Of a stretch of 64,000 nucleotides of DNA, positions 1 to 64,000 are shown piece after piece. Below the pieces are notes generated by a model. The model was not told the DNA's origin. It made no database searches and was given only the letters and a program-made list of their open reading frames with translations. The translations under genes and the position numbers were made by a program. How positions within the stretch are numbered: position 1 is the stretch's first letter; each line of letters starts with the position of its first letter. Origin of the DNA: Polaromonas sp. A23 (GTDB taxonomy: Bacteria > Pseudomonadota > Gammaproteobacteria > Burkholderiales > Burkholderiaceae_C); contig NZ_MUNO01000050.1 in NCBI RefSeq assembly GCF_002001015.1, forward strand, positions 62,001 through 126,000, written 5' to 3'.

Positions 1-1355
1 GCCTGGTCGGCCCTCCCGGTGTCGGCAAGACTTCGTTGGGCCAGTCGATTGCGAAAGCCACCGGCCGCAAATACGTGCGCATGGCGCTGGGCGGCATGCG
101 GGACGAAGCGGAGATCCGCGGACACCGCCGTACCTACATTGGTGCGTTGCCAGGCAAGGTTCTGCAGAGTCTGACCAAGGCGGGTACACGCAATCCCTTG
201 TTCCTGCTCGACGAGATCGACAAGCTGGGCACCGATTTTCGGGGTGACCCTTCCAGCGCCTTGCTGGAGGTTCTCGACCCGGAGCAGAACCATACCTTTG
301 GTGACCATTACGTCGAGGTGGACTTCGACCTGAGCGACGTGATGTTTGTGGCAACGTCGAATTCGATGAATATTCCGCCAGCCTTGCTGGACCGCATGGA
401 GGTGATTCGCCTTTCCGGCTACACGGAAGACGAAAAAACCAGCATTGCGATGCGCTATCTGCTGCCCAAGCAACTCAAGAACAATGGCGTGAAGGAAGAA
501 GAGCTGGAGATCACCGAACAGGCGGTCCGCGATATCGTGCGTTATTACACGCGTGAAGCCGGCGTGCGTTCGCTTGAGCGTGAGCTGTCCAAGATCTGCC
601 GCAAGGTGGTCAAGGGCATACAGCTCAAGAAAATGGAACCGAAGGTCATTGTTACCGCCGACAATCTCAACGATTTCCTGGGCGTTCGCAAGTTTGACTA
701 TGGTCGGGCGGAAGACCACAACCAGATCGGCCAAGTGGTCGGTCTGGCCTGGACTGAAGTGGGCGGCGATCTGCTGACGATCGAAGCTGCGATCATGCCG
801 GGCAAGGGTGTGATCACACGCACCGGCTCGCTGGGTGATGTGATGAAAGAGTCCGTGGAGGCCGCCCGTACGGTCGTGCGTAGCCGGTCGCGCGTACTTG
901 GCATCAAGGACGAGATGTTCGAGAAGCGTGACATTCATATTCACGTTCCTGACGGCGCCACGCCGAAGGATGGGCCGAGCGCCGGTGCAGCGATGACCAC
1001 TGCCTTTGTTTCGGCTCTCACCGGTATCCCCGTGCGTGGCGATGTGGCGATGACGGGCGAGATCACCCTTCGCGGAGAGGTCACGGCCATTGGGGGGCTG
1101 AAGGAAAAACTGCTTGCCGCTTTGCGCGGCGGCATCAAGACCGTCCTGATCCCCCAGGAAAACGCCAAAGACCTGCAGGAGATTCCGGAGAACGTTAAAA
1201 ACGGGCTGGAAATCGTGCCGGTCAAATGGATTGATCAGGTGCTGCAGATTGCCCTGGTGCGCCAGCCGGTTCCTCTCACCGACGACGAGCCAGCGAGTGC
1301 GACGGCTGCGCCACCGCCTCCTGTGGTCGAGGCGGCAGGCAGCATCAAACACTGA
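1..1355 (+). CDS. lon: Lon protease, C-terminal part (5' truncated by window edge)
   Basis: ATP-dependent cytoplasmic serine protease of the AAA+ class that degrades misfolded and regulatory proteins. The reading frame is open from base 3 and gives about 450 residues of a family normally about 800 long. The Walker A motif GPPGVGKTS is at the very start and Walker B (LLDEID) lies about 60 residues later. The C-terminal protease domain carries DGPSAG with the catalytic Ser near 978-980. The matching catalytic Lys is in GLKEKLLAA near 1107-1109. The last 30 residues are a Pro/Ala-rich tail. The N-terminal substrate-binding domain and promoter lie outside the window. Three tRNA genes follow. Confidence 0.97.
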
Positions 1356-1402
1356 GATGCAAATTTTTCAGAGCTCTTCGCAAAGCACAAAAAAGTACGC
1401 TA

Positions 1403-1408
1403 TAATTT
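1403..1408 (+). promoter_or_regulatory. Candidate -10 box of the tRNA-Gly promoter
   Basis: A perfect TATAAT lies 14 bases upstream of the mature 5' end of tRNA-Gly, in an A/T-rich stretch after lon. I see no good -35 at the usual spacing. Confidence 0.5.
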
Positions 1409-1422
1409 GAGGCTGTAATCGC

Positions 1423-1496
1423 GGGAGTAGCTCAGTTGGTAGAGCGCAACCTTGCCAAGGTTGAGGTCGAGAGTTCGAGACTCTTCTCCCGCTCCA
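1423..1496 (+). tRNA. tRNA-Gly (anticodon GCC)
   Basis: The acceptor stem GCGGGAG pairs with CTCCCGC, the D and T arms are recognisable, and the anticodon loop contains GCC at 1454-1456. The CCA end is encoded. This is the first of three tRNA genes downstream of lon, each separated by short spacers containing a hairpin. Confidence 0.97.
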
Positions 1497-1504
1497 ATTC
1501 AAAA

Positions 1505-1533
1505 GGGCAGCATGTCAAAATGCTGTCCTTTTT
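1505..1533 (+). terminator. Intrinsic terminator after tRNA-Gly
   Basis: A 9-bp stem (GGGCAGCAT with ATGCTGTCC, one G-T pair) with a short A-rich loop is followed by TTTTT. It would end the lon/tRNA-Gly transcript before tRNA-Cys. Confidence 0.7.
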
Positions 1534-1600
1534 CATTGGTGGTGATTCATAAAGATGGCCGGTAAAATCCTGATGGTTTTGCTGGCAGCAGACAGATTAC

Positions 1601-1674
1601 GGCGCGGTAACAAAGCGGTTATGTACCGGATTGCAAATCCGAGTAGGTCGGTTCGACTCCGGCCCGCGCCTCCA
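1601..1674 (+). tRNA. tRNA-Cys (anticodon GCA)
   Basis: The acceptor stem GGCGCGG pairs with CCGCGCC. The anticodon GCA is at 1633-1635 and CCA is encoded. A hairpin terminator follows closely. Confidence 0.96.
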
Positions 1675-1687
1675 TTCATTTTTGCCC

Positions 1688-1710
1688 GCCCCTTGTTCAG
1701 GGGCTTTTTT
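1688..1710 (+). terminator. Intrinsic terminator after tRNA-Cys
   Basis: GCCCCT and AGGGGC form a 6-bp stem with a 5-base loop followed by six T residues. Confidence 0.75.
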
Positions 1711-1728
1711 GTCCGTCGGTATCTCCTG

Positions 1729-1820
1729 GCCTGAGTGGTGAAATAGGTAGACACAGCGGACTTAAAATCCGCCGCTTCGTGAAAACGGGCGTACCGGTTC
1801 GATTCCGGTCTCAGGCACCA
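1729..1820 (+). tRNA. tRNA-Leu (anticodon TAA)
   Basis: The acceptor stem GCCTGAG pairs with CTCAGGC. The gene has the long variable arm typical of class II tRNAs, the anticodon TAA at 1763-1765 within a 7-base loop, and an encoded CCA. It reads UUA and UUG codons. Confidence 0.96.
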
Positions 1821-1902
1821 GCTCCAGTACGAGGCATCGCAAGCGCCAGCCTGCATACGTGGCGATGTTCATTTCAGACCACAAATGGTTAAGATAGATT
1901 CC

Positions 1903-2541
1903 ATGGCCCGCTACAACACACCTCCCTTTGAAATACACGTCCACGGCGAAGTGCCGTTGCGTGAGGATGTCGGCTTTGAGCAGTTGCAGGAAGCCTTGAA
2001 GCCTCTCTGGAGATACTCCGGCGCCAAGTCACTGGCCGACGGCGCATCCAGCGTCTACGAAGAGGAGCCGGGCATACGGTTTGACGTGCACAAGCATCTG
2101 TTGCAACTGTGCTGGACGGTGCCTGGCGACGAAGATTTTCGGCAGGTCCTCGACGAGGTTTGCATGGCTCTCAATGAGCTTGCCGACAGCGGCGCACCGC
2201 TTGAAGTGACGTTTTACGATGCGGATTTCGACGAAGACGAGGAGCCCGACGGCGAAGAGGCCAGGGATGATTTCGCGATGTATTTTGTGGGCCCCACGCC
2301 GGCGGCGATCATGCAGGTCCAGCGCGACCTGCTGGTGCAGGACATGATCGGCTTGATGGAGCGTCACTTTGACGCCTCAGAACTTGGCGACGTAGTGTCC
2401 GCCGTTGACAAACTGTTCGAGCAACGTTTTGATGCACTGGTCAGTTCGATGCAGTTGGGTCGACCTCCGCGCGGTATGGGCGGCCCGCAGGGTGGCTCGG
2501 GCCATGGCGGCGGCGGGCGCAAGCCGCGGCACCTGCACTAA
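1903..2541 (+). CDS. Conserved hypothetical protein with acidic middle and Gly/His-rich tail
   Basis: A 212-residue soluble protein with no signal peptide or membrane segment. I do not recognise a functional family. Visible features are an N-terminal alpha/beta-looking region (about 1-110), a strongly acidic stretch around 105-125 (DADFDEDEEPDGEE), a helical region, and a Gly-rich, basic, His-containing end. The ATG at 1903 (MARYNTPPF) is preferred because the residues from there look domain-like; an in-frame ATG at 1885 is also possible and neither has a clear Shine-Dalgarno. It overlaps the convergent TetR gene by four bases. The composition matches the neighbouring genes, so it is probably lineage-conserved rather than acquired. 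Confidence 0.75.
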   Translation: MARYNTPPFEIHVHGEVPLREDVGFEQLQEALKPLWRYSGAKSLADGASSVYEEEPGIRFDVHKHLLQLCWTVPGDEDFRQVLDEVCMALNELADSGAPLEVTFYDADFDEDEEPDGEEARDDFAMYFVGPTPAAIMQVQRDLLVQDMIGLMERHFDASELGDVVSAVDKLFEQRFDALVSSMQLGRPPRGMGGPQGGSGHGGGGRKPRHLH

Positions 2542-3188
2542 GGCAGGTTCGGGCCTTCGCTATCTGGGCGGATAAACCCCAGACCTCGCAAATACACGTC
2601 CACCACCTGTCGTCCCAAGGCCACAAGATCGAAATCGGCGCTCTCCAGCAACCAGCCCTGGATCAGCCCGTCGATGATGGCGTGCAGGCCTTGCGCTGCT
2701 GTAGCGGCGGAAACTGACAGTTCCATCCCACGCTGCTGGGCCGCCGTCAAGAGGCCACGTTCAACCTGCTCCAGAAAGTCGCTGCGGCTCTTGAGGTGAC
2801 GCCGTCGAACTTCCATAAGCTCGTCCACATATTCGACCTTGTGGGTGGCTACCTCAAAGACACGGCGCGTTTGGGGATCGTTGGCGATGCGCGCCAATGC
2901 TTCTCCCACGCCGCTTCGAATGCGTGCCAGCGGGTCGGCTTGTGCTTCCTGCCCCAACCTGTCCTGAAAAGCCTGCTCAAGGGGCAGGATGACCCGCTCC
3001 ATCATCGCGTTGAACAGATCCGCCTTGTCCTTGAAGTGCCAGTAGACGGCACCCCGCGTCGCCCCTGCACGGCGCGCAATATCCTGCAGGCTGGTGCGGG
3101 ATACGCCCTGAGCCTGGAACAGGTGTTCGGCTGCGTCCAGCAGCTTATGGCGCGTGGCCAAGGCTTCTTCTTTGGTTCTCCGAACCAC
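2538..3188 (-). CDS. acrR: TetR/AcrR-family repressor of the adjacent RND efflux operon
   Basis: A 216-residue TetR-family repressor. Residues about 10-55 form the DNA-binding domain, with the helix-turn-helix TSLQDIARRAGATRGAVYW ending in the AcrR-type YWHFKDKADLF. The C-terminal half is the ligand-binding and dimerisation domain typical of AcrR/TtgR/MtrR repressors. The gene is divergent from acrA, and an AcrR-like palindrome sits 35-58 bases upstream of its start, so it very likely represses both itself and the pump until an inducing toxic compound binds. Its 3' end overlaps the preceding convergent gene by four bases. Confidence 0.93.
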   Translation of the reverse strand: MVRRTKEEALATRHKLLDAAEHLFQAQGVSRTSLQDIARRAGATRGAVYWHFKDKADLFNAMMERVILPLEQAFQDRLGQEAQADPLARIRSGVGEALARIANDPQTRRVFEVATHKVEYVDELMEVRRRHLKSRSDFLEQVERGLLTAAQQRGMELSVSAATAAQGLHAIIDGLIQGWLLESADFDLVALGRQVVDVYLRGLGFIRPDSEGPNLP

Positions 3189-3222
3189 GGCGTCTCCTGA
3201 AATGCGTTTTTGGCTGTGGGTT

Positions 3223-3246
3223 GATATACATTCACAAATGTATGTA
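3223..3246. promoter_or_regulatory. AcrR-type operator between acrR and acrA
   Basis: On the minus strand this begins TACATACATTTGTGAATGTA, the same as the first 20 bases of the 24-bp AcrR operator I recall from E. coli. The core is TACATT-CACA-AATGTA at 3227-3242. It lies in the spacer of a plausible plus-strand promoter (TTGATA 3221-3226, 18 bases, TAAACT 3245-3250) and also overlaps a weaker minus-strand one. Binding here should block both transcripts. Confidence 0.85.
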
Positions 3247-3362
3247 AACTATACCACTCGCCAAAACCCTTATTCTTTGCGGTTTCGTCTCGCTGGGCTT
3301 GCCGCTCATCGCCCGACGATCCCTCCATTGCGCTTTCATTCAAGAAAATCTCGAGGATCAGC

Positions 3363-4643
3363 ATGCCCACGTCCCCCTCAAGCCAGCTCAGTCTGGCGTT
3401 TCCTTTTGGTCGTCGCCAGTCATGGGCGATGGTGGCTTTGCTTCCCTTGTTCCTGGCTGCATGCGGCAAGGACGGCGGTGCGCCCCCCACGGCGCCGCCA
3501 TCTGCACAGGTGGGCGTAGTGACAGTTACCCAGGGCGATGTGGGGTTGGTCACAGAGCTTCCGGGCCGTCTGGAAGCCTCCCGTGTGGCCCAGGTTCGAG
3601 CGCGAGCCACCGGCATTTTGCAGAAGCGGATATTTCGTGAAGGCAGCGATGTGAAGGCGGGCCAGCCCTTGTTCACCATCGACGCAGCCCCCTACGCTGC
3701 GGCATCGGCCAGCGCCAAGGCCGGACTTGCCAGGGCGGAGGCTAACCTGGCTCAGGCCACAGCATTGGCCACACGCTACAAGCCGCTGGTGGAGGCCAAT
3801 GCCATCAGCAAGCAGGAATACGCCAACGCTGTTGCCGCGCAAAAGCAGGCTGAAGCCGACGTGGCCGTGGGAAAAGCCAACGTGCAAACTGCTGGCATCA
3901 ATCTCGGTTATGCCTCAGTCACCGCCCCGATTTCGGGACGTATCGGACGGGCTTTGGTAACCGAAGGCGCGTTGGTGGGGCAGGGCGATGCCACTCAGCT
4001 GGCTGTGATCCAACAGATTCACCCGATGTATGTCAACTTCACGCAGTCTGCCTCTGAAGTGATGAAGCTGCGTGCCGCGATGGACAGCGGCAAGTTCAAA
4101 CGTGCCAGCGGCGATAACGCCGCAAGCGTGCGCATAGTGCTGGAGGATGGCACTGAATATTCACGTCCCGGGCGCTTGCTGTTTTCCGACCTGACCGTTG
4201 ACGCCACCACGGGTCAGGTTACCCTTCGCGCGGAAGTCCCCAACCCCAACGGACAATTGCTGCCTGGTCTTTACGTCCGGGTCCGCCTGGAGCAGGCACA
4301 GGCCACCAATGCCATGACGCTTCCGCAACAGGCGGTCACCCGCTCGGGCCAGGGGGACACGGTGATGGTGGTGGATGCCGAAGGCAAGGTATCGACACGA
4401 TCGGTCAAGATCGGTTCGGCCAAGGGCAACCAGTGGGTGATTCTGGAAGGGCTGAAGACCGGCGAGCAGGTGATGGTGGACGGCTTTCAGAAGGTCCGGC
4501 CGGGCGCAAGCGTCAAGCCTGTGCCTTGGCAACCGGGCGGCACCGCCCAGCAGCCTGCCGGGGCGGCCTCTGCGCCGGCCAACGCTGCTTCGGCACCTGC
4601 CACAGCGCCTGTCGCGCCAGCTGCTTCCGCAGCTTCGAAGTAA
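3363..4643 (+). CDS. acrA: RND efflux periplasmic adaptor subunit (membrane fusion protein)
   Basis: A 426-residue periplasmic adaptor that links the inner-membrane RND pump to the outer-membrane channel. A basic N-terminus and hydrophobic stretch end in the lipobox LAAC near residue 35, so it is a lipoprotein. The order is then biotinyl-lipoyl-like half motif (VRARATGILQKRIFREGSDVKAG), alpha-helical coiled-coil hairpin with many Ala/Gln/Lys, the second lipoyl half (TAPISGRIGRALVTEG), beta-barrel, and a membrane-proximal domain. The C-terminal 40 residues are an Ala/Pro-rich linker. GAGGA lies five bases before the ATG. It is the first gene of the efflux operon, controlled by the divergent TetR gene. 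Confidence 0.95.
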   Translation: MPTSPSSQLSLAFPFGRRQSWAMVALLPLFLAACGKDGGAPPTAPPSAQVGVVTVTQGDVGLVTELPGRLEASRVAQVRARATGILQKRIFREGSDVKAGQPLFTIDAAPYAAASASAKAGLARAEANLAQATALATRYKPLVEANAISKQEYANAVAAQKQAEADVAVGKANVQTAGINLGYASVTAPISGRIGRALVTEGALVGQGDATQLAVIQQIHPMYVNFTQSASEVMKLRAAMDSGKFKRASGDNAASVRIVLEDGTEYSRPGRLLFSDLTVDATTGQVTLRAEVPNPNGQLLPGLYVRVRLEQAQATNAMTLPQQAVTRSGQGDTVMVVDAEGKVSTRSVKIGSAKGNQWVILEGLKTGEQVMVDGFQKVRPGASVKPVPWQPGGTAQQPAGAASAPANAASAPATAPVAPAASAASK

Positions 4644-4655
4644 GGAGCGCGCTAC

Positions 4656-7600
4656 ATGGCCAAGTTTTTCATTGACCGGCCCATTTTTGCCTGGGTGATT
4701 GCACTTTTCATCATCGTGATGGGCAGTGTGGCGATCACTCAGCTGCCGATTTCCCAGTACCCCCCGGTAGCACCACCGGCCATCGTCATCAACGTTGCCT
4801 ATCCCGGCGCCGCGGCCCAGACACTCGAAGACAGCGTACTTTCCGTGATCGAACGCGAGATGAATGGTTCACCCGGACTGATTTACATGGAATCAGTGGC
4901 TCAGGCCAACGGTACCGGCAGCATCACCATCAGTTTCCAGCCCGGTACCAACGCCGACCTGGCCCAGGTTGATGTGCAAAACCGTTTGTCGCGCGCTTCG
5001 CCGCGCTTGCCACAGGCCGTGACGCAGCAGGGTGTGCGGGTTGACAAGTCTCGCTCAAACTTCCTGCTGTTCACCATGTTGTCGTCGAGCAATCCGGCCA
5101 TCGATCCGATTGCGCTGGGCGACTACGCTTCCCGCACCGTGGTCCCCGAACTGCAGCGCCTGCCCGGCATCGGCCAGGCCCAGCTGTTCGGTTCAGAGCG
5201 CGCCATGCGTATCTGGATTGACCCGGCAAAACTGGCGGGCTTCAGTCTGTCGTCCGCAGAGGTCACGGCCGCGATCCGGGCGCAGAACGCGCAGGTTGCT
5301 TCAGGAACCATCGGTGACTTGCCCAATGTCGCAGGGCAAGGCATCGCCGCCACAGTGGTGGTCAACGGCCAGCTCGCCAATGTGGAGCAGTTCGGCAATA
5401 TTGTCTTGCGCGCCAACACGGACGGCTCTGCAGTGCGTCTCAAGGATGTCGCGCGTATTGAACTCGGTGGCCAGGCCTATGCAACTTCGGCAAGGCTCAA
5501 CGGCCAGCCGGCCGTCGGTATTGGTGTGCAGCTTTCGCCCAGCGGCAACGCGCTGGCATCAGCCAAGGCTGTGCGCCAGAAGATGGCTGAGCTCGAGCGG
5601 TATTTTCCGCAAGGTGTGAGCTGGAGTATTCCGTACGACAGTTCACGGTTTGTCCAGATTTCAATTTCGCAGGTTGCTGTCACGCTGTTTGAAGCAATCG
5701 CGCTGGTGTTTCTGGTGATGTTTCTTTTCCTGCAAAACTGGCGCTACACCGTCATCCCGACCGTGGTGGTGCCCATTGCACTCCTCGGCACTTTTGGAAC
5801 ACTGCTGGCACTGGGCTTCTCCATCAATGTGTTGACGATGTTCGGCATGGTGCTGGTGATCGGCATTGTGGTCGACGATGCCATCGTGGTTGTGGAAAAC
5901 GTCGAGCGCATCATGAGCGAAGAGGGCTTGCCGCCGTTGGAGGCGACACGCAAGGCAATGAAGCAGATCTCGGGCGCCATCATCGGCGTGACCGTGGTGC
6001 TGATCTCGGTGTTCGTCCCTTTGGCTTTTTTCGCCGGCTCCACCGGCAATATTTACCGCCAATTCTCGGCGGTGATGGTGGCGTCGATTGGCTTCTCGGC
6101 CTTCATGGCGCTGTCGCTCACACCGGCACTCTGCGCGACTTTGCTCAAGCCAGTGGAGGCGGGCCATCATCACGAGAAGCGCGGTTTCTTCGGCTGGTTC
6201 AATCGCGGCTTTTCCCGCACCGCCAAAGGGTATGAGGGCATTGTTGCCCGCGTGCTCAAGCGCGCTGCGCGTTACCTGATCATCTATGTGGCCATCATCG
6301 CTGCGGTTGCCGTGGTTTACATGCGGCTGCCGACATCCTTTCTGCCCGGCGAAGATCAGGGCAACATGCTGGTCAACGTGCAGCTTCCTCCGGGGGCTAC
6401 CCAGGAACGCACGCTTTCCGTCATGCAGCAGGTCGAGGGCTACATCCTCAAGCAGCCTGAAGTGCAAAGCATGGTCGGGGTGTTGGGCTTCAGCTTTTCC
6501 GGCCAGGGTCAGAATGCGGCGCTCGCGTTCGTGACGCTGAAGGACTGGTCGGAGCGGGAAGGCAAGGGCCAGTCGGCCGAAGCCCTGGCGGGGCGTGCCT
6601 TCGGTGCCTTGTCCGGCATCCGCGATGCCTTCATCTTTCCGCTCAGCCCGCCACCGATTCCCGAGCTGGGTACGGCCAGCGGCTTTACCTTCCGCCTGCA
6701 GGACCGTGGCGGCGCCGGCCATGAAGCGTTGGTCAATGCGCGCAACCAGTTGCTGGGCATGACGGGCAAGAGCCCGGTGCTGGCCCAAGTGCGGCCGGAC
6801 GGGCTGGAAGACGGCCCCCAACTGCAAATCGACATTGACCGCGACAAGGCCAATGCGCTGGGCGTTTCCTTCGACGCTATCAACACCACACTGTCAACCG
6901 CACTGGGCTCCAGCTACGTGAACGACTTTCCGAACCAGGGACGCTTGCAGCGCGTGGTGGTGCAGGCGGACGCACCGGCGCGCATGCAGCCCGATGACTT
7001 GCTGCAGCTCAATGCCAGCAACAACCAGGGCCGGTCGGTACCGCTCTCGGCCTTTGCGACCACACGCTGGGTGACCGGCGCGGCTCAGACCATCCGTTAC
7101 AACGGCTACCCTGCGATGCGTATATCGGGCTCGGCGGCGCCAGGCTACAGCTCTGGTGCTGCCATGGCGGAAATGGAAAAACTCGCGGCCCAACTGCCAC
7201 CGGGCTTCGGTTTCGAGTGGACTGGCCAGTCGCGTGAAGAAAAACTGGCAGGCTCTCAGGCGCTGATTCTTTACGGCTTTGCCATCCTCGCTGTGTTTCT
7301 CTGTCTGGCGGCGCTCTATGAGAGCTGGACCATTCCGCTGGCGGTGATCATGGTGGTGCCACTGGGGGTGCTTGGCGTCCTGCTGGCCACCCTGATGCGC
7401 GCCTACTCGAACGACGTGTATTTTCAGGTCGGGCTGATCGCCATCATTGGCCTGTCGGCAAAAAATGCCATTCTGATCATCGAGTTTGCAAAAGACCTGG
7501 AAGCACAGGGCAAGAGCGTGATCGAATCCGCATTGGCTGCGGCTCATCTGCGGTTCCGTCCGATCGTGATGACCTCCCTGGCATTCATGATGGGCGTGTT

Positions 7601-7832
7601 GCCGCTGGCCATTGCTACCGGCGCCGGCTCGGCGAGCCAGCGTGCCATCGGCACCGGGGTGATCGGAGGAATGATCACCGGTACGGCGTTGGCGGTCATT
7701 TTTGTACCCGTATTTTTTGTTGTGGTGCGCAGGCTGTTCAAGAGCAGCGAACGTCAACGCAAGATGTATTCCGACCACGCCAAAGCGGCTGGTTTTGATG
7801 GAGATGGCAATGAAGCTAAAGCCCATGAATAA
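4656..7832 (+). CDS. acrB: RND multidrug efflux pump, inner-membrane permease (AcrB/HAE1 type)
   Basis: A 1058-residue proton-driven drug exporter, the usual length for HAE1-type RND pumps. It starts MAKFFIDRPIFAWVIA, typical of the first membrane helix. Two repeats of one helix, a large periplasmic loop and five or six further helices are visible. The proton-relay aspartates lie in GIVVDDAIVVVENVER and the partner lysine in GLSAKNAILIIEFAKD. It starts 12 bases after acrA and its 3' end overlaps the outer-membrane factor gene, which indicates translational coupling. Substrates cannot be predicted from sequence. Confidence 0.97.
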   Translation: MAKFFIDRPIFAWVIALFIIVMGSVAITQLPISQYPPVAPPAIVINVAYPGAAAQTLEDSVLSVIEREMNGSPGLIYMESVAQANGTGSITISFQPGTNADLAQVDVQNRLSRASPRLPQAVTQQGVRVDKSRSNFLLFTMLSSSNPAIDPIALGDYASRTVVPELQRLPGIGQAQLFGSERAMRIWIDPAKLAGFSLSSAEVTAAIRAQNAQVASGTIGDLPNVAGQGIAATVVVNGQLANVEQFGNIVLRANTDGSAVRLKDVARIELGGQAYATSARLNGQPAVGIGVQLSPSGNALASAKAVRQKMAELERYFPQGVSWSIPYDSSRFVQISISQVAVTLFEAIALVFLVMFLFLQNWRYTVIPTVVVPIALLGTFGTLLALGFSINVLTMFGMVLVIGIVVDDAIVVVENVERIMSEEGLPPLEATRKAMKQISGAIIGVTVVLISVFVPLAFFAGSTGNIYRQFSAVMVASIGFSAFMALSLTPALCATLLKPVEAGHHHEKRGFFGWFNRGFSRTAKGYEGIVARVLKRAARYLIIYVAIIAAVAVVYMRLPTSFLPGEDQGNMLVNVQLPPGATQERTLSVMQQVEGYILKQPEVQSMVGVLGFSFSGQGQNAALAFVTLKDWSEREGKGQSAEALAGRAFGALSGIRDAFIFPLSPPPIPELGTASGFTFRLQDRGGAGHEALVNARNQLLGMTGKSPVLAQVRPDGLEDGPQLQIDIDRDKANALGVSFDAINTTLSTALGSSYVNDFPNQGRLQRVVVQADAPARMQPDDLLQLNASNNQGRSVPLSAFATTRWVTGAAQTIRYNGYPAMRISGSAAPGYSSGAAMAEMEKLAAQLPPGFGFEWTGQSREEKLAGSQALILYGFAILAVFLCLAALYESWTIPLAVIMVVPLGVLGVLLATLMRAYSNDVYFQVGLIAIIGLSAKNAILIIEFAKDLEAQGKSVIESALAAAHLRFRPIVMTSLAFMMGVLPLAIATGAGSASQRAIGTGVIGGMITGTALAVIFVPVFFVVVRRLFKSSERQRKMYSDHAKAAGFDGDGNEAKAHE

Positions 7833-9306
7833 AGCCAGATTGGCACAGCTGGCCGCACTGGGCGCGGCAGCGCTGGTGGCTGGTTGCTCGATGGCTCCGA
7901 AATACGAACGGCCCGAGGCCCCGATTGCCACCGACTGGCCGGGCTTGCGCCTGTCGCGCTCACTGGCCGGCACGGTGCCTGAGGCTTCGCCGGCCGTGCA
8001 GACCACAGCGGCAGCCGATATCGAATGGCAGAGTTTTTTCAGCGACCCCAAGCTGCGCCTGCTGATCGAGGCGGCCCTGCGCAACAACCGCGACCTGCGC
8101 GTTGCCGTACTCAATATCGAGCAGGCGCGGGCCCAGTTCCAGATCCGGCGAGCGGACCAGTTCCCAACCGTAGGTGCGGTGGCAACTGGTTCTCGCCAGC
8201 CCAGCACCAGTGGCAATGGCAGCATTTCCAGCACCTACACCGCCGGGTTTTCGCTCACCTCGTACGAGATCGATTTTTTTGGCCGCGTGGCCAGCCTGAA
8301 AGACGCCGCGCTGGCGCAGTACCTTGCAACCGAAGAGGGACGCAAGACGACACAAATTTCCCTGATTGCCTCCGTGGCCAACACCTACCTGAGCCTGTTG
8401 GCCGACGAAGAGTTGCTGGCCATCACCCAGCAGACGTTGGCAACGCGTGAGGAGTCCTTCAAGTTGAGCCAGCTCCGGTTTGACAACGGCGCTACCTCCG
8501 AGCTTGATTTGCGGCAGGCTGAATCGTTGACGGAAGCCGCGCGGGTCAGCCTGGCTCAGCTGCAACGCCAGCGGGCGCTGGATATCAACCTGCTGACCCT
8601 GCTGCTGGGCCAGCCGATGACGGGTGAGCTGGCTGCGGCATTGCCGGCAGGGCAGGCGTTGGCCGACGCACCGTTGATGATTGACGTGCCCGCTGGTCTG
8701 CCGTCGGACCTGCTTACCAAGCGGCCCGATATCCGCCAAGCCGAGCAGCAGCTGCTGGCCGCCAACGCCAACATCGGCGCTGCCCGTGCCGCATTTTTTC
8801 CGCGAATCTCGCTGACGGCTTCGGCCGGTAGTGTCAGCAACCATTTGTCGGGATTGTTCGAAAGCGGCACCTTCGGGTGGACACTGGCGCCGCAGCTGTT
8901 TTTGCCGTTGTTTGATGCGGGCCGCAATCGGGCCGGTCTCGACTCGGCCAATGCCGGCCGGGACATTGCCGTGGCGCAGTATGAAAAAGCCATACAGACG
9001 GCATTCCGCGAGGTGGCCGACGCACTCGCGGGCCGCGCGACGTTGGGTGAGCAGTTGCGCGCGCAGCAGGCCCAGGCCAGCGCTGAGGCAACCCGTTTTA
9101 AGTTGTCTGATCTGCGTTACCAAAACGGTATTGCCAGCCAGCTGGACCTGCTCGATGCACAGCGCTCACTGTTCGCGGCGCGTCAGGCGGTGGCGCAAAC
9201 CCGCCTGCTGCAGTTGCAAAACCAGGTCACGCTGTACAAGACGCTGGGTGGCGGCTGGAAGGAACCCGATGCAACTGCTGCAGCGGCGGGTACCCCTACG
9301 CCCTGA
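7810..9306 (+). CDS. Outer-membrane efflux lipoprotein (OprM/NodT family TolC-like channel)
   Basis: A 498-residue TolC-like outer-membrane channel that completes the tripartite pump. The signal sequence ends in LVAGC, so it is a lipoprotein. Two homologous outer-membrane-efflux domains follow, the second beginning near LLTKRPDIRQAEQQLLAANANIG, a hallmark of the NodT/OprM family. I chose the ATG at 7810 because GGAG lies seven bases upstream; this overlaps the end of acrB by 23 bases. ATGs at 7798, 7804 and 7825 are alternatives. A family-A repeat follows in the downstream spacer. Confidence 0.94.
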   Translation: MKLKPMNKARLAQLAALGAAALVAGCSMAPKYERPEAPIATDWPGLRLSRSLAGTVPEASPAVQTTAAADIEWQSFFSDPKLRLLIEAALRNNRDLRVAVLNIEQARAQFQIRRADQFPTVGAVATGSRQPSTSGNGSISSTYTAGFSLTSYEIDFFGRVASLKDAALAQYLATEEGRKTTQISLIASVANTYLSLLADEELLAITQQTLATREESFKLSQLRFDNGATSELDLRQAESLTEAARVSLAQLQRQRALDINLLTLLLGQPMTGELAAALPAGQALADAPLMIDVPAGLPSDLLTKRPDIRQAEQQLLAANANIGAARAAFFPRISLTASAGSVSNHLSGLFESGTFGWTLAPQLFLPLFDAGRNRAGLDSANAGRDIAVAQYEKAIQTAFREVADALAGRATLGEQLRAQQAQASAEATRFKLSDLRYQNGIASQLDLLDAQRSLFAARQAVAQTRLLQLQNQVTLYKTLGGGWKEPDATAAAAGTPTP

Positions 9307-9369
9307 CCGAACCCGAGGGCAGCTTATGGCAGCCCTGCGAGGCATTCAAGCGCTATTTTTTAAGCATTT

Positions 9370-9421
9370 TTTGCCTCTAGCCCTTTGAATACGGGCGAAG
9401 ACAGCTATTGAAATAATAGCA
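9370..9421 (-). repeat. Family-A dispersed imperfect palindromic repeat
   Basis: Read on the minus strand it runs TGCTATTATTTCAATAGCTG, then a C/G segment, then AAAGGGCTAGAGGC. The AT-rich arms GCTATT and AATAGC form a small palindrome. It is one of about ten related copies in the window (see findings). It lies between the efflux operon and the MFS gene. Confidence 0.7.
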
Positions 9422-9499
9422 CCACTTCCGTCCCGCAGCAGCCACAGGGCCGTGCACAGGGGCGTGGATTATGCTTGGCTCCTCTTCAGGAGCTCAGCC

Positions 9500-10813
9500 A
9501 TGGCCCTTTTTTCCCAGGATGCCCTCAACCCCGGCGTGCGCAAGCGCGAAGTGTTTGGCTGGGCCATGTACGACTTTGCCAACTCCGGCTACACCACGGT
9601 CGTGATCACCGCGGTGTTTGCCGCTTACTTTGTGGGCGGTATCGCGCAGAAGGCTGAATGGGCCACGTTTGCCTGGACGGCAGCGCTCAGCGTGTCGTAT
9701 GCGATTGTCATGCTCACCATGCCCAGCATCGGGGCCTACGCCGACCTGCGAGCGGCAAAAAAACGGCTGTTGATGATGGCCACCGTGGGTTGCGTGGTGA
9801 CAACTGCCGCACTGGCCCTTGCCGGCCCCGGCAGCCTGGCTTTTGCAGTGCTGCTGATCATTCTTTCGAACACTTTCTTTGCCTATGGCGAGTCCCTGAC
9901 CGCCGCTTTCCTGCCGGAACTTGCGCGGCCCGCCGCTCTGGGCAAGGTCAGCGGCTGGGGTTGGAGCTTTGGCTATTTCGGCGGCATGCTGGCCCTGGGT
10001 ATCTGTCTGGGCTATGTGCTCTGGGCCCAGGCCCGGGGTATTCCGGCCGATCAGTTTGTCCCGGTCACCATGCTGATCACCGCGGTAATTTACGGGCTGG
10101 CATCGCTGGTGACTTTTCGCCTGTTGAAGGAACGCGCCCAGCCCAACCCGGCGGCCTTGCAGCAGGGCGGCTTGAAGGCGTCGCTGGTGCAACTCGGCCA
10201 GACCTTCCGCCAGGCCAGGCGCTACAAGGACTTCATGTGGCTGCTGGCTTGCGCCGTGTTCTACCAGGGCGGCGTGGCCGTGGCGATTGCGCTGGCCGCC
10301 ATTTACGCCGAGCAAGTGATCGGGTTTCAGCCGCAGGAAACCATGGTGCTGATTTTTGTTCTCAACTTTGCCGCGGCCGGCGGTGCATTTGCCTTTGGTT
10401 ATTTCCAGGATCGCATCGGCCACAAGCTGGCGCTCGGTATCACGCTCGTCGGCTGGATCGCCACCTGCGTGATCGCCGCCGTCACCACGACCAAGGGCGG
10501 TTTTTGGTATGCAGCCGCTATTGCCGGTGTGTGCATGGGCTCCAGCCAGTCGGCCGGCCGTGCCATGGCCGGCATGTTTTCACCCAAGCGGCAGCTGGCC
10601 GAGTTCTACGGCCTCTGGACTTTCGCGGTGCGTCTGGCCAGCATCATCGGGCCGCTGAGTTATGGCGCCATCACCTGGATGACCGGGGGTGACCAGCGCA
10701 CCGCCATCCTGTCGACGGCCGTGCTGTTTGCGGTGGGCTTGGCCTTGCTGATTCCAGTAAATGTGCAGCGCGGGCGGGAAGCTGCGCTGGCAGCCGACGC
10801 ATTGACGGATTAA
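9500..10813 (+). CDS. UMF1-family MFS transporter
   Basis: A 437-residue polytopic membrane protein with about 12 hydrophobic segments. The N-terminal WAMYDFANSGYTTVVITAVF is characteristic of the UMF1/Atg22-like branch of the major facilitator superfamily. The substrate is unknown. The ATG at 9500 is chosen over an upstream in-frame start at 9452 because AGGAG sits seven bases before it. The gene is convergent with murI and overlaps its stop by four bases. Confidence 0.88.
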   Translation: MALFSQDALNPGVRKREVFGWAMYDFANSGYTTVVITAVFAAYFVGGIAQKAEWATFAWTAALSVSYAIVMLTMPSIGAYADLRAAKKRLLMMATVGCVVTTAALALAGPGSLAFAVLLIILSNTFFAYGESLTAAFLPELARPAALGKVSGWGWSFGYFGGMLALGICLGYVLWAQARGIPADQFVPVTMLITAVIYGLASLVTFRLLKERAQPNPAALQQGGLKASLVQLGQTFRQARRYKDFMWLLACAVFYQGGVAVAIALAAIYAEQVIGFQPQETMVLIFVLNFAAAGGAFAFGYFQDRIGHKLALGITLVGWIATCVIAAVTTTKGGFWYAAAIAGVCMGSSQSAGRAMAGMFSPKRQLAEFYGLWTFAVRLASIIGPLSYGAITWMTGGDQRTAILSTAVLFAVGLALLIPVNVQRGREAALAADALTD

Positions 10814-11580
10814 ATTCCGAGCCAGCGGCGCGCAGCCGCCTCCAGCGCCTGCTGCGAGCCCGTGGTGAGCAGCGTGACGCTGCCTTCACCTTCAGCTTTG
10901 AGCAGGCCCGCGGCTTCCAGCAGGCGGCGCGTCTGCCGCGCCACCGGCTCGCCCGTCTCGATCATTTTCACGTTCTCACCCGCATGGGCCGCCAAGTAGT
11001 GCTGGGCAAACGGGTAATGGGTGCAACCCAGCACCAGCGTGTCGATCTGGCCCTCTTCACCGCCGAAACTGCCAAGGGCCTGCATGTAGCGGGCGCTCAG
11101 CTGCGTGATCTGCCCGGCATCGTCGTTCTGGATGGCGTCTGCCAGGCCATCGCAAGGCACAAACACGAAATCGGCCTGGTCTTTCAGCGAGTCATGCAGC
11201 GTGCGGACTTTGGCGCTGGTCAATGTTCCGCGTGTGCCGATTACGCCAATGCGGCGCGTCTTGCTGAGGGCGACTGCCGGTTTGAGCGCGGGCTCGACGC
11301 CCACCAGCGGCAGACCCGGATATTGCGCGCGCACCAGATGAACGGCGGCAGCGGTCGCCGTGTTGCAGGCAATCACCAGGGCCTTGACCTGATGCGCGCG
11401 CAACAGGCGATCCACCACAACACGGGTGCGCTCGATGACGTAGTCGTCACCCCGCTCGCCATAGGGCGCAAAGCCTGCGTCGGCCAGATAGACAAAATCC
11501 TCGGCCGGAAGCTGGGAGCGCAGCGCCTTGAGAATACTCAGGCCACCGACGCCGCTGTCAAATACTCCGATGGGCTTCAA
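10810..11580 (-). CDS. murI: Glutamate racemase
   Basis: Cofactor-independent racemase making D-glutamate for peptidoglycan. It has 256 residues with the usual motifs: PIGVFDSGVGGLS at the start, the first catalytic Cys in ACNTATAAAVH and the second in GCTHYPF. The reading frame extends to an ATG at 11634 inside the fumarase gene, but homology begins at LKPIGVFDSG. I therefore take TTG at 11580 as the start; it overlaps the fumarase stop (TTGA), implying translational coupling. Pairing a cell-wall gene with a fumarase is metabolically odd but is probably just an operon arrangement. Confidence 0.92.
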   Translation of the reverse strand: MKPIGVFDSGVGGLSILKALRSQLPAEDFVYLADAGFAPYGERGDDYVIERTRVVVDRLLRAHQVKALVIACNTATAAAVHLVRAQYPGLPLVGVEPALKPAVALSKTRRIGVIGTRGTLTSAKVRTLHDSLKDQADFVFVPCDGLADAIQNDDAGQITQLSARYMQALGSFGGEEGQIDTLVLGCTHYPFAQHYLAAHAGENVKMIETGEPVARQTRRLLEAAGLLKAEGEGSVTLLTTGSQQALEAAARRWLGI

Positions 11581-13130
11581 GCAGCCGCGACCGCAATGCC
11601 CTTGAACTCCCCGGTGGCAATTTTCTTCTGCCATTCGGCCGGGCCGGTGATGTGCGCGCTGGTGCCGCCGGCATCCACCGCCACAGTGACGGGCATGTCC
11701 ACCACGTCGAATTCGTAGATGGCTTCCATGCCGAGGTCGGCAAACCCCACCACCTTCGCGCTCTTGATCGCCTTGCTGACCAGGTAGGCGGCACCGCCCA
11801 CGGCCATCAGGTAGGCGCTCTGGTGCTTCTTGATGGCGTCGATGGCGACCGGGCCACGTTCGGCTTTGCCGATCATGGAGATCAGCCCGGTTTGGGCCAG
11901 CATCATCTCGGTGAAGCCATCCATGCGGGTGGCGGTGGTTGGTCCGGCGGGGCCCACGGCTTCGTTGCCGACCGGGTCCACTGGGCCCACGTAATAAATC
12001 ACGCGATTGGTGAAATCGACCGGCAGCTTTTCACCTTTGGCCAGCATGTCGGCAATGCGCTTGTGCGCCGCATCACGGCCGGTCAGCATCTTGCCGTTGA
12101 GCAGCAGCGTGTCGCCGGGCTTCCAGCTGGCAACTTCAGCCTTGGTCAGGGTGTCGAGGTTGACCTTCTTGCTCTTCACGTAGTCGGGCGTCCAGTTCAC
12201 GTCGGGCCACAGGTCCAGCGAAGGTGGGTCCAGGTACACCGGACCGCTGCCGTCGAGCACGAAGTGAGCGTGGCGCGTGGCAGCGCAATTGGGAATCATG
12301 GCCACGGGCTTGCTGGCCGCGTGGGTCGGGTACAGCTTGATCTTGACGTCCAGCACTGTGGTCAGGCCGCCCAGGCCTTGTGCACCTATGCCCAGGGCGT
12401 TGACCTTGTCGAACAGTTCCAGGCGAAGTTCTTCGGTTTTGGTGAGCTTCTGGCCGGCCGAGGACTTGGCCTGGAGTTCGTACATGTCCAGGTCGTCCAT
12501 CAGGCTTTCCTTGGCCATCAGCACGGCTTTTTCGGCGGTGCCGCCAATGCCAATGCCCAGCATGCCGGGCGGGCACCAGCCGGCGCCCATGGTGGGCACG
12601 GTTTTGAGCACCCAGTCCACCACAGAGTCGCCGGGGTTGAGCATGACCATCTTGCTTTTGTTTTCCGAACCGCCGCCTTTGGCCGCGACGGTCACTTCCA
12701 CGGTGTTGCCCGGCACGATTTCGGTGAAGATCACTGCGGGGGTGTTGTCCTTGGTGTTCTTGCGGTCAAACTGCGGATCGGCGACGACGCTGGCGCGTAG
12801 GGTGTTGTCGGGATGGTTATAGCCACGCCGCACGCCTTCGTTGATGGCGTCGTCCAGGCCGCCGGTAAAACCGTCCCAGCGCACGTCCATGCCGACCTTG
12901 AGAAACACATTGACGATGCCGGTGTCCTGGCAGATCGGACGGTGGCCGGTCGCGCTCATCTTGCTGTTGGTCAGAATTTGCGCAATCGCATCTTTGGCCG
13001 CCGGGCTTTGCTCGCGCGCATAGGCCCGCGCCAGGTGGGCAATGTAGTCGGCCGGGTGGTAGTAGCTGATGTACTGCAGGGCGGCGGCAACGGATTCAAT
13101 CAGGTCGGCTTGTTTGATGAGGGTTGTCAT
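11577..13130 (-). CDS. Class I fumarate hydratase (iron-sulfur, single-chain)
   Basis: A 517-residue [4Fe-4S] hydro-lyase interconverting fumarate and malate, matching the length of single-chain FumA/FumB-type enzymes. The N-terminal alpha domain holds HRPICQDTG, GGGSENKS and GWCPPGMLGIGIGG. The C-terminal beta domain holds GPTTATRMDGF. Candidate cluster cysteines lie in PICQDTG, IPNCAATRHAHF and GWCPPG. The gene is upstream of and coupled to murI, and divergent from fumC 92 bases away. Such enzymes are oxygen- and iron-sensitive, which may explain a stable second fumarase next door. I see no regulator site in the 92-base gap. Confidence 0.95.
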   Translation of the reverse strand: MTTLIKQADLIESVAAALQYISYYHPADYIAHLARAYAREQSPAAKDAIAQILTNSKMSATGHRPICQDTGIVNVFLKVGMDVRWDGFTGGLDDAINEGVRRGYNHPDNTLRASVVADPQFDRKNTKDNTPAVIFTEIVPGNTVEVTVAAKGGGSENKSKMVMLNPGDSVVDWVLKTVPTMGAGWCPPGMLGIGIGGTAEKAVLMAKESLMDDLDMYELQAKSSAGQKLTKTEELRLELFDKVNALGIGAQGLGGLTTVLDVKIKLYPTHAASKPVAMIPNCAATRHAHFVLDGSGPVYLDPPSLDLWPDVNWTPDYVKSKKVNLDTLTKAEVASWKPGDTLLLNGKMLTGRDAAHKRIADMLAKGEKLPVDFTNRVIYYVGPVDPVGNEAVGPAGPTTATRMDGFTEMMLAQTGLISMIGKAERGPVAIDAIKKHQSAYLMAVGGAAYLVSKAIKSAKVVGFADLGMEAIYEFDVVDMPVTVAVDAGGTSAHITGPAEWQKKIATGEFKGIAVAAA

Positions 13131-13222
13131 GGTCAGGGTGATTCGTGGGGGTGGCTTTTCAAGGGGGCCAGCCGTGTGCTACGGTAGGTGCCACCCCGTA
13201 TTTTGACAGGTAAGCGAAGACC

Positions 13223-14608
13223 ATGAAGACACGCACTGAACACGACTCTTTCGGCCCGATTGATGTGCCTGCCGACAGGCTGTGGGGCGCGCAGACCCAG
13301 CGCTCCCTGCAAAACTTCGATATTTCGGGCGAGCAGCAGCCCCGCGAGATCATCCGGGCGCTGGCGCAGGTCAAGCGGGCCTCCGCCAGTGTCAATCTGG
13401 CGCTGGGCCTGCTTGACGTCAAGAAGGCAGGGGCCATCATTGCTGCCGCCGATGAGGTGATTGAAGGCCGGCACGCTGACGAGTTTCCTCTGGTGGTGTG
13501 GCAAACCGGCTCGGGCACCCAGACCAACATGAATGTCAATGAAGTGCTGGCCAACCGTGCAAGCCAGCTTCTGGGCGGCGAGTGCGGGGAAAACCGGCTG
13601 GTGCACCCCAACGACGAGGTGAACCGCAGCCAGTCGTCCAACGACGTATTTCCCACTGCCATGCATGCGGCGGCGGTGGACGCGATTTCCAACCGGCTGA
13701 TTCCGGCGATTGAAAAACTGCATGGCACGCTGGCACAAAAGGCCCGGGACTTTGATCGCATCGTCAAAATCGGTCGCACCCACCTGCAGGACGCCACACC
13801 GCTGACGCTGGGCCAGGAGTTTTCAGGGTATGCGGCGCAGTTGGCTCACGGCCAGCAGCACTTGAAGGCGGCCTTGCCGCATTTGTGTGAGCTGGCATTG
13901 GGCGGCACGGCCGTAGGCACCGGGCTGAACGCGCCTGCCGGTTATGCCGAGCAGGCTGCGGCGGAACTGGCGCGTTTGACAGGTCTGCCGTTTGTCACCG
14001 CTCCGAGCAAGTTTGAAGCCATGGCCTCCTGCGACGCGCTGGTTCACGCGCATGGCGCGCTCAAGACCCTGGCCGCCAGCATGATGAAAATTGCCAATGA
14101 CGTGCGCTGGCTGGCCAGCGGCCCGCGCAGCGGTATTGGCGAGCTGAGTATTCCGGAAAACGAGCCCGGTTCATCCATCATGCCGGGCAAGGTCAACCCC
14201 ACGCAAAGCGAAGCGGTGACCATGCTGTGCTGCCAGGTGTTCGGCAACGATGTGGCCATCAACCTGGGCGGCGCGTCGGGCAACTTCGAGCTCAATGTGT
14301 TTCGCCCCATGATCGCCCACAACTTCCTGCAAAGTGTGCGGCTGCTGGCAGACGGCATGGTCAGCTTCAACGACCATTGCGCCGTGGGCATTGAGCCGAA
14401 CCGGGACCGTATCGCCGAACTGGTGGACCGTTCCCTGATGCTGGTGACGGCGCTCAACCCGCATATCGGCTACGACAAGGCTGCCTTCATTGCCAAGAAG
14501 GCGCACCAGGAAGGCAGCAGCCTGCGCGAAGCGGCTGTTGCGTCGGGCCATGTGACGGCGGAGCAGTTTGACGAATGGGTGGTGCCCGGCAACATGACAG
14601 GGCGCTGA
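13223..14608 (+). CDS. fumC: Class II fumarate hydratase
   Basis: A 461-residue iron-independent, tetrameric fumarase of the aspartase/fumarase superfamily. It shows [45 protein letters not shown] and the superfamily signature [15 protein letters not shown], which contains the catalytic-loop serine. It catalyses the same reaction as the class I enzyme encoded divergently upstream. A family-A repeat and a bidirectional terminator follow. Confidence 0.96.
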
Positions 14609-14622
14609 GAGTGCCCGCAAAT

Positions 14623-14679
14623 TTGCTATCTTATTTATAGCTGCTTGCGACCGTAGAACAAGGAGGAATGGCCAATTTG
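14623..14679 (+). repeat. Family-A dispersed repeat
   Basis: Starts TTGCTATCTTATTTATAGCT, continues GCTTGCGACCGTAG and ends in GGCCAATTTG. The GCTAT and ATAGC arms are palindromic. It lies in the fumC 3' region just before the terminator. Confidence 0.7.
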
Positions 14680-14684
14680 AATAC

Positions 14685-14711
14685 AAAAAAAGGGCATAAC
14701 TGCCCTTTTTT
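14685..14711. terminator. Bidirectional intrinsic terminator between fumC and the YqhA-like gene
   Basis: AAAAAAGGGCA and TGCCCTTTTTT flank a TAAC loop, giving a U-tract in either direction. It can end both convergent transcripts. Confidence 0.85.
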
Positions 14712-14727
14712 GCCTTGCGCGAAGAAC

Positions 14728-15336
14728 TCAGTGTTTTTGCGCGGCGATTCCCGACATGATCTTGTCGGTGTAGGCGATGGCCAAGGCGGAAAGCAGGAAG
14801 GTGATGTGGATAGTCGTCTGCGCAACAAGCACCCGGTCGGTGTAATTGTCGGCATTGATGAAGGTTTTCAGCAGGTGGATGGAGCTGATGCCGATGATGG
14901 CGGTTGCCAGCTTGACCTTGAGTACGGAGGCATTGACATGGCTCAACCATTCGGGCTGGTCGCGGTGGCCTTCCAGGTTCATGCGGCTGACAAAGGTTTC
15001 GTAGCCGCCAACGATCACCATGATCAACAGGTTGGAGATCATGACCACGTCGATGAGCGCCAGAACCACCAGCATGATGACTGTTTCATTGAGTGTGGTG
15101 ACCGGAGTGGTGGTCTTGTAGCCAATGCTGGTGATCAGCGCCTGCAGCGCAGTCTGGCTGCCGAAAACGGCCTCGATCAGGTGCAGCAGTTCAACCAGAA
15201 AGTGGAACACGTAGACACCCTGGGCGGCAATCAGGCCGACGTACAGGGGCAGCTGCAGCCAGCGACTGGCGAAAATGAAGTTCGGAATCGGCCGCAGCGG
15301 CGAGACTTTGTCGGAGTTGATTTTGGGTTCTGACAT
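14728..15336 (-). CDS. UPF0114/YqhA-family membrane protein
   Basis: A 202-residue integral membrane protein of unknown function. Hydrophobic segments appear near residues 20-45, 70-100 and 140-195. The motif RWLQLPLYVGLIAAQGVYVFHF and the later LLIMVIVGGYETFVSR are typical of the YqhA/UPF0114 family. The ATG at 15336 (MSEPKINSD) is chosen because an upstream extension to 15471 looks non-coding. It is divergent from acs. Confidence 0.85.
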   Translation of the reverse strand: MSEPKINSDKVSPLRPIPNFIFASRWLQLPLYVGLIAAQGVYVFHFLVELLHLIEAVFGSQTALQALITSIGYKTTTPVTTLNETVIMLVVLALIDVVMISNLLIMVIVGGYETFVSRMNLEGHRDQPEWLSHVNASVLKVKLATAIIGISSIHLLKTFINADNYTDRVLVAQTTIHITFLLSALAIAYTDKIMSGIAAQKH

Positions 15337-15491
15337 GAATTTGAGGGTTTGTACGGATTTTGCGAATTGTAGGCGGGCTCGGAGGGCCTGCCGCTTGAGG
15401 TAATCTGTAAGCTTGGTGCCAGTCAGTCGAATGTAAGTGCCAAATATGACATTAGCACGCATTGCATTCAAACCCGAGGAGACAAGCCATC

Positions 15492-17489
15492 ATGAACGCG
15501 CCCTTATCTGCCATCGAATCCACACTGGTCGAAAACCGGGTGTTTCCCCCGAATCCGGCATTTGTCAAAGCTGCGCGTATTTCGGGTATGGACGCCTATC
15601 ACGCGCTGTGCGCTGAAGCCGAGAAAGACTTCGAAGGTTTCTGGGCCCGGCTGGCGCGCGAAAACCTCAGCTGGAAAAAACCTTTCACCCAGACACTGGA
15701 CGAGTCGAATGTCCCGTTCTACAAATGGTTTGCAGACGGTGAACTCAATGCCTCGTTTAACTGCCTGGACCGCCACCTGGGTACCGCCACCGAGAACAAG
15801 AAGGCCATCATCTTCGAGAGCGACGACGGCAAGGTGACTAACGTCACCTACAAGGAATTGCACGGCAAGGTCTGCCAGTTCGCCAATGCGCTCAAGGCCA
15901 TGGGCATCAAGAAGGGCGACCGCGTCATCATCTACATGCCAATGACGGTGGAAGGCGTGGTTGCCATGCAGGCCTGCGCCCGCATAGGCGCGACCCACTC
16001 GGTGGTGTTCGGTGGCTTTTCCGCCAAGAGCCTGCAGGAGCGCATCCAGGACGCTGGCGCGGTCGCGGTGATTACGGCCAATTACCAGTTGCGTGGCGGT
16101 AAGGAGCTGCCGCTCAAGGCCATCGTGGATGAAGGGATCGCCATGGGCGGCTGCGAGTCCATCAAGAATGTGATCGTCTACCAGCGCACCTCCACCGTCT
16201 GCAACATGGTGACCGGGCGCGACAGCCTGATGCACGATGTCACCGCCAAGCAGCCGGCCACCTGCGAGCCGGAATTCGTGGGCGCCGAGCATCCGCTGTT
16301 CATCCTGTACACCTCCGGCTCGACCGGCAAGCCCAAAGGCGTGCAACACAGCACGGGTGGTTATCTGCTCTGGGCCAAGTTGACGATGGACTGGACCTTC
16401 GACATCCAGCCTTCCGACGTGTTCTGGTGCACGGCCGACATCGGCTGGATCACCGGTCATACCTATGTGGCCTATGGGCCGCTGGCCGCGGGCGCCACCC
16501 AAGTCATCTTCGAAGGCATTCCCACCTACCCGAATGCCGGACGCTTCTGGCAGATGATCGAAAAACACAAGGTCAGCATTTTCTACACGGCGCCCACCGC
16601 GATCCGTTCGCTCATCAAGGCCGCCGAGGGCGACGAAAAAATCCACCCGGCCCGTTCTGATTTGAGCAGCCTGCGCATTCTCGGTACGGTGGGCGAGCCC
16701 ATCAACCCTGAGGCCTGGATGTGGTACTACAAAAATGTGGGCGGCAAGCGCTGCCCGGTGGTGGACACCTTCTGGCAGACCGAAACCGGCGGCCACATGA
16801 TCACTCCGCTGCCGGGTGCGACACCGCTTGTGCCCGGCAGTTGCACCCTGCCGCTGCCCGGCATCATGGCGGCCATCGTTGATGAACTGGGCAAGGACGT
16901 GCCCAACGGTTCCGGCGGCATGTTGGTCGTCAAGCGCCCGTGGCCCTCGATGATCCGTACCATCTGGAACGATCCCGAGCGTTTCAAGAAGAGCTATTTT
17001 CCCGAGGAAATGGGTGGGAAAATCTACCTCGCAGGCGACGGCGCAGTGCGCAGCACCGATCGCGGTTATTTCCGCATCACCGGGCGTATTGACGACGTGC
17101 TCAACGTGTCGGGCCACCGCATGGGGACGATGGAGATTGAGTCGGCGCTGGTGTCGCATTCCGCGCTGGTGGCCGAGGCTGCTGTGGTGGGCCGACCCGA
17201 CGACCTGACGGGCGAGGCGATCGTGGCTTTTGTGGTGCTCAAGCGCTCGCGGCCCACGGGTGAGGAGGCCAAGGCGATTGCCAAGGAGCTGCGCGACTGG
17301 GTCGGCAAGGAGATCGGACCGATTGCCAAGCCCAAGGACATCCGCTTTGGCGACAACCTGCCCAAAACGCGCAGCGGAAAAATCATGCGACGCCTGCTGC
17401 GCGGCATCGCCAAGGGCGAGGCCATCACCCAGGACACCTCCACCCTGGAAAACCCCGCCATCCTCGATCAGCTGTCTGAAAGACAGTGA
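15492..17489 (+). CDS. acs: Acetyl-CoA synthetase
   Basis: A 665-residue AMP-forming ligase that activates acetate to acetyl-CoA. The adenylation core carries [20 protein letters not shown] and [11 protein letters not shown]. The C-terminal domain carries [16 protein letters not shown] and the acetylation-site region [14 protein letters not shown]. The ATG at 15492 has GAGGAG ten bases upstream. The last codons ([12 protein letters not shown]-stop) are part of a 122-123-base tandem repeat that continues downstream. Acetate activation fits with aceA elsewhere in the window. Confidence 0.97.
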
Positions 17490-17735
17490 GGGAGGGCGGC
17501 GCAAGCCGCGTCAGCGAAGCTGTGGTGGGGATGGAGGACACTCATATCGCGAAGCGATGTGATGTGGCCACAAAACCCCGCCATCCTCGATCAGCTGTCT
17601 GAAAGACAGTGAGGGAGGGCGGCGAAGCCGCGTCAGCGAAGCTGTGGTGGGGATGGAGGACACTCATATCGCGAAGCGATGTGATGTGGTCACAAAACCC
17701 CGCCATCCTCGATCAGCTGTCTGAAAGACAGTGAG
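17451..17735 (+). repeat. Tandem repeat, period 122-123 bases, duplicating the acs 3' end
   Basis: AACCCCGCCATCCTCGATCA begins at 17451, 17574 and 17696. Copy 1 starts inside acs (codons [12 protein letters not shown] and stop). Copies 1 and 2 are complete and differ by one base in the GGCGGCGCAAGCC/GGCGGCGAAGCC segment and one base at GTGGCC/GTGGTC. Copy 3 stops soon after the repeated stop codon. The unit also holds GC-rich inverted segments. No other gene is visible between acs and the terminator. Confidence 0.9.
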
Positions 17736-17747
17736 CAGGCGACCATG

Positions 17748-17776
17748 AAAAAGCCCGCTTCAAGCGGGCTTTTTTT
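17748..17776. terminator. Bidirectional intrinsic terminator between acs and cytochrome c genes
   Basis: AAAAGCCCGCTT and the complementary AAGCGGGCTTTTTTT flank a very short loop. It lies after the acs tandem repeat and before the convergent cytochrome gene end. Confidence 0.85.
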
Positions 17777-17796
17777 GAGCTGGTGAGCCGCAGAGA

Positions 17797-18111
17797 TTAT
17801 TTCTGCGTCAGCACCCAGGTGGCCAGCTTCTTGGCTTCGTCGGCATTGACCTGTGCATTGGCCGGCATGGGTACTGGACCCCAGACACCGGCACCGCCTT
17901 TGACGATTTTTGCAGCCAGCTTGTCAACTGCGTCTTTCTGGCCAGCATATTTGGCCGCCACGTCCTTGTAGGAAGGGCCGACCAGCTTCGTGGCCACGGC
18001 ATGGCAGGCCATGCAGTTTTTGGCGGTGGCCAGTTGCAGGTCCGCCAGGGCCGGCGTGGAAACGGCAAAGCCGGCAGCCAGCGAAGCAATCAGTATGCAG
18101 AGACGTTTCAT
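17797..18111 (-). CDS. Class I c-type cytochrome (periplasmic, single haem)
   Basis: A 104-residue exported monohaem cytochrome c. A Lys/Arg start and hydrophobic core give a signal peptide cut after ALA-DLQ (about residue 22). The haem site is CMACH near residue 32, and a candidate distal Met lies in PVPMPANAQV. The size and motif arrangement fit the c551/c552 electron carriers. The ATG at 18111 has GAGG six bases upstream; two earlier in-frame starts are less likely. Confidence 0.9.
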   Translation of the reverse strand: MKRLCILIASLAAGFAVSTPALADLQLATAKNCMACHAVATKLVGPSYKDVAAKYAGQKDAVDKLAAKIVKGGAGVWGPVPMPANAQVNADEAKKLATWVLTQK

Positions 18112-18224
18112 CGTTAACCTCATGGATAGAGTTGTAGATTCGGGTACAGTCAATCAACGTTATTGTAGTGGGGCAGGTTGACCTTGCTGTGTAAAGGTCA
18201 AGCCCGGATTTTCAGGAGTCAGCC

Positions 18225-18464
18225 ATGTATTTTTTACTCATCGGCATCATCGGCATTGCATTGAAGTATCTGGAAGTGGCGCCGGTGGCGGGCTGGCCCT
18301 GGTGGGTCGTTCTGGCGCCGTTCGGGCTGGCCGTGCTTTGGTGGTGGTGGGCCGATAAATCGGGCTACACCGAAAAAAAGGCCATGGAAAAAATGGAAGT
18401 ACGCAGGCAGGCGCGAGTCGACAAGCAACGCGATGCGATGGGGATGCTCAAAAGACGGAAGTAG
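18225..18464 (+). CDS. Small Trp-rich membrane protein (TIGR04438-like)
   Basis: A 79-residue protein with two hydrophobic segments (about 1-17 and 24-42) containing GWPWWVVLAPFGLAVLWWWW, then a charged, Lys/Arg-rich cytoplasmic tail. It resembles the betaproteobacterial family annotated as TIGR04438 Trp-rich protein, function unknown. CAGGAG precedes the ATG. It is divergent from the cytochrome gene and followed by a GC-rich repeat. Confidence 0.8.
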   Translation: MYFLLIGIIGIALKYLEVAPVAGWPWWVVLAPFGLAVLWWWWADKSGYTEKKAMEKMEVRRQARVDKQRDAMGMLKRRK

Positions 18465-18466
18465 AG

Positions 18467-18590
18467 CCCCCACGGTTGCTCACTGCGTGTAGCGCCCTGC
18501 CCCCCGAGGGGGCCGCTGCGCCTGCGGGCCGGCGGAGCCGGACCCGCGGCCCCTGCTTGCAGGGAGCGCCGCTCGCTACGCTCCGGCGCA
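18467..18590 (+). repeat. Family-B GC-rich dispersed repeat
   Basis: A GC-rich block beginning AGCCCCCACGG. It contains CTGCCCCCCGAGGGGG and a 51-base core (18509-18559) that occurs identically inverted at 63115-63165. It lies between the Trp-rich protein gene and the ilvD 3' end; no gene is seen in it. Confidence 0.85.
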
Positions 18591-18635
18591 AAAAAAGGCC
18601 CTTACCGCTTCATTGAGAGCGCGTTTGCTGCAATC

Positions 18636-20345
18636 TCAATAATCGTCGAGTACCGCGCCCTTGCTGGCGCTGGACGCGTTGAATGCAAATTTCGCTTGAA
18701 CGCCGCGCATGTAACGCGGCAGGGGCGCTTTCCAGCCCACTTTGCGTTTGGCCAGTTCGTCATCGCTGATGTTCAGTTGCAGTAGCAGCTGTTTGGCATC
18801 AATCGTGATGGAGTCACCTTCCTTGATGAAGGCGATGTTGCCGCCGGCTGCCGCTTCCGGTGCGACGTGGCCGACCACCATGCCCCAGGTGCCGCCCGAA
18901 AAGCGGCCGTCGGTGATGAGGCCGACGCTTTCGCCCAGGCCTGCGCCGATCAGCGCACCGGTAGGTGCGAGCATTTCGGGCATGCCGGGGCCACCTTTGG
19001 GGCCGAGGTAACGCAACACCATCACGTCGCCCGCCTTGATCTTGCCGGCCAGAATAGCTGCGAGTGCTGACTGCTCGTCGTCGAAGACACGCGCCGGGCC
19101 GGTCATCACCGGGTTTTTCAGGCCGGTGATCTTGGCGACGCAGCCTTCGGGCGAGAGGTTGCCCTTGAGAATGGCCAGGTGGCCCTGTTTGTACATGGGC
19201 TTGTCGATAGGGCGAATCACGTCCTGGTCGGCGCGCGGGACGTCGGGAACACCTTTGAGCACTTCTGCAATGGTTTGGCCACTGATGGTCAAACAGTCAC
19301 CATGCAGCAAGCCCGCAGCCAGAAGCGTCTTCATGACCTGCGGAATGCCACCGGCCTTGTGCAGGTCCACCGCGAGGTATTTCCCGCTGGGTTTTAGGTC
19401 GCAGAGCACAGGTGTTTTCTGGCGCACGCGCTCAAAGTCGTCAATGGTCCAGTCCACTTCAGCGGCGTGAGCAATCGCCAGGAAATGCAGCACGGCATTG
19501 GTCGAACCGCCGGTGGCCATGATCACGGCAACGGCGTTTTCAATCGCCTTTTTGGTGACGATGTCGCGTGGCTTGATGTTCTTTTTGATGGCCTCCACCA
19601 GCACCTTGGCCGATTCCCTGGCCGAGTTGGCTTTTTCGTCGTGCGGGTTGGCCATGGTCGACGAGTAGGGCAGAGAGATGCCCAGCGCCTCGAAAGCGGA
19701 CGACATGGTGTTGGCCGTGTACATGCCGCCGCAACTGCCGGTACCGGGGATGGCGCGGCGCTCGATTTGCAATAGGTCTTCATCACTCATGCGGCCTGCC
19801 GAATGTTCGCCCACGGCCTCGAACACGCTGACGATGTTCAGGTCCTTGCCCTTGTAATGGCCTGGCAGGATGGTGCCGCCGTAGACGTAAATGGCTGGCA
19901 CATTGGCACGCAGCATGCCCATCAGGCCACCGGGCATGTTCTTGTCGCAGCCGCCGACCACCAGCACGCCGTCCATCCATTGGCCCTGCACGCAGGTCTC
20001 GATGCAGTCGGAGATCACTTCGCGGCTGACCAGCGAATATTTCATGCCTTCGGTGCCCATGGCCATGCCGTCGGAAATGGTGGGCGTGCCGAAGACCTGC
20101 GCGTTGCCGCCGGCCTCCTCGATGCCTGCAATGGCCGCGTCGGCCAGTTTTTGCAGGCCGCTGTTGCAGGGCGTGATGGTGCTGTGGCCGTTGGCCACGC
20201 CGACCATAGGTTTCTTGAAGTCGCTGGATTCATAACCCATGGCGTAGTACATCGAGCGGTTGGGCGCCCGGGATGTGCCTTCAGTGATGTTCTTGCTGCG
20301 GCGGTTGATCGCGTCGCCGATGCTGTCTTTGTCCTGCTGTGTCAT
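18636..20345 (-). CDS. ilvD: Dihydroxy-acid dehydratase
   Basis: A 569-residue iron-sulfur hydro-lyase, third step of isoleucine/valine biosynthesis. It starts [20 protein letters not shown], with [14 protein letters not shown] soon after. Candidate cluster cysteines are in [11 protein letters not shown] and [13 protein letters not shown]. The C-terminal active-site region has [20 protein letters not shown]. The reading frame extends to 20573, but the ATG at 20345 begins the conserved sequence. A LysR regulator is divergent with a 99-base gap that contains an imperfect palindrome. Confidence 0.97.
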
Positions 20346-20411
20346 GGGTGTCTCTGCTGTGGGGGGTTGGCAAAAAGGTGAGTATGCGCTGCCTTTTTGT
20401 GTTGTTCCAAT

Positions 20412-20435
20412 ATATTTATGAAGCTGTATTAATAT
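20412..20435. promoter_or_regulatory. Imperfect palindrome between ilvD and the LysR gene
   Basis: ATATTTATGAAG and CTGTATTAATAT match as inverted halves at 9 of 12 positions. It lies 10-33 bases upstream of the LysR start, where autoregulatory LysR sites often occur. The regulator-site assignment is inference. Confidence 0.35.
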
Positions 20436-20444
20436 GCATGGGAT

Positions 20445-21461
20445 ATGACAACACCAGCCATTGAACTCCGACTTTGGCGCCAGTTTGCGGCAGTGGCCGA
20501 GGAACTTCACTTCGGCCGTGCCGCAGCACGGTTGCATATGACGCAACCGCCGCTGACCCAGGCGATTGCCCATCTGGAAGCGCTGCTCGGGGTGCGCCTG
20601 TTTGACCGCACCAAGCGCAGTGTGCGCATGACCGACGCCGGCGAGGCGCTGTTGCCGCAGGTGTTGGATTTGCTGGCACGGGCGCAGGCATTGCCTGCGC
20701 AGGCACGGGCAGCTGCAGCAGGGGAGGTGGGCCGCCTGCGGTTGGCTTTTGTATCTACCGCTGGTTTTTCACTGCTGCCCGAATGGGTCAGGCTTTTTCG
20801 TGAGCAGTATCCGCGCGTCCAGCTGGAGCTGCTGGAGGCCACCGGTGACACGCAGCTGCAGGCCTTCGAGCGCCATGAAATAGACGCCGGCATCATGCTG
20901 CACTCGCCTGGTTTTGCACCGGTGGGGCTGGAACGTCGCCTGATTGCCCGGGAGCCCCTGGTGTTGGCGCTTGCTGCGGAGCACCCGCTTGCCGCCAAAA
21001 CGGCCTTGACGGTGGACGACGTGTTGGACCAGCAACTGGTGATTTTTCCACGCCGGATATTGCCGTCGCTTTACGATGCCATTTTTGCGATGTACCACGC
21101 CGCGGGGCAGTTGCCGCAGGTTGCGCAGGAGGCGATCCAGATGCAGACCATCGTCAACCTGGTTTCTGCCGGGCTTGGCATCGCCTGGGTGCCCGAGAGT
21201 GTCAGGCAGTTCCAGCGCTCTGGGGTTGTTTACCGAAGCGTTGCCGCAGGAAAACCGGGGGCCAAGGTGGCGGGCCGTGTTGTCCGGCCCGTGGTTCCCG
21301 GATGTGAAACCAGCCTGGTCTGGCCAGCAGGCGATGCCAGTCCTGCATTGGAGCGCTTGATGGCTTTTATCGGCGAATCGCCCGATGGAATGCCTCATCT
21401 GCCTCACGCTGTCGACGAGCCGCAACCGCACTTTGTTGCTGCTGGCGTTCTGAGGCGCTGA
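20445..21461 (+). CDS. LysR-family transcriptional regulator
   Basis: A 338-residue LysR-type regulator. Residues about 8-67 form the winged helix-turn-helix ([34 protein letters not shown] with LFDRTKRSV). The effector-binding domain starts near [12 protein letters not shown]. The protein has an extra tail of about 25 residues after the usual end, and its last 95 bases overlap the convergent DUF4124 gene. It is divergent from ilvD, so it may act on that gene or on a remote target; the effector is unknown. Confidence 0.9.
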
Positions 21462-21981
21462 GTTCGCGCTGTTCCATCCTGCGTTGGGCTATTTCCCCCG
21501 CACTGCTGCAGCGCGCGCCGTGGTTGGCTTCGCAGTTGGCAATGATTTGCTGGTTGCTGCTCCCCGCGGACGCCGGTGTCGACTTTCGCAGGCCACCGGA
21601 AGGCGAAGGCATGGCCTGGCGTGACGAACGCGCTGCTGCGTTGGCACGATCCGCGGCTTGCGCGCGCGCATTGGCCGCTGCGTTTTCCGCTGCCCAATTC
21701 TTGGATCCGGTAGTTGCACCGCCGTTGCCGTAAAGCACGCCTGGCTCGCCTTTCACTGGCGTGCCGCTGGTTGGTGCTTCTGCTGCCGTGGGCATGGCAG
21801 GGGCCCGCAGGAGTAGTTTTTCGCCGCTACCGCCTTGAGCTGCGCAAGGTGTTTGCGAAAACACTTTTTTACCGCCGGCATCGATGCACTGGTACACCTG
21901 CGCCCCTGCGTGTTGCGCGAAGAACAGGCCGACCAGGCCAGTAACAGTGGTGAGGTAGAAAGACTGGCAAAACTGGCGCAT
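21367..21981 (-). CDS. DUF4124-domain exported protein
   Basis: A 204-residue protein with a signal peptide (hydrophobic residues about 8-26, AGAQVYQC) followed by the short DUF4124 pattern VYQCIDAGGKKVFSQTPCAAQGGSGEK. The rest is low-complexity, rich in Ala, Gln, Arg and Ser, and ends in a charged helical segment. Two conserved Cys in the DUF4124 part could form a disulphide. Function unknown. Its 3' end overlaps the LysR gene on the other strand by 95 bases. Confidence 0.8.
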   Translation of the reverse strand: MRQFCQSFYLTTVTGLVGLFFAQHAGAQVYQCIDAGGKKVFSQTPCAAQGGSGEKLLLRAPAMPTAAEAPTSGTPVKGEPGVLYGNGGATTGSKNWAAENAAANARAQAADRANAAARSSRQAMPSPSGGLRKSTPASAGSSNQQIIANCEANHGARCSSAGEIAQRRMEQRELSASERQQQQSAVAARRQREADEAFHRAIRR

Positions 21982-22072
21982 GGCTTGATCCGATGTGGCG
22001 GTGCCCGCAGTCTAAACCGGCGCTGCCTGCATGTAAGCCTTTTCCTACCGGGCTTGCGTGCAAAATACCGCC

Positions 22073-22879
22073 ATGCTCATTCATCCCCAAATCGATCCCG
22101 TCGCCCTGCAGCTTGGCCCACTGGCCATTCACTGGTATGGCTTGACCTACCTGGCCGCGTTTGGCTTGTTCTTGTTTCTGGGGATTCGCCGGCTGCGGCA
22201 TGAGCCGTATGCATCAATGTCGGGTGCTGCCGCCTGGAGCCGCAGGGATATTGAGGACATTCTGTTTCTCGGAGTCATGGGCGTAGTGCTTGGCGGACGC
22301 ATTGGTTATTGCCTCTTTTACAAGCCTGGCTATTACCTGGCACACCCGCTGGAGATACTGTATGTCTGGCAGGGTGGCATGAGTTTTCATGGCGGCCTGC
22401 TGGGCGTGCTGGTTTCGCAGGTCTGGTTTGCACGCACCCGGCAAAAACCGTGGCTGCAGGTGATGGACCTGGTGGCGCCCTGTGTGCCGACCGGGCTGGC
22501 GGCGGGGCGGGTCGGCAACTTCATCAACGGCGAGCTGTGGGGGCGTTTCAGCAGCCCGGACCTTCCTTGGGGCATGGTTTTCAGGCAAAGCGGTTCAATG
22601 TTGCCGCGCCACCCCTCGCAGGTCTACCAGTTTCTGCTGGAGGGGCTGTTGCTCTTCGTGCTGCTGTGGCTGTATGCACGCAAGCCGCGCAAGACCGGGC
22701 AGGTGTCGGCGGCGTTTCTCGCCGGTTACGGCGTGTTCCGTTTCATTGCCGAATTTTTCCGCGAGCCGGACGATTTCCTTGGGGTGCTGGCGCTCGGCAT
22801 GAGCATGGGCCAGTGGTTGTGTCTACCGATGATCGCGGCCGGTGCCTGGCTCTGGTTGTGGGCTGAAAAACGGGGTTAG
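22073..22879 (+). CDS. lgt: Prolipoprotein diacylglyceryl transferase
   Basis: A 268-residue inner-membrane enzyme that transfers diacylglycerol from phosphatidylglycerol to the lipobox cysteine of prolipoproteins. It has about seven membrane segments, the catalytic-region motif [12 protein letters not shown] and the Lgt signature [14 protein letters not shown]. The ATG at 22073 (MLIHPQIDP) is preferred over a GTG at 22058. It would serve the lipoproteins in this window, such as the efflux adaptor and channel. Confidence 0.96.
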
Positions 22880-23170
22880 CCCATACCAGACGTACATGGT
22901 TTGCTATCGTTAATATAGCGAAAAGCAACCGTAAGGGGGCAATCAGCGGCAGCAAGACCCGTCTCTGCGGTCCGGCCTGCGGGTTTTTACCTGTGGTTTT
23001 ATGTACCAACACTCTTGCAAGGGCGCTTCTAATCTTTAATAATTACCTGTAATTATAGGAAATTATGACAATTCAAGCGATTCAGCTCAAAGGATTTGCA
23101 GCCAGTGCCTTCCGGCGCGGCCTCTGTTCACCGGCGTATGGCCTTCACTTCTGCAGGGCGGACTGACACC
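22880..23170. other. Intergenic region between lgt and the GntR gene
   Basis: The region holds a degenerate family-A repeat (22901-22946, TTGCTATCGTTAATATAGCG), a weak hairpin followed by TTTTT near 22957-22988 that could end lgt transcription, and the GntR palindrome with its promoter. No gene is visible. Confidence 0.6.
23039..23056. promoter_or_regulatory. Perfect palindrome, candidate GntR operator for the malonate operon
   Basis: ATAATTAC-CT-GTAATTAT is an exact 8-2-8 inverted repeat in an AT-rich pocket 115 bases upstream of the GntR gene. It overlaps a possible -10 (TAATAA 23037-23042) placed 16 bases after TTGCAA (23015-23020). This fits autorepression by the GntR protein. The binding itself is inferred. 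Confidence 0.6.
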
Positions 23171-23839
23171 ATGCGCCTCGTCCAGAGCTCACTGCACCAG
23201 GAAGTCGCGGCCACGCTGCGTGAGCAGATTTTTGCCGGGGTGTTCGCTCCTGGCAGTTTTCTGGACGAGCTGGTGTTGTGCGAGCGGTTGCAGATTTCGC
23301 GTACACCGCTGCGCGAGGCACTCAAAGTGCTCACGGCAGAGGGGTTGTTGCGGCACGAGCCGCGGCGCGGCTGTTTCATCAGCGAGGTCACCGAGAAAGA
23401 CCTGGACGATATTTTCCCGGTGATTGCGCTGTTGGAAGGGCGTTGTGCCTATGAAGCGGCGCGCAATGCCACCGATGCAGACCTGGAAGCCTTGACCCGA
23501 CTGCACGAGCGCCTGGCCAGCCATGCCCAGGCGGGCCGTATCAATGACTATTACGAGACCAACTTCGCCATCCACGAGGCCATCATCACGCTGGCGGACA
23601 ACCGCTGGCTCGCCACCGCCATTGCGGATTTGCGCAAGATTCTCAAGCTCGCCCGTTCACAGCAACTCCATGCGCCGGGTCGGCTGGCGCAGAGCTTGTT
23701 CGAGCACATGGCGGTGTTTGCTGCGCTCAAGGCGCGCGACAGCGAAGGTGCCGACGCGGCCATGCGCACCCACCTGACTCGCCAGCGCGAAGCGCTGCGC
23801 GAGCTGGCCCGCAGCCAGCGCACACGGGTGAGCGCATGA
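23171..23839 (+). CDS. GntR-family (FCD) regulator of the malonate operon
   Basis: A 222-residue GntR/FadR-subfamily regulator. Residues about 5-70 are the winged helix (LREQIFAGVFAPGSFLDELVLCERLQISRTPLREALKVL). The C-terminal FCD helical domain has the expected metal/ligand-site histidines in FAIHEAI and FEHMAVF. Its stop overlaps the start of the malonyl-CoA decarboxylase gene (ATGA), so it is first in that operon and is probably a MatR-like malonate sensor. The ATG at 23171 is preferred; 23138 is possible. Confidence 0.88.
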   Translation: MRLVQSSLHQEVAATLREQIFAGVFAPGSFLDELVLCERLQISRTPLREALKVLTAEGLLRHEPRRGCFISEVTEKDLDDIFPVIALLEGRCAYEAARNATDADLEALTRLHERLASHAQAGRINDYYETNFAIHEAIITLADNRWLATAIADLRKILKLARSQQLHAPGRLAQSLFEHMAVFAALKARDSEGADAAMRTHLTRQREALRELARSQRTRVSA

Positions 23840-25326
23840 ACGCGGCCGACTGGATCAATCGCAGCGTGTCCCGCTTCGCGGGCGATAAAAAACAGGCATC
23901 AAAAGAGCCCGAGGCCCTTGCGCCACCTGCGCAAGCAGCTACAAAAAAAATAGCAACTGGCGCATCGGTGGACGCACTTCCGGCAGTGCGTTCTACCCGG
24001 GAGCGCCTGAAGGCGACGCTTCGGCAAAAAGAAGAAGCCCTGTCACCCCGGGTGTTGCGCCGTACGCTGGAAGAGCTCCGGGCCATCGTCGATCCGCAAG
24101 TCAGCGAGGTCGAAGGCGGGCGCCGGGCACGCGGCGTCGCTGGCTGGTATGCAGGGGCTTCGCTCAATGAACGCCGTGACATGTGGCTGCTGATGAGCGA
24201 GCAGTTTGTGGCCGATGCGCAAAAGGTCAAGCTGGCGCAGGCCCAGTTTGCCGCAGCGGTGGGAACACCTGACGAAGCGGTGGCTGAAGTGCGCTACCGC
24301 CGGGCCACGGTCTCGCCGCGCAGGCGGCTGCTGCAGCGCTTCAGTGCCTTTCCGGAAGGATTCCGTTTCCTGGTCGACCTGCGCGCCGACATGCTGCCCT
24401 ACCTCAAGGCGGACAAGCGCCTGCAGGCGCTCGATGTCGAGATGGAATACATGTTCTCGACCTGGTTCGACGTGGGCTTTCTCGATTTGCGCCGCATCAG
24501 CTGGGATTCGCCGGCATCGCTGATCGAAAAGCTGATCAAGTACGAAGCCGTGCATGACATCAAGAGCTGGGCCGATGTGAAGAACCGGCTTGACAGCGAC
24601 CGCCGGTGCTATGGGTTTTTTCACCCGCGCATGCCCGATGAGCCGTTGATCTTTGTGGAAGTGGCGCTGATTGACGAGATGGCCGCCGGCATTACGCCGC
24701 TGCTGGATGAGTCGGCGGCACCGGCGGACCTGGCCAAAGCCACCAACGCGATTTTTTATTCCATCAGCAACACGCAGGCCGGTTTGCGCGGCGTGAGTTT
24801 TGGCGACTCGCTGATCAAGCGAGTGGTGGAGACCCTGTGCGCGGAATTTCCCCGGCTCAAGCACTTTGCCACCTTGTCGCCGATTCCCGGTTTTCGCCAA
24901 TGGCTTGGCAAAAACGCCGGCGCCATGCTGGAAGCGCTTGATGACAAAGAGCGCGCCTTGCTGGGCCGCGCCGTCGGGTTTGAGCCGCCCACGGCGCAGC
25001 ATTTTCTTACGGCAGCCGACACGGCATCCACGCTGGACGAGAAATCGCCTGTGCGCCGCATGCTGCTGCATTGCGCGGCACACTACCTGGGAAAGGCGCT
25101 GGAAGACGGCAAGCCGCTGGATCCGGTGGCGCGTTTTCATCTGGGTAACGGCGCCCGCATCGAGCGGCTGAACTGGATGGGCGATCCTTCGCCGAAAGGG
25201 CTCAAGCAGTCCTGCGGCTTGATGGTCAATTACCTTTATGACCTCAAGCGGCTGGACAAGCACAGGGCGCTGCTGTCTCAGGGGAAAATCCCCGTATCCG
25301 GTGGTATTGAGGGTTTATATATTTGA
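23836..25326 (+). CDS. matA: Malonyl-CoA decarboxylase
   Basis: A 496-residue enzyme converting malonyl-CoA to acetyl-CoA and CO2. The helical N-terminal domain covers about 50-180. The GNAT-like catalytic domain shows CYGFFHPRMPDEPLIFVEVAL, SISNTQAGLRGVSFGDSLIKRVV, the HYL segment and PVARFHLGNGARIERLNWMGD, typical of this family. Residues about 21-42 are encoded by a family-A repeat, before the conserved part. It overlaps the GntR gene by four bases and works with the downstream malonyl-CoA synthetase. Confidence 0.94.
   Translation: MNAADWINRSVSRFAGDKKQASKEPEALAPPAQAATKKIATGASVDALPAVRSTRERLKATLRQKEEALSPRVLRRTLEELRAIVDPQVSEVEGGRRARGVAGWYAGASLNERRDMWLLMSEQFVADAQKVKLAQAQFAAAVGTPDEAVAEVRYRRATVSPRRRLLQRFSAFPEGFRFLVDLRADMLPYLKADKRLQALDVEMEYMFSTWFDVGFLDLRRISWDSPASLIEKLIKYEAVHDIKSWADVKNRLDSDRRCYGFFHPRMPDEPLIFVEVALIDEMAAGITPLLDESAAPADLAKATNAIFYSISNTQAGLRGVSFGDSLIKRVVETLCAEFPRLKHFATLSPIPGFRQWLGKNAGAMLEALDDKERALLGRAVGFEPPTAQHFLTAADTASTLDEKSPVRRMLLHCAAHYLGKALEDGKPLDPVARFHLGNGARIERLNWMGDPSPKGLKQSCGLMVNYLYDLKRLDKHRALLSQGKIPVSGGIEGLYI
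23898..23962 (-). repeat. Family-A repeat inside the malonyl-CoA decarboxylase gene
   Basis: Read on the minus strand: TTGCTATTTTTTTTGTAGCT, then GCTTGCGCAGG, then AAGGGCCTCGGGC. It keeps the reading frame and encodes a low-complexity stretch near the protein N-terminus. Confidence 0.75.
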
Positions 25327-25372
25327 TGGTGATGCAGGAATTTTTTTGATTTAACAACGACAGGAGACAGAC

Positions 25373-26371
25373 ATGACCTCGAGCTTTGACATCAACGCGT
25401 CCCGACGCGATGTGCTGCGTACCGCGGCCGCCGGCCTGGCTGCGTTTTCCCTGGGCAGCCACGCGCAATCGGGCTGGCCTGCCAAGCCCGTGACCATGAT
25501 CGTGCCTTTTCCCGCAGGTGGTGGCACGGACGCTTTCGCGCGGCCCATGTCGGCGCAGTTTGCACGCCTGACCGGCAAGCAGCTTGTCATTGACAACCGC
25601 GGCGGCGCGGGCGGTACCCTGGGTGCCAGCATCGCGGCGAAGGCGCAGCCTGATGGCTACACGCTGTTCATGGGCGCAGTGCATCACACCATTGCCCCCA
25701 GCATGTACAAGAAGCTGGACTACGACATCGAGAAAGACCTGGTGCCGCTCATCCTGGTGGCCAGTGTGCCGCAGGTGATTGTGGTCAATCCGAAAAAGAT
25801 GCCGGTCAACAACTTCAAGGAGTTTCTCGATCAGGCTCGCAGGAACCCCGGCAAGTTCAGCTACGGTTCGGCCGGCAACGGCACTTCGCATCATCTGGCG
25901 GGAGAGCTGTTCAAACAACAAAGCAAGACATTCATCACCCACATTCCCTACCGCGGCGCCGGTCCGGCCTTGCAGGGCCTGATTGCCGGTGATGTGGAAA
26001 TGATGTTCGACGGGTTGGGGTCTTCGGCCAGCCACATTGCCGGCGGCCGCATCAAGGCGCTGATGGTGTCGGGCAACAAGCGCAACCCTGCGATACCGGA
26101 TGTTCCCAGCGCCGCTGAGTTGGGTTTTCCGGAATACAACGTCACCACCTGGTACGGTGTATGGGGCCCCAAGGGCATGCCAGCCGACGCCCAGGCCCGA
26201 GCCATTGAGGAGATACGCAAAGCATGCAGCACCGACGAAGCCAAAGCCGTCTGGACGCGCCAAGGTGCGGAGTTCGCCGGGCTGGCGGGGCCCCAGTTTG
26301 GCAGCTTCATCAACAGCGAAATCAAGAAGTGGGCACGGGTGGTCAAGGATTCTGGTGCCCAGCTTGATTGA
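25373..26371 (+). CDS. Bug-family tripartite tricarboxylate transporter receptor
   Basis: A 332-residue periplasmic solute-binding protein. The N-terminus has a twin-arginine-like signal (SRRDVLRTAAAGLAAFSLG). The mature protein shows the Bug hallmarks WPAKPVTMIVPFPAGGGTDAFAR, IDNRGGAGGTLGA and YGSAGNGTSHHLAGELF. GGAGA precedes the ATG. No TctA/TctB membrane genes are nearby. Its place between malonyl-CoA decarboxylase and the synthetase suggests it binds malonate or a related diacid, but this is inference. Confidence 0.92.
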   Translation: MTSSFDINASRRDVLRTAAAGLAAFSLGSHAQSGWPAKPVTMIVPFPAGGGTDAFARPMSAQFARLTGKQLVIDNRGGAGGTLGASIAAKAQPDGYTLFMGAVHHTIAPSMYKKLDYDIEKDLVPLILVASVPQVIVVNPKKMPVNNFKEFLDQARRNPGKFSYGSAGNGTSHHLAGELFKQQSKTFITHIPYRGAGPALQGLIAGDVEMMFDGLGSSASHIAGGRIKALMVSGNKRNPAIPDVPSAAELGFPEYNVTTWYGVWGPKGMPADAQARAIEEIRKACSTDEAKAVWTRQGAEFAGLAGPQFGSFINSEIKKWARVVKDSGAQLD

Positions 26372-26394
26372 TATGACCCTCACGCTTGTCGCTT

Positions 26395-26480
26395 CGCGTA
26401 CTACGCTGCCCCCCGAGGGGGCTGCCCCGCCTAAGGGTGGCCTGTTGGCGGGCCTGGTCCCCGCGCTTGTCGCTGCGTGT
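26395..26480 (+). repeat. Family-B GC-rich dispersed repeat
   Basis: Contains GCTGCCCCCCGAGGGGGCTG followed by CCCCGCCT; this 28-base block (26405-26432) recurs exactly at 47505-47532 inside aroA. It fills the gap between the Bug receptor and enoyl-CoA hydratase genes. CGCTTGTCGCT also occurs at both ends of this copy. Confidence 0.75.
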
Positions 26481-26503
26481 ACTGACTTGTTCCTCGCATT
26501 TCC

Positions 26504-27280
26504 ATGACGGGTCGGGTTCTGCTGACCGTTGAGGGCTCAGTTGCAAAGGTCACCTTGTCTCATCCGGGCAAGCTCAATGCAATGTCACGCGCCATGTGGA
26601 GCCAGTTGCGCGACGTGTTTCTCGCGTTGCAGCAGCGCAGCGACGTGCGTTGCGTGCTGCTGCGCGGGGAAGGCGCGGCTTTTTGTGCAGGCGGTGATAT
26701 CTCCGAATACCCAAGCTTCCGTTTTGACGAGGCCGCCTTGCGCGGTTTCCACGAAGACGAGGTCTGGGGTGGCCTGCAGGCCATGCTCGATTGCGATGTT
26801 CCCATCGTGGCGCAGATCGAGGGTGCCTGCATGGGCGCGGGCATGGAGATAGCCAGTTGCTGCGACATGCGCCTGGCCGCCGTATCGGCAAAGTTTGGCG
26901 CTCCGATTGCGAAGCTCGGTTTTCCGATGGCCCCGCGTGAGGCGGCACTGGTGATACGCGCTGCCGGCGAGTTGACGGCCCGCGAAATGCTGCTGGCTGC
27001 GGCGGTGGTAGACGCGCCCACGATGCTTCAGCGCGGGTTTTTGAATCGTGTGTTGCCTGACGTTGAAGTGGCCAATGAGGCTGCGGCGATGGCTGAACGC
27101 GTGGCCGGGCTCGCGCAGGCCGCTGCACGTCTGAATAAGCAGTCATTTCGGGCATTGGCCCTTGAAGGACGGGCGCGAGTAGCTACTGATTTGATAGCGT
27201 CGGCCTATGCCTACGCGGATTCCGCCGAGCACCGCGAGGGTGTTGCAGCATTTGTTGAAAAGCGTTCGCCGCGCTTCTAG
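26504..27280 (+). CDS. Enoyl-CoA hydratase/isomerase family protein
   Basis: A 258-residue crotonase-fold protein. Visible motifs are HPGKLNAMSRAMW, the oxyanion-hole segment GEGAAFCAGGDISEY and the second one IEGACMGAGMEIASCCDMRLAA. The catalytic acids are not clear from sequence, so hydratase, isomerase or decarboxylase activity cannot be settled. Residues about 215-233 are encoded by a family-A repeat. The gene is in the malonate operon, so it may act on a malonyl-CoA-related thioester; that is inference. Confidence 0.88.
   Translation: MTGRVLLTVEGSVAKVTLSHPGKLNAMSRAMWSQLRDVFLALQQRSDVRCVLLRGEGAAFCAGGDISEYPSFRFDEAALRGFHEDEVWGGLQAMLDCDVPIVAQIEGACMGAGMEIASCCDMRLAAVSAKFGAPIAKLGFPMAPREAALVIRAAGELTAREMLLAAAVVDAPTMLQRGFLNRVLPDVEVANEAAAMAERVAGLAQAAARLNKQSFRALALEGRARVATDLIASAYAYADSAEHREGVAAFVEKRSPRF
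27146..27202 (-). repeat. Family-A repeat inside the enoyl-CoA hydratase gene
   Basis: Plus-strand TTGGCCCTTGAAGGACGGGC, then GCGAGTAGCTACTG, then TTTGATAGCG. It matches the other copies on the minus strand and stays in frame near the 3' end of the gene. Confidence 0.7.
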
Positions 27281-27326
27281 CGCGGCCGGGCGATTCTCTG
27301 ATTTTTGATTCTCAGGTAACCAAGCG

Positions 27327-28865
27327 ATGAAAAACAACAACCTGTTTGCCGCCTTGCGCGCAGCTTTCCCGAAAGACCTCGATGCGGTGGCGGTGGAAAC
27401 CGACAACGGATTGCACTATTCCTGGCGCGATATGGATCGCTCCACCGCGATGATCGCCAACCTGCTCAAGTCGCTCGATTTGCCGGAGGGCGCCCGCATT
27501 GCCGTGCAGGTTGAAAAATCGGTTGAAGCGATGATGCTCTACCTGGCCACATTGCGGGCCGGCTACGTGTTTTTGCCGCTCAACACCGCTTACCAGAGCG
27601 CAGAGATCGAATACTTCATCGGCAACGCCGAGCCGTCGGTAGTGGTGTGCGCCTCAAAGAACTTTGGCTGGGTCAGCAAGATCGCTTTCAAGGCCGGTAC
27701 GCAGAATGTCTTCACGCTGGATGACGACCGCACTGGCTCGCTCCTGGAGCGAGCCGCCCACTGCAGCGACCGGCACGAGGTGGTCCAGCGCGGCGCGGAT
27801 GATCTGGCGGCCATTCTCTACACCAGCGGCACCACCGGCCGCAGCAAGGGTGCCATGCTCTCGCACGGCAACATGCTGAGCAACGCGCTGGTGCTCAAGG
27901 ACTACTGGGGCTGGACGGCTTCCGGAGGGCCCGAAGGCCGTGGCGACGTGCTGATCCACGCACTGCCCATCTTCCATGTGCACGGCCTGTTTGTGGCCAT
28001 CCACGGCGCGCTGATCAATGGCAGCAAGATGATCTGGTTTTCAAAGTTCGACCCGAAGCTGGTGGTGCAGAAGCTGCCGGAGGCCACGGTGTTCATGGGC
28101 GTGCCTACGCTGTATGTGCGCCTGCTGGCCGAGCCGGGCCTGAACCGCGAAACCTGCCGCAACATGCGTCTGTTTGTGGCGGGGTCTGCGCCGCTGCTGA
28201 TTGAAACCTTCACCGAATGGCAGGAGCGCACCGGCCACACCATCCTCGAGCGTTACGGCATGAGCGAGACGGCGATGCTGACCTCCAATCCCTACAGCGG
28301 CGAGCGGCGTGGCGGAACCGTCGGCTTTGCCTTGCCCGGCGTGAGCTTGCGTGTGCAGGACGATGACGCACAGGCATTGCCGACAGGCGAGATCGGAGGC
28401 ATCCAGGTCAAAGGCCCGAACATCTTCAAGGGTTACTGGCGCATGCCCGAAAAAACGAAGGAAGAGTTCACCGCCGATGGTTACTTCAAGACTGGGGACG
28501 TCGGCAAGATCGACGAGCGCGGCTACATCACCATCGTCGGGCGCAGCAAGGACCTGATCATCAGCGGCGGCTACAACGTCTACCCGGCCGAGATCGAGGG
28601 CTACATCAATGACATGCCCGGTGTTGCTGAAAGCGCACTGGTGGGTGTGCCGCATCCTGATTTTGGCGAGGTCGGTGTGGCCATCGTGATTGCCAGGCCC
28701 GGCACGAAGCTGGAGGCCGAGCAGATCATCGCCGGGCTCAAGGCCCAGCTTGCCAACTTCAAAATCCCCAAACGTTGCTTCATCGTCAGCGAACTGCCGC
28801 GCAACACCATGGGCAAGGTCCAGAAGAACCTGCTGCGCGAGCAGCACAAGCACCTGTTTGCCTGA
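27327..28865 (+). CDS. matB: Malonyl-CoA synthetase
   Basis: A 512-residue AMP-forming acyl-CoA ligase that activates malonate. The P-loop is ILYTSGTTGRSKGAMLSHGN. The motif HALPIFHVHGLFVAIHGAL and the later ERYGMSETAMLTSNPYSGERRGGTVGFALPGV resemble MatB. The C-terminal domain has DGYFKTGDVGKID, SGGYNVYPAEIE and the end lysine in NTMGKVQKNLLRE. Together with the decarboxylase, it would turn malonate into acetyl-CoA. It ends seven bases from the convergent EamA gene. Confidence 0.93.
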   Translation: MKNNNLFAALRAAFPKDLDAVAVETDNGLHYSWRDMDRSTAMIANLLKSLDLPEGARIAVQVEKSVEAMMLYLATLRAGYVFLPLNTAYQSAEIEYFIGNAEPSVVVCASKNFGWVSKIAFKAGTQNVFTLDDDRTGSLLERAAHCSDRHEVVQRGADDLAAILYTSGTTGRSKGAMLSHGNMLSNALVLKDYWGWTASGGPEGRGDVLIHALPIFHVHGLFVAIHGALINGSKMIWFSKFDPKLVVQKLPEATVFMGVPTLYVRLLAEPGLNRETCRNMRLFVAGSAPLLIETFTEWQERTGHTILERYGMSETAMLTSNPYSGERRGGTVGFALPGVSLRVQDDDAQALPTGEIGGIQVKGPNIFKGYWRMPEKTKEEFTADGYFKTGDVGKIDERGYITIVGRSKDLIISGGYNVYPAEIEGYINDMPGVAESALVGVPHPDFGEVGVAIVIARPGTKLEAEQIIAGLKAQLANFKIPKRCFIVSELPRNTMGKVQKNLLREQHKHLFA

Positions 28866-28872
28866 CCGCGGG

Positions 28873-29802
28873 TCAGGCCGGGCTCGTGCGGTTTTTCTCG
28901 GGGAAGGTTGCCAGCGCCACGCCGGCGAGCGCCAGTGCAAAAGCCGCCAGCTGCGCTGTGCCGACCGACTCGCCGAGCACCACCACACCCACCAGCGCTG
29001 CGCTGATGGGCAGCATGACGGTGAACACACCGGCCTGGCTGGCGGGCACGCCTTTGAGCCCGGTCATCCATAACCACACGGTCCATACGCTGGCCGCCAG
29101 GGCGTAGAACAGCAACAACAGCCAGGTGCCGGACGCTACGGTGCCAAAGTCAAAACCCCAGGCCATCCACAGGCCGAAAGGCGTGACGAGTGCAAACCCC
29201 CACAGATTGATCAACGCGGTGATGCGTTTGGGGCCGAGTGCGCCGGTGAGTTTTTTGCCGATGACCGCATAGGCCGCTTCGCAGAGCACGGCACCAACGA
29301 GGAGCAAGTTGCCCAACCAGGCCAGGCTTGAAGGTGAATTGGCCTCTGGCCCTTTGATTCCGTGCGCAGACAGCTCTGTTTTTGATAGCGAGACGAGCAT
29401 GATGCCCAGCACGGCGCAGGCGATGGCCAGAGCAACACGCGGGCGGATGCGTTCACCCAGGAAAATCCGGCTCAGCACCGCCACAGCGGCCGGGATGGCT
29501 GCCATGATCACGCCGGCCGCGACTGCGCTGCTCAGGCTGACACCAAACAGCATGCAGACTGAAAACAGAAAGTTGCCAAGGAAAGATTCAAGAAACAGGA
29601 GTTGCCGGATTTGCCGCGTCATCGGCACTTCATCGGCGGGCTTGCGCAGCCAGTGCAGCATGGCTGCCCCGCCAATGCCAAACCTCAACCAGGCCAGAAG
29701 GAACACCGGGAACACCGCCACCAGAGGCTTGGACAGCGCAACGTAGCTGCCCACCAGGGACATGCTGAGCGCCAGGCAGGCGTAGGCCACAATGCGATTC
29801 AT
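28873..29802 (-). CDS. EamA/DMT-family membrane transporter
   Basis: A 309-residue drug/metabolite transporter with ten predicted membrane helices in two EamA halves (about 1-130 and 155-300). The loop between the halves (about 136-155) is encoded by a family-A repeat. The ATG at 29802 is used; the TTG just before it would add one residue. The substrate is unknown; members export metabolites or amino acids. Confidence 0.85.
   Translation of the reverse strand: MNRIVAYACLALSMSLVGSYVALSKPLVAVFPVFLLAWLRFGIGGAAMLHWLRKPADEVPMTRQIRQLLFLESFLGNFLFSVCMLFGVSLSSAVAAGVIMAAIPAAVAVLSRIFLGERIRPRVALAIACAVLGIMLVSLSKTELSAHGIKGPEANSPSSLAWLGNLLLVGAVLCEAAYAVIGKKLTGALGPKRITALINLWGFALVTPFGLWMAWGFDFGTVASGTWLLLLFYALAASVWTVWLWMTGLKGVPASQAGVFTVMLPISAALVGVVVLGESVGTAQLAAFALALAGVALATFPEKNRTSPA
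29337..29395 (-). repeat. Family-A repeat inside the EamA transporter gene
   Basis: Plus-strand GGCCTCTGGCCCTTTGATTC, then CGTGCGCAGACAGCT, then TTTTTGATAGCG. It encodes the hydrophilic loop between the two EamA halves, in frame, where an insertion would be tolerated. Confidence 0.75.
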
Positions 29803-29913
29803 CAAGCGGGCTTCTTTGTGAGTGTTGAAGGTTTCGCTGCCAGCTCTTGGTGAAACTGTTGCTACGCCTTCAGAGTGGGTGCTTTTCCGAGTCCGAAATC
29901 ATGCCTTACTTTC

Positions 29914-30348
29914 ATGCCTGAACCGACGCCTCCCTTTTCCTTTCGCCATGTCTTTGTCTACGGGACCTTGCGCCGCGGCGACGTGCGAGACATCACCAGG
30001 CTGCGTCCCGAGCCGCGTTTTATCGGCATGGCCAGTGTGGCAGGAGCGCTCTACGACCTGGGGCCTTATCCGGGCGTTGTACTTGGCGGGCCAGGTCGTG
30101 TCGTTGGTGAGGTCTATGCCATCAGTCCTGATCTCGAGAGCCAGCTTGATGCGATTGAAGAAGTCTGGCCGCAGCAGACGGGTGAATACAGCAAGCGGCA
30201 GGTGAGTGCGGTGTTGAACGAGGCTGCTGCGCCCGGTGGTGAGATGGCGCTGCAATGCCTGGTCTATGAAATCAATCCATTGCGGACCGCGGGCAAGAGG
30301 TTGATTGCGAGCGGGGATTGGCTGGACGGCCGTCTTGGTCAGGGTTAA
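29914..30348 (+). CDS. Gamma-glutamylcyclotransferase (AIG2-like) family protein
   Basis: A 144-residue small cytoplasmic protein of the GGCT/AIG2 fold. It has the starting strand motif HVFVYGTLRRGDVRD, the GALYDLGPYPGVV loop and the acidic helix SQLDAIEEVWPQ carrying the likely catalytic Glu. These enzymes release 5-oxoproline from gamma-glutamyl compounds, but many bacterial members have no tested substrate. The ATG at 29914 is preferred over an in-frame upstream start at 29875. Confidence 0.85.
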   Translation: MPEPTPPFSFRHVFVYGTLRRGDVRDITRLRPEPRFIGMASVAGALYDLGPYPGVVLGGPGRVVGEVYAISPDLESQLDAIEEVWPQQTGEYSKRQVSAVLNEAAAPGGEMALQCLVYEINPLRTAGKRLIASGDWLDGRLGQG

Positions 30349-30731
30349 GGAGAGGAGGGTGGAGGAAGAGGCGTCTTCTCTCGATCAGCGCGAAGCTGCC
30401 TGGTGCGTGCCAGATGCGGGATCAACCGCCAAACCAGGCTCTGAGTGAAGCCTTTGCCTGATCTTTCACTATCCGATAAAACATTTCCGCATGGTGAAAT
30501 TTAAAAATGGTGCAATGCGGAAAAATTTCTCAATATAAGAATTCATTTTTCGTATCATAAAAATAATTACAAAGATCCTTGATTTTATTGATAATAAATT
30601 TTCTCTTATATAAGACATAAGAGCTTCACAAAGTCTTGTAGAAGACTTAAAGTTATCTCCAGAGCAAACGACAAAGGCATGAACAGTGCTAAGACGTTTG
30701 CCCCCTTTTTTTCAACCTCTGGAGTGACCCC
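30349..30731 (+). promoter_or_regulatory. AT-rich 5' regulatory region of aceA
   Basis: A 383-base gap without a gene. The first 100 bases are GC-rich. From about 30460 to 30660 it becomes strikingly AT-rich. It holds an inverted pair TTTCCGCAT (30484-30492) and ATGCGGAAA (30515-30523), a direct repeat ATGGTGAAAT/ATGGTGCAAT at 30491 and 30507, a possible promoter TTGATA (30588-30593) with TATAAG (30609-30614), and a perfect dyad at 30631-30648. Confidence 0.6.
30631..30648. promoter_or_regulatory. Perfect dyad upstream of aceA
   Basis: AAGTCTT-GTAG-AAGACTT is an exact 7-4-7 inverted repeat about 85 bases upstream of the aceA start and just downstream of the likely -10. It could be an operator or an RNA hairpin without a T-tract. 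Confidence 0.5.
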
Positions 30732-32051
30732 ATGCCACAAACCCTCACCGAACAACTGAGCCGCGAGCAGCAGATCTCCGCCCTCGAAAAAGACTGGGCG
30801 ACCAACCCCCGCTGGAAAGGCATCAAACGCGGCTACAGCGCCGCCGACGTCGTGCGCCTGCGCGGCTCCTTCCCCATCGAGCACACGCTGGCCCGCCGCG
30901 GTGCTGAAAAACTGTGGGACCTCCTGCACAACGAGCCTTACGTGAACTGCCTGGGTGCGCTGACAGGCGGCCAGGCCATGCAGCAGGTCAAGGCTGGTGT
31001 CAAAGCCATTTACCTGTCGGGCTGGCAAGTTGCTGCCGACAACAACAGCTATTCCGCGATGTACCCTGACCAGTCGCTGTACCCGGTGGATTCGGTGCCA
31101 AAAGTGGTTGAGACCATCAACAATACCTTCCGCCGCGCCGACGAGATCCAGCATTCCAAAGGTATTGATGCTGGCGACAAGGGTTACATCGATTACTTCG
31201 CACCCATCGTGGCCGATGCCGAAGCCGGTTTCGGTGGTGTGCTCAACGCCTTCGAACTGATGAAAGCCATGATCAAGTCGGGCGCAGGTGGCGTGCACTG
31301 GGAAGACCAGCTGGCTTCCGTCAAAAAATGCGGCCACATGGGCGGCAAGGTGCTGTTGCCAACCCGCGAGTCCTGCCAGAAGCTGATTGCAGCGCGCATG
31401 GCAGCTGACGTCTGCGGCGTGCCTACACTGGTGATTGCCCGCACCGACGCGGAAGCCGCTGATTTGCTGACTTCCGACTACGACGAGATCGACAAGCCTT
31501 TCCTGACCGGTGAGCGTACGGCTGAAGGTTTCTACAAGACCCGCAAGGGCCTGGACCAGGCCGTGGCCCGTGCCAATGCCTATGCCCACTATGCCGACCT
31601 GGTGTGGTGCGAAACCGGCACGCCCGACCTCGACTTCGCCAAGAAGTTTGCCGACGCCGTGCACAAGGTTCACCCCGGCAAGATGCTGGCCTACAACTGC
31701 TCGCCGTCGTTCAACTGGAAGAAAAACCTGGACGATGCCACCATCGCCAAGTTCCAGCGCGAGCTCGGCGCCATGGGTTACAAGTACCAGTTCATCACGC
31801 TCGCCGGCATTCACTCCATGTGGTACAACATGTACGACCTGTCGCAGGACTACGTCAAGCGCGGCATGACGGCGTACATCGAGAAAGTGCAGGAGCCCGA
31901 GTTCGCAGCGCGCGACCGTGGCTACACCTTTGTGTCGCACCAGCAGGAAGTGGGCACCGGCTACTTCGACGAAGTCACCACAGCCATCCAGGGCGGCAAG
32001 TCCAGCGTGACTGCGCTGACCGGCTCGACCGAAGAAGAGCAGTTCCACTGA
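30732..32051 (+). CDS. aceA: Isocitrate lyase
   Basis: A 439-residue glyoxylate-cycle enzyme splitting isocitrate to succinate and glyoxylate. The catalytic signature [11 protein letters not shown] carries the active-site Cys. [30 protein letters not shown] and [12 protein letters not shown] are also typical. The length matches the short bacterial form (about 430 residues). No malate synthase is in the window. It is monocistronic, with an AT-rich control region before it and a terminator after it. Confidence 0.97.
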
Positions 32052-32091
32052 ACTGAGTCACGAAGGTGACTGCCCTCTCGGGGGCGGTCCG

Positions 32092-32132
32092 AAGCCCGGC
32101 TGAAGCACTGTTGCTTTGCCCGGGCTTTTTTC
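32092..32132 (+). terminator. Intrinsic terminator after aceA
   Basis: AAGCCCG pairs with CGGGCTT, enclosing an inner AAGCA/TGCTT hairpin, followed by six T residues. Confidence 0.8.
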
Positions 32133-32195
32133 TTGGGCATTCGGCTTTTTTCGCGTAGAGTGCGGCTGATTGGGGTCCAACAGCGGAGAGAGCAC

Positions 32196-32381
32196 ATGTC
32201 AGAAGCCACCATGGGATTCAAGCGTACGCCGTGTCCGGATTGCAATGGCACGGGCGAACTGCGCATCGACAGCGAAAACATCAACGAGAATTTCGAGGTC
32301 GAAAAACAGACAGTCATCACTGAGTGCCCGCGCTGCCTGGGACTCACCTTTTTGCCGCCCGGCTCGCCTGAGCCGGCCTGA
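32196..32381 (+). CDS. Small protein with a CxxC zinc-ribbon-like pair
   Basis: A 61-residue soluble protein. CPDCNGTGE near residues 13-21 resembles a DnaJ-type CxxCxGxG zinc motif, and CPRCLGL near 44-50 could supply the second pair of ligands. No other domain is seen. GGAG lies seven bases before the ATG. Function unknown; a metal-binding role is inferred only from the four cysteines. It lies between aceA and the thrS leader. Confidence 0.7.
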   Translation: MSEATMGFKRTPCPDCNGTGELRIDSENINENFEVEKQTVITECPRCLGLTFLPPGSPEPA

Positions 32382-32449
32382 ACCCGAAGCTGCCGTAAAA
32401 TAGCGCCATGCAATCAATCAAGCTGGAAACAGGAAGGATCGCGCGGGTT

Positions 32450-32503
32450 ATGACACCGCGAACTACGACCACGCCTTCAGTTTGGAGTCATCTCGGGCGC
32501 TAG
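32450..32503 (+). CDS. Threonine-rich leader peptide of thrS
   Basis: A 17-codon frame encoding MTPRTTTTPSVWSHLGR then TAG. Codons 5-8 are ACT ACG ACC ACG, four Thr in a row, and codon 2 is also Thr. AGGAAGGA at 32431-32438 is a usable Shine-Dalgarno. An in-frame ATG at 32408 would make a 31-residue version. Position, composition and the following terminator are those of an attenuation leader that senses charged tRNA-Thr. It is too short for normal gene finding. Confidence 0.7.
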   Translation: MTPRTTTTPSVWSHLGR

Positions 32504-32565
32504 CCGCATCCCCAGGTGATTTGTAGCTACTGAATTAATAGCATACCTCCAGCCTAAACCCATTC

Positions 32566-32592
32566 AAAGCGCGGCAGTTACCGCGCTTTTTT
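32566..32592 (+). terminator. Intrinsic terminator (attenuator) upstream of thrS
   Basis: AAAGCGCGG and CCGCGCTTT form a 9-bp stem with loop CAGTTA, followed by a run of T. It would end transcription before thrS unless an alternative structure forms. Confidence 0.8.
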
Positions 32593-32612
32593 CATTTCCA
32601 GAGCCAAACATC

Positions 32613-34520
32613 ATGATCAAAATTACGCTGCCAGACGCCTCGATCCGTGAATTTCCCCAGCCTGTGACGGTGGCCGAGGTCGCTGCGTCCATTGGTGCCG
32701 GCTTGGCCAAGGCTGCGCTGGGCGGCAAGGTCAACGGCAAAGTGGTGGATACCAGCTACCTCATTTCAGTCGACAGCCCGCTTTCCATCATCACGGCCAA
32801 GGACCCGGAAGGCTTGGACATGATTCGCCACTCGACGGCTCACCTGCTGGCCTATGCGGTCAAAGAGCTGTTTCCGGATGCGCAGGTCACCATCGGCCCG
32901 GTCATCGAGAACGGCTTCTTCTACGATTTTTCCTACAAACGGCCATTTACGCCGGAAGACTTGGCTGCCATTGAAAAGAAGATGACCGAGCTGGCGGCCA
33001 AAGACGAACCGGTGACTCGCCGCGTGTTGCCGCGTGACGAGGCGGTGGCTCACTTCAAGGAAATCGGCGAGCACTACAAGGCCGAGATCATCGCCAGTAT
33101 TCCGGCCAATGAAGATGTGTCGCTGTACCGGGAGGGCAAGTTCGAAGACCTGTGCCGCGGCCCGCACGTGCCCAGCACCGGCAAGCTCAAATTCTTCAAG
33201 CTCATGAAGCTGGCTGGCGCCTACTGGCGCGGCGACCACAACAACGAGATGCTCCAGCGCGTGTACGGCACGGCTTGGGCCACAAAGGACGAGCTGCAGC
33301 AATACCTGACGATGCTTGAAGAGGCCGAAAAGCGCGACCACCGCAAGCTGGGCCGCGAGCTTGATCTGTTCCACATCGACGACCACGCGCCCGGACTGGT
33401 GTTCTGGCACCCCAAGGGCTGGACGGTGTGGCAGGGCGTCGAGCAGTACATGCGCAAGGTCTACCAGGACAACGGCTACCAGGAGGTCAAGGGACCGCAG
33501 GTGATCGACAAGACGCTGTGGGAAAAAACCGGGCACTGGGACAAGTACCGCGACAACATGTTCACGACGGAGTCGGAGAAGCGCGAATACGCGCTCAAAC
33601 CAATGAACTGCCCGGGCCATATCTTGATCTTCAAGCAGGGCATCAAAAGCTACCGCGATTTGCCGCTGCGTTACGGCGAGTTTGGTCAGTGCCACCGCAA
33701 CGAGCCCTCGGGCGGCCTGCACGGCATCATGCGCGTGCGTGGCTTCACCCAGGACGATGGCCATATCTTCTGCACCGAAGAGCAGATCCTCAAGGAATGC
33801 GTGGATTACACGACCCTGCTGCAGAAGGTCTACACCGACTTTGGCTTCAAGAACATCATCTACAAGGTCGCGACGCGGCCTGACGCGCGCATCGGTTCCG
33901 ACGAAAGCTGGGACAAGGCCGAACATGCGCTGATGGAAAGCTTGCGCGCTTCAGGTTGCGAGTTCGAAATCGCTCCCGGCGACGGCGCGTTCTATGGCCC
34001 GAAGATTGAATACACACTAAAGGACGCAATTGGCCGGCAGTGGCAGTGCGGCACCATGCAGGTCGATTTTTCGATGCCGGAGCGGCTCGACGCCGAATAC
34101 GTGGGCGAAGATGGCGCCCGGCATCGCCCCGTTATGCTGCACCGGGCCATTGTTGGCAGCCTGGAGCGTTTTATCGGAATTTTGATCGAGGAACATGCCG
34201 GCGCGCTGCCCACCTGGCTGGCGCCGGTACAGGTTTCGGTGCTCAATATCACCGATGCGCAGGCTGATTACTGTCGTGAAATAGCTAAAAGGCTTCAAAA
34301 TCAAGGGCTTAGGGTCAACCTGGACCTGCGCAACGAGAAAATTACGTATAAAATACGGGAGCACTCAATGCAAAAGCTGCCTTACATCCTGGTCGTGGGC
34401 GACAAGGAGAAGGAAGCCGGAGCGGTTGCGGTGCGGGCCCGGGGTAACAAAGACCTTGGCGTCATGTCACTCGAAGCCTTTGCCCAAACGATTGCTTCTG
34501 ACATTACCCAAAAAGCCTGA
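32613..34520 (+). CDS. thrS: Threonyl-tRNA synthetase
   Basis: A 635-residue class II aminoacyl-tRNA synthetase charging tRNA-Thr. In order: N-terminal TGS domain ([17 protein letters not shown]), editing domain with [16 protein letters not shown] and the [12 protein letters not shown] segment, catalytic core with [46 protein letters not shown] and the motif 3 region [20 protein letters not shown], then the anticodon-binding domain. It heads the translation cluster thrS-infC-rpmI-rplT-pheST-ihfA, and a Thr-codon leader suggests control by attenuation. Confidence 0.97.
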
Positions 34521-34540
34521 TTTTTGACTGTTTGTTAATG

Positions 34541-34602
34541 ATCTTGGCCATTCGTCCTTGCTGGACGGGCGCAAGCAGCTATAGCTTTTATAGCAATTGT
34601 TA
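34541..34602 (-). repeat. Family-A repeat between thrS and infC
   Basis: Plus-strand TTGGCCATTCGTCCTTGCTG, then GACGGGCGCAAGCAGCTATA, then GCTTTTATAGCAA. The AGCTATA and TATAGC arms are palindromic. It lies directly before the infC ribosome-binding region. Confidence 0.8.
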
Positions 34603-34616
34603 AAAGGATTAGAACC

Positions 34617-35225
34617 ATCGCTACTGAATTTCGTGACCGCCGTCACCGCGAAGAACGCAAGCACCGCTTGAACCGTGAAATCATGGCCCCCGAAGTACGA
34701 CTGACCGGGCCCGACAATGAGCCGCTGGGTGTTGTCACCACGATGGAAGCCTTGCGCCTTGCCGGTGAATATGACGTGGATCTGGTTGAAATCTCTCCCA
34801 CGGCGGTGCCGCCGGTGTGCAGATTGATGGATTACGGCAAATTCAAATACGCTGAGCAGAAGAAGGCCGCGGACGCGAAATCCAAGCAAAAAGTGATCGA
34901 GGTCAAGGAAATCAAGTTCCGGCCCGGTACCGATGATGGTGACTACAACATCAAATTGCGCAACATCAAGCGCTTTTTGGAAGAAGGCGACAAGTGCAAG
35001 ATTACCTTACGCTTTCGCGGTCGGGAGATCACGCACCAGGAACTGGGTCTGGCCCTGCTGGCGCGTATCCGCGACGAGTTGGCTGATTTGATTGTGGTGG
35101 AGCAGTTTCCCAAGCTCGAAGGCCGGCAGATGGTCATGATGATCGCGCCGGGCAAGAAGAAGGTGGCTGCCAAGCCCGCTGCGGCGCCTGCGGAGGCAGC
35201 GCCAGTGGCACCGACAAGCGCTTGA
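34617..35225 (+). CDS. infC: Translation initiation factor IF-3, with probable ATC start
   Basis: A 202-residue IF-3 that binds the 30S subunit and checks the start codon. Homology begins at [21 protein letters not shown], upstream of the first ATG (34668). The only in-frame candidate is ATC at 34617, with AAGGA nine bases upstream. Rare start codons in infC are a known device for autoregulation, since IF-3 rejects them. The N-domain runs to about residue 85, then linker and C-domain ([23 protein letters not shown]). The last 25 residues are an Ala/Pro/Lys extension. Confidence 0.93.
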
Positions 35226-35250
35226 GGCGGTTGTCGAAAAGTGAGTTCAG

Positions 35251-35280
35251 CCTGACGGTGTAGCCACCGGCAGGTTTTTC
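35251..35280 (+). terminator. Intrinsic-terminator-like hairpin after infC
   Basis: CCTGACGGTG and CACCGGCAGG pair with one mismatch around a TAGC loop, followed by TTTTT. It is the first of a run of hairpins before rpmI and may reduce read-through from infC. Confidence 0.6.
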
Positions 35281-35281
35281 A

Positions 35282-35419
35282 GGGATGCGAAAGCATTCCC
35301 GGAAAGCAGGTAAAACTGCTTTCCAAAGGTGGCGGCGTAAAAGTTGCCGCCAAGTGGCGAATTTAAAACTCGCCACTGACAAGTGGCTCGGGGCCATCAA
35401 GTCTGCGGAAGGTTCGCAG
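35282..35419 (+). ncRNA. Candidate structured leader RNA of rpmI-rplT (hairpin array)
   Basis: Consecutive stem-loops read off directly: GGGATGC/GCATTCCC with a GAAA loop (35282-35300), GGAAAGCAG/CTGCTTTCC (35301-35324), TGGCGGC/GCCGCCA (35330-35352), AGTGGCGA/TCGCCACT (35353-35377), TGGC/GCCA (35384-35396), CTGCG/CGCAG (35403-35419). The placement before rpmI and rplT fits a ribosomal-protein autoregulatory leader, such as L20 control in other bacteria. The regulatory role is inferred. Confidence 0.55.
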
Positions 35420-35453
35420 CGCCTCACGAGCACAAATGAAAAGGAGCATTTAA

Positions 35454-35657
35454 ATGCCCAAAATGAAGACCAAGAGCAGCGCGAAGAAACGTTTTCGCGT
35501 TCGTCCGGGTGGTACCGTCAAGCGCGGCCAAGCCTTCAAACGTCACATTCTGACCAAGAAGACCACCAAAAACAAACGCCATCTGCGTGGCGCAGTTGCT
35601 GTTCATGAGACCAATATGGGTCACATGGCACAGATGCTGCCCGGCATGGGCATTTAA
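35454..35657 (+). CDS. rpmI: 50S ribosomal protein L35
   Basis: A 67-residue basic ribosomal protein with the L35 pattern [20 protein letters not shown] and [33 protein letters not shown] precedes the ATG. It follows a 228-base structured spacer after infC and is 25 bases from rplT. Confidence 0.97.
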
Positions 35658-35682
35658 TTAACGACGAACAAGGAGTACTCAC

Positions 35683-36042
35683 ATGCCTCGCGTCAAACGT
35701 GGTGTAACGGCTCGCGCCCGCCACAAAAAAGTTTTAGCCCTTGCAAAAGGTTTCCGCGGCCGCCGCGGCAATGTCTATCGCATCGCCAAAGAAGCGGTGA
35801 TGAAGGCCGGGCAATATGCCTACCGTGACCGCCGTACCAAGAAGCGCGTGTTCCGTCAGCTCTGGATTGCGCGTATCAACGCCGCCAGCCGCTCATTCGG
35901 CATGACATACAGCCAGTTCGCCAACGGCCTGAAAAAAGCCGGCATCGAGATCGATCGCAAGGTCCTTTCCGACATGGCGATTCACGACAGCGCTGCTTTT
36001 GGCGCCATCGTGGAGCAGGTCAAGGCCAAGCTTGCTGCCTGA
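35683..36042 (+). CDS. rplT: 50S ribosomal protein L20
   Basis: A 119-residue L20, with the basic N-terminal helix [51 protein letters not shown] and [30 protein letters not shown]20 is an early 23S rRNA assembly protein and in other bacteria represses its own operon, so the structured region upstream of rpmI is a natural target. AAGGAG precedes the start. Confidence 0.97.
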
Positions 36043-36057
36043 TTTTTGAGGGGCGAT

Positions 36058-36113
36058 CAGCTATTGAATTGATAGCTGGTTGCGCACAAAAGACGAGGGC
36101 TGGAGCTTGAAAA
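36058..36113 (+). repeat. Family-A repeat between rplT and pheS
   Basis: CAGCTATTGAATTGATAGCT, then GGTTGCGCACAAAAGACG, then AGGGCTGGAGCTTGAAAAGG. The final segment also forms the 5' arm of the terminator at 36097-36134. Confidence 0.8.
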
Positions 36114-36134
36114 GGCTCTGGCCCTTTTTCTTTG
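36097..36134 (+). terminator. Intrinsic terminator between rplT and pheS
   Basis: GGGCTGGAGC pairs with GCTCTGGCCC through ten pairs (two G-T) around an 8-base loop, then TTTTTCTTT. No Phe-rich leader frame precedes it, so it is probably a plain terminator or partial attenuator built from the repeat. Confidence 0.75.
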
Positions 36135-36185
36135 TCCGCGCTGCAGGCGAGGTAGCCGGGCGGTTTGGCAATTTACAAGAAATTT

Positions 36186-37238
36186 ATGAACGAACTCGAT
36201 GCTCTCGTGGATGCGGCGACAACCAGTTTTGCCCAGGCTGTCACGCCAGCCGATCTGGAAAACGCCAAGGCGCAATTTCTCGGCAAGTCCGGCCGCATCA
36301 CGGAGCTGATGAAGGGCCTGGCAGCACTGCCTGTGGAAGAGAAAAAAACACGCGGTGCTGCCATCAACCTGGCCAAGCAGGGCGTTGAAGCTGCGCTGAC
36401 TGCACGCCGCCAGGCGCTGGCGGATGCAGAGTTGCAGGTGCAGCTCAAGGCCGAGGCGCTGGATGTTTCGCTGCCGGGCCGCCAGCGGCCGACCGGCGGC
36501 CTGCACCCGGTCTCCCTGACGCTGGAGCGCATCGAGGCCATCTTCGGCTCCATGGGCTTTGATGTGGCCGAAGGCCCGGAGATCGAAACCGACTGGTTCA
36601 ACTTCACCGCGCTGAACACGCCGGAAGACCACCCAGCCCGCTCCATGCACGACACCTTCTATGTTGAAGGCGGCACGGAAACCGCACCCAACCTGCTGCG
36701 CACGCACACCAGCCCGATGCAGATCCGTTACGCCGTTCAGCACGTCAAGAAGCACAAGGTGCTGATAACTGCCGGCGGCGTGATGCCCGAGATTCGTGTG
36801 ATCGCGCCGGGCCGTACCTACCGCGTGGACAGCGATGCCACGCACTCGCCGATGTTCCACCAGTGCGAAGGCCTGTGGGTAGGCCAGAACGTCAGTTTCA
36901 AGGACCTGAAAGTCGTGTTCACCGACTTCTGCCGTACCTTCTTCGAAAGTGACGATCTGGTGCTGCGCTTTCGCCCCAGCTTTTTCCCCTTCACCGAGCC
37001 GAGCGCTGAGATCGACATCCAGTTCCAGGCCGGTCCGCTGGCCGGCCGCTGGCTGGAGGTGGCCGGCTCTGGCCAGGTGCACCCGAACGTGGTGCGCAAC
37101 ATGGGTCTGGACCCCGAGCACTACATCGGTTTTGCCTTCGGCATGGGTCCGGACCGCTTGACCATGCTGCGGTACGACGTCAACGATTTGCGGCTGTTTT
37201 TTGACGGTGACCTGCGCTTTCTCTCGCAATTCCAGTAA
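36186..37238 (+). CDS. pheS: Phenylalanyl-tRNA synthetase alpha subunit
   Basis: A 350-residue catalytic subunit of the alpha2-beta2 enzyme charging tRNA-Phe. An N-terminal coiled-coil arm (about 1-90) is followed by the class II core with [28 protein letters not shown], motif 2 [26 protein letters not shown] and motif 3 [26 protein letters not shown]. The ATG at 36186 (MNELDALV) starts the conserved sequence; a TTG at 36165 would add seven residues. pheT follows 20 bases later. Confidence 0.96.
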
Positions 37239-37258
37239 TTCATTGGGACTGATTAAAA

Positions 37259-39685
37259 ATGCAATTTCCTGAATCCTGGTTGCGTGAATTCTGCAATCCA
37301 CCGCTGAGCACCGAACAGCTCGCTGAAACCCTGACGATGGCCGGACTGGAAGTGGAGGAGCTCAAACCGGTGGCTCCGCCTTTCAGCAAGATCGTGGTCG
37401 GAGAAATCCGCGAGGCGGTGCAGCATCCAGATGCCGACCGTCTGCGTGTCTGCCAGGTTGACGTGGGGCAGGGCGCCCTGCTCAACATCGTTTGCGGCGC
37501 GCCCAATGCGCGAGTCGGCATCAAGGTGCCATGCGCGCTGGTGGGCGCCGAGCTGCCTCCCGGTGAAGATGGCAAACCTTTCCTGATCAAGGTCGGCAAG
37601 CTTCGTGGTGTGGAAAGCCAGGGCATGTTGTGCTCGGCTCGCGAACTCAAGCTCTCCGAAGACCACGGCGGACTGCTTGAGCTGGCCTCGGATGCAGCGG
37701 TGGGCCAGGATATCCGTGAACACCTCAAGCTCGACGACACGCTGTTCACCCTCAAGCTCACGCCCAACCTGGCGCATTGCCTGAGCGTTTACGGTGTGGC
37801 GCGCGAAGTCGCTGCGCTCACGGGTGCACCGCTTCAAACGCCTGTCATCCCGGCCGTGGCCGCGACCGACGCCACGAAGTTGCCAGTCAAGATCAGCGCG
37901 CCCGATTTGTGCGGCCGCTTTTCGGGGCGTGTGGTGCGCAACGTCAATACAAAGGCCGTCACGCCGCAATGGATGGTGGATCGCCTGGCTCGCTGCGGCC
38001 AGCGCAGTGTTACCGCGCTGGTGGATATTTCGAACTATGTGATGTTCGAACTGGGTCGGCCCTCACACATCTTTGACCTCGACAAGATCCATGGCGGCCT
38101 CGACGTCCGCTGGGGCAAGCCCGGCGAGACGCTCAAGCTGCTCAACGGGAACACCGTCACAGTTGACGAAAAAGTTGGCGTCATTGCCGACAACGCGCAG
38201 GTTGAGTCGCTGGCAGGCATCATGGGTGGTGACGCGACGGCGGTGTCTGATGACACGAAGCACGTCTACGTCGAAGCTGCCTTCTGGTGGCCCAAGTCGA
38301 TTGCCGGACGCTCACGCCGCTACAACTTTTCCACCGATGCTGGCCACCGCTTCGAGCGCGGTGTAGATCCCGGCCAGACCGTGGAGCACATCGAACGTAT
38401 CACCCAGCTGATCATTGACATTTGCGGCACGCCGGAAACCGTGTGCGGCCCCATGGACGACCAGCAGGTCAATGTACCGAAAGCGGCACCCGTCACCTTG
38501 CGTGTGGCGCGTGCGGCAAAAGTGATCGGCATGCCGCTCACGCAGGCGCAATGCCTTGATGCCCTTCAGCGTCTCGGCCTGCCGGTGTCGCAAGGCGATG
38601 GCACGCTGACGGTGACCCCGCCAAGCTATCGCTTTGACCTGCAGATCGAGGAAGACCTGATCGAGGAAGTGGTGCGCATGGTGGGTTATCAGCAACTGCC
38701 CACCACACCGCCATTGGCGCCCATCACCTCGCGCATACGCCCCGAAGCCAGACGCAGTCCCTTTGCCGTGCGCCGCGCGCTGGCTGCGCTGGGCTACCAG
38801 GAAACCATCAATTTCAGTTTTGTCGAAGAACGCTGGGAGCACGAGCTCGCCGGTAACCCGAATCCCATCAAGCTGCTCAACCCGATTGCCAGCCAGATGA
38901 GCGTGATGCGCTCGTCCCTGCTCGGCTCGCTGTTGCAGGTGCTCAAGTTCAACCTGGACCGCAAGGCCGGCCGGGTCAATGTATTTGAACTCGGACGGGT
39001 TTTCTTGCGCGATGCACGCAGCCAGAACACTGACACCACCGTCGCCGGTTTTGACCAGCCCATGCGGGTGGCGGGTCTGGCTTATGGGCCGCGCGAGACT
39101 CTGCAGTGGGGTACCTCCGACAAGGGCGTCGATTTCTTCGACGTCAAGGGTGATGTGCAGGCTTTGCTGGCACCCTTGCAGCCGGTGTTTGCGCCGGCAA
39201 CCCATCCAGCCATGCATCCGGGACGCTGTGCCAGCGTGACCCTGAACGGTGTGGCGGTCGGCTTTGTGGGTGAGTTGCATCCGCAGTGGCGTCAGGGCTA
39301 CGAGCTGGCTCAGGCGCCCATTGTTTTCGAGCTGGCACTCGATGCCGTGCTGCAACGTCCCGTGCCCAGTTTCCAGCCGGTGAGCAAGCTCCAGCCCGTT
39401 GAGCGGGACATTGCAGTCATTGTTGCCGAAGCGGTGACGCATTCGGCGCTGATGGCAGCGATTGAGGGTGCCGACACGCGCGGCCTGCTCAAATCGGCCA
39501 CGCTGTTCGATATCTACCGTCCGCAACAGGCCAATGCCGCGATGCAGCTCGGCGAAAAAAGCCTGGCTGTGCGCTTGGTGCTTGGCAGCGACGAAGCTAC
39601 ACTGACCGACGAGCAAATTGAGGCGGCGATCAAGGCCGTGCTTGAGAATCTTGGTAGCGGCCTGCAGGCGCGTTTGCGTGCCTGA
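37259..39685 (+). CDS. pheT: Phenylalanyl-tRNA synthetase beta subunit
   Basis: An 808-residue subunit for tRNA binding and editing, normal length for bacteria. Visible domains are B1 (MQFPESWLREFCNPPL), the OB-fold tRNA-binding domain about 40-150 with VGEIREAVQHPDADRLRVCQVDVG, B3/B4 editing region about 210-390, B5, a catalytic-like core, and the C-terminal ferredoxin-fold anticodon-binding domain (about 715-808, FQPVSKLQPVERDIAVIV). It is co-transcribed with pheS and followed by ihfA. Confidence 0.96.
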   Translation: MQFPESWLREFCNPPLSTEQLAETLTMAGLEVEELKPVAPPFSKIVVGEIREAVQHPDADRLRVCQVDVGQGALLNIVCGAPNARVGIKVPCALVGAELPPGEDGKPFLIKVGKLRGVESQGMLCSARELKLSEDHGGLLELASDAAVGQDIREHLKLDDTLFTLKLTPNLAHCLSVYGVAREVAALTGAPLQTPVIPAVAATDATKLPVKISAPDLCGRFSGRVVRNVNTKAVTPQWMVDRLARCGQRSVTALVDISNYVMFELGRPSHIFDLDKIHGGLDVRWGKPGETLKLLNGNTVTVDEKVGVIADNAQVESLAGIMGGDATAVSDDTKHVYVEAAFWWPKSIAGRSRRYNFSTDAGHRFERGVDPGQTVEHIERITQLIIDICGTPETVCGPMDDQQVNVPKAAPVTLRVARAAKVIGMPLTQAQCLDALQRLGLPVSQGDGTLTVTPPSYRFDLQIEEDLIEEVVRMVGYQQLPTTPPLAPITSRIRPEARRSPFAVRRALAALGYQETINFSFVEERWEHELAGNPNPIKLLNPIASQMSVMRSSLLGSLLQVLKFNLDRKAGRVNVFELGRVFLRDARSQNTDTTVAGFDQPMRVAGLAYGPRETLQWGTSDKGVDFFDVKGDVQALLAPLQPVFAPATHPAMHPGRCASVTLNGVAVGFVGELHPQWRQGYELAQAPIVFELALDAVLQRPVPSFQPVSKLQPVERDIAVIVAEAVTHSALMAAIEGADTRGLLKSATLFDIYRPQQANAAMQLGEKSLAVRLVLGSDEATLTDEQIEAAIKAVLENLGSGLQARLRA

Positions 39686-39705
39686 GGCTGGAGGCCACAA
39701 GAACA

Positions 39706-40059
39706 ATGAACAGCGAGGAGCGTGCCGTGGAATTTTCCGTTGAAAGTCTTGAGAGCCCTGCGCTGACCAAGGCCCATCTTGCAGAGCTACTGTTCGAACA
39801 GATCGGCCTGAACAAGCGTGAATCCAAGGACATGATTGACGCCTTTTTCGACCTGATTTCCGACAGCCTGGTCGACGGCAACGATGTCAAAATTTCCGGT
39901 TTCGGTAATTTCCAGATTCGCACCAAGGCGCCGCGCCCGGGGCGAAACCCGCGCACTGGCGAGTCCATTCCGATTCGAGCGCGCCGTGTGGTGACTTTTC
40001 ACGCCAGTCATAAACTCAAAGAGCAGATCCAGGGAGAAACGGGTACTGCTCCAGTTTGA
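39706..40059 (+). CDS. ihfA: Integration host factor alpha subunit
   Basis: A 117-residue DNA-bending protein that forms a heterodimer with IhfB (encoded at 44.4-44.7 kb). The HU/IHF family signature is GFGNFQIRTKAPRPGRNPRTGE, with the intercalating Pro in RPGRNP. An N-terminal extension of about 17 residues (MNSEERAVEFSVESLES) precedes the usual start ALTKAHLAE. It is the last gene of the pheST cluster. The MerR gene I expected after it is absent. Confidence 0.95.
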   Translation: MNSEERAVEFSVESLESPALTKAHLAELLFEQIGLNKRESKDMIDAFFDLISDSLVDGNDVKISGFGNFQIRTKAPRPGRNPRTGESIPIRARRVVTFHASHKLKEQIQGETGTAPV

Positions 40060-40207
40060 CATTGCTTGAGCCAGGGCTAGCGCGCTGAGATCTGCGCCGA
40101 GTTGTTCCTGCATACGATCTTCGTACCCAGGGTTGCTCAGACTTTGCTCTCAATTTCGTAGCCGCTGGCGCCCGTGAAATAGGGGGAGAAGGCCAAATTG
40201 GCAAAAT

Positions 40208-40230
40208 AAAACCCGCCGAAGCGGGTTGTT
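40208..40230 (-). terminator. Intrinsic terminator of the ComEA-like gene
   Basis: On the minus strand AACCCGC and GCGGGTT enclose a TTCG tetraloop, followed by TTATTTTG. It lies 16 bases after the stop codon of the gene. Confidence 0.8.
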
Positions 40231-40245
40231 GCCGAGCACGATGGC

Positions 40246-40758
40246 TTACTTCTTCGCAGCGCTCGCTGCAGCTTTAGGTGAGTCAGCTTTCGCATCTGCC
40301 TTGGGCATCACCGCAGCTTTTGCGTCTTTTGCCGTTTCTTTTACTGCCTCTTTGGTGGCAATGGCTGCGCCTTTAACGGCATCTTTGGTCGCAACAGCTG
40401 CATCCTTGGCTTTTTCCGTGACTGGCTTGTTTATTTTCTTCTCCGCTTTTTTGTCTGCTTTTGCATCGGCTTTGGTTTCTGCCTTGGCGCTGACTTTGTA
40501 GCTGGTGCCGTTGACGGTCAGGCCATCGGCGGAGAAAGTGGCGGCGCTGTCGGTGCCTACACCTTTGACGCGTGTCACAAAGTCATTCCAGTCTTTGAAG
40601 GGGGCTTTCTTGCGCTCGGAGATGATGAGGGCGGACTTGACGGGACCAATGCCCTTGATGCTGTCGAGTTCGGCAGAGGTGGCGGTGTTGACCTCCACCG
40701 CGGCGAAGGCCATCGCGACGTACATGGTGGCGATAAAGGCCAGCAATTTTTTGAACAT
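40246..40758 (-). CDS. ComEA-like helix-hairpin-helix protein with Lys/Ala-rich tail
   Basis: A 170-residue exported protein. The signal peptide (MFKKLLAFIATMYVAMAFA) precedes a helix-hairpin-helix DNA-binding domain (VEVNTATSAELDSIKGIGPVKSALIISERKK, about 20-75), as in ComEA competence proteins. From about residue 85 the tail is almost only Lys, Ala, Asp, Glu and Thr with loosely repeated ATKDAVKGAAIATKEAVK segments, like histone-H1 or LEA-type repeats. DNA binding at the cell surface or in the periplasm is inferred. The ATG at 40758 has GAGGAG upstream. Confidence 0.85.
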   Translation of the reverse strand: MFKKLLAFIATMYVAMAFAAVEVNTATSAELDSIKGIGPVKSALIISERKKAPFKDWNDFVTRVKGVGTDSAATFSADGLTVNGTSYKVSAKAETKADAKADKKAEKKINKPVTEKAKDAAVATKDAVKGAAIATKEAVKETAKDAKAAVMPKADAKADSPKAAASAAKK

Positions 40759-40884
40759 CAGGAAACTCCTCAAATGGATTGGTGAAGCAGGGGCGCCATC
40801 CTGTGAATCAGGATGTCCACCTTGATAACGGTTGTCGGAAATGCGGCGTTGACCGGTCTGTGAAACTGAAATACAGAATAGCGC

Positions 40885-41889
40885 TTAAATGCTGCTTGAG
40901 AGAGCCTTCATGTAAGCAGCTACACCCGTCTGGACGTCTGCAAACGAATGCTTACATCCGGCCGCGCGCAGAGCCGTCAGATCAGCCTGGGTGTAGCTCT
41001 GGTATTTGCCGACGAGGGCGGGCGGGAAGTCAATGTAGTCGATCAGGCTGCCGTGTGCAGCTTCCTGCAGCGTCAGGGGATTATCGCCCTGTTGCTGGCG
41101 CAGTGCGTTGACAACGGCCAGTGCGACGTCGTTGAACGGCTGGGCACGACCGGTGCCCAGGTTGAAGATGCCGGATTTTTCCGGGTTGTCAAAAAACCAG
41201 AGATTCACGGCCACCACATCATCGATAAAGACAAAATCGCGCATCTGTTCGCCGGGGCCATAGCCGCCGTGACCACCGAACAGTTTGACCTTGCCTTCCG
41301 CGCGGAACTGGTTGAACTGGTGAAAGGCGACGCTGGCCATGCGGCCTTTATGCTGCTCGCGTGGGCCGTACACATTGAAGTAGCGAAAGCCGGCGACCTG
41401 TGTTGCCGCACCGGAAAAGTCGTGCCCCAGTTCGCGCCGCAGCCGCTGATCGAACAGCAGCTTGGAGTAGCCGTATACGTTGAGCGGCTTTTCAAACTCA
41501 GGCGATTCGCGAAAGGTGTCTGATCCGCCATAGGTTGCGGCCGATGATGCGTACAACAGCCGCGCGCCCTGGTCCTGGCAGGCAGCATACAGGTCGCAGG
41601 ACAGCGTGTAGTTGTTGTCCATCATGTACTTGCCGTCTGACTCCATGGTGTCGCTGCAGGCGCCTTCGTGGAAGACGGCTTCAACATCGCCAAAGGCTGA
41701 CTCTGCAAACAAGTCGTAAAAGTCGTCAGCGTCGACGTAGTCTGCAATCTGCAAGTCCGCCAGGTTGCGGAATTTGTCGCCGTGGGTCAGATCGTCCACC
41801 GCAATGATGTCGTCAATGCCGCGGGCATTCAGGCCTCGAATGAGATTGGATCCAATGAAGCCGGCCGCGCCGGTGACCACGATTTTCAT
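40885..41889 (-). CDS. hldD: ADP-L-glycero-D-manno-heptose 6-epimerase
   Basis: A 334-residue short-chain-dehydrogenase-type epimerase, last step in making the LPS core precursor ADP-L-glycero-D-manno-heptose. The NADP-binding start is [20 protein letters not shown] and the catalytic YGYSKLLFD carries the YxxxK pair. [23 protein letters not shown] is characteristic. It lies 14 bases after hldA, in the same operon. Confidence 0.96.
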
Positions 41890-41903
41890 GAAAATTCCTT
41901 GCG

Positions 41904-42851
41904 TTATGGCGTGGCGAACAACTCGTCGTAGCTGACAGTGGCCGTGCCGAACTTGCCGACCACGATACCGCCTGCACGATTGGCCACGGGCACCGCCTCG
42001 CGCAGGCTCAGGCCGGCCGCCAGCATGGTTGCGAGGGTGCCGATCACTGTGTCGCCGGCGCCTGTAACGTCAAATACTTCGCGCGCCAGGGCCGGTACAT
42101 GCAGCTGGCCTTGCTCGTCAAACAGCGTCATGCCCTCTTCGCTGCGCGTCAATAACAGAGCTTGCAGTTTGAGACTCGCTCGCAAATTCTGTGCTTTGAT
42201 TTGAAGATCAGCCTCAGTGCTCCAGTGGCCAATGACTTGCTCAAGCTCGGCGCGATTGGGCGTGATTGCGGTGGCATGCTGATAGCGCGAGTAGTCAGAC
42301 CCCTTGGGATCAACCAGCACGGCTTTGCCAGCTTCACGGGCCTGCGCAATCATCAGACCGATATGGGCAAGACCGCCTTTGCCGTAGTCGGAGAAGAGCA
42401 CGGTGTCATGCTGAGGGAGCAGACGGTTAAATTCCGCCGACTGCGATGCGAGGACTTCGTTTTCGGGCGTGTTTTCAAAATCAAGCCGAAGCAGCTGTTG
42501 CTGACGGCCGATCACACGCAGCTTGACGGTTGTTTTGAGTTTGGGGTCGCGGCCGAAGCAGGGTGTGATGCCGGAGCCGGCCACCAGGGCTTCCAGCTGG
42601 TGGCTGGCCTCGTCGTCACCCACCACGCTCAAAAGTGATGCCCGGGCGTTCAAGGTCACGATGTTATAGGCAACATTGGCAGCACCGCCCATGCGCTCTT
42701 CCTGACGCGTGACGCGCACCACAGGCACAGGCGCTTCCGGCGAGATGCGGTCTACCGCGCCATACCAATAGCGGTCCAGCATGGCGTCGCCCACTACGAG
42801 GACGCGGGCCTTGGCGAGCTGCTCACGGGATAGGTTTGAAGTTGTTGCCAT
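41904..42851 (-). CDS. hldA: D-glycero-beta-D-manno-heptose-7-phosphate kinase
   Basis: A 315-residue PfkB-family sugar kinase for LPS heptose synthesis. It shows the N-terminal [41 protein letters not shown] and the PfkB signature [17 protein letters not shown] with the catalytic Asp. It corresponds to the kinase half of E. coli HldE; the adenylyltransferase domain is absent, so a separate hldC gene must lie elsewhere. Confidence 0.93.
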
Positions 42852-42897
42852 GTTCTGTTCTCAAGCAAGGAACAGCGTGGAACCGGCTTTGCCGGGC

Positions 42898-42945
42898 CAC
42901 AGCTGTTGCCCCTGCAAGGGGGGGGAGGCGAAGCCTCCACGGGGT
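42898..42945 (-). repeat. Family-B GC-rich repeat fragment between lapB and hldA
   Basis: A short GC-rich block with TTGCCCCTGCAAGGGGGGGG and GGCGAAGCCTCC, similar in composition and motifs to the longer family-B copies. No coding sequence is seen in the 107-base gap. Confidence 0.45.
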
Positions 42946-42958
42946 GTACATAAGCTTT

Positions 42959-44104
42959 TCATAACTCTTCAATGCGCCGGGCCGGGTAGCTGTCCCAGGC
43001 CTGGCAGCCGGGACAGTGCCAGAAATGCTGGGTTGCCTCAAAACCGCAGGCGGCGCAACGGTAACGCATCAGGGGTTTGGTCGCCTTGTCCAGCGCGCGC
43101 TGGACAAGGATGTGTTGATGCTCATCGCCCAGTTTTTCGCCAGCGATCCATTTTGCGGCGGCAACCAGCGAAGGTTCGTGCTCCAGATGCTGGACATAGC
43201 GGTCGCGCGGTTCACCAGGATTCGAATCGAGTTTGATGATCGCTTCAACCAGGTCAATGGACGGCATGCTTGCATAACTGGCTTGCAAGAGATCAGTGGC
43301 CTGCTGCTGTCGACCACTTTGCTGGGCCACGTTGCCAAGCAGACTCGCAGCAAGTGGCAGGGCTTGCGGTGCAGTTTTCTCCAGTTTCAGGAGGGTTTCA
43401 AAGGCATCCTGGTGCCGGCCCAACTGGCTTTGCAGTTTGGCCAGATCAATCAGTGGGCGGGGTGAGTTTGGCGCCAGGCGAATGGCCTGTTGGAGAGTCC
43501 CAAGAGCTTCTTCGGTGTCACCGGACGCTGACGCCGTGAGCGCCTGTTCGCACAGGTAATGCGCCTGGCGGCCGCTGAAACTTCCGTGGCTGGCGCTATC
43601 GAGTTTGCCGGCAATCTCGGTGGCATGAGCCCAATCGCGCGAGCGCTCATAAATCGCAAGCAGAGCCAACATTGACTCTTCTCCGTAGCTGGTGCCCTCA
43701 AGTTTCCTCAGTGCAATTTCAGCACGGTCCAACAGCCCGGCCTTAAGGAAATCGAGTGCCAACGCGTGCTGGGCCCGGTCGCGTTCTGGCTGGGTCAGGT
43801 CGCCGCGCGACATCAGATGTTCATGCACGCGTACGGCACGCTCGTATTCGCCACGGCGGCGAAACAGGTTGCCCAATGCGAAGTGCAGCTCGGACGTGTC
43901 GGGATCGTTCTGGACGGCTTCGATGAAAGCGTCGATGGCCTGGTCCTGCTGCTCATTGAGCAGGAAGTTGAGGCCGCGAAAGTAGGCTTTGGGCGCCTGC
44001 CGGTTCTCTATCCGCAACTGCCTCAAATCAAGCCGGGAGGCCAGCCAACCCAGTGTGAACGCTATCGGAAAGCCGAGCAGGACCCAGGTGAAATCAAAGT
44101 CCAT
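42959..44104 (-). CDS. lapB: Lipopolysaccharide assembly protein LapB (TPR plus rubredoxin-like)
   Basis: A 381-residue inner-membrane-anchored protein that links LPS synthesis and transport and controls LpxC stability in E. coli. One N-terminal membrane helix (WVLLGFPIAFTLGWLAS) is followed by several TPR repeats (about 40-320). A C-terminal rubredoxin-like zinc site has YRCAACGFEATQHFWHCPGCQAWDSYP. It starts inside the end of lapA (11-base overlap). Confidence 0.95.
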   Translation of the reverse strand: MDFDFTWVLLGFPIAFTLGWLASRLDLRQLRIENRQAPKAYFRGLNFLLNEQQDQAIDAFIEAVQNDPDTSELHFALGNLFRRRGEYERAVRVHEHLMSRGDLTQPERDRAQHALALDFLKAGLLDRAEIALRKLEGTSYGEESMLALLAIYERSRDWAHATEIAGKLDSASHGSFSGRQAHYLCEQALTASASGDTEEALGTLQQAIRLAPNSPRPLIDLAKLQSQLGRHQDAFETLLKLEKTAPQALPLAASLLGNVAQQSGRQQQATDLLQASYASMPSIDLVEAIIKLDSNPGEPRDRYVQHLEHEPSLVAAAKWIAGEKLGDEHQHILVQRALDKATKPLMRYRCAACGFEATQHFWHCPGCQAWDSYPARRIEEL

Positions 44105-44366
44105 GGTGCATGGTGGACGGGTTCTCGCTGTGGATACTGGTCATGTTCAGGCGGGCATTTTTTCGCTTTTTCCACCAGCGCGGCATCATCATCAGGACGC
44201 CGGTTCCGAGTCCGACCGCAAACGTGATCAGCACGACCAGCACGAGCGGCGCCTGCCACAACGTGCCGAAAAAGAAGTACACGGACACGGCTTGCTGGTT
44301 ATTCAGCGCGAAAGCAAAAAGCGTAAAAAAAATGGCTGCTTTGAGCAGCCACATGAGGTATTTCAC
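44094..44366 (-). CDS. lapA: LapA-domain membrane protein
   Basis: A 90-residue protein with two membrane helices (about 5-22 and 39-62) and a basic tail, of the LapA/DUF1049 family paired with LapB. I take GTG at 44366 as the start because homology begins at KYLMWLLKAAIFFTLFAFALNNQ and AAGGGG lies just upstream; a TTG at 44390 would add eight residues. It overlaps lapB by 11 bases. Confidence 0.88.
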   Translation of the reverse strand: MKYLMWLLKAAIFFTLFAFALNNQQAVSVYFFFGTLWQAPLVLVVLITFAVGLGTGVLMMMPRWWKKRKNARLNMTSIHSENPSTMHHGL

Positions 44367-44417
44367 TTCGGTCCCCTTGTGGTCTGGCAATTGTAGCCAG
44401 AGCGGGGCGAAAAGCCC

Positions 44418-44729
44418 TTATTTCGCCGGAGGGGCGAGCATTTCTTCGGTGCGGGTGTCCACCGCTTCGCGCAGTGCCTTGCCCGGTTTGAAATGAGGAA
44501 CACGCTTTTCCGGGATGGCGACGCTCTCGCCCGAGCGGGGATTGCGGCCCATGCGCGGCGGGCGGCGGTTGATGGAAAAACTGCCAAAACCGCGAATCTC
44601 GATCCGGTGCCCACGCACCAGGGCATCGCTCATGGCGTCAAGAATCGTCTTGACGGCATATTCGGCGTCGCGGTGGGTCAGCTGGCTGAATCGGGCGGCC
44701 AGTTCTTCGACAAGATCGCTTCGGGTCAT
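44418..44729 (-). CDS. ihfB: Integration host factor beta subunit
   Basis: A 103-residue HU/IHF-family DNA-bending protein, partner of IhfA. It begins [26 protein letters not shown] and has the family signature [22 protein letters not shown] with the intercalating Pro. It sits directly after rpsA, the standard arrangement in proteobacteria. The ATG at 44729 is preferred over an upstream extension to 44777. Confidence 0.96.
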
Positions 44730-44801
44730 AGGAATAGGGGGACAGAAAAATGGCGTGCCGGTCCGGGGAGCAGGCACGCCATTTTGCGAAAGTCCGCTTG
44801 A

Positions 44802-46487
44802 TTACTTCTCGTTGTTGTCCAGCTTGGCACGCAGCAAGGCGCCCAGGTTGGTCAGGCCGGCGTTATCGCGTGAAGACTGCTGGCTCAGGGAGGCCATGGC
44901 TTCCTGCTGGTCAGCGTTGTCCTTGGCTTTGACCGACAGCTGGATGTTGCGGGTCTTGCGATCCACGTTCACCACGACTGCCGACACTTCGTCGCCTTCT
45001 TTCAGCACATTGCGCGCGTCTTCAACGCGGTCACGGCTGATTTCGCTGGCACGCAGGTAGCCAATGATGTCTTCGCCCAGATCGATTTCGGCGCCTTTGG
45101 CATCCACGGTCTTGACCTTGCCAGTCACGATCGCACCCTTGTCGTTGATCGACACGAATGTGGTGAACGGATCAGAATCAAGCTGTTTGATACCCAGGGA
45201 AATACGTTCGCGGTCGACGTCGACAGCCAGAACGATGGCTTCCACTTCCTGGCCTTTTTTGTAGTTGCGAACAGCGGCTTCGCCGGGCTCGTTCCACGAG
45301 AGGTCAGACAGGTGCACGAGGCCGTCGATGCCGGCAGCCAGGCCCACAAAGACACCGAAGTCGGTGATCGACTTGATCGGGCCCTTGACGCGGTCGCCGC
45401 GCTTGGTGTCCTGTGCGAACTCTTGCCATGGGTTGGCCTTGCACTGTTTCATGCCCAAGCTGATGCGGCGCTTGTCTTCGTCGATCTCGAGGACCATGAC
45501 TTCGACTTCGTCGCCGAGGTTGACGAGCTTGCTCGGAGCCACGTTCTTGTTGGTCCAGTCCATTTCGGACACGTGGACCAGGCCTTCGATGCCGGGTTCG
45601 AGTTCCACAAACGCGCCGTAGTCGGCGATGTTGGTGATTTTGCCGAACAGGCGGGTGCTTTGCGGGTAGCGGCGGTTCACGCCCATCCATGGATCGTCGC
45701 CCATTTGTTTCAGACCCAGCGACACGCGGTTTTTCTCGGTGTCGAACTTCAGGATCTTGGCAACGATTTCCTGGCCGGCTGTCACCACTTCGCTTGGGTG
45801 ACGCACGCGGCGCCATGCCATGTCGGTGATGTGCAGCAGGCCGTCAATACCGCCCAGGTCAACGAAGGCACCGTACTCGGTGATGTTCTTGACGATACCT
45901 TTGACGGCGGAGCCTTCTTTCAGGGTTTCCATCAGCTTGGCGCGTTCTTCGCCCATGGACGCCTCGACAACCGCACGGCGTGACAGCACGACGTTGTTGC
46001 GCTTGCGGTCCAGCTTGATGACCTTGAATTCCATGGTCTTGTTCTCGTACGGAGACAAGTCCTTGATGGGGCGGGTGTCGATCAGCGAACCGGGCAGGAA
46101 GGCACGGATGCCGTTGACCAGGACGGTCAGGCCGCCCTTGACTTTGCCGCTGGTCTGGCCGGTGACGAATTCGCCGGATTCCAGGGCTTTCTCCAGGCTC
46201 ATCCAGGATGCCAGGCGCTTGGCCTTGTCGCGGGACAGCAGCGTGTCGCCATAGCCGTTTTCGACGGAGTCGATGGCCACGGAGACAAAGTCGCCGACTT
46301 GGACTTCGAGTTCGCCCTGGTCGTTCTTGAATTCTTCGAGGGGGACATAAGCCTCGGATTTGAGTCCGGCGTTGACGACAACGTGGTTGTGGTCGATACG
46401 AACGACTTCAGCGGTGATGACTTCACCGGTACGCATTTCAGAGCGTTTCAGCGATTCTTCAAATAGGGCGGCAAAAGATTCAGACAT
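44802..46487 (-). CDS. rpsA: 30S ribosomal protein S1
   Basis: A 561-residue RNA-binding ribosomal protein that helps mRNA docking. Six S1/OB-fold repeats are visible, for example [56 protein letters not shown] and [30 protein letters not shown]. The length matches typical S1. The 138-base leader before it contains a degenerate family-A repeat (46527-46566) and a small GCGGAT/ATCCGC hairpin at 46565-46577. Confidence 0.97.
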
Positions 46488-46625
46488 TGATTTTCCTAGT
46501 CCACAGGGCAGGTTTCCGAGAGCACCATTGCTATCGTTTTTAGAGCTGGCTGCGGCGGTTGCGTGCGGATGATCCGCGGGTTAAGTTAATGAGCCTGCTG
46601 ACCGTGTACTGGCGTACGTTGAAGG

Positions 46626-48698
46626 TCAGAAGGGCCGTAAGCCTTGCCACCAGCTGAGCACTTGCTCGACCGATTCCTCGATCGACAATGCGGAATTGTC
46701 CAGTGGCTTGGCGTCATCAGCGGGCTTCAAAGGGGCGGATTGCCGTGACATGTCACGCGCGTCCCTAGCCTCCAAATCCTGCTGAATCCCGGAAATTGTA
46801 GCCGAAATCCCCTTTGAAATCAACTGCTTATAGCGCCGCTCGGCCCTTTGGCGGGCGCTGGCCGTCAAAAAGATTTTCAGGGGGGCATTCGGGAAAATCA
46901 CCGTGCCCATGTCCCGGCCGTCGGCCACCAGGCCCGGCAGTTGCCGGAAGCTGTGCTGGAGGTCTACCAGTGCCAGGCGAACGGAAGGCAGGGCCGATAC
47001 GCGGGAAGCGTTCATGCCAGCTTCCTCGGTGCGAATGGTTTCGGTGACATCCTGCTCGCCCAGAAAGACCTTGCCGTCCGAAAAGCGGACCGGCAACTGC
47101 CTCGCCAGGGCGGCAATCGCCATTTCTTGTGCCGGTTCGATGGACAGCCCGGCCTGGATGGCTGCCAGGGCCGTGATCCGGTACATGGCGCCGGAATCAA
47201 GAAAGTGGTAACCCAACCGGCGTGCCACCAGCGCTGCGACGGTTCCCTTTCCCGAGGCGGTTGGGCCGTCGATGCAGAGCACTGGAATCAGCTCGGGCTC
47301 GGTGTGGGAGACCGAGAACAGGGTTTCAAAGTAATCCGGGAAGGTTTTGGCTACACATTTTGGATCCAGGATGCGGATGGGCAATCGTGCGGGATTGAAG
47401 GCTGCCAGTGAGAAACACATGGCCACCCGATGATCGTCATAGGTTTGGATGGGCGCGGCTTGCCACTGAGACGGAACCCCCACGCTCCCCACTCCGTGAG
47501 GTTCGCTGCCCCCCGAGGGGGCTGCCCCGCCTTGGGGCGGCCCGGCGGCGGGGCGGGGCGGCGTAATCTTCAAGTAGTCGGCGCCTTCTTCAACGCCGGC
47601 GCCGAGCTTGCGCAACTCGCAGGCCATGGCGGCAATGCGGTCGGTTTCCTTGACGCGCCAGCTGGCGATGTTGCGCAAGGTGGTGGTCCCGTCGGCGTAC
47701 AGGGCCATCACGGCCAGGGTCATGGCTGCATCGGGAATGTGGTTGCAGTCCAGGTCGATGGCCTTGAGCGGCCAGGCGCCGCGCCGGATGGTCAGGCTGT
47801 TGGCGCTGCTGTCGACAAGCGCGCCCATTTGCCGTGCTGCTTCGACAAAACGGATGTCGCCCTGGATGGAATCAGCGCCAACCCCCAGAATTTTGATGCC
47901 ATTTTGGCCTTTAGCCGTCGTCGCTATTGCACCAAGTGCTATGAAATAGCTAGCGGAAGAGGCGTCTCCTTCAACGTGGACCTTACCGGGTGAGCGGTAG
48001 CGGCTGCCGGCGGGGATCGTGAAGCGCTGCCATCCGCTTCTGCGGACCTGGATGCCGAAACGCGCCAGCAAATTGAGTGTGATTTCAATATACGGCTTGG
48101 AAATCAGCTCACCGACGACTTCCAGTGTGATGTCCTTGGTTGCTACCAGCGGTAGCGCCAGCAGCAAGGCCGTCAGAAACTGGCTGGAAACGTCGCCGCG
48201 TACCTGAATGGGCGCATCCAGTGTGAGCTGGCCGGTCCGGATGCGCAGCGGCGGAAAGCCCTCCTGCCCGAGGTAGTCGATATGGCAGCCGAGCTGGCGC
48301 AGGGCGTCTACCAGGTCGCCAATGGGGCGTTCGTGCATGCGCGGAACGCCTGACAGTTCAAAGTCGCCGCCCAACAGCGCCAGCGCGGCCGTCAGCGGGC
48401 GCATGGCGGTTCCTGCATTGCCGAGATAAAGCTTGCCCTGTCCTCGCCGCGATTGACCGCCCAAGCCGCCGATGACGGCGGTACTCCCGCTTTGTTCAAT
48501 CGAGCAACCCAGCTGTTCGAGCGCAGCCAGCATCACTGCAGTGTCGTCAGAGGCAAGCAGATCATGAACGGTGGTACTGCCCTCGCTTAACGCGGCAAGC
48601 AGCAAAACCCTGTTGGAGATGCTTTTGGAGCCGGGCAAGCGGACTGTGCCTCCGGCGCCCGTCAGTGCTGGAATGTCCAGGAACTCGGTATCGAACAT
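46626..48698 (-). CDS. aroA: Fused EPSP synthase / cytidylate kinase
   Basis: A 690-residue bifunctional protein. Residues about 1-460 are 3-phosphoshikimate 1-carboxyvinyltransferase ([54 protein letters not shown]). Residues about 470-690 are CMP kinase with P-loop [14 protein letters not shown] and [11 protein letters not shown]. In many bacteria aroA and cmk are adjacent genes; here they are one frame. The AroA part has an extra Pro/Gly-rich stretch (about 376-405) just before YDDHR, encoded by a family-B repeat, and a smaller family-A-like stretch (about 248-266). The ATG at 48698 starts the conserved sequence. Confidence 0.94.
47480..47570 (+). repeat. Family-B GC-rich repeat inside the aroA part of the fusion gene
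   Basis: Contains the same 28-base block as 26405-26432 (starting GCTGCCCCCCGAGGGGGCTG) followed by GGGGCGGCCCGGCGGCGGGG. It is in frame and encodes a low-complexity insertion before the conserved YDDHR motif. Confidence 0.85.
47900..47955 (-). repeat. Family-A-like repeat inside the aroA part
   Basis: Plus-strand TTTTGGCCTTTAGCCGTCGT, then CGCTATTGCACC, then GCTATGAAATAGCTA. The match to the family is partial. It encodes the segment [13 protein letters not shown], longer than the E. coli AroA loop I recall. Confidence 0.5.
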
Positions 48699-48708
48699 GA
48701 CTCCGCGC

Positions 48709-49587
48709 CTATTTGAGGGACTTGATCGGAGTGATTCGCCAATTAGCACGGGTATGGCTGGCGTGGTCGATACGTTCTTCCAGCGCATCGCCGTCTGAGC
48801 CGGAAATCAGTTTTTCGAGTGAATGCAGAGATTCCTGAAAGATTTTGGACTGTGCCAGCAACTCCTCCCGATTGGCGATCAGGATGTCACGCCACATTTT
48901 CGGGTCGCTGGCCGCGATACGTGTGAAATCGCGAAAACCCGGGCCTGCCAACGACAGGTAGTCTTTTCCCTGTGCTTGGCCGGAGATGCTGTTGATCAGC
49001 GCAAACGCAATCAGGTGCGGCAGATGGCTGACCGCTGCATAAGCTGCATCGTGTGCTTGGGGCGACATTTTAATGACGTTGCATCCCAGCGCTGTCCAGA
49101 CATCAACAGCCTTTTGCAGCTGGACCGTGAAGGTTCGTTCGATAGGCGTCAGGATGACCTGTTTGCCTGTGTACAAGTCCGCATCGGCATGTTCGACACC
49201 CGAGACTTCCTTGCCGGTAATGGGGTGTGCCGGTACGAAACAGCCGACGTGGTCGCGCAATACCCGGCGCGCTGCGTCCACCACGTCGCGTTTGGTGGAG
49301 CCGACGTCCATGATCAGGGTATTGGGACCCACCAGATGACGAATCGCCTTGAAGGAAGCTTCGGTTGCCGATACGGGGACTGCCAGGAGGACGATGTCCG
49401 CACCGGAAACCGCCAGCAGTGCCGAGGGCGCTTCCACGTCAATGACGCCCATCTGGCGCGCACGTTCGGTGGTGGAGGGCGATTTGCTATAGCCGACGAC
49501 ACGCTTGACCAAACCTGCACGTTTGAGTGCTAGCGCGAAAGATCCTCCCATGAGGCCGCAGCCTATCAATCCCAGTTGTTCAAACAT
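48709..49587 (-). CDS. tyrA: Prephenate dehydrogenase
   Basis: A 292-residue NAD(P)-dependent enzyme of tyrosine biosynthesis. It starts with a Rossmann fold ([25 protein letters not shown]) and has DIVLLAVPV, the catalytic-region [17 protein letters not shown] and [14 protein letters not shown]. It lacks a fused chorismate mutase domain. It lies 41 bases after pheA and 10 bases before aroA, so the aromatic genes form one operon. Whether it acts on prephenate or arogenate cannot be told. Confidence 0.94.
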
Positions 49588-49628
49588 GAAAGAGTGCCGT
49601 GGTTGCTTGCAATTGCTGCATTGTTGTT

Positions 49629-50711
49629 TTAGTCGCTGACAGGATAAGTGCCGAGCACTTTGTAAAAGGCACAAAGTTGCTGCAGGTCTTTCAATGCTTC
49701 GGCCACGTTGGGTTGCGAAGGATGACCCTGCAGGTCAATGTAGAAGAAGTACTCCCACTGGCCGGAGCGGGCCGGACGGGACTCGAAGCGCGTCATGGAC
49801 ACCCCGTGTGTCTTCAAGGGAACCAAAATATCGTGGACAGCACCGGGTTTGTTGGGTACCGACACAATCAGGCTGACGCAGTCCTTGCCCGACGCCTGCG
49901 GCGCTTCCAGCACTTGCGGCAAGCAGATGACGGCAAAGCGGGTTCGGTTGAAGGCGTCGTCCTGGATGGCGTGTGCGGCGACATGGAGGCCGAACTCGGC
50001 ACCGGCGCGTTCGCTGGCGATGCCTGCCCAGGCCGGATTGCCGGCAGCGAGCCGGGCCCCTTCGGCATTGCTCGAAACAGCACGCCGCTCGGCGTTGGGA
50101 AGATGAATGCCGAGCCAACCCTGGCACTGCGCCAGCGCCTGCGCGTGGGCCAACACCACTTCAATGCCCTCCAGAGAGGACGACATTCTCAGCAGGTTGT
50201 GACGGACCAATAGGCTGGTTTCACCCACCACATGCAAGGGGGAGTTGAGGAACAGGTCCAGGGTCCGCGTAACCACACCCTCCGTGTTGTTCTCAACGGG
50301 CACCACACCGAACTGTGCTGTGCCGGCAGTTGCCGCGCGAAACACTTCATCAAAGCTGGCGCAGGGCAGGTGTTCGATGCTGGAACCGAAAAACTGGGTT
50401 GCAGCTTGTTCGCTGAAAGTGCCGGCGGGACCGAGATAGGCCACACGTTGCGGTGCTTCAAGCGCGCGGCAAGCAGACATCACCTCTCGCCAGATGTGGG
50501 AGATGTTGTCGCCTTTGAGTGGTCCTTTGTTGGCAGCCTGCAAACCCTGGATCACCTGTGCTTCGCGCTCTGGTCGGAACACCGGCGAGCCGTCCTGTCG
50601 TTTGATCTCGCCAACTTCGTTGGCCAAGGCGGCGCGCTGGTTGAGAAGCGCGAGCAATTGTTGGTCGACCGAGTCAATGCCGTGACGAAGTTGCTGCAGG
50701 GTTTGAGTCAT
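49629..50711 (-). CDS. pheA: Chorismate mutase / prephenate dehydratase
   Basis: A 360-residue bifunctional enzyme of phenylalanine biosynthesis. Residues about 1-90 are an AroQ-type chorismate mutase (LQQLRHGIDSVDQQLLALLNQRAALANEVGEIK). Residues about 97-275 are prephenate dehydratase with AYLGPAGTFSEQAA and GVVPVENNTEGVVTRTLDLF. The C-terminal ACT domain has SLIVSVPNKPGAVHDIL and the ESRP motif for Phe feedback. The reading frame extends to 50747, but the ATG at 50711 begins the conserved sequence. Confidence 0.95.
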   Translation of the reverse strand: MTQTLQQLRHGIDSVDQQLLALLNQRAALANEVGEIKRQDGSPVFRPEREAQVIQGLQAANKGPLKGDNISHIWREVMSACRALEAPQRVAYLGPAGTFSEQAATQFFGSSIEHLPCASFDEVFRAATAGTAQFGVVPVENNTEGVVTRTLDLFLNSPLHVVGETSLLVRHNLLRMSSSLEGIEVVLAHAQALAQCQGWLGIHLPNAERRAVSSNAEGARLAAGNPAWAGIASERAGAEFGLHVAAHAIQDDAFNRTRFAVICLPQVLEAPQASGKDCVSLIVSVPNKPGAVHDILVPLKTHGVSMTRFESRPARSGQWEYFFYIDLQGHPSQPNVAEALKDLQQLCAFYKVLGTYPVSD

Positions 50712-50787
50712 GAATGAAACGTCTCGGGCAGATCGACATTTCGGCAATCACGTGACCGGCATCGACTCGCAGAACAAGGGGCTGACG

Positions 50788-51345
50788 TCATTTCTTCGCA
50801 GGTTTGGCGGCTGGTGCTGGGCCGATGATTTTGCCGGCGGTCTCATCAAACTGCTTTGCCCGTGCCTGGATTTCAGGCTTGGAAGACTCGACCAGTTTCT
50901 TCACGAATACATTGACCAGCTCGGGAGAGGTCGCCTTGTATTTCTTGACGGCAGGGGATTCGAAGAAGGCGGTGAGCTGTTTGAGTTCGTCCAGGGTGAA
51001 GCGCTCCATATAGGCAGGTACCAGGGCATCCTTGTTGGCCTGGGCGACCTTGCCCGCGATGACTTTGGCCGCGTCATTGGCAAATTTGGAAAGTTCCGCA
51101 TTGACTTCGTCCGCGGTTTTGGCCTGCTTGGCTTTCGGGACGGTCTCCAGCCGTGGTTCCCAGTTGGAGGCCAGATCACGGGTCGCGCTGGCTGCAATCT
51201 GTTCGACGAGGCCGTCAAGCTCCGGGCCTTGCTGCAAGGCCACGAGGCGGGTGGCCCATTCCAGTTTGGGGTCAGCCGGCTGGGCCTGACTGGTGGTTGA
51301 AAAAGCGCAGGCGGCCAGCAGTAGTGCTGTCAGTGTTTTATTCAT
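50788..51345 (-). CDS. DUF2059-domain exported protein
   Basis: A 185-residue protein with a cleavable signal peptide ([21 protein letters not shown]). The mature part is helical and contains the DUF2059 pattern YMERFTLDELKQLTAFFESPAVKKYKATSPEL. Function unknown. Its ATG overlaps the gyrA stop by one base (TGATG). It occupies the place between gyrA and pheA where serC often lies. Confidence 0.88.
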   Translation of the reverse strand: MNKTLTALLLAACAFSTTSQAQPADPKLEWATRLVALQQGPELDGLVEQIAASATRDLASNWEPRLETVPKAKQAKTADEVNAELSKFANDAAKVIAGKVAQANKDALVPAYMERFTLDELKQLTAFFESPAVKKYKATSPELVNVFVKKLVESSKPEIQARAKQFDETAGKIIGPAPAAKPAKK

Positions 51346-53993
51346 CAAAGGGGTTCCGTATTGGAGGCAGGAGTGCCTGAATCGTTTTCAACATCATTGT
51401 CGTCCAGGCTGGCATCGTTTTCGACGATCCGCTGCAGGCCGCTGAGTTGTGAGCCCTCGTCGAGCCCGATCAATGTCACGCCCTGGGTGGCACGTCCCAT
51501 TTCACGGATCTCGCTGACCCGGGTGCGCACCAACACACCCTTGTCGGTGATCAGCATGATTTCATCGTCGGTATGCACCAGGGTGGCGGCAACAACTTTG
51601 CCGTTGCGCTCGCTCTGCTGGATGGCAATCATGCCCTTGGTGCCACGGCCATGGCGCGTGTATTCCTGAATGGAAGTGCGCTTGCCGAAGCCGTGCTGGG
51701 TGGCGGTGAGCACGCTTTGCTGCTCGTCTTCTGCAACCAGCATGGCGATCACGCCCTGACCGTCGTCGAGCATCATGCCGCGGACTCCGCGGGCATTGCG
51801 CCCCATGGGGCGCACGTCGTTTTCATCAAAACGCACAGCTTTGCCGCCATCGGAGAACAGCATCACATCGTGCTTGCCATCAGTCAGAGCGGCGCCAATC
51901 AGGTAGTCGCCGTCATCAAGATCAACTGCGATGATGCCGGCCTTGCGCGGATTGCTGAAATCTTCCAGCGGGGTCTTTTTGACCGTGCCCATGCTCGTGG
52001 CCATGAACACGTACTGGTCTGCCGGAAAGCTCCGTTTTTCCCCCGTCAGCGGAAGGACCACGGTGATCTTTTCGCCTTCCTGCAACGGAAACATATTGAC
52101 GATCGGCCGGCCGCGCGAGCCACGCGAACCCGCGGGGACCTCCCAGACCTTGAGCCAGTAGAGCCGGCCACGGTTGGAAAAACACAGGATGTAGTCGTGT
52201 GTATTGGCGATGAAGAGCTGGTCTACCCAGTCGTCTTCCTTGGTGGCTGTGGCCAGCTTGCCCCGGCCTCCGCGTTTTTGCGCACGGTATTCAGACAATG
52301 GCTGGCTTTTGATGTAGCCCGTGTGCGACAGCGTGACCACCATGTCGGTCGGCGTGATCAGGTCCTCGGTGCTTAGGTCGAACGAGCTGTGCTCGACCTG
52401 GCTACGGCGCAACCCCAGTTTGGTCTGGCCGAACTCCTGGCGGATGACTGCCAGCTCTTCGCCGATGATGGTCGAGACGCGTTCGGGACGCGCCAGGATG
52501 TCCAGCAAGTCATCGATTTCTGCCATGACTTCCTTGTACTCGGCGACGATCTTGTCTTGCTCGAGGCCGGTCAGGCGCTGCAGGCGCATCTGCAGGATTT
52601 CCTGGGCCTGGGTTTCGGACAGCCGGTACAGGCCGTCGTTGCCCATGCCGAACTCCTTCTCCAGCCCGTCCGGGCGGTAGTCGTCGGCATTGACCACGCC
52701 ACCGTCGGCGCGGGTTCGCGTGAGCATTTCGCGCACCAGGCTGCTGTCCCAGGGCCTGAGCATCAACTCGGCCTTGGCGACCGGCGGGGTTGGGGCATTG
52801 CGAATGATGGCAATGAAGTCATCGATGTTGGCCAGGGCGACGGCCAAGCCCTCGAGCACATGACCGCGCTCGCGGGCCTTGCGCAAAGTGAATACGGTGC
52901 GGCGGGTTACCACTTCGCGGCGGTGCGACAAGAAGACCTGGATCAGATCCTTCAGGTTGCACAGCTTGGGCTGGCCATTGACCAACGCCACCATGTTGAT
53001 GCCGAAGGTATCCTGCAACTGCGTTTGCTTGTACAGGTTGTTCAGTACCACCTCGGGCACTTCACCTCGCTTGAGTTCGATGACCAGGCGCATGCCGGAT
53101 TTGTCACTCTCGTCCTGGATGTGGCTGATGCCTTCAATCTTCTTCTCGTGGACCAGTTCTGCCATGCGTTCCTGCAGGGTTTTCTTGTTGACCTGGTATG
53201 GAAGTTCATCGACGATGATGGACTGACGCTGACCCTTGTCGATGTCTTCGAAATGGCAGCGGGCGCGCATGACCACCTTGCCGCGGCCGGTACGGTAGCC
53301 GTCCTTGACGCCATTGATGCCATAGATGATGCCGCCCGTGGGAAAGTCGGGCGAGGGGATGATCTCCATGAGTTCGTCAATGCTGGCCTGCGGGTTTTTT
53401 AGCAGGTGCAGGCAGGCATCAACGACTTCGTTGATGTTGTGTGGAGGAATGTTGGTGGCCATGCCAACCGCAATGCCGCCGGAGCCATTGATCAGCAGAT
53501 TCGGAATGCGCGATGGCAGGACCAGAGGTTCTTTTTCGCTGCCGTCGTAGTTGGGGCCAAAGTCGACGGTTTCCTTGTCGATATCTGCCAGCATTTCCTG
53601 GGCAATTTTGGCGAGGCGGACCTCGGTGTAACGCATGGCCGCTGCGCTGTCGCCATCGACCGAGCCGAAGTTTCCCTGACCATCCACCAGCATGTGGCGC
53701 ATGGAAAAATCCTGGGCCATCCGGACGATCGCGTCGTAGACCGACTGATCGCCATGGGGGTGGTACTTGCCGATCACGTCGCCAACGATACGGGCCGACT
53801 TTTTGTAGGGCCGGTTCCAGTCGTTATTGAGCTCGTGCATGGCAAACAGCACGCGCCTGTGAACCGGCTTGAGACCGTCGCGAGCATCCGGCAAGGCGCG
53901 CCCTACGATCACGCTCATCGCGTAATCCAGGTAGCTGCGCCGCATTTCCTCTTCAAGACTGATGGGCAGGGTTTCTTTGGCAAACTGGGTCAT
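51345..53993 (-). CDS. gyrA: DNA gyrase subunit A
   Basis: An 882-residue type II topoisomerase subunit that cuts and religates DNA. The winged-helix/tower region holds the catalytic Tyr in [17 protein letters not shown]. The C-terminal beta-pinwheel includes the GyrA-box-like QKRGGRGK and several repeat blades. The quinolone-determining segment reads HGDQSVYDA, with Gln at position 83 and Ser at 84 (same numbering as E. coli, where 83 is Ser). The tail is acidic. A palindrome lies in the short leader. Confidence 0.97.
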
Positions 53994-54046
53994 GAGAGGC
54001 CTGAATTGGATATTGCGATGCGCGGGGAGATAAGCCTGCTGATTTT

Positions 54047-54064
54047 AAGGCCTGTGCAGGCCTT
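54047..54064. promoter_or_regulatory. Perfect palindrome upstream of gyrA
   Basis: AAGGCCTG-TG-CAGGCCTT is an exact 8-2-8 inverted repeat, 54-71 bases before the gyrA start and on the far side from ompA. It lacks a T-tract in either direction, so it looks more like an operator or a 5' UTR hairpin than a terminator. Confidence 0.45.
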
Positions 54065-54137
54065 GTTCGGGGTGTGGCAAGTCCGCAACAAAAAACAAAG
54101 AATCTCGATTCTGTGTCAGACGAAGCCTCTACACGGC

Positions 54138-54165
54138 TTGAACGCCCAATGAGCTATGGCACAAT
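54138..54165 (+). promoter_or_regulatory. Candidate promoter of ompA
   Basis: TTGAAC at 54138-54143 and CACAAT at 54160-54165 are separated by 16 bases, about 80 bases upstream of the ompA start. The long untranslated leader would be normal for an abundant outer-membrane protein mRNA. Confidence 0.5.
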
Positions 54166-54246
54166 AACTGTAACGCTTTGAGTGATGGTCACTCACGGCG
54201 TGTATTTAATCGCAGCGAGTCTGCGGCTTTTCTCTAGAGGAGAACC

Positions 54247-54879
54247 ATGAAGAAACTCAACAAAGTGGCAATGTTGTTTGCTTCCGCAGCGCTTGCAACC
54301 GCCGCTGGTGCACAAACAATCGATAACTGGAAAAACGGCACCAATGAGCTGGTCTGGAAAAACGGTACCAACGAACTGTGCTGGCGTGATGCATTCTGGA
54401 CCCCGGCTACTGCCGCTCCAGGTTGTGACGGCGCTATCGTTCCGGCCAAAGCCCCTATGGCTGGAGCGACTGCACCAACACCAGCTCGCCCTGGCGCTGC
54501 ACCGGTAGCTCCTCCCGCAGCGACCAAAGTCACGTATGCCGCTGATGCTTTCTTCGACTTCGACAAGTCTGTGCTGAAGCCTGAAGGCAAAGCCAAGCTT
54601 GACGATCTGGTTGGCAAGATCAAGGGTATCAACCTCGAAGTCATCATTGCCGTGGGCCACACCGATGCTGTCGGTAGCGACTCTTACAACCAGAAGTTGT
54701 CTGTGAAACGCTCTGAAGCAGTCAAGGCTTATCTGGTGTCCAAAGGCATCGAGAAAAACCGCGTCTACACTGAAGGCAAGGGCGAGAAACAGCCAGTTGC
54801 TGACAACAAGACCAGCGAAGGCCGTGCGAAAAATCGTCGCGTGGAAATCGAAGTGGTTGGCACTCGCGCCAACAAGTAA
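54247..54879 (+). CDS. ompA: OmpA-family outer membrane protein
   Basis: A 210-residue exported protein. The signal peptide ends at AGAQ (about 23). A short N-terminal segment contains two near-identical copies of WKNGTNEL, the second followed by CWRD. A Pro/Ala linker follows, then a C-terminal OmpA peptidoglycan-binding domain (about 95-205) with [44 protein letters not shown] and the end NRRVEIEV. It lacks the eight-stranded barrel of E. coli OmpA. AGAGGAG precedes the ATG. Confidence 0.93.
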
Positions 54880-54894
54880 TCCTTCCGGGTCGCT

Positions 54895-54924
54895 TAAAAA
54901 ACCGCGCTACGGCGCGGTTTTTTT
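54895..54924 (+). terminator. Intrinsic terminator after ompA
   Basis: AAAAAACCGCGC and GCGCGGTTTTTTT flank a TACG loop. A strong terminator just after the ompA stop codon. Confidence 0.9.
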
Positions 54925-54947
54925 ATGTGCGGGCGATAATCGCAAAC

Positions 54948-55655
54948 ATGCATACAACTGAAAACGCAGACCCGGCCGAGCTGGCCAAATTTTCCGATCT
55001 GGCGCACCGCTGGTGGGATACCGAGAGTGAGTTTCGTCCCCTCCATCAGATCAATCCCTTGCGGCTTGGCTGGATTGAGGGCTTGATGCCGCTGAAAGGA
55101 AAGCGGGTCCTCGATATCGGCTGCGGCGGTGGCATTTTGGCCGATGCGATGGCACGCCAGGGCGCGCAGGTTTTGGGTATTGATCTGGCAACCAAGGCGC
55201 TCAAGGTCGCGCGGCTTCATGCGCTGGAGGCCAATACCCAGGGCGTCGAATACCGGGAAATCAGTGCGGAAGCGCTGGCGGCCGAGCAGCCGGGCAGTTT
55301 CGATGTGGTGACCTGCATGGAAATGTTGGAACACGTGCCGGATCCGTCATCGGTCGTGCGTGCCTGCGCGACGCTGGTCAGGCCGGGTGGCCAGGTGTTT
55401 TTCTCGACGATCAACCGCAACGCCAAGGCCTTTCTGTTCGCCATCGTTGGTGCGGAATACATGTTGAGCCTGCTGCCGCGCGGCACCCACGAGTACGCCA
55501 AATTCATCAAGCCCAGTGAACTGGCTGCCTATTGTCGGGACGCTGGGCTCAATTTGCATCAGACCAAAGGCATGGAATACAACCCCTTGAGCCGGAACTA
55601 CTGGCTGAGCAGTAACACCAGCGTCAACTACATGCTGGCCACGCAGAAACCCTGA
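54948..55655 (+). CDS. ubiG: Ubiquinone biosynthesis O-methyltransferase
   Basis: A 235-residue SAM-dependent methyltransferase for both O-methylations of ubiquinone synthesis. It shows [29 protein letters not shown], the SAM motif [26 protein letters not shown], and the UbiG-specific [12 protein letters not shown] and [21 protein letters not shown]. The ATG at 54948 is preferred over 54927. gph follows 13 bases later. Confidence 0.95.
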
Positions 55656-55668
55656 GGTAGTTTGGCCG

Positions 55669-56334
55669 ATGTTTAACGATATTGAGGCGGTGCTGTTTGA
55701 CCTTGACGGCACGTTGATTGACAGTGCCCCGGACTTGGGTGCTGCAGCTGACAAGATGCGCACCGACAGAGGCCTGATTTCCCTCCCGCTGGCCGAATAC
55801 AGGCCCATGGCTGGCGCTGGCGCCAGGGGCATGATAGGCGTGGCTTTTGGCTTCACGCCAGACCACGCTGACTATGGCGCCTTGAAAGAAGAGTTTTTCA
55901 CGAACTACGAGGCCTGTATGACCGAGCGGACATACGCCTTTGACGGTGTGGCCGAGTTGATCGCCCAAATAAACAGCGTCGGACTCAAATGGGGTGTCGT
56001 CACGAATAAATCGGAGCGCTTCACCTTGCCGCTGACCCGCCAGATGCCTTTGTTCGTTACGGCGCAAACCATTGTTAGTGGTGATACAACGCCTCATGCC
56101 AAACCGCACCCAGCCCCGCTTTTGGAGGCTGCCCGCCAACTCGGGCTTGTGCCGGGCCGTTGTGTCTACGTGGGAGACGACGAACGCGACATTGTTGCTG
56201 GCCGTGCAGCCGGCATGCCAACGGTGGCAGCTGCCTATGGCTATTTGGGAGCGCTGGCGGACACCGAGCGCTGGAACGCTGATGCCACCATTGTTTCTCC
56301 AGCTTCTCTCTTGAATTTTCTGCGAATGGCTTAA
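55669..56334 (+). CDS. gph: Phosphoglycolate phosphatase (HAD superfamily)
   Basis: A 221-residue HAD hydrolase. Motif I is LFDLDGTLIDSAPDL with the nucleophile Asp, motif II is VVTNKS, the motif III Lys is in HAKPHPAPLL and motif IV is YVGDDERDI. It probably removes phosphoglycolate formed in DNA repair, as in the common ubiG-gph pair. A role in ubiquinone synthesis is sometimes proposed for such neighbours but is not shown here. Confidence 0.9.
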   Translation: MFNDIEAVLFDLDGTLIDSAPDLGAAADKMRTDRGLISLPLAEYRPMAGAGARGMIGVAFGFTPDHADYGALKEEFFTNYEACMTERTYAFDGVAELIAQINSVGLKWGVVTNKSERFTLPLTRQMPLFVTAQTIVSGDTTPHAKPHPAPLLEAARQLGLVPGRCVYVGDDERDIVAGRAAGMPTVAAAYGYLGALADTERWNADATIVSPASLLNFLRMA

Positions 56335-56346
56335 ACTAGTCCGCTT

Positions 56347-56733
56347 GGGGCTGCATTGGTTTCGACGTGGGTTCGGACGCGGTGTGGTGCATGTCGAGCT
56401 GAGTGTGCTCGTAAAACTGATTCAAACAAACTAACTGCAAACGACGAACGTTTCGCACTCGCTGCTTAATTGCCAGTGAGCTTTACAACAGCAGGCCGAT
56501 GGGCTGGGCAAGGGGTTTTTAGCGCAAGTTAAACGCTCCCGGCTGTAAAGATAATTTCATCGGCTGGCTCCTGGCTGGGTACCTTAACCCGGGGCGAGAA
56601 AATAGGGTGCTGGCGTCCTGTGTAGCGTGCGACTGCGCGACACAGGTGGCGAGACCTAAATCAGACCGCTAAACATGTAGATCTGCCCGAACAAGGCTTG
56701 CGGACGGGGGTTCAAATCCCCCCAGCTCCACCA
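56347..56733 (+). ncRNA. ssrA: tmRNA (transfer-messenger RNA)
   Basis: A one-piece tmRNA that rescues stalled ribosomes. The 5' GGGGCTG pairs with the 3' CAGCTCC next to ACCA; the T-arm GGGGGTTCAAATCCCCCC is present near the end. The resume codon GCA at 56437 opens the tag A-NDERFALAA, ending in TAA at 56467-56469. This tag is typical of Burkholderiales. Several pseudoknot segments lie between tag and 3' end. Confidence 0.97.
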
Positions 56734-56744
56734 TATGCCAGTAC

Positions 56745-56782
56745 AAAGGCCGCTAACTAGAGATAGTCAGCGGCCTTTTTTA
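56745..56782 (+). terminator. Intrinsic terminator after tmRNA
   Basis: AAAGGCCGCTAACTA pairs with TAGTCAGCGGCCTTT (one mismatch), followed by TTT. Confidence 0.85.
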
Positions 56783-56866
56783 TGGAGAACTAACGGATTA
56801 CAGTGTTGCAGCCTGCCCAGGCTCCTAGGCTGTTCTTGGTAGCCGAACGGCCAGAGTTCAGGTCGA

Positions 56867-56901
56867 GGGACAGATAGTGAGAACGATTTTTCACCTGTCC
56901 C
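56867..56901. repeat. REP-like hairpin between ssrA and rdgC
   Basis: GGGACAG and CTGTCCC are inverted around a 21-base segment in which TGAGAA and TTTTCA also oppose each other. It resembles the GGGACAG...CTGTCCC hairpins seen with REP-associated transposases in proteobacteria. No transposase gene is near. The rest of the ssrA-rdgC gap holds nothing I recognise. Confidence 0.5.
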
Positions 56902-56966
56902 CCATTTGGGTATCCCTGGCCGTTAACGCGTTAAAAATCCATCGGCTGCGGTTTTTGCCTAGCCGT

Positions 56967-57953
56967 TTATATGGTGGCAAGCTCGGCCACTGGCTTTTCG
57001 ACGTTGAGAGCCGGCGCTGCTGCCGCATCAGCTGACATTTCTCCCCCCAAAGCCTCCAGAAGGTCAGGAATCAGGGCTGTCAACTCGCCGGTCAAGATGG
57101 CAGCATCGGCATCAAAGCCGTCGTCGTCCTTCCCTTTGTCCTGCACCCCATCCAGAACGACATCAAGCAGCTTCAGTTTGCGTACTTGGGCTGCATCAGT
57201 CAGTACAAACGATATCCGGTCATTCCATGTCATCGCCAGCTGTGTGGGTACCTTGCCCGCCGCAATGTGTTCGGCAACTTCGTCGATTTCGAGTGTGTGG
57301 CGCGAATAACGGACGGTCGATTTCTGATCGTCAGGCATTTTCAGTTCGCAGTCCCTGTCGATGGTGAAGTTGACGGGAGCTTCGCGGCTTGAGAGCCAGT
57401 GAGCCATGGCGGTGGCCGCCGCCATGGTGGTCTGCACCGGCCTTGCCATCAGGCCCGTGGTAGACCCAGGAATTTCGCTGAGCGCTTCAATCAACTGGCT
57501 CACCACTTTGTCGGCCCCGGTGAGGCTTCCTGAGTCCACAACCAGGAATTTGTTGACCGGATCTATCCATAGCGTGGTGGCGGAACGCTTGACGAAGGCA
57601 CGCGGCAGTAGGTCGAGAATCACCTCTTCCTTGAACTCCTTCTTGATTTTCGAACCTACGCGTTCATGCCCGGTTTCCTGCTTGTATTGCTCAATGCGTT
57701 GCTCCACGGCGTCCTTGATGGCGGACGCCGGCAGAGGGCGTCGCTCGGTACCAAGGCGCAAGATCAGTTGCTGTCCAACGCTTTCAGCGAGCACCGTGCT
57801 CTTGTTGCCGCGTGGCGCGACCCAGCCGCTGGATTCCGCTTGCGTAGCGCCGCAGGGCAGGAAGCGGCTGGTCTGAAGGGCCTCTTCAAGCGCATCCAGT
57901 GGGGGCAGGGTGAAGTCGTCGGCAATTCGGAAAAAGGAAGCAGCTTTGAACAT
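56967..57953 (-). CDS. rdgC: Recombination-associated protein RdgC
   Basis: A 328-residue, ring-forming, non-specific DNA-binding protein that limits RecA activity. The start MFKAASFFRIADDFTLPPLDALEEAL and the segments FLPCGATQAESSGWVAPRG and AMTWNDRISFVLTDAAQVRKLKLLDV are characteristic of RdgC. The length is slightly longer than E. coli RdgC (303) because of an Ala/Pro-rich C-terminal tail. Confidence 0.94.
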   Translation of the reverse strand: MFKAASFFRIADDFTLPPLDALEEALQTSRFLPCGATQAESSGWVAPRGNKSTVLAESVGQQLILRLGTERRPLPASAIKDAVEQRIEQYKQETGHERVGSKIKKEFKEEVILDLLPRAFVKRSATTLWIDPVNKFLVVDSGSLTGADKVVSQLIEALSEIPGSTTGLMARPVQTTMAAATAMAHWLSSREAPVNFTIDRDCELKMPDDQKSTVRYSRHTLEIDEVAEHIAAGKVPTQLAMTWNDRISFVLTDAAQVRKLKLLDVVLDGVQDKGKDDDGFDADAAILTGELTALIPDLLEALGGEMSADAAAAPALNVEKPVAELATI

Positions 57954-58102
57954 GAAATCCAGGGAGGTGAGGTGTCGGAAAGGAGGAGGGAAAAACCGCT
58001 GGTGAAGGCGGCGTTACGGGCAGGCCAGGCTGCAGAAATTCTAAGTGACGCACAGGCCAAATGCCGCACTTGCTTACCTTGCTGTCAGCTTCGCCCGCAC
58101 AC

Positions 58103-58648
58103 TCATTCGATGTCGATCACATGAATGCCGTAAGCGCCTTTGCGGCGATCAGAAAAATAGCAAACCAGGGTTTCTTTCACGGTTTTGAAGGCCAACTCAT
58201 CCCAGGGGATTTCGGCCTCGGTAAACAGCCTGGCTTCTATCGTTTCATGCCCGGGATTGAATTTTTCGCTGAGCAAGCGGGCGCGGTAATAGAGGTGAAC
58301 CTGGCCGACACGCTCGACGTTCATCACGCTGAACAGGTCTTCCATTTCGAACTGTGCACCGGCTTCCTCGTCAGTTTCCCGTGCGGCGCCCTGCGAGGTG
58401 GTTTCATCAAGCTCCATGAAACCCGCGGGCAATGTCCACTTTCCCCAGCGCGGCTCAATGTTGCGCTTGCACAGCAACACCCTGTCACCCCAATGCGGCA
58501 CCGTACCGACCACATTGAGCGGGTTTTCGTAGTGGATGGTGCCGCAGGCGGGGCAGACGGCGCGTTCCCGCGTGTCGCCGTCATCCGGCAACCGGTAAAG
58601 CACGGTAGTGCCGCAATTTTTGCAGTGTTTGATGGGGCTGCGGTGCAT
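58103..58648 (-). CDS. Nudix hydrolase with N-terminal zinc ribbon
   Basis: A 181-residue protein. Residues about 8-40 carry a zinc ribbon (CKNCG and CPACG). The Nudix box GFMELDETTSQGAARETDEEAGA follows at about 76-98 with all catalytic acids present. This layout is found in NADH pyrophosphatase-like and ADP-ribose pyrophosphatase-like enzymes; the substrate is not evident. It is upstream of rdgC on the same strand, with a 149-base gap. Confidence 0.9.
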   Translation of the reverse strand: MHRSPIKHCKNCGTTVLYRLPDDGDTRERAVCPACGTIHYENPLNVVGTVPHWGDRVLLCKRNIEPRWGKWTLPAGFMELDETTSQGAARETDEEAGAQFEMEDLFSVMNVERVGQVHLYYRARLLSEKFNPGHETIEARLFTEAEIPWDELAFKTVKETLVCYFSDRRKGAYGIHVIDIE

Positions 58649-58671
58649 CGCATGCAGTGTAAATTGAAAGC

Positions 58672-58697
58672 AAAAAGGCTCCCGAGAGAGCCTTTTT
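58672..58697 (-). terminator. Intrinsic terminator after the TRAP receptor gene
   Basis: AAAAAGGCTC and GAGCCTTTTT flank a short loop. It ends the catabolic cluster transcript on the minus strand and separates it from the Nudix gene. Confidence 0.85.
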
Positions 58698-58712
58698 GCT
58701 TCATGCCCGTAC

Positions 58713-59765
58713 TCAGGCTTTGGTGGTCTTGCTGTGCTTCTCGATCAGGCTGCGTGCGGTGTCGAGGAGCTTTTTGCCGTCGAACCCTTTTTTGTTCATG
58801 TCCTCGACCCATTCAACTTCCACGGTACGTGACTTGCGGCGGAAGTCCTGCGCCTCAGCGGCGCTGACGGTGTAGATGGTGTTGCCGCGGTCGCTGGCGG
58901 TTTTGCGGCCGGGGACGTCGTTGCCCTGCTGAACCTTGCCCAGCCAGGCAGACGTGGCCATGCCGGAGTTGTTGTCGATGACTTTTTTCAGGTCTGGTGC
59001 CAGCGAGTTGTATTTGGCCTTGTTCATGGCCATGACGAAGGTCGTGGTGTAGAGGCTGCCGCCCGCCGGGTCAAACTCGGCATGGAACTTTGTGAGTTCG
59101 TTGACCTTGACCGAAGGCACAACTTCCCAGGGAATCACGCAACCATTGATGGTGCCTTTGCTCAGCGCATCGGTGATGGCCGGCAAGGGCATGCCGACCG
59201 GGGTGGCGCCGAGCATGCCCATCAACTTGGTGACCTGGCGGGTGGGCGCGCGCATTTTGAGGCCACGCATGTCGGCGATGGACCTGACCGGTTTGTCCAC
59301 GGTATGAATCACGCCAGGGCCGTGCACGTGAAGCGCGAGGACCTGGGTATCCTTGAACTCGTCCGGAGCCATGGTCTGCACGTATTCCCAATAGGCCTTG
59401 GAAGTGGCTTCGGCGTTGGACATCATGAACGGCAGTTCAAACGCCTCTATGCGGGGGAAGCGGCCCGCCGTGTTGCCAGGCAGGGTCCACACCACGTCAA
59501 CAACACCGTCCTTGGCCTGGTCGTACAACTGCACCGGCGTGCCACCCAGCTGCATGGCCGGATAGGCCTCGAACTTGATGCGGCCACCCGATTCCTTTTC
59601 AATCTTTTCCATCCAGGGTTTGTGCATGCCCAGCCAGACATTTGATGCCGGAGACATGAAGGTATGAAATTTCAGGGTGACAGCCTGCTGGGCCAGGCTG
59701 GAGAGGGAAGGTGCGCCCAGCGCAGCCGCTGCGCCGGTTTTCAGAAGGGTACGTCGCTGAATCAT
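58713..59765 (-). CDS. TRAP transporter solute receptor (DctP family)
   Basis: A 350-residue periplasmic binding protein. It has a twin-arginine-like signal (QRRTLLKTGAAAALGAPSLSSLA). DctP-family features are VTLKFHTFMSP, GGRIKFEAYPAMQLGG, RMRAPTRQV-like SIADMRGLKMRAPTRQVTKLMGMLGATPV and the carboxylate-binding Arg in that segment. No DctQ/DctM membrane subunits are in the window. Being downstream of gentisate genes, it may bind an aromatic or organic acid; this is inference. Confidence 0.92.
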   Translation of the reverse strand: MIQRRTLLKTGAAAALGAPSLSSLAQQAVTLKFHTFMSPASNVWLGMHKPWMEKIEKESGGRIKFEAYPAMQLGGTPVQLYDQAKDGVVDVVWTLPGNTAGRFPRIEAFELPFMMSNAEATSKAYWEYVQTMAPDEFKDTQVLALHVHGPGVIHTVDKPVRSIADMRGLKMRAPTRQVTKLMGMLGATPVGMPLPAITDALSKGTINGCVIPWEVVPSVKVNELTKFHAEFDPAGGSLYTTTFVMAMNKAKYNSLAPDLKKVIDNNSGMATSAWLGKVQQGNDVPGRKTASDRGNTIYTVSAAEAQDFRRKSRTVEVEWVEDMNKKGFDGKKLLDTARSLIEKHSKTTKA

Positions 59766-59876
59766 GTGTTGTCTCCGGTGGGTATGGTTAGAAAGTAATG
59801 CACGATGAGTTGTTTGAGAACCGGTAATAGCCCTGATGAGAGGGGGTTAACTGACGTACGAGCAGGGTGGCATCTG

Positions 59877-59895
59877 TCCACAAGCGGTTTGTGGA
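59877..59895. promoter_or_regulatory. Perfect dyad upstream of the TRAP receptor gene
   Basis: TCCACAA-GCGGT-TTGTGGA is an exact 7-5-7 inverted repeat in the 204-base gap between the hydrolase and the TRAP receptor genes, about 110 bases before the receptor start. It has no T-tract, so an operator is more likely than a terminator. The binding protein is unknown. Confidence 0.45.
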
Positions 59896-59969
59896 ACCCG
59901 CAACGGAGTTGGCTGAGCATGATCAAGAGAGTGCCTGCGCGGAAATTGCACAGGCGCCTCGGCGCGGGT

Positions 59970-60665
59970 TCAGGCCACTTTCACCGACAGGGTGCCCAGG
60001 CCTTTGACTTCGCCGACCATGGTGTCACCCGACACCACGGCCGCCACACCTTCGGGTGTGCCTGTGTAAATCAGGTCACCGGGCTGTAATTCCCACGCGG
60101 CCGACAGGTGCTCAATGGTTTCGGCTATGTTCCAGATCAGCTTGGAGACATGGCTGCGCTGGCGGTCCTTGCCATTGACCTGCAGATACAGCTCGGCATT
60201 GATCACATCGCCGGCCTGTGCTGCAGGAGTGATGGGCCCGATTGGGGCGGAGTGGTCATAGGCTTTGCCGATGCACCACGGGCGCCCCTGCTTTTTCATT
60301 TCTCCCTGCAGGTCGCGGCGCGTCATGTCCAGACCTACGGCGTAACCGTAGACGTGCTTGTAGGCGTCGGCGGCCTTGATGTTCTTGCCGCCCTTGCCAA
60401 TGGCCGCCACGAGTTCGATTTCGTGGTGCAGGTTTTTGGTCAAGCTGGGATAGGGAATGGTGCCGGTCTGGCCGGCCTCCACCACCACCACCGCATCGGC
60501 GGGTTTCAGAAAGAAAAAAGGCGGCTCGCGGCCGGTGAACCCCATCTCCTTGGCGTGTTCTTCGTAGTTGCGTCCCACGCAATAGACGCGGTGAACGGGG
60601 AAGCGCTCGGTCGTGCCGACAACGGGCACGGAGACTGTTGCGGGTGGGGGAAATACAAAGCTCAT
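59970..60665 (-). CDS. Fumarylacetoacetate hydrolase-family protein, probable fumarylpyruvate hydrolase
   Basis: A 231-residue FAH-fold hydrolase. It shows [15 protein letters not shown], the metal-binding [17 protein letters not shown] and [14 protein letters not shown], and ends [18 protein letters not shown]. Its ATG overlaps the stop of the gentisate dioxygenase gene (ATGA), so it most likely cleaves fumarylpyruvate to fumarate and pyruvate, the last step of the gentisate pathway. The ATG at 60665 is preferred over a longer frame to 60770. Confidence 0.9.
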
Positions 60666-61729
60666 GACAACCTCTCTTCTCTGTGTATGCCCAATGCCTG
60701 ATGCACGGGACGGTCTGAAAAACTGAACAGCACGCAGCCCTGCGCAGAGCGCAGGCTGGCCGTGTGCCACGACGGAATCACAAAATGGTCGCGCGGACCG
60801 AACTCAAAGGCCTGCTGCTGGCCGGCTTCTCCGATCAGCACGGTACCGTGCCCTTCGACGACGCTGAACACCGCGCCATCGGTTTGCCGCCAGGCCTGAC
60901 CATTAAAACCGGCCGGCAGGCGCTGCATGAAGGTGCCCATGGTCGGCATCGGCCAGCCGCCGGTGGCCGGGTTCACGTAGCGCAGCTTGACGCCGTCCCA
61001 GGCGTCGATGGGTGCCTGCTGTTCAAGCGTGTGCAAGGCTTCGCGCGTGCGTTCGTACGGGTAGCTGAAGATCGGCGACGTCTGGCCAAACGGTGCGTCA
61101 TAGCGCACCGGCAGCATGTTGGCACCGTAGCGTTGATAGCTGGTGCCCTCGGTCCGGGTAACGGGCTGTGAGCGCTCGGTGTGATTCTCGGCAAAACCGG
61201 CATCGAAAAAACGCAGCATGGGAATGTCCAGACCATCGAGCCAGACCACCGGTTCACCGCCTTCCAGCGCCTCCCGGTTGCCATGGTCATGCCAGGTCCA
61301 ACTGGGTGTGATGATGAAGTCGCCAGGCGTCATGGTGGTGCGTTCGCCGTCGACCGCGGTGTAGGCGCCGCGTCCTTCCACCACAAACCGCAGCGCGCTT
61401 TGGGTATGGCGGTGGCTGGGCGCAATTTCGCCCGGCAAGATCAGCTGCAGCCCGGCATACAGCGACTGTGTGATGCACGACTGGCCCTGCAATGCAGGGT
61501 TTTCAAGAATGAGTACGCGGCGGACTGCTTCTTCCGCTGTGATGAGTTCGCCCGACTGCATCAGGTAGGGCCGCACCTTGTTGTAGGCCCAGAAGGCCGG
61601 CACACAGGGCGTCGCTGGTTGCTGAGGCACCAAGGCGTGCAGCACCTCCCATAACGGTGCCATGTGCTGCGCGGCAATGGCGTCGTAAAAAGCCTTGCGT
61701 GGATGATCTGGAGGCGGGGTCATGTCCAT
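60662..61729 (-). CDS. gtdA: Gentisate 1,2-dioxygenase
   Basis: A 355-residue bicupin Fe(II) ring-cleavage dioxygenase that opens gentisate to maleylpyruvate. The first cupin has [24 protein letters not shown] with the metal-binding His pair and a later WHDHGN. The second cupin (about 250-340) has [14 protein letters not shown]. The overall sequence fits the GDO family (about 340-350 residues). It overlaps the hydrolase gene by four bases and follows the FAD oxidoreductase by 21 bases. Maleylpyruvate isomerase is not in the window. Confidence 0.92.
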
Positions 61730-61750
61730 GGATTGCTCCTGCTCGGGGGA

Positions 61751-63100
61751 TCACCCCAAATAAACGCCATCATTCAACAGCACCTGCTGCAGGCGGGGCA
61801 AATCAGTGTTGGCGAAAGCTGTCCCGGCTGCCAGCGTCGCTGCCGCGGTGCCCGCCGCCTGGCCCATGACAAAACAACCACCACTGGCACGCGCTGCCGA
61901 TTGCCCCTCATGCGTCATGGACGCGCAGCGTCCCGCCACCAGCAGGTTGTCCACTTCGTGCGTCACCAGCATGCGCCAGGGGAGATCGTTGTATGCCCGG
62001 TTTCCGTTGCGTGGAAAGCCCCAGCTGATGGCGCCGTCTACATGCATTTCCATCGGCCAGGCGTTGATGCCAATGACGTCATCAAAACGAGCAGACGAGA
62101 GGATGTCTTCTCCGCTGAGCGAATAGGCACCGCTGATACGCCGTGTTTCGCGAATGCCGACTTGGGGTGCGATGTCTATGATGGCCGACGCTTCAAACCC
62201 AGGCACCTCGTTTTTAAGGAAACGAAAGTACTCGGTGATCTGCCGTCGTCCTTCAAGTTCACCCTCGCTGAGCTGAGTGGCGTCGGTCGCGTCCATCGCA
62301 TTGCCTTGGGCATTGCGGATTTGCGTGACGTTGGCGCGCCATTCAGCGGGATTTTTTTGCGGCCGGAGGATGGCCCCCTTGCGCGGAAATTTGTATTTCC
62401 CGGGGCTACGGGCCTCGCTTTGCTCCATCAGGTCGTTGATGGCCTTGAACTCACCGACGGCGGCGAGTGCACGCGGAGCATCGACATGGCCCACGCGAAA
62501 CATGGTGGAGGGGAAAAGTGCGCTGCCATGCCCATCGCCCAGCTCAAAGGGAACACCGGCGAAGTGGGCGACGTCGGCATCGCCGGAGCAGTCAATAAAC
62601 CTGCGCGCCCTGATCGCCTGGCGTCCGGACTTTGTTTCAACCACCAGGGCTTCGATCGCCTTGCCGTTCATCACGACCGCGGCCGCCCACGCGTGAAAGA
62701 GAATCTGCACGCCGGCAGACAGCAACAGCTGGTCGGCGGCGCATTTGTACGCAGACACGTCATAGGAGCGAACCCGGATGCGCCCCTGCATGCCGTCCTG
62801 CGGCTGGTTCAACCCCCCCAGCGCATCAATGCGTGCCAGCAAGTCGTCCACCACACCATGCACCAGCTGCTGCATCTCGCCATCCTTGCGGCCATACAGC
62901 CCTGCAAAGTTGGTGACGCCGCCAGCCGTGCCCATGCCTCCCAGAAAACCGTAGCGCTCGACCAGCAGAGTGCGCGCGCCATGCTGCGCGGCGCTGACGC
63001 TGGCAGCCAGACCAGCCGGTCCGCCACCGATCACGACCACGTCGAACTCACCGTACACCGGCAGTGTGCGGGCGGGCTCAGTAACGGTTCGCATGGTCAT
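61751..63100 (-). CDS. FAD-dependent oxidoreductase of unknown substrate
   Basis: A 449-residue flavoprotein of the FAD_oxidored type. The dinucleotide-binding site is FDVVVIGGGPAGLAASVSAAQHGARTLLVER near residue 18. GFLGGMGTAGGVTNFAGLYG follows, and RRFIDCSGDADVAHFAG and LLVAGRCASMTHEGQSAARASGGCFVMGQAAGTAAA near the end are typical. It is first of three tightly spaced genes with gentisate dioxygenase and the hydrolase, so it may oxidise a precursor feeding gentisate. It does not look like a classic aromatic hydroxylase, and the role is open. Confidence 0.88.
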   Translation of the reverse strand: MTMRTVTEPARTLPVYGEFDVVVIGGGPAGLAASVSAAQHGARTLLVERYGFLGGMGTAGGVTNFAGLYGRKDGEMQQLVHGVVDDLLARIDALGGLNQPQDGMQGRIRVRSYDVSAYKCAADQLLLSAGVQILFHAWAAAVVMNGKAIEALVVETKSGRQAIRARRFIDCSGDADVAHFAGVPFELGDGHGSALFPSTMFRVGHVDAPRALAAVGEFKAINDLMEQSEARSPGKYKFPRKGAILRPQKNPAEWRANVTQIRNAQGNAMDATDATQLSEGELEGRRQITEYFRFLKNEVPGFEASAIIDIAPQVGIRETRRISGAYSLSGEDILSSARFDDVIGINAWPMEMHVDGAISWGFPRNGNRAYNDLPWRMLVTHEVDNLLVAGRCASMTHEGQSAARASGGCFVMGQAAGTAAATLAAGTAFANTDLPRLQQVLLNDGVYLG

Positions 63101-63114
63101 GAGGATTCTTTAGT

Positions 63115-63230
63115 CAAGCAGGGGCCGCGGGTCCGGCTCCGCCGGCCCGCAGGCGCAGCGGCCCCTTTCCCAGTGCAAGGGGCAGGGAGCCGCCGCAGGC
63201 TCGAAGTGAGCGACCGTGGGGGCTCATTCA
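63115..63230 (-). repeat. Family-B GC-rich dispersed repeat
   Basis: Its first 51 bases (63115-63165) are the exact reverse complement of 18509-18559, and its far end (TGAGCCCCCAC on the minus strand) matches the flank of that copy. It fills the gap between the FAD oxidoreductase and the Bug receptor genes and slightly overlaps the latter's 3' end. Confidence 0.85.
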
Positions 63231-64000
63231 ATCTTTATGCCACGTATGGCGATGATGCCGCCCATGATGGATGTTTCATTGCGGATACGGCTGGTCAGGC
63301 CTTCGGGTGAAGTGCCCACGGCTTGCCAGCCCTGGTTGAACAGTTTCTGGCGGGTGTCGTTGTCGCGGATGATGCGCGGCACTTCCTGGGCGAGGCGGGT
63401 TTGCGCTGCTTTGGACAATTTGGCCGGGCCAACCAGCGCGGTCCAGACTTCAAGGTTGAAGTTGCGTATTTCCGCGTCGGCCAGTGACGGGATTTCACTC
63501 GCCAGTGCACTGCGCCCGCTGGTCAAGCCGATGGCCTTGAGTTTGCCGGCCTTGATTTGCGGCAGGGCGATGCCGGGTGGCACCAGGGCCATCTGGATCT
63601 GGCCGCCAAGCAGTGCGGTGACGACTTGCGGGTTGCCCTGATAGGGAACGTGCACCGCAGCGAGGTTGCCGGCGCTGGACTTCAGCAGCTCCATGCCCAG
63701 GTGGCCGACCGAGCCGTTACCGACAGAGCCGTAATTCCATTTGTCGCCGCCGTTGCGGGCCGCCAGGAAGAAGGCGTTGCCCGAAGGCTGGTTCACCGGA
63801 GCCACCAGTACCAGCGGCGCTGTGGTCAGCAGCGAGATCGGTGCGAAGTCCTTGGCGGGGTCGTAAGGCAGCTTGGAATACAGCATCTTGGCCGAAGTCA
63901 GGTTGCCGTTGATCACAACGCCCAGCGTGTGATCGTCGGTGGCTTTGGAAACCAGATCGGCGGCAATGTTGCCCGAGGCGCCGGGGCGGTTTTCAACAAT
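63224..64000 (-). CDS. Bug-family solute receptor, 5' truncated by window edge
   Basis: The C-terminal about 258 residues of a tripartite tricarboxylate-type periplasmic receptor. The frame is open to the window end, and upstream of an internal GTG (63916) it reads IVENRPGASGNIAADLVSKA, the Bug hallmark. YGSVGNGSVGHLGMELLKS and HVPYQGNPQVVTALLGGQIQ are further family motifs. The signal peptide is outside the window. It is oriented with the gentisate cluster, so it could bring in an aromatic acid or related compound. Confidence 0.92.
   Translation of the reverse strand: MVENRPGASGNIAADLVSKATDDHTLGVVINGNLTSAKMLYSKLPYDPAKDFAPISLLTTAPLVLVAPVNQPSGNAFFLAARNGGDKWNYGSVGNGSVGHLGMELLKSSAGNLAAVHVPYQGNPQVVTALLGGQIQMALVPPGIALPQIKAGKLKAIGLTSGRSALASEIPSLADAEIRNFNLEVWTALVGPAKLSKAAQTRLAQEVPRIIRDNDTRQKLFNQGWQAVGTSPEGLTSRIRNETSIMGGIIAIRGIKIE

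Follow-up and report, generated by a model that had tools for sequence, protein, structure and literature searches.

We found that thrS, the threonyl-tRNA synthetase gene, is preceded by a short threonine-rich leader frame and a predicted intrinsic terminator, both in the window and in many of its relatives in the order Burkholderiales. The best explanation of this arrangement is ribosome-mediated transcription attenuation of thrS that senses threonyl-tRNA charging, a reading that we hold to be very probable. The window is the whole 64,000-nucleotide stretch of Polaromonas sp. A23 DNA analysed here. A preliminary description of it had proposed an attenuator at this site, and the proposal gained support from Thr-bearing leaders with terminators in at least 15 further families. 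The parts of the window locus are collected in Table 1.

Table 1. Features of the thrS leader locus in the window (window positions).
Feature	Position	Strand	Remark
−10 box TAAAAT	32396..32401	+	Putative leader promoter; 54 nt 5′ of leader ATG
Shine-Dalgarno AGGAAGGA	32431..32438	+	From sequence; 11 nt before leader ATG
Leader peptide frame MTPRTTTTPSVWSHLGR, 17 codons	32450..32503	+	From translation; stop 32501-32503
Control codons 5-8, ACT ACG ACC ACG	within 32450..32503	+	
Segment 1 core CGCGAACTAC	32457..32466	+	Near-invariant DNA with rare codons CGA and ACT
Hairpin with leader stop codon in apical loop	32485..32522	+	Genus version of the 1:2 hairpin
Segment 2, candidate antiterminator strand	32497..32508	+	GCGCT 32497-32501 and AGCCGCA 32502-32508
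Interspersed 21-nt repeat	32523..32543	+	Between segment 2 and terminator
Predicted intrinsic terminator (attenuator, segments 3:4)	32566..32592	+	AAAGCGCGG/CCGCGCTTT and T-run
thrS, threonyl-tRNA synthetase	32613..34520	+	Regulated gene in the proposal; TIGR00418
infC, rpmI, rplT, pheS, pheT	34668..39685	+	3′ of thrS, same direction; NCBIfam matches

The leader frame and its threonine codons

The preliminary description had reported a 17-codon frame with four consecutive Thr codons and a fifth nearby, followed by a 9-bp terminator whose T-tract ends 20 bases before the thrS ATG. Sequence and translation agree with the first statement, and the coordinates agree with the second. Thr stands at codon 2 and, without interruption, at codons 5 to 8 of the frame. 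The terminator stem (32566-32589) has 9 pairs, 6 of them G-C, and a loop of 6; its T-run ends at 32592. The gene behind it was identified as thrS by TIGR00418 (735 bits versus a cut-off of 384). By eye, there was no good −35 element at the putative leader promoter. A longer leader start at ATG 32409 (31 codons) was set aside, as we saw no counterpart of it in relatives. The Shine-Dalgarno sequence was GAGAAAGG-like in most relatives read (by eye).

The window has 1891 short-frame starts (8-30 codons), and the leader alone has four Thr codons in a row; 20 dinucleotide shuffles of the window yielded one such frame in total. The window terminator taken alone was within chance (2 in the 1-kb region versus 1.0 expected), and the folding energy of the window leader was unremarkable (z −1.58; 14 of 200 shuffles as good). 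The case rests on conservation and not on the single sequence.

We collected 170 MTPRT-type leaders, of which 166 were distinct; 160 of the 166 frames were 10-20 codons long. From codon 6 to the stop, Thr made up 314 of 1466 codons in frame, compared to 104 ± 9 when the same bases were shuffled and to 13 and 57 of 1300 in the other two frames. Thr was the most enriched residue behind codon 5 (z 23), followed by Phe (11.8) and Glu (9.1). The excess was also present in 94 representatives (147 versus 55.5, z 14). It continued from codon 8 on, both in the full set (118/1134 versus 65.8) and in the representatives (59/655 versus 36.5, largest shuffle 56). Leaders carried between 2 and 7 Thr codons, most commonly 4. 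This enrichment across 166 leaders gives the short, putatively translated frames the richness in cognate codons that is expected of a ribosome-mediated attenuator. The preliminary description had made its reading depend on conservation of the Thr run. We observed that the core MTPRT (DNA TTATGACACCGCGAAC) is strict in relatives of the window, whereas the run behind the core varies.

Thr was near-universal at codon 2 (165 of 166 leaders) and codon 5 (all 166) because the search pattern demands Thr there. Codons 2-5 were near-invariant at synonymous sites too (ACA in 165, CCG in 165, CGA in 157 and ACT in 140 of 166), a constancy that is partly by construction because the leaders were found with that DNA. 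In seven window genes CGA accounts for 1.2% of Arg codons and ACT for 4.7% of Thr codons, so both are rare. These features would suit a different reading, in which the MTPRT start (ACA, CGA, ACT) acts as a short arrest or slow-start signal and responds to translation in general or to another amino acid, not to Thr-tRNA alone. It also fits that some leaders have few Thr codons beyond the core, with 19 of the 166 having only the two core ones. We consider this reading unlikely: besides the constructed part of the DNA constancy, Thr enrichment goes on behind the core, families without MTP keep RTTT-like runs, and the gene is thrS.

Distribution and losses of the leader

Within the family of the window, thrS was found in 199 of 200 genomes. 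We read the upstream DNA in 90 of these (the 30 nearest, 40 of the 41 that follow and the final 20 on the list), and the leader core was present by pattern upstream of thrS in 73. The preliminary description had suggested aligning the DNA upstream of thrS from relatives. In this comparison of sequences the peptide, the Thr enrichment, the −10 box and the terminator were conserved together in the window's family.

A TATAAT-like hexamer (at least 5/6 matches, with A2 and T6 required) stood 15-75 nt before the leader ATG in 64 of the 73 family genomes, compared to 7.0 in shuffles (largest 15); 56 of these 64 hexamers stood 45-60 nt before the ATG. At a looser cut (4/6), which 30 of 73 shuffled stretches also passed, the best site lay 45-72 nt before the ATG in 71 of 73 genomes and 122 nt or more from the stem of the terminator. 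A predicted terminator-like hairpin, as expected of leader-peptide attenuators, was found in 163 of the 166 distinct leaders at a median of 34 nt (15-195) before thrS.

We also scanned named organisms for exact GTTATGACACCGCGAAC, which matched at least 118 stretches, 80 of which became loci. Among the matches listed, the core lay 114-306 nt upstream of thrS in 75 of the 80 loci. Three of the other five listed loci had the match near the locus end, and two were in records labelled Deltaproteobacteria and Melioribacteraceae. Listed carriers of the core included Variovorax, Acidovorax, Rhodoferax, Polaromonas, Comamonas, Roseateles, Rubrivivax, Burkholderia, Paraburkholderia, Cupriavidus, Massilia, Janthinobacterium, Duganella and Undibacterium.

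Across the order, 125 of 399 genomes had a match to a loose pattern that allowed up to 3 mismatches, many of the 3-mismatch matches resembling those of the reversed control. The DNA upstream of thrS was read in 70 order genomes: the first of each family from 49 families (f7 excluded) and 21 chosen by the pattern. MTP[RL]T-type leaders were present in 25 of the 70, namely all 21 pattern-chosen genomes and 4 of the 49 first-of-family ones, and came from eight families (f3, f8, f10, f23, f32, f35, f39 and f47); one of the 25 was a diverged MRPPTT. Shorter relatives with an R-T core (MxxRT), such as MQLNRTTTTS, MFKRTTTTRISR and MAVRTTTTHP, were present in eight more of the 49 (f5, f6, f14, f24, f28, f39, f49 and f51) and add seven families beyond the MTP[RL]T-type ones. 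The first-of-family genomes therefore comprised 12 of 49 with a leader and 37 of 49 with none shown. Counting the window's family, the leader occurred in at least 16 of the 50 families sampled in the order, and its distribution was patchy.

Deeper samples were read in several families, excluding loci with partial thrS (L336-L338); short frames were counted as read, without a chance control. Thr-rich leaders were present in 12 of 12 genomes in f5 (MFRTTTTTGK, MFRTRTTTQR, MTTTRTTTFFNLG and others; L346 by eye). A leader was present in 11 of 12 in f28, 6 of 6 in f51, 3 of 3 in f6, and 2 of 3 each in f14, f24 and f49; it was found in 0 of 2 genomes sampled in f13. Among 369 genomes across the class, the core pattern was found in three members of the window's family and at three one-mismatch places outside the order, compared to 9 for the reversed control. 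Because these one-mismatch matches are fewer than those of the reversed control, we claim nothing outside Burkholderiales; diverged leaders could escape the pattern.

In order genomes that have both a leader and a tRNA-Val(GAC) gene, the leader lies between the tRNA gene and the terminator, and the attenuator may be derived from the terminator of the tRNA-Val gene. At one f22 locus (L147), neither the leader core nor tRNA-Val was found. As an observation in its own right, a terminator stands between tRNA-Val(GAC) and thrS in many order genomes, for example at L141, L142 and L153-L156.

The core was absent in 17 of the 90 family genomes. The preliminary description had expected peptide and hairpin to vary together. 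The −10 box, frame and terminator keep their order. Peptide and hairpin vary together only imperfectly: a CGCGG-type hairpin before thrS was kept in 14 of the 17 genomes that lack the core. Nine of these 14 loci (L014, L019, L022, L036, L055, L060, L062, L069 and L089) had a −10-like hexamer 10-34 nt from the hairpin stem, which would place transcript starts at the hairpin or immediately 5′ of it. We read this as a probable joint loss of the leader and of regulated termination, apparently on repeated occasions. The retained hairpin may serve another role, for example in mRNA stability. Two loci, L077 and L083, keep the hairpin without the peptide; their nearest −10-like sites are 116 and 80 nt away, respectively, and the model has no explanation for them. 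In this survey L030 and L056 were not clear-cut, and the thrS start was poorly defined at L021.

The kept hairpins bear on a second alternative, in which the hairpin merely terminates the upstream gene (tRNA-Val in many families), the frame is incidental and thrS is not attenuated. It agrees with two observations: in 47 of the 70 order genomes (37 of 49 families) tRNA-Val(GAC) precedes thrS on its strand by no more than 420 nt, and several order genomes carry the tRNA gene and a terminator before thrS but no leader. We regard it as decidedly improbable, since in the window the −10 box stands between the upstream frame, which ends at 32381, and the leader. Moreover, the T-run is just 20 nt from thrS there (15-195 in relatives, median 34), which leaves little room for a promoter 3′ of the window terminator, and a conserved frame shows in-frame enrichment of Thr.

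That upstream frame (61 aa, 32196-32381, + strand) lies between an isocitrate lyase gene and the leader. It carries CPDCNGTG and CPRCLG motifs, presumably of a DnaJ-type zinc-finger kind, and had no NCBIfam match.

RNA pairing and the ribosome-position model

We assessed two alignments with RNAalifold. The first, A1, held 48 Comamonadaceae-type leaders picked by eye from 69 with the segment-2 motif. In the predicted structure CGCG.AC pairs with GT.CGCG behind the stop codon, and the terminator forms as well. In the inner 1:2 helix, whose loop holds the stop codon, both partners had changed in 5 of the 6 pairs, the helix having been selected on the alignment used to score its covariation. Its bases pair in 76% of cells; in 13 of the 48 leaders one outer pair is disrupted. 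Over the whole structure there were 29 compensatory cells, compared to 14.6 ± 4.2 in shuffles. By eye, an extension of 1:2 past CGCGAAC gave no convincing covariation. Segment 2:3 pairs in 91% of cells and is invariant, without covariation.

The second alignment, A2, held 8 of the 12 f5 leaders, of MFRT type. Here the Thr codons CTACCC are predicted to pair with GGGTAG behind the stop, again together with the terminator. Segment 2 (GCCGTGC) pairs with the terminator arm GTGCGGC in 8 of 8 leaders (100% of cells), without covariation, and covariation in A2 did not exceed the shuffle control. These alignments speak for a 1:2 hairpin in two lineages but not in every one, with compensatory changes from one of the two.

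Leader by leader, the signal was small. In 163 MTPRT leaders, pairing of the frame with the 38 nt after the stop was no stronger than in shuffles (median p 0.515, mean z 0.04); in 26 other leaders the mean z for pairing of the frame with downstream RNA was −1.0. Per-leader fold z-scores were weak (median −0.65), and the stop codon was in an apical loop in 67 of 163. Inner stems were barely longer than in shuffles (median rank 0.31, 72 leaders). The best segment-2 sites for segments 1 and 3 overlapped in 83% of leaders, compared to 59% in shuffles. We rejected direct 1:3 pairing in free RNA as a general device: families with another segment 1 lack the complementary CCGCG.

The preliminary description had named GCGCT with AGCGC (32568-32572) as the antiterminator pairing of the window. 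Both positions are right, but the pairing is only part of the candidate antiterminator; AGCCGCA pairs with the same 5′ arm of the terminator (−11.4 kcal/mol). In the window, the pairing of AGCCGCA with this arm was not significant (p 0.2 versus shuffles). Folds like that of the window hairpin occurred in L001, L002 and L237, where the duplex between frame and downstream RNA gave p 0.06, 0.15 and 0.03 versus shuffles.

We modelled the position of the ribosome by deleting all leader RNA 5′ of the front edge of a stalled ribosome, with an assumed footprint of 12 nt from the A-site codon and an assumed temperature of 30 °C. The mean probability that the terminator 5′ arm pairs upstream was 0.82 for a ribosome on codon 5, 0.66 for one on the stop codon and 0.78 with no ribosome; shuffled leaders gave 0.72, 0.65 and 0.76, respectively. 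The difference between codon 5 and stop beat the shuffles in 115 of 163 leaders, although such shuffle statistics overstate significance because the leaders are related and the test values are not independent. Over all leaders, the model favours antitermination at the Thr codons. For the window, the model predicted 0.53 for codon 5, 0.33-0.39 for codons 6-8, 0.08 for the stop and 0.77 for free RNA, and shuffles averaged 0.72 at codon 5, 0.62 at the stop and 0.77 free. Compared to these averages, the window has a larger contrast between codon 5 and stop but a weaker predicted antitermination. A strict 1:2 protector would not predict the ribosome-free value of 0.77 in the window.

Proposed mechanism and relation to known systems

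We infer leader translation, ribosome stalling, antitermination and a dependence on charging in the following form. RNA polymerase would start 3′ of the −10 box, near 32408, and a ribosome would translate MTPRTTTT... during transcription. When Thr-tRNA is short, the ribosome would stall on the Thr codons and cover segment 1. Segment 2 would then be free to pair with the terminator 5′ arm, so that no terminator would form and thrS (perhaps also infC-rpmI-rplT-pheST) would be transcribed. When Thr-tRNA is plentiful, the ribosome would reach the stop codon, which lies in or beside segment 2, and would mask that segment. The terminator would then form, and transcription would end about 20 nt before thrS. 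Read-through from thrS may reach infC-rpmI-rplT-pheS-pheT, which would be co-transcribed with it.

A broader history is possible, and we offer it tentatively and with considerable doubt. An old Burkholderiales attenuator would have taken over the tRNA-Val terminator, and the near-invariant rare-codon start ACA CCG CGA ACT, besides encoding Thr, would pace the ribosome or arrest it early; the switch would thereby read Thr-tRNA together with a further translational state. In genomes that lost the frame, the promoter would have moved onto the hairpin.

Textbook control of thrS is by translational autoregulation in E. coli and by T-boxes in Firmicutes. In E. coli, ThrRS binds a tRNA-like operator and represses translation; the regulated gene is the same as here, whereas the device is a protein-bound operator there and a leader frame with a terminator in Burkholderiales. 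In the T-box thrS leaders of Firmicutes, the RNA binds tRNA directly without a ribosome. These share with the proposed attenuation the coupling of thrS transcription to tRNA-Thr charging, but need no ribosome. The E. coli thrLABC operon has a Thr-rich leader peptide and a terminator as well, but its leader also has Ile codons and controls biosynthesis genes. The E. coli pheST attenuator has the leader pheM. It is highly improbable that ThrRS here binds its own leader RNA and represses, as in E. coli, with the leader frame secondary: thrS autoregulation is established in E. coli and hairpins remain where the peptide is lost, but the terminator loop varies in sequence and length among leaders (by eye), and binding leaves the Thr-rich frames unexplained.

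A passage of PMC2965389 mentions ThrRS solely as an autoregulator in E. coli. A section of PMC1262725 describes attenuators of pheST in gammaproteobacteria and of trpS and leuS in Streptomyces. Their plan is alike, with a cognate-codon leader peptide, an antiterminator (a candidate one in the thrS leader) and a terminator before the synthetase gene; amino acids, genes, lineages and sequences are different. Features of the thrS leader's own are the near-invariant MTPRT start and the place behind tRNA-Val in other families. The closest proposal is thrL-thrS of Streptomyces lividans TK24, for which an excerpt of PMC8079986 gives a leader peptide MKRVRPFLETTPGFVPAR with two Thr as a proposed attenuator, a leaderless thrL transcript and no clear terminator. 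It is alike in that thrS is preceded by a leader peptide carrying Thr codons. Unlike the Burkholderiales leader, it has two Thr codons, an unrelated sequence, another phylum and, in that excerpt, no comparative series.

We found no literature report of a thrS leader-peptide attenuator in Burkholderiales; the synthetase-attenuator survey of Lopatovskaya et al. 2010, which appears as a citation in a passage of PMC4833913, may list one. With that reservation, the Burkholderiales thrS leader is new to the literature found, a thrS leader peptide as such having already been proposed in S. lividans. If attenuation is correct, one synthetase gene would be under different RNA mechanisms in different bacteria. 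The Burkholderiales leader brings the comparative series that is missing from the single Streptomyces proposal as excerpted. If read-through is shared, the genes for IF3, L35, L20 and PheRS would be tied to threonine charging. The leader would also be a natural reporter for Thr-tRNA charging in soil, freshwater and plant-associated bacteria.

Covariance models gave no known leader at the locus. Rfam Thr_leader, which we take to be RF00506, had no gathering-score match in the window or 9 relatives and none to E 10 in 32380-32640. T-box models had no match in the window, the 9 relatives or 32380-32640, and no thrS-leader family of Rfam was found in the window or the 9 relatives.

The 21-nt repeat (GTAGCTACTGAATTAATAGCA-like) has a second window copy at 27179-27199 and 113 copies (up to 3 mismatches) in its own genome, compared to 0 for the reversed control. 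By eye, an element resembling it stands directly 5′ of the terminator in several related leaders. Elsewhere in the window we observed a tmRNA at 56230-56733 (+ strand), overlapped by a permuted-tmRNA Rfam match barely over threshold (48.3 versus 47 bits).
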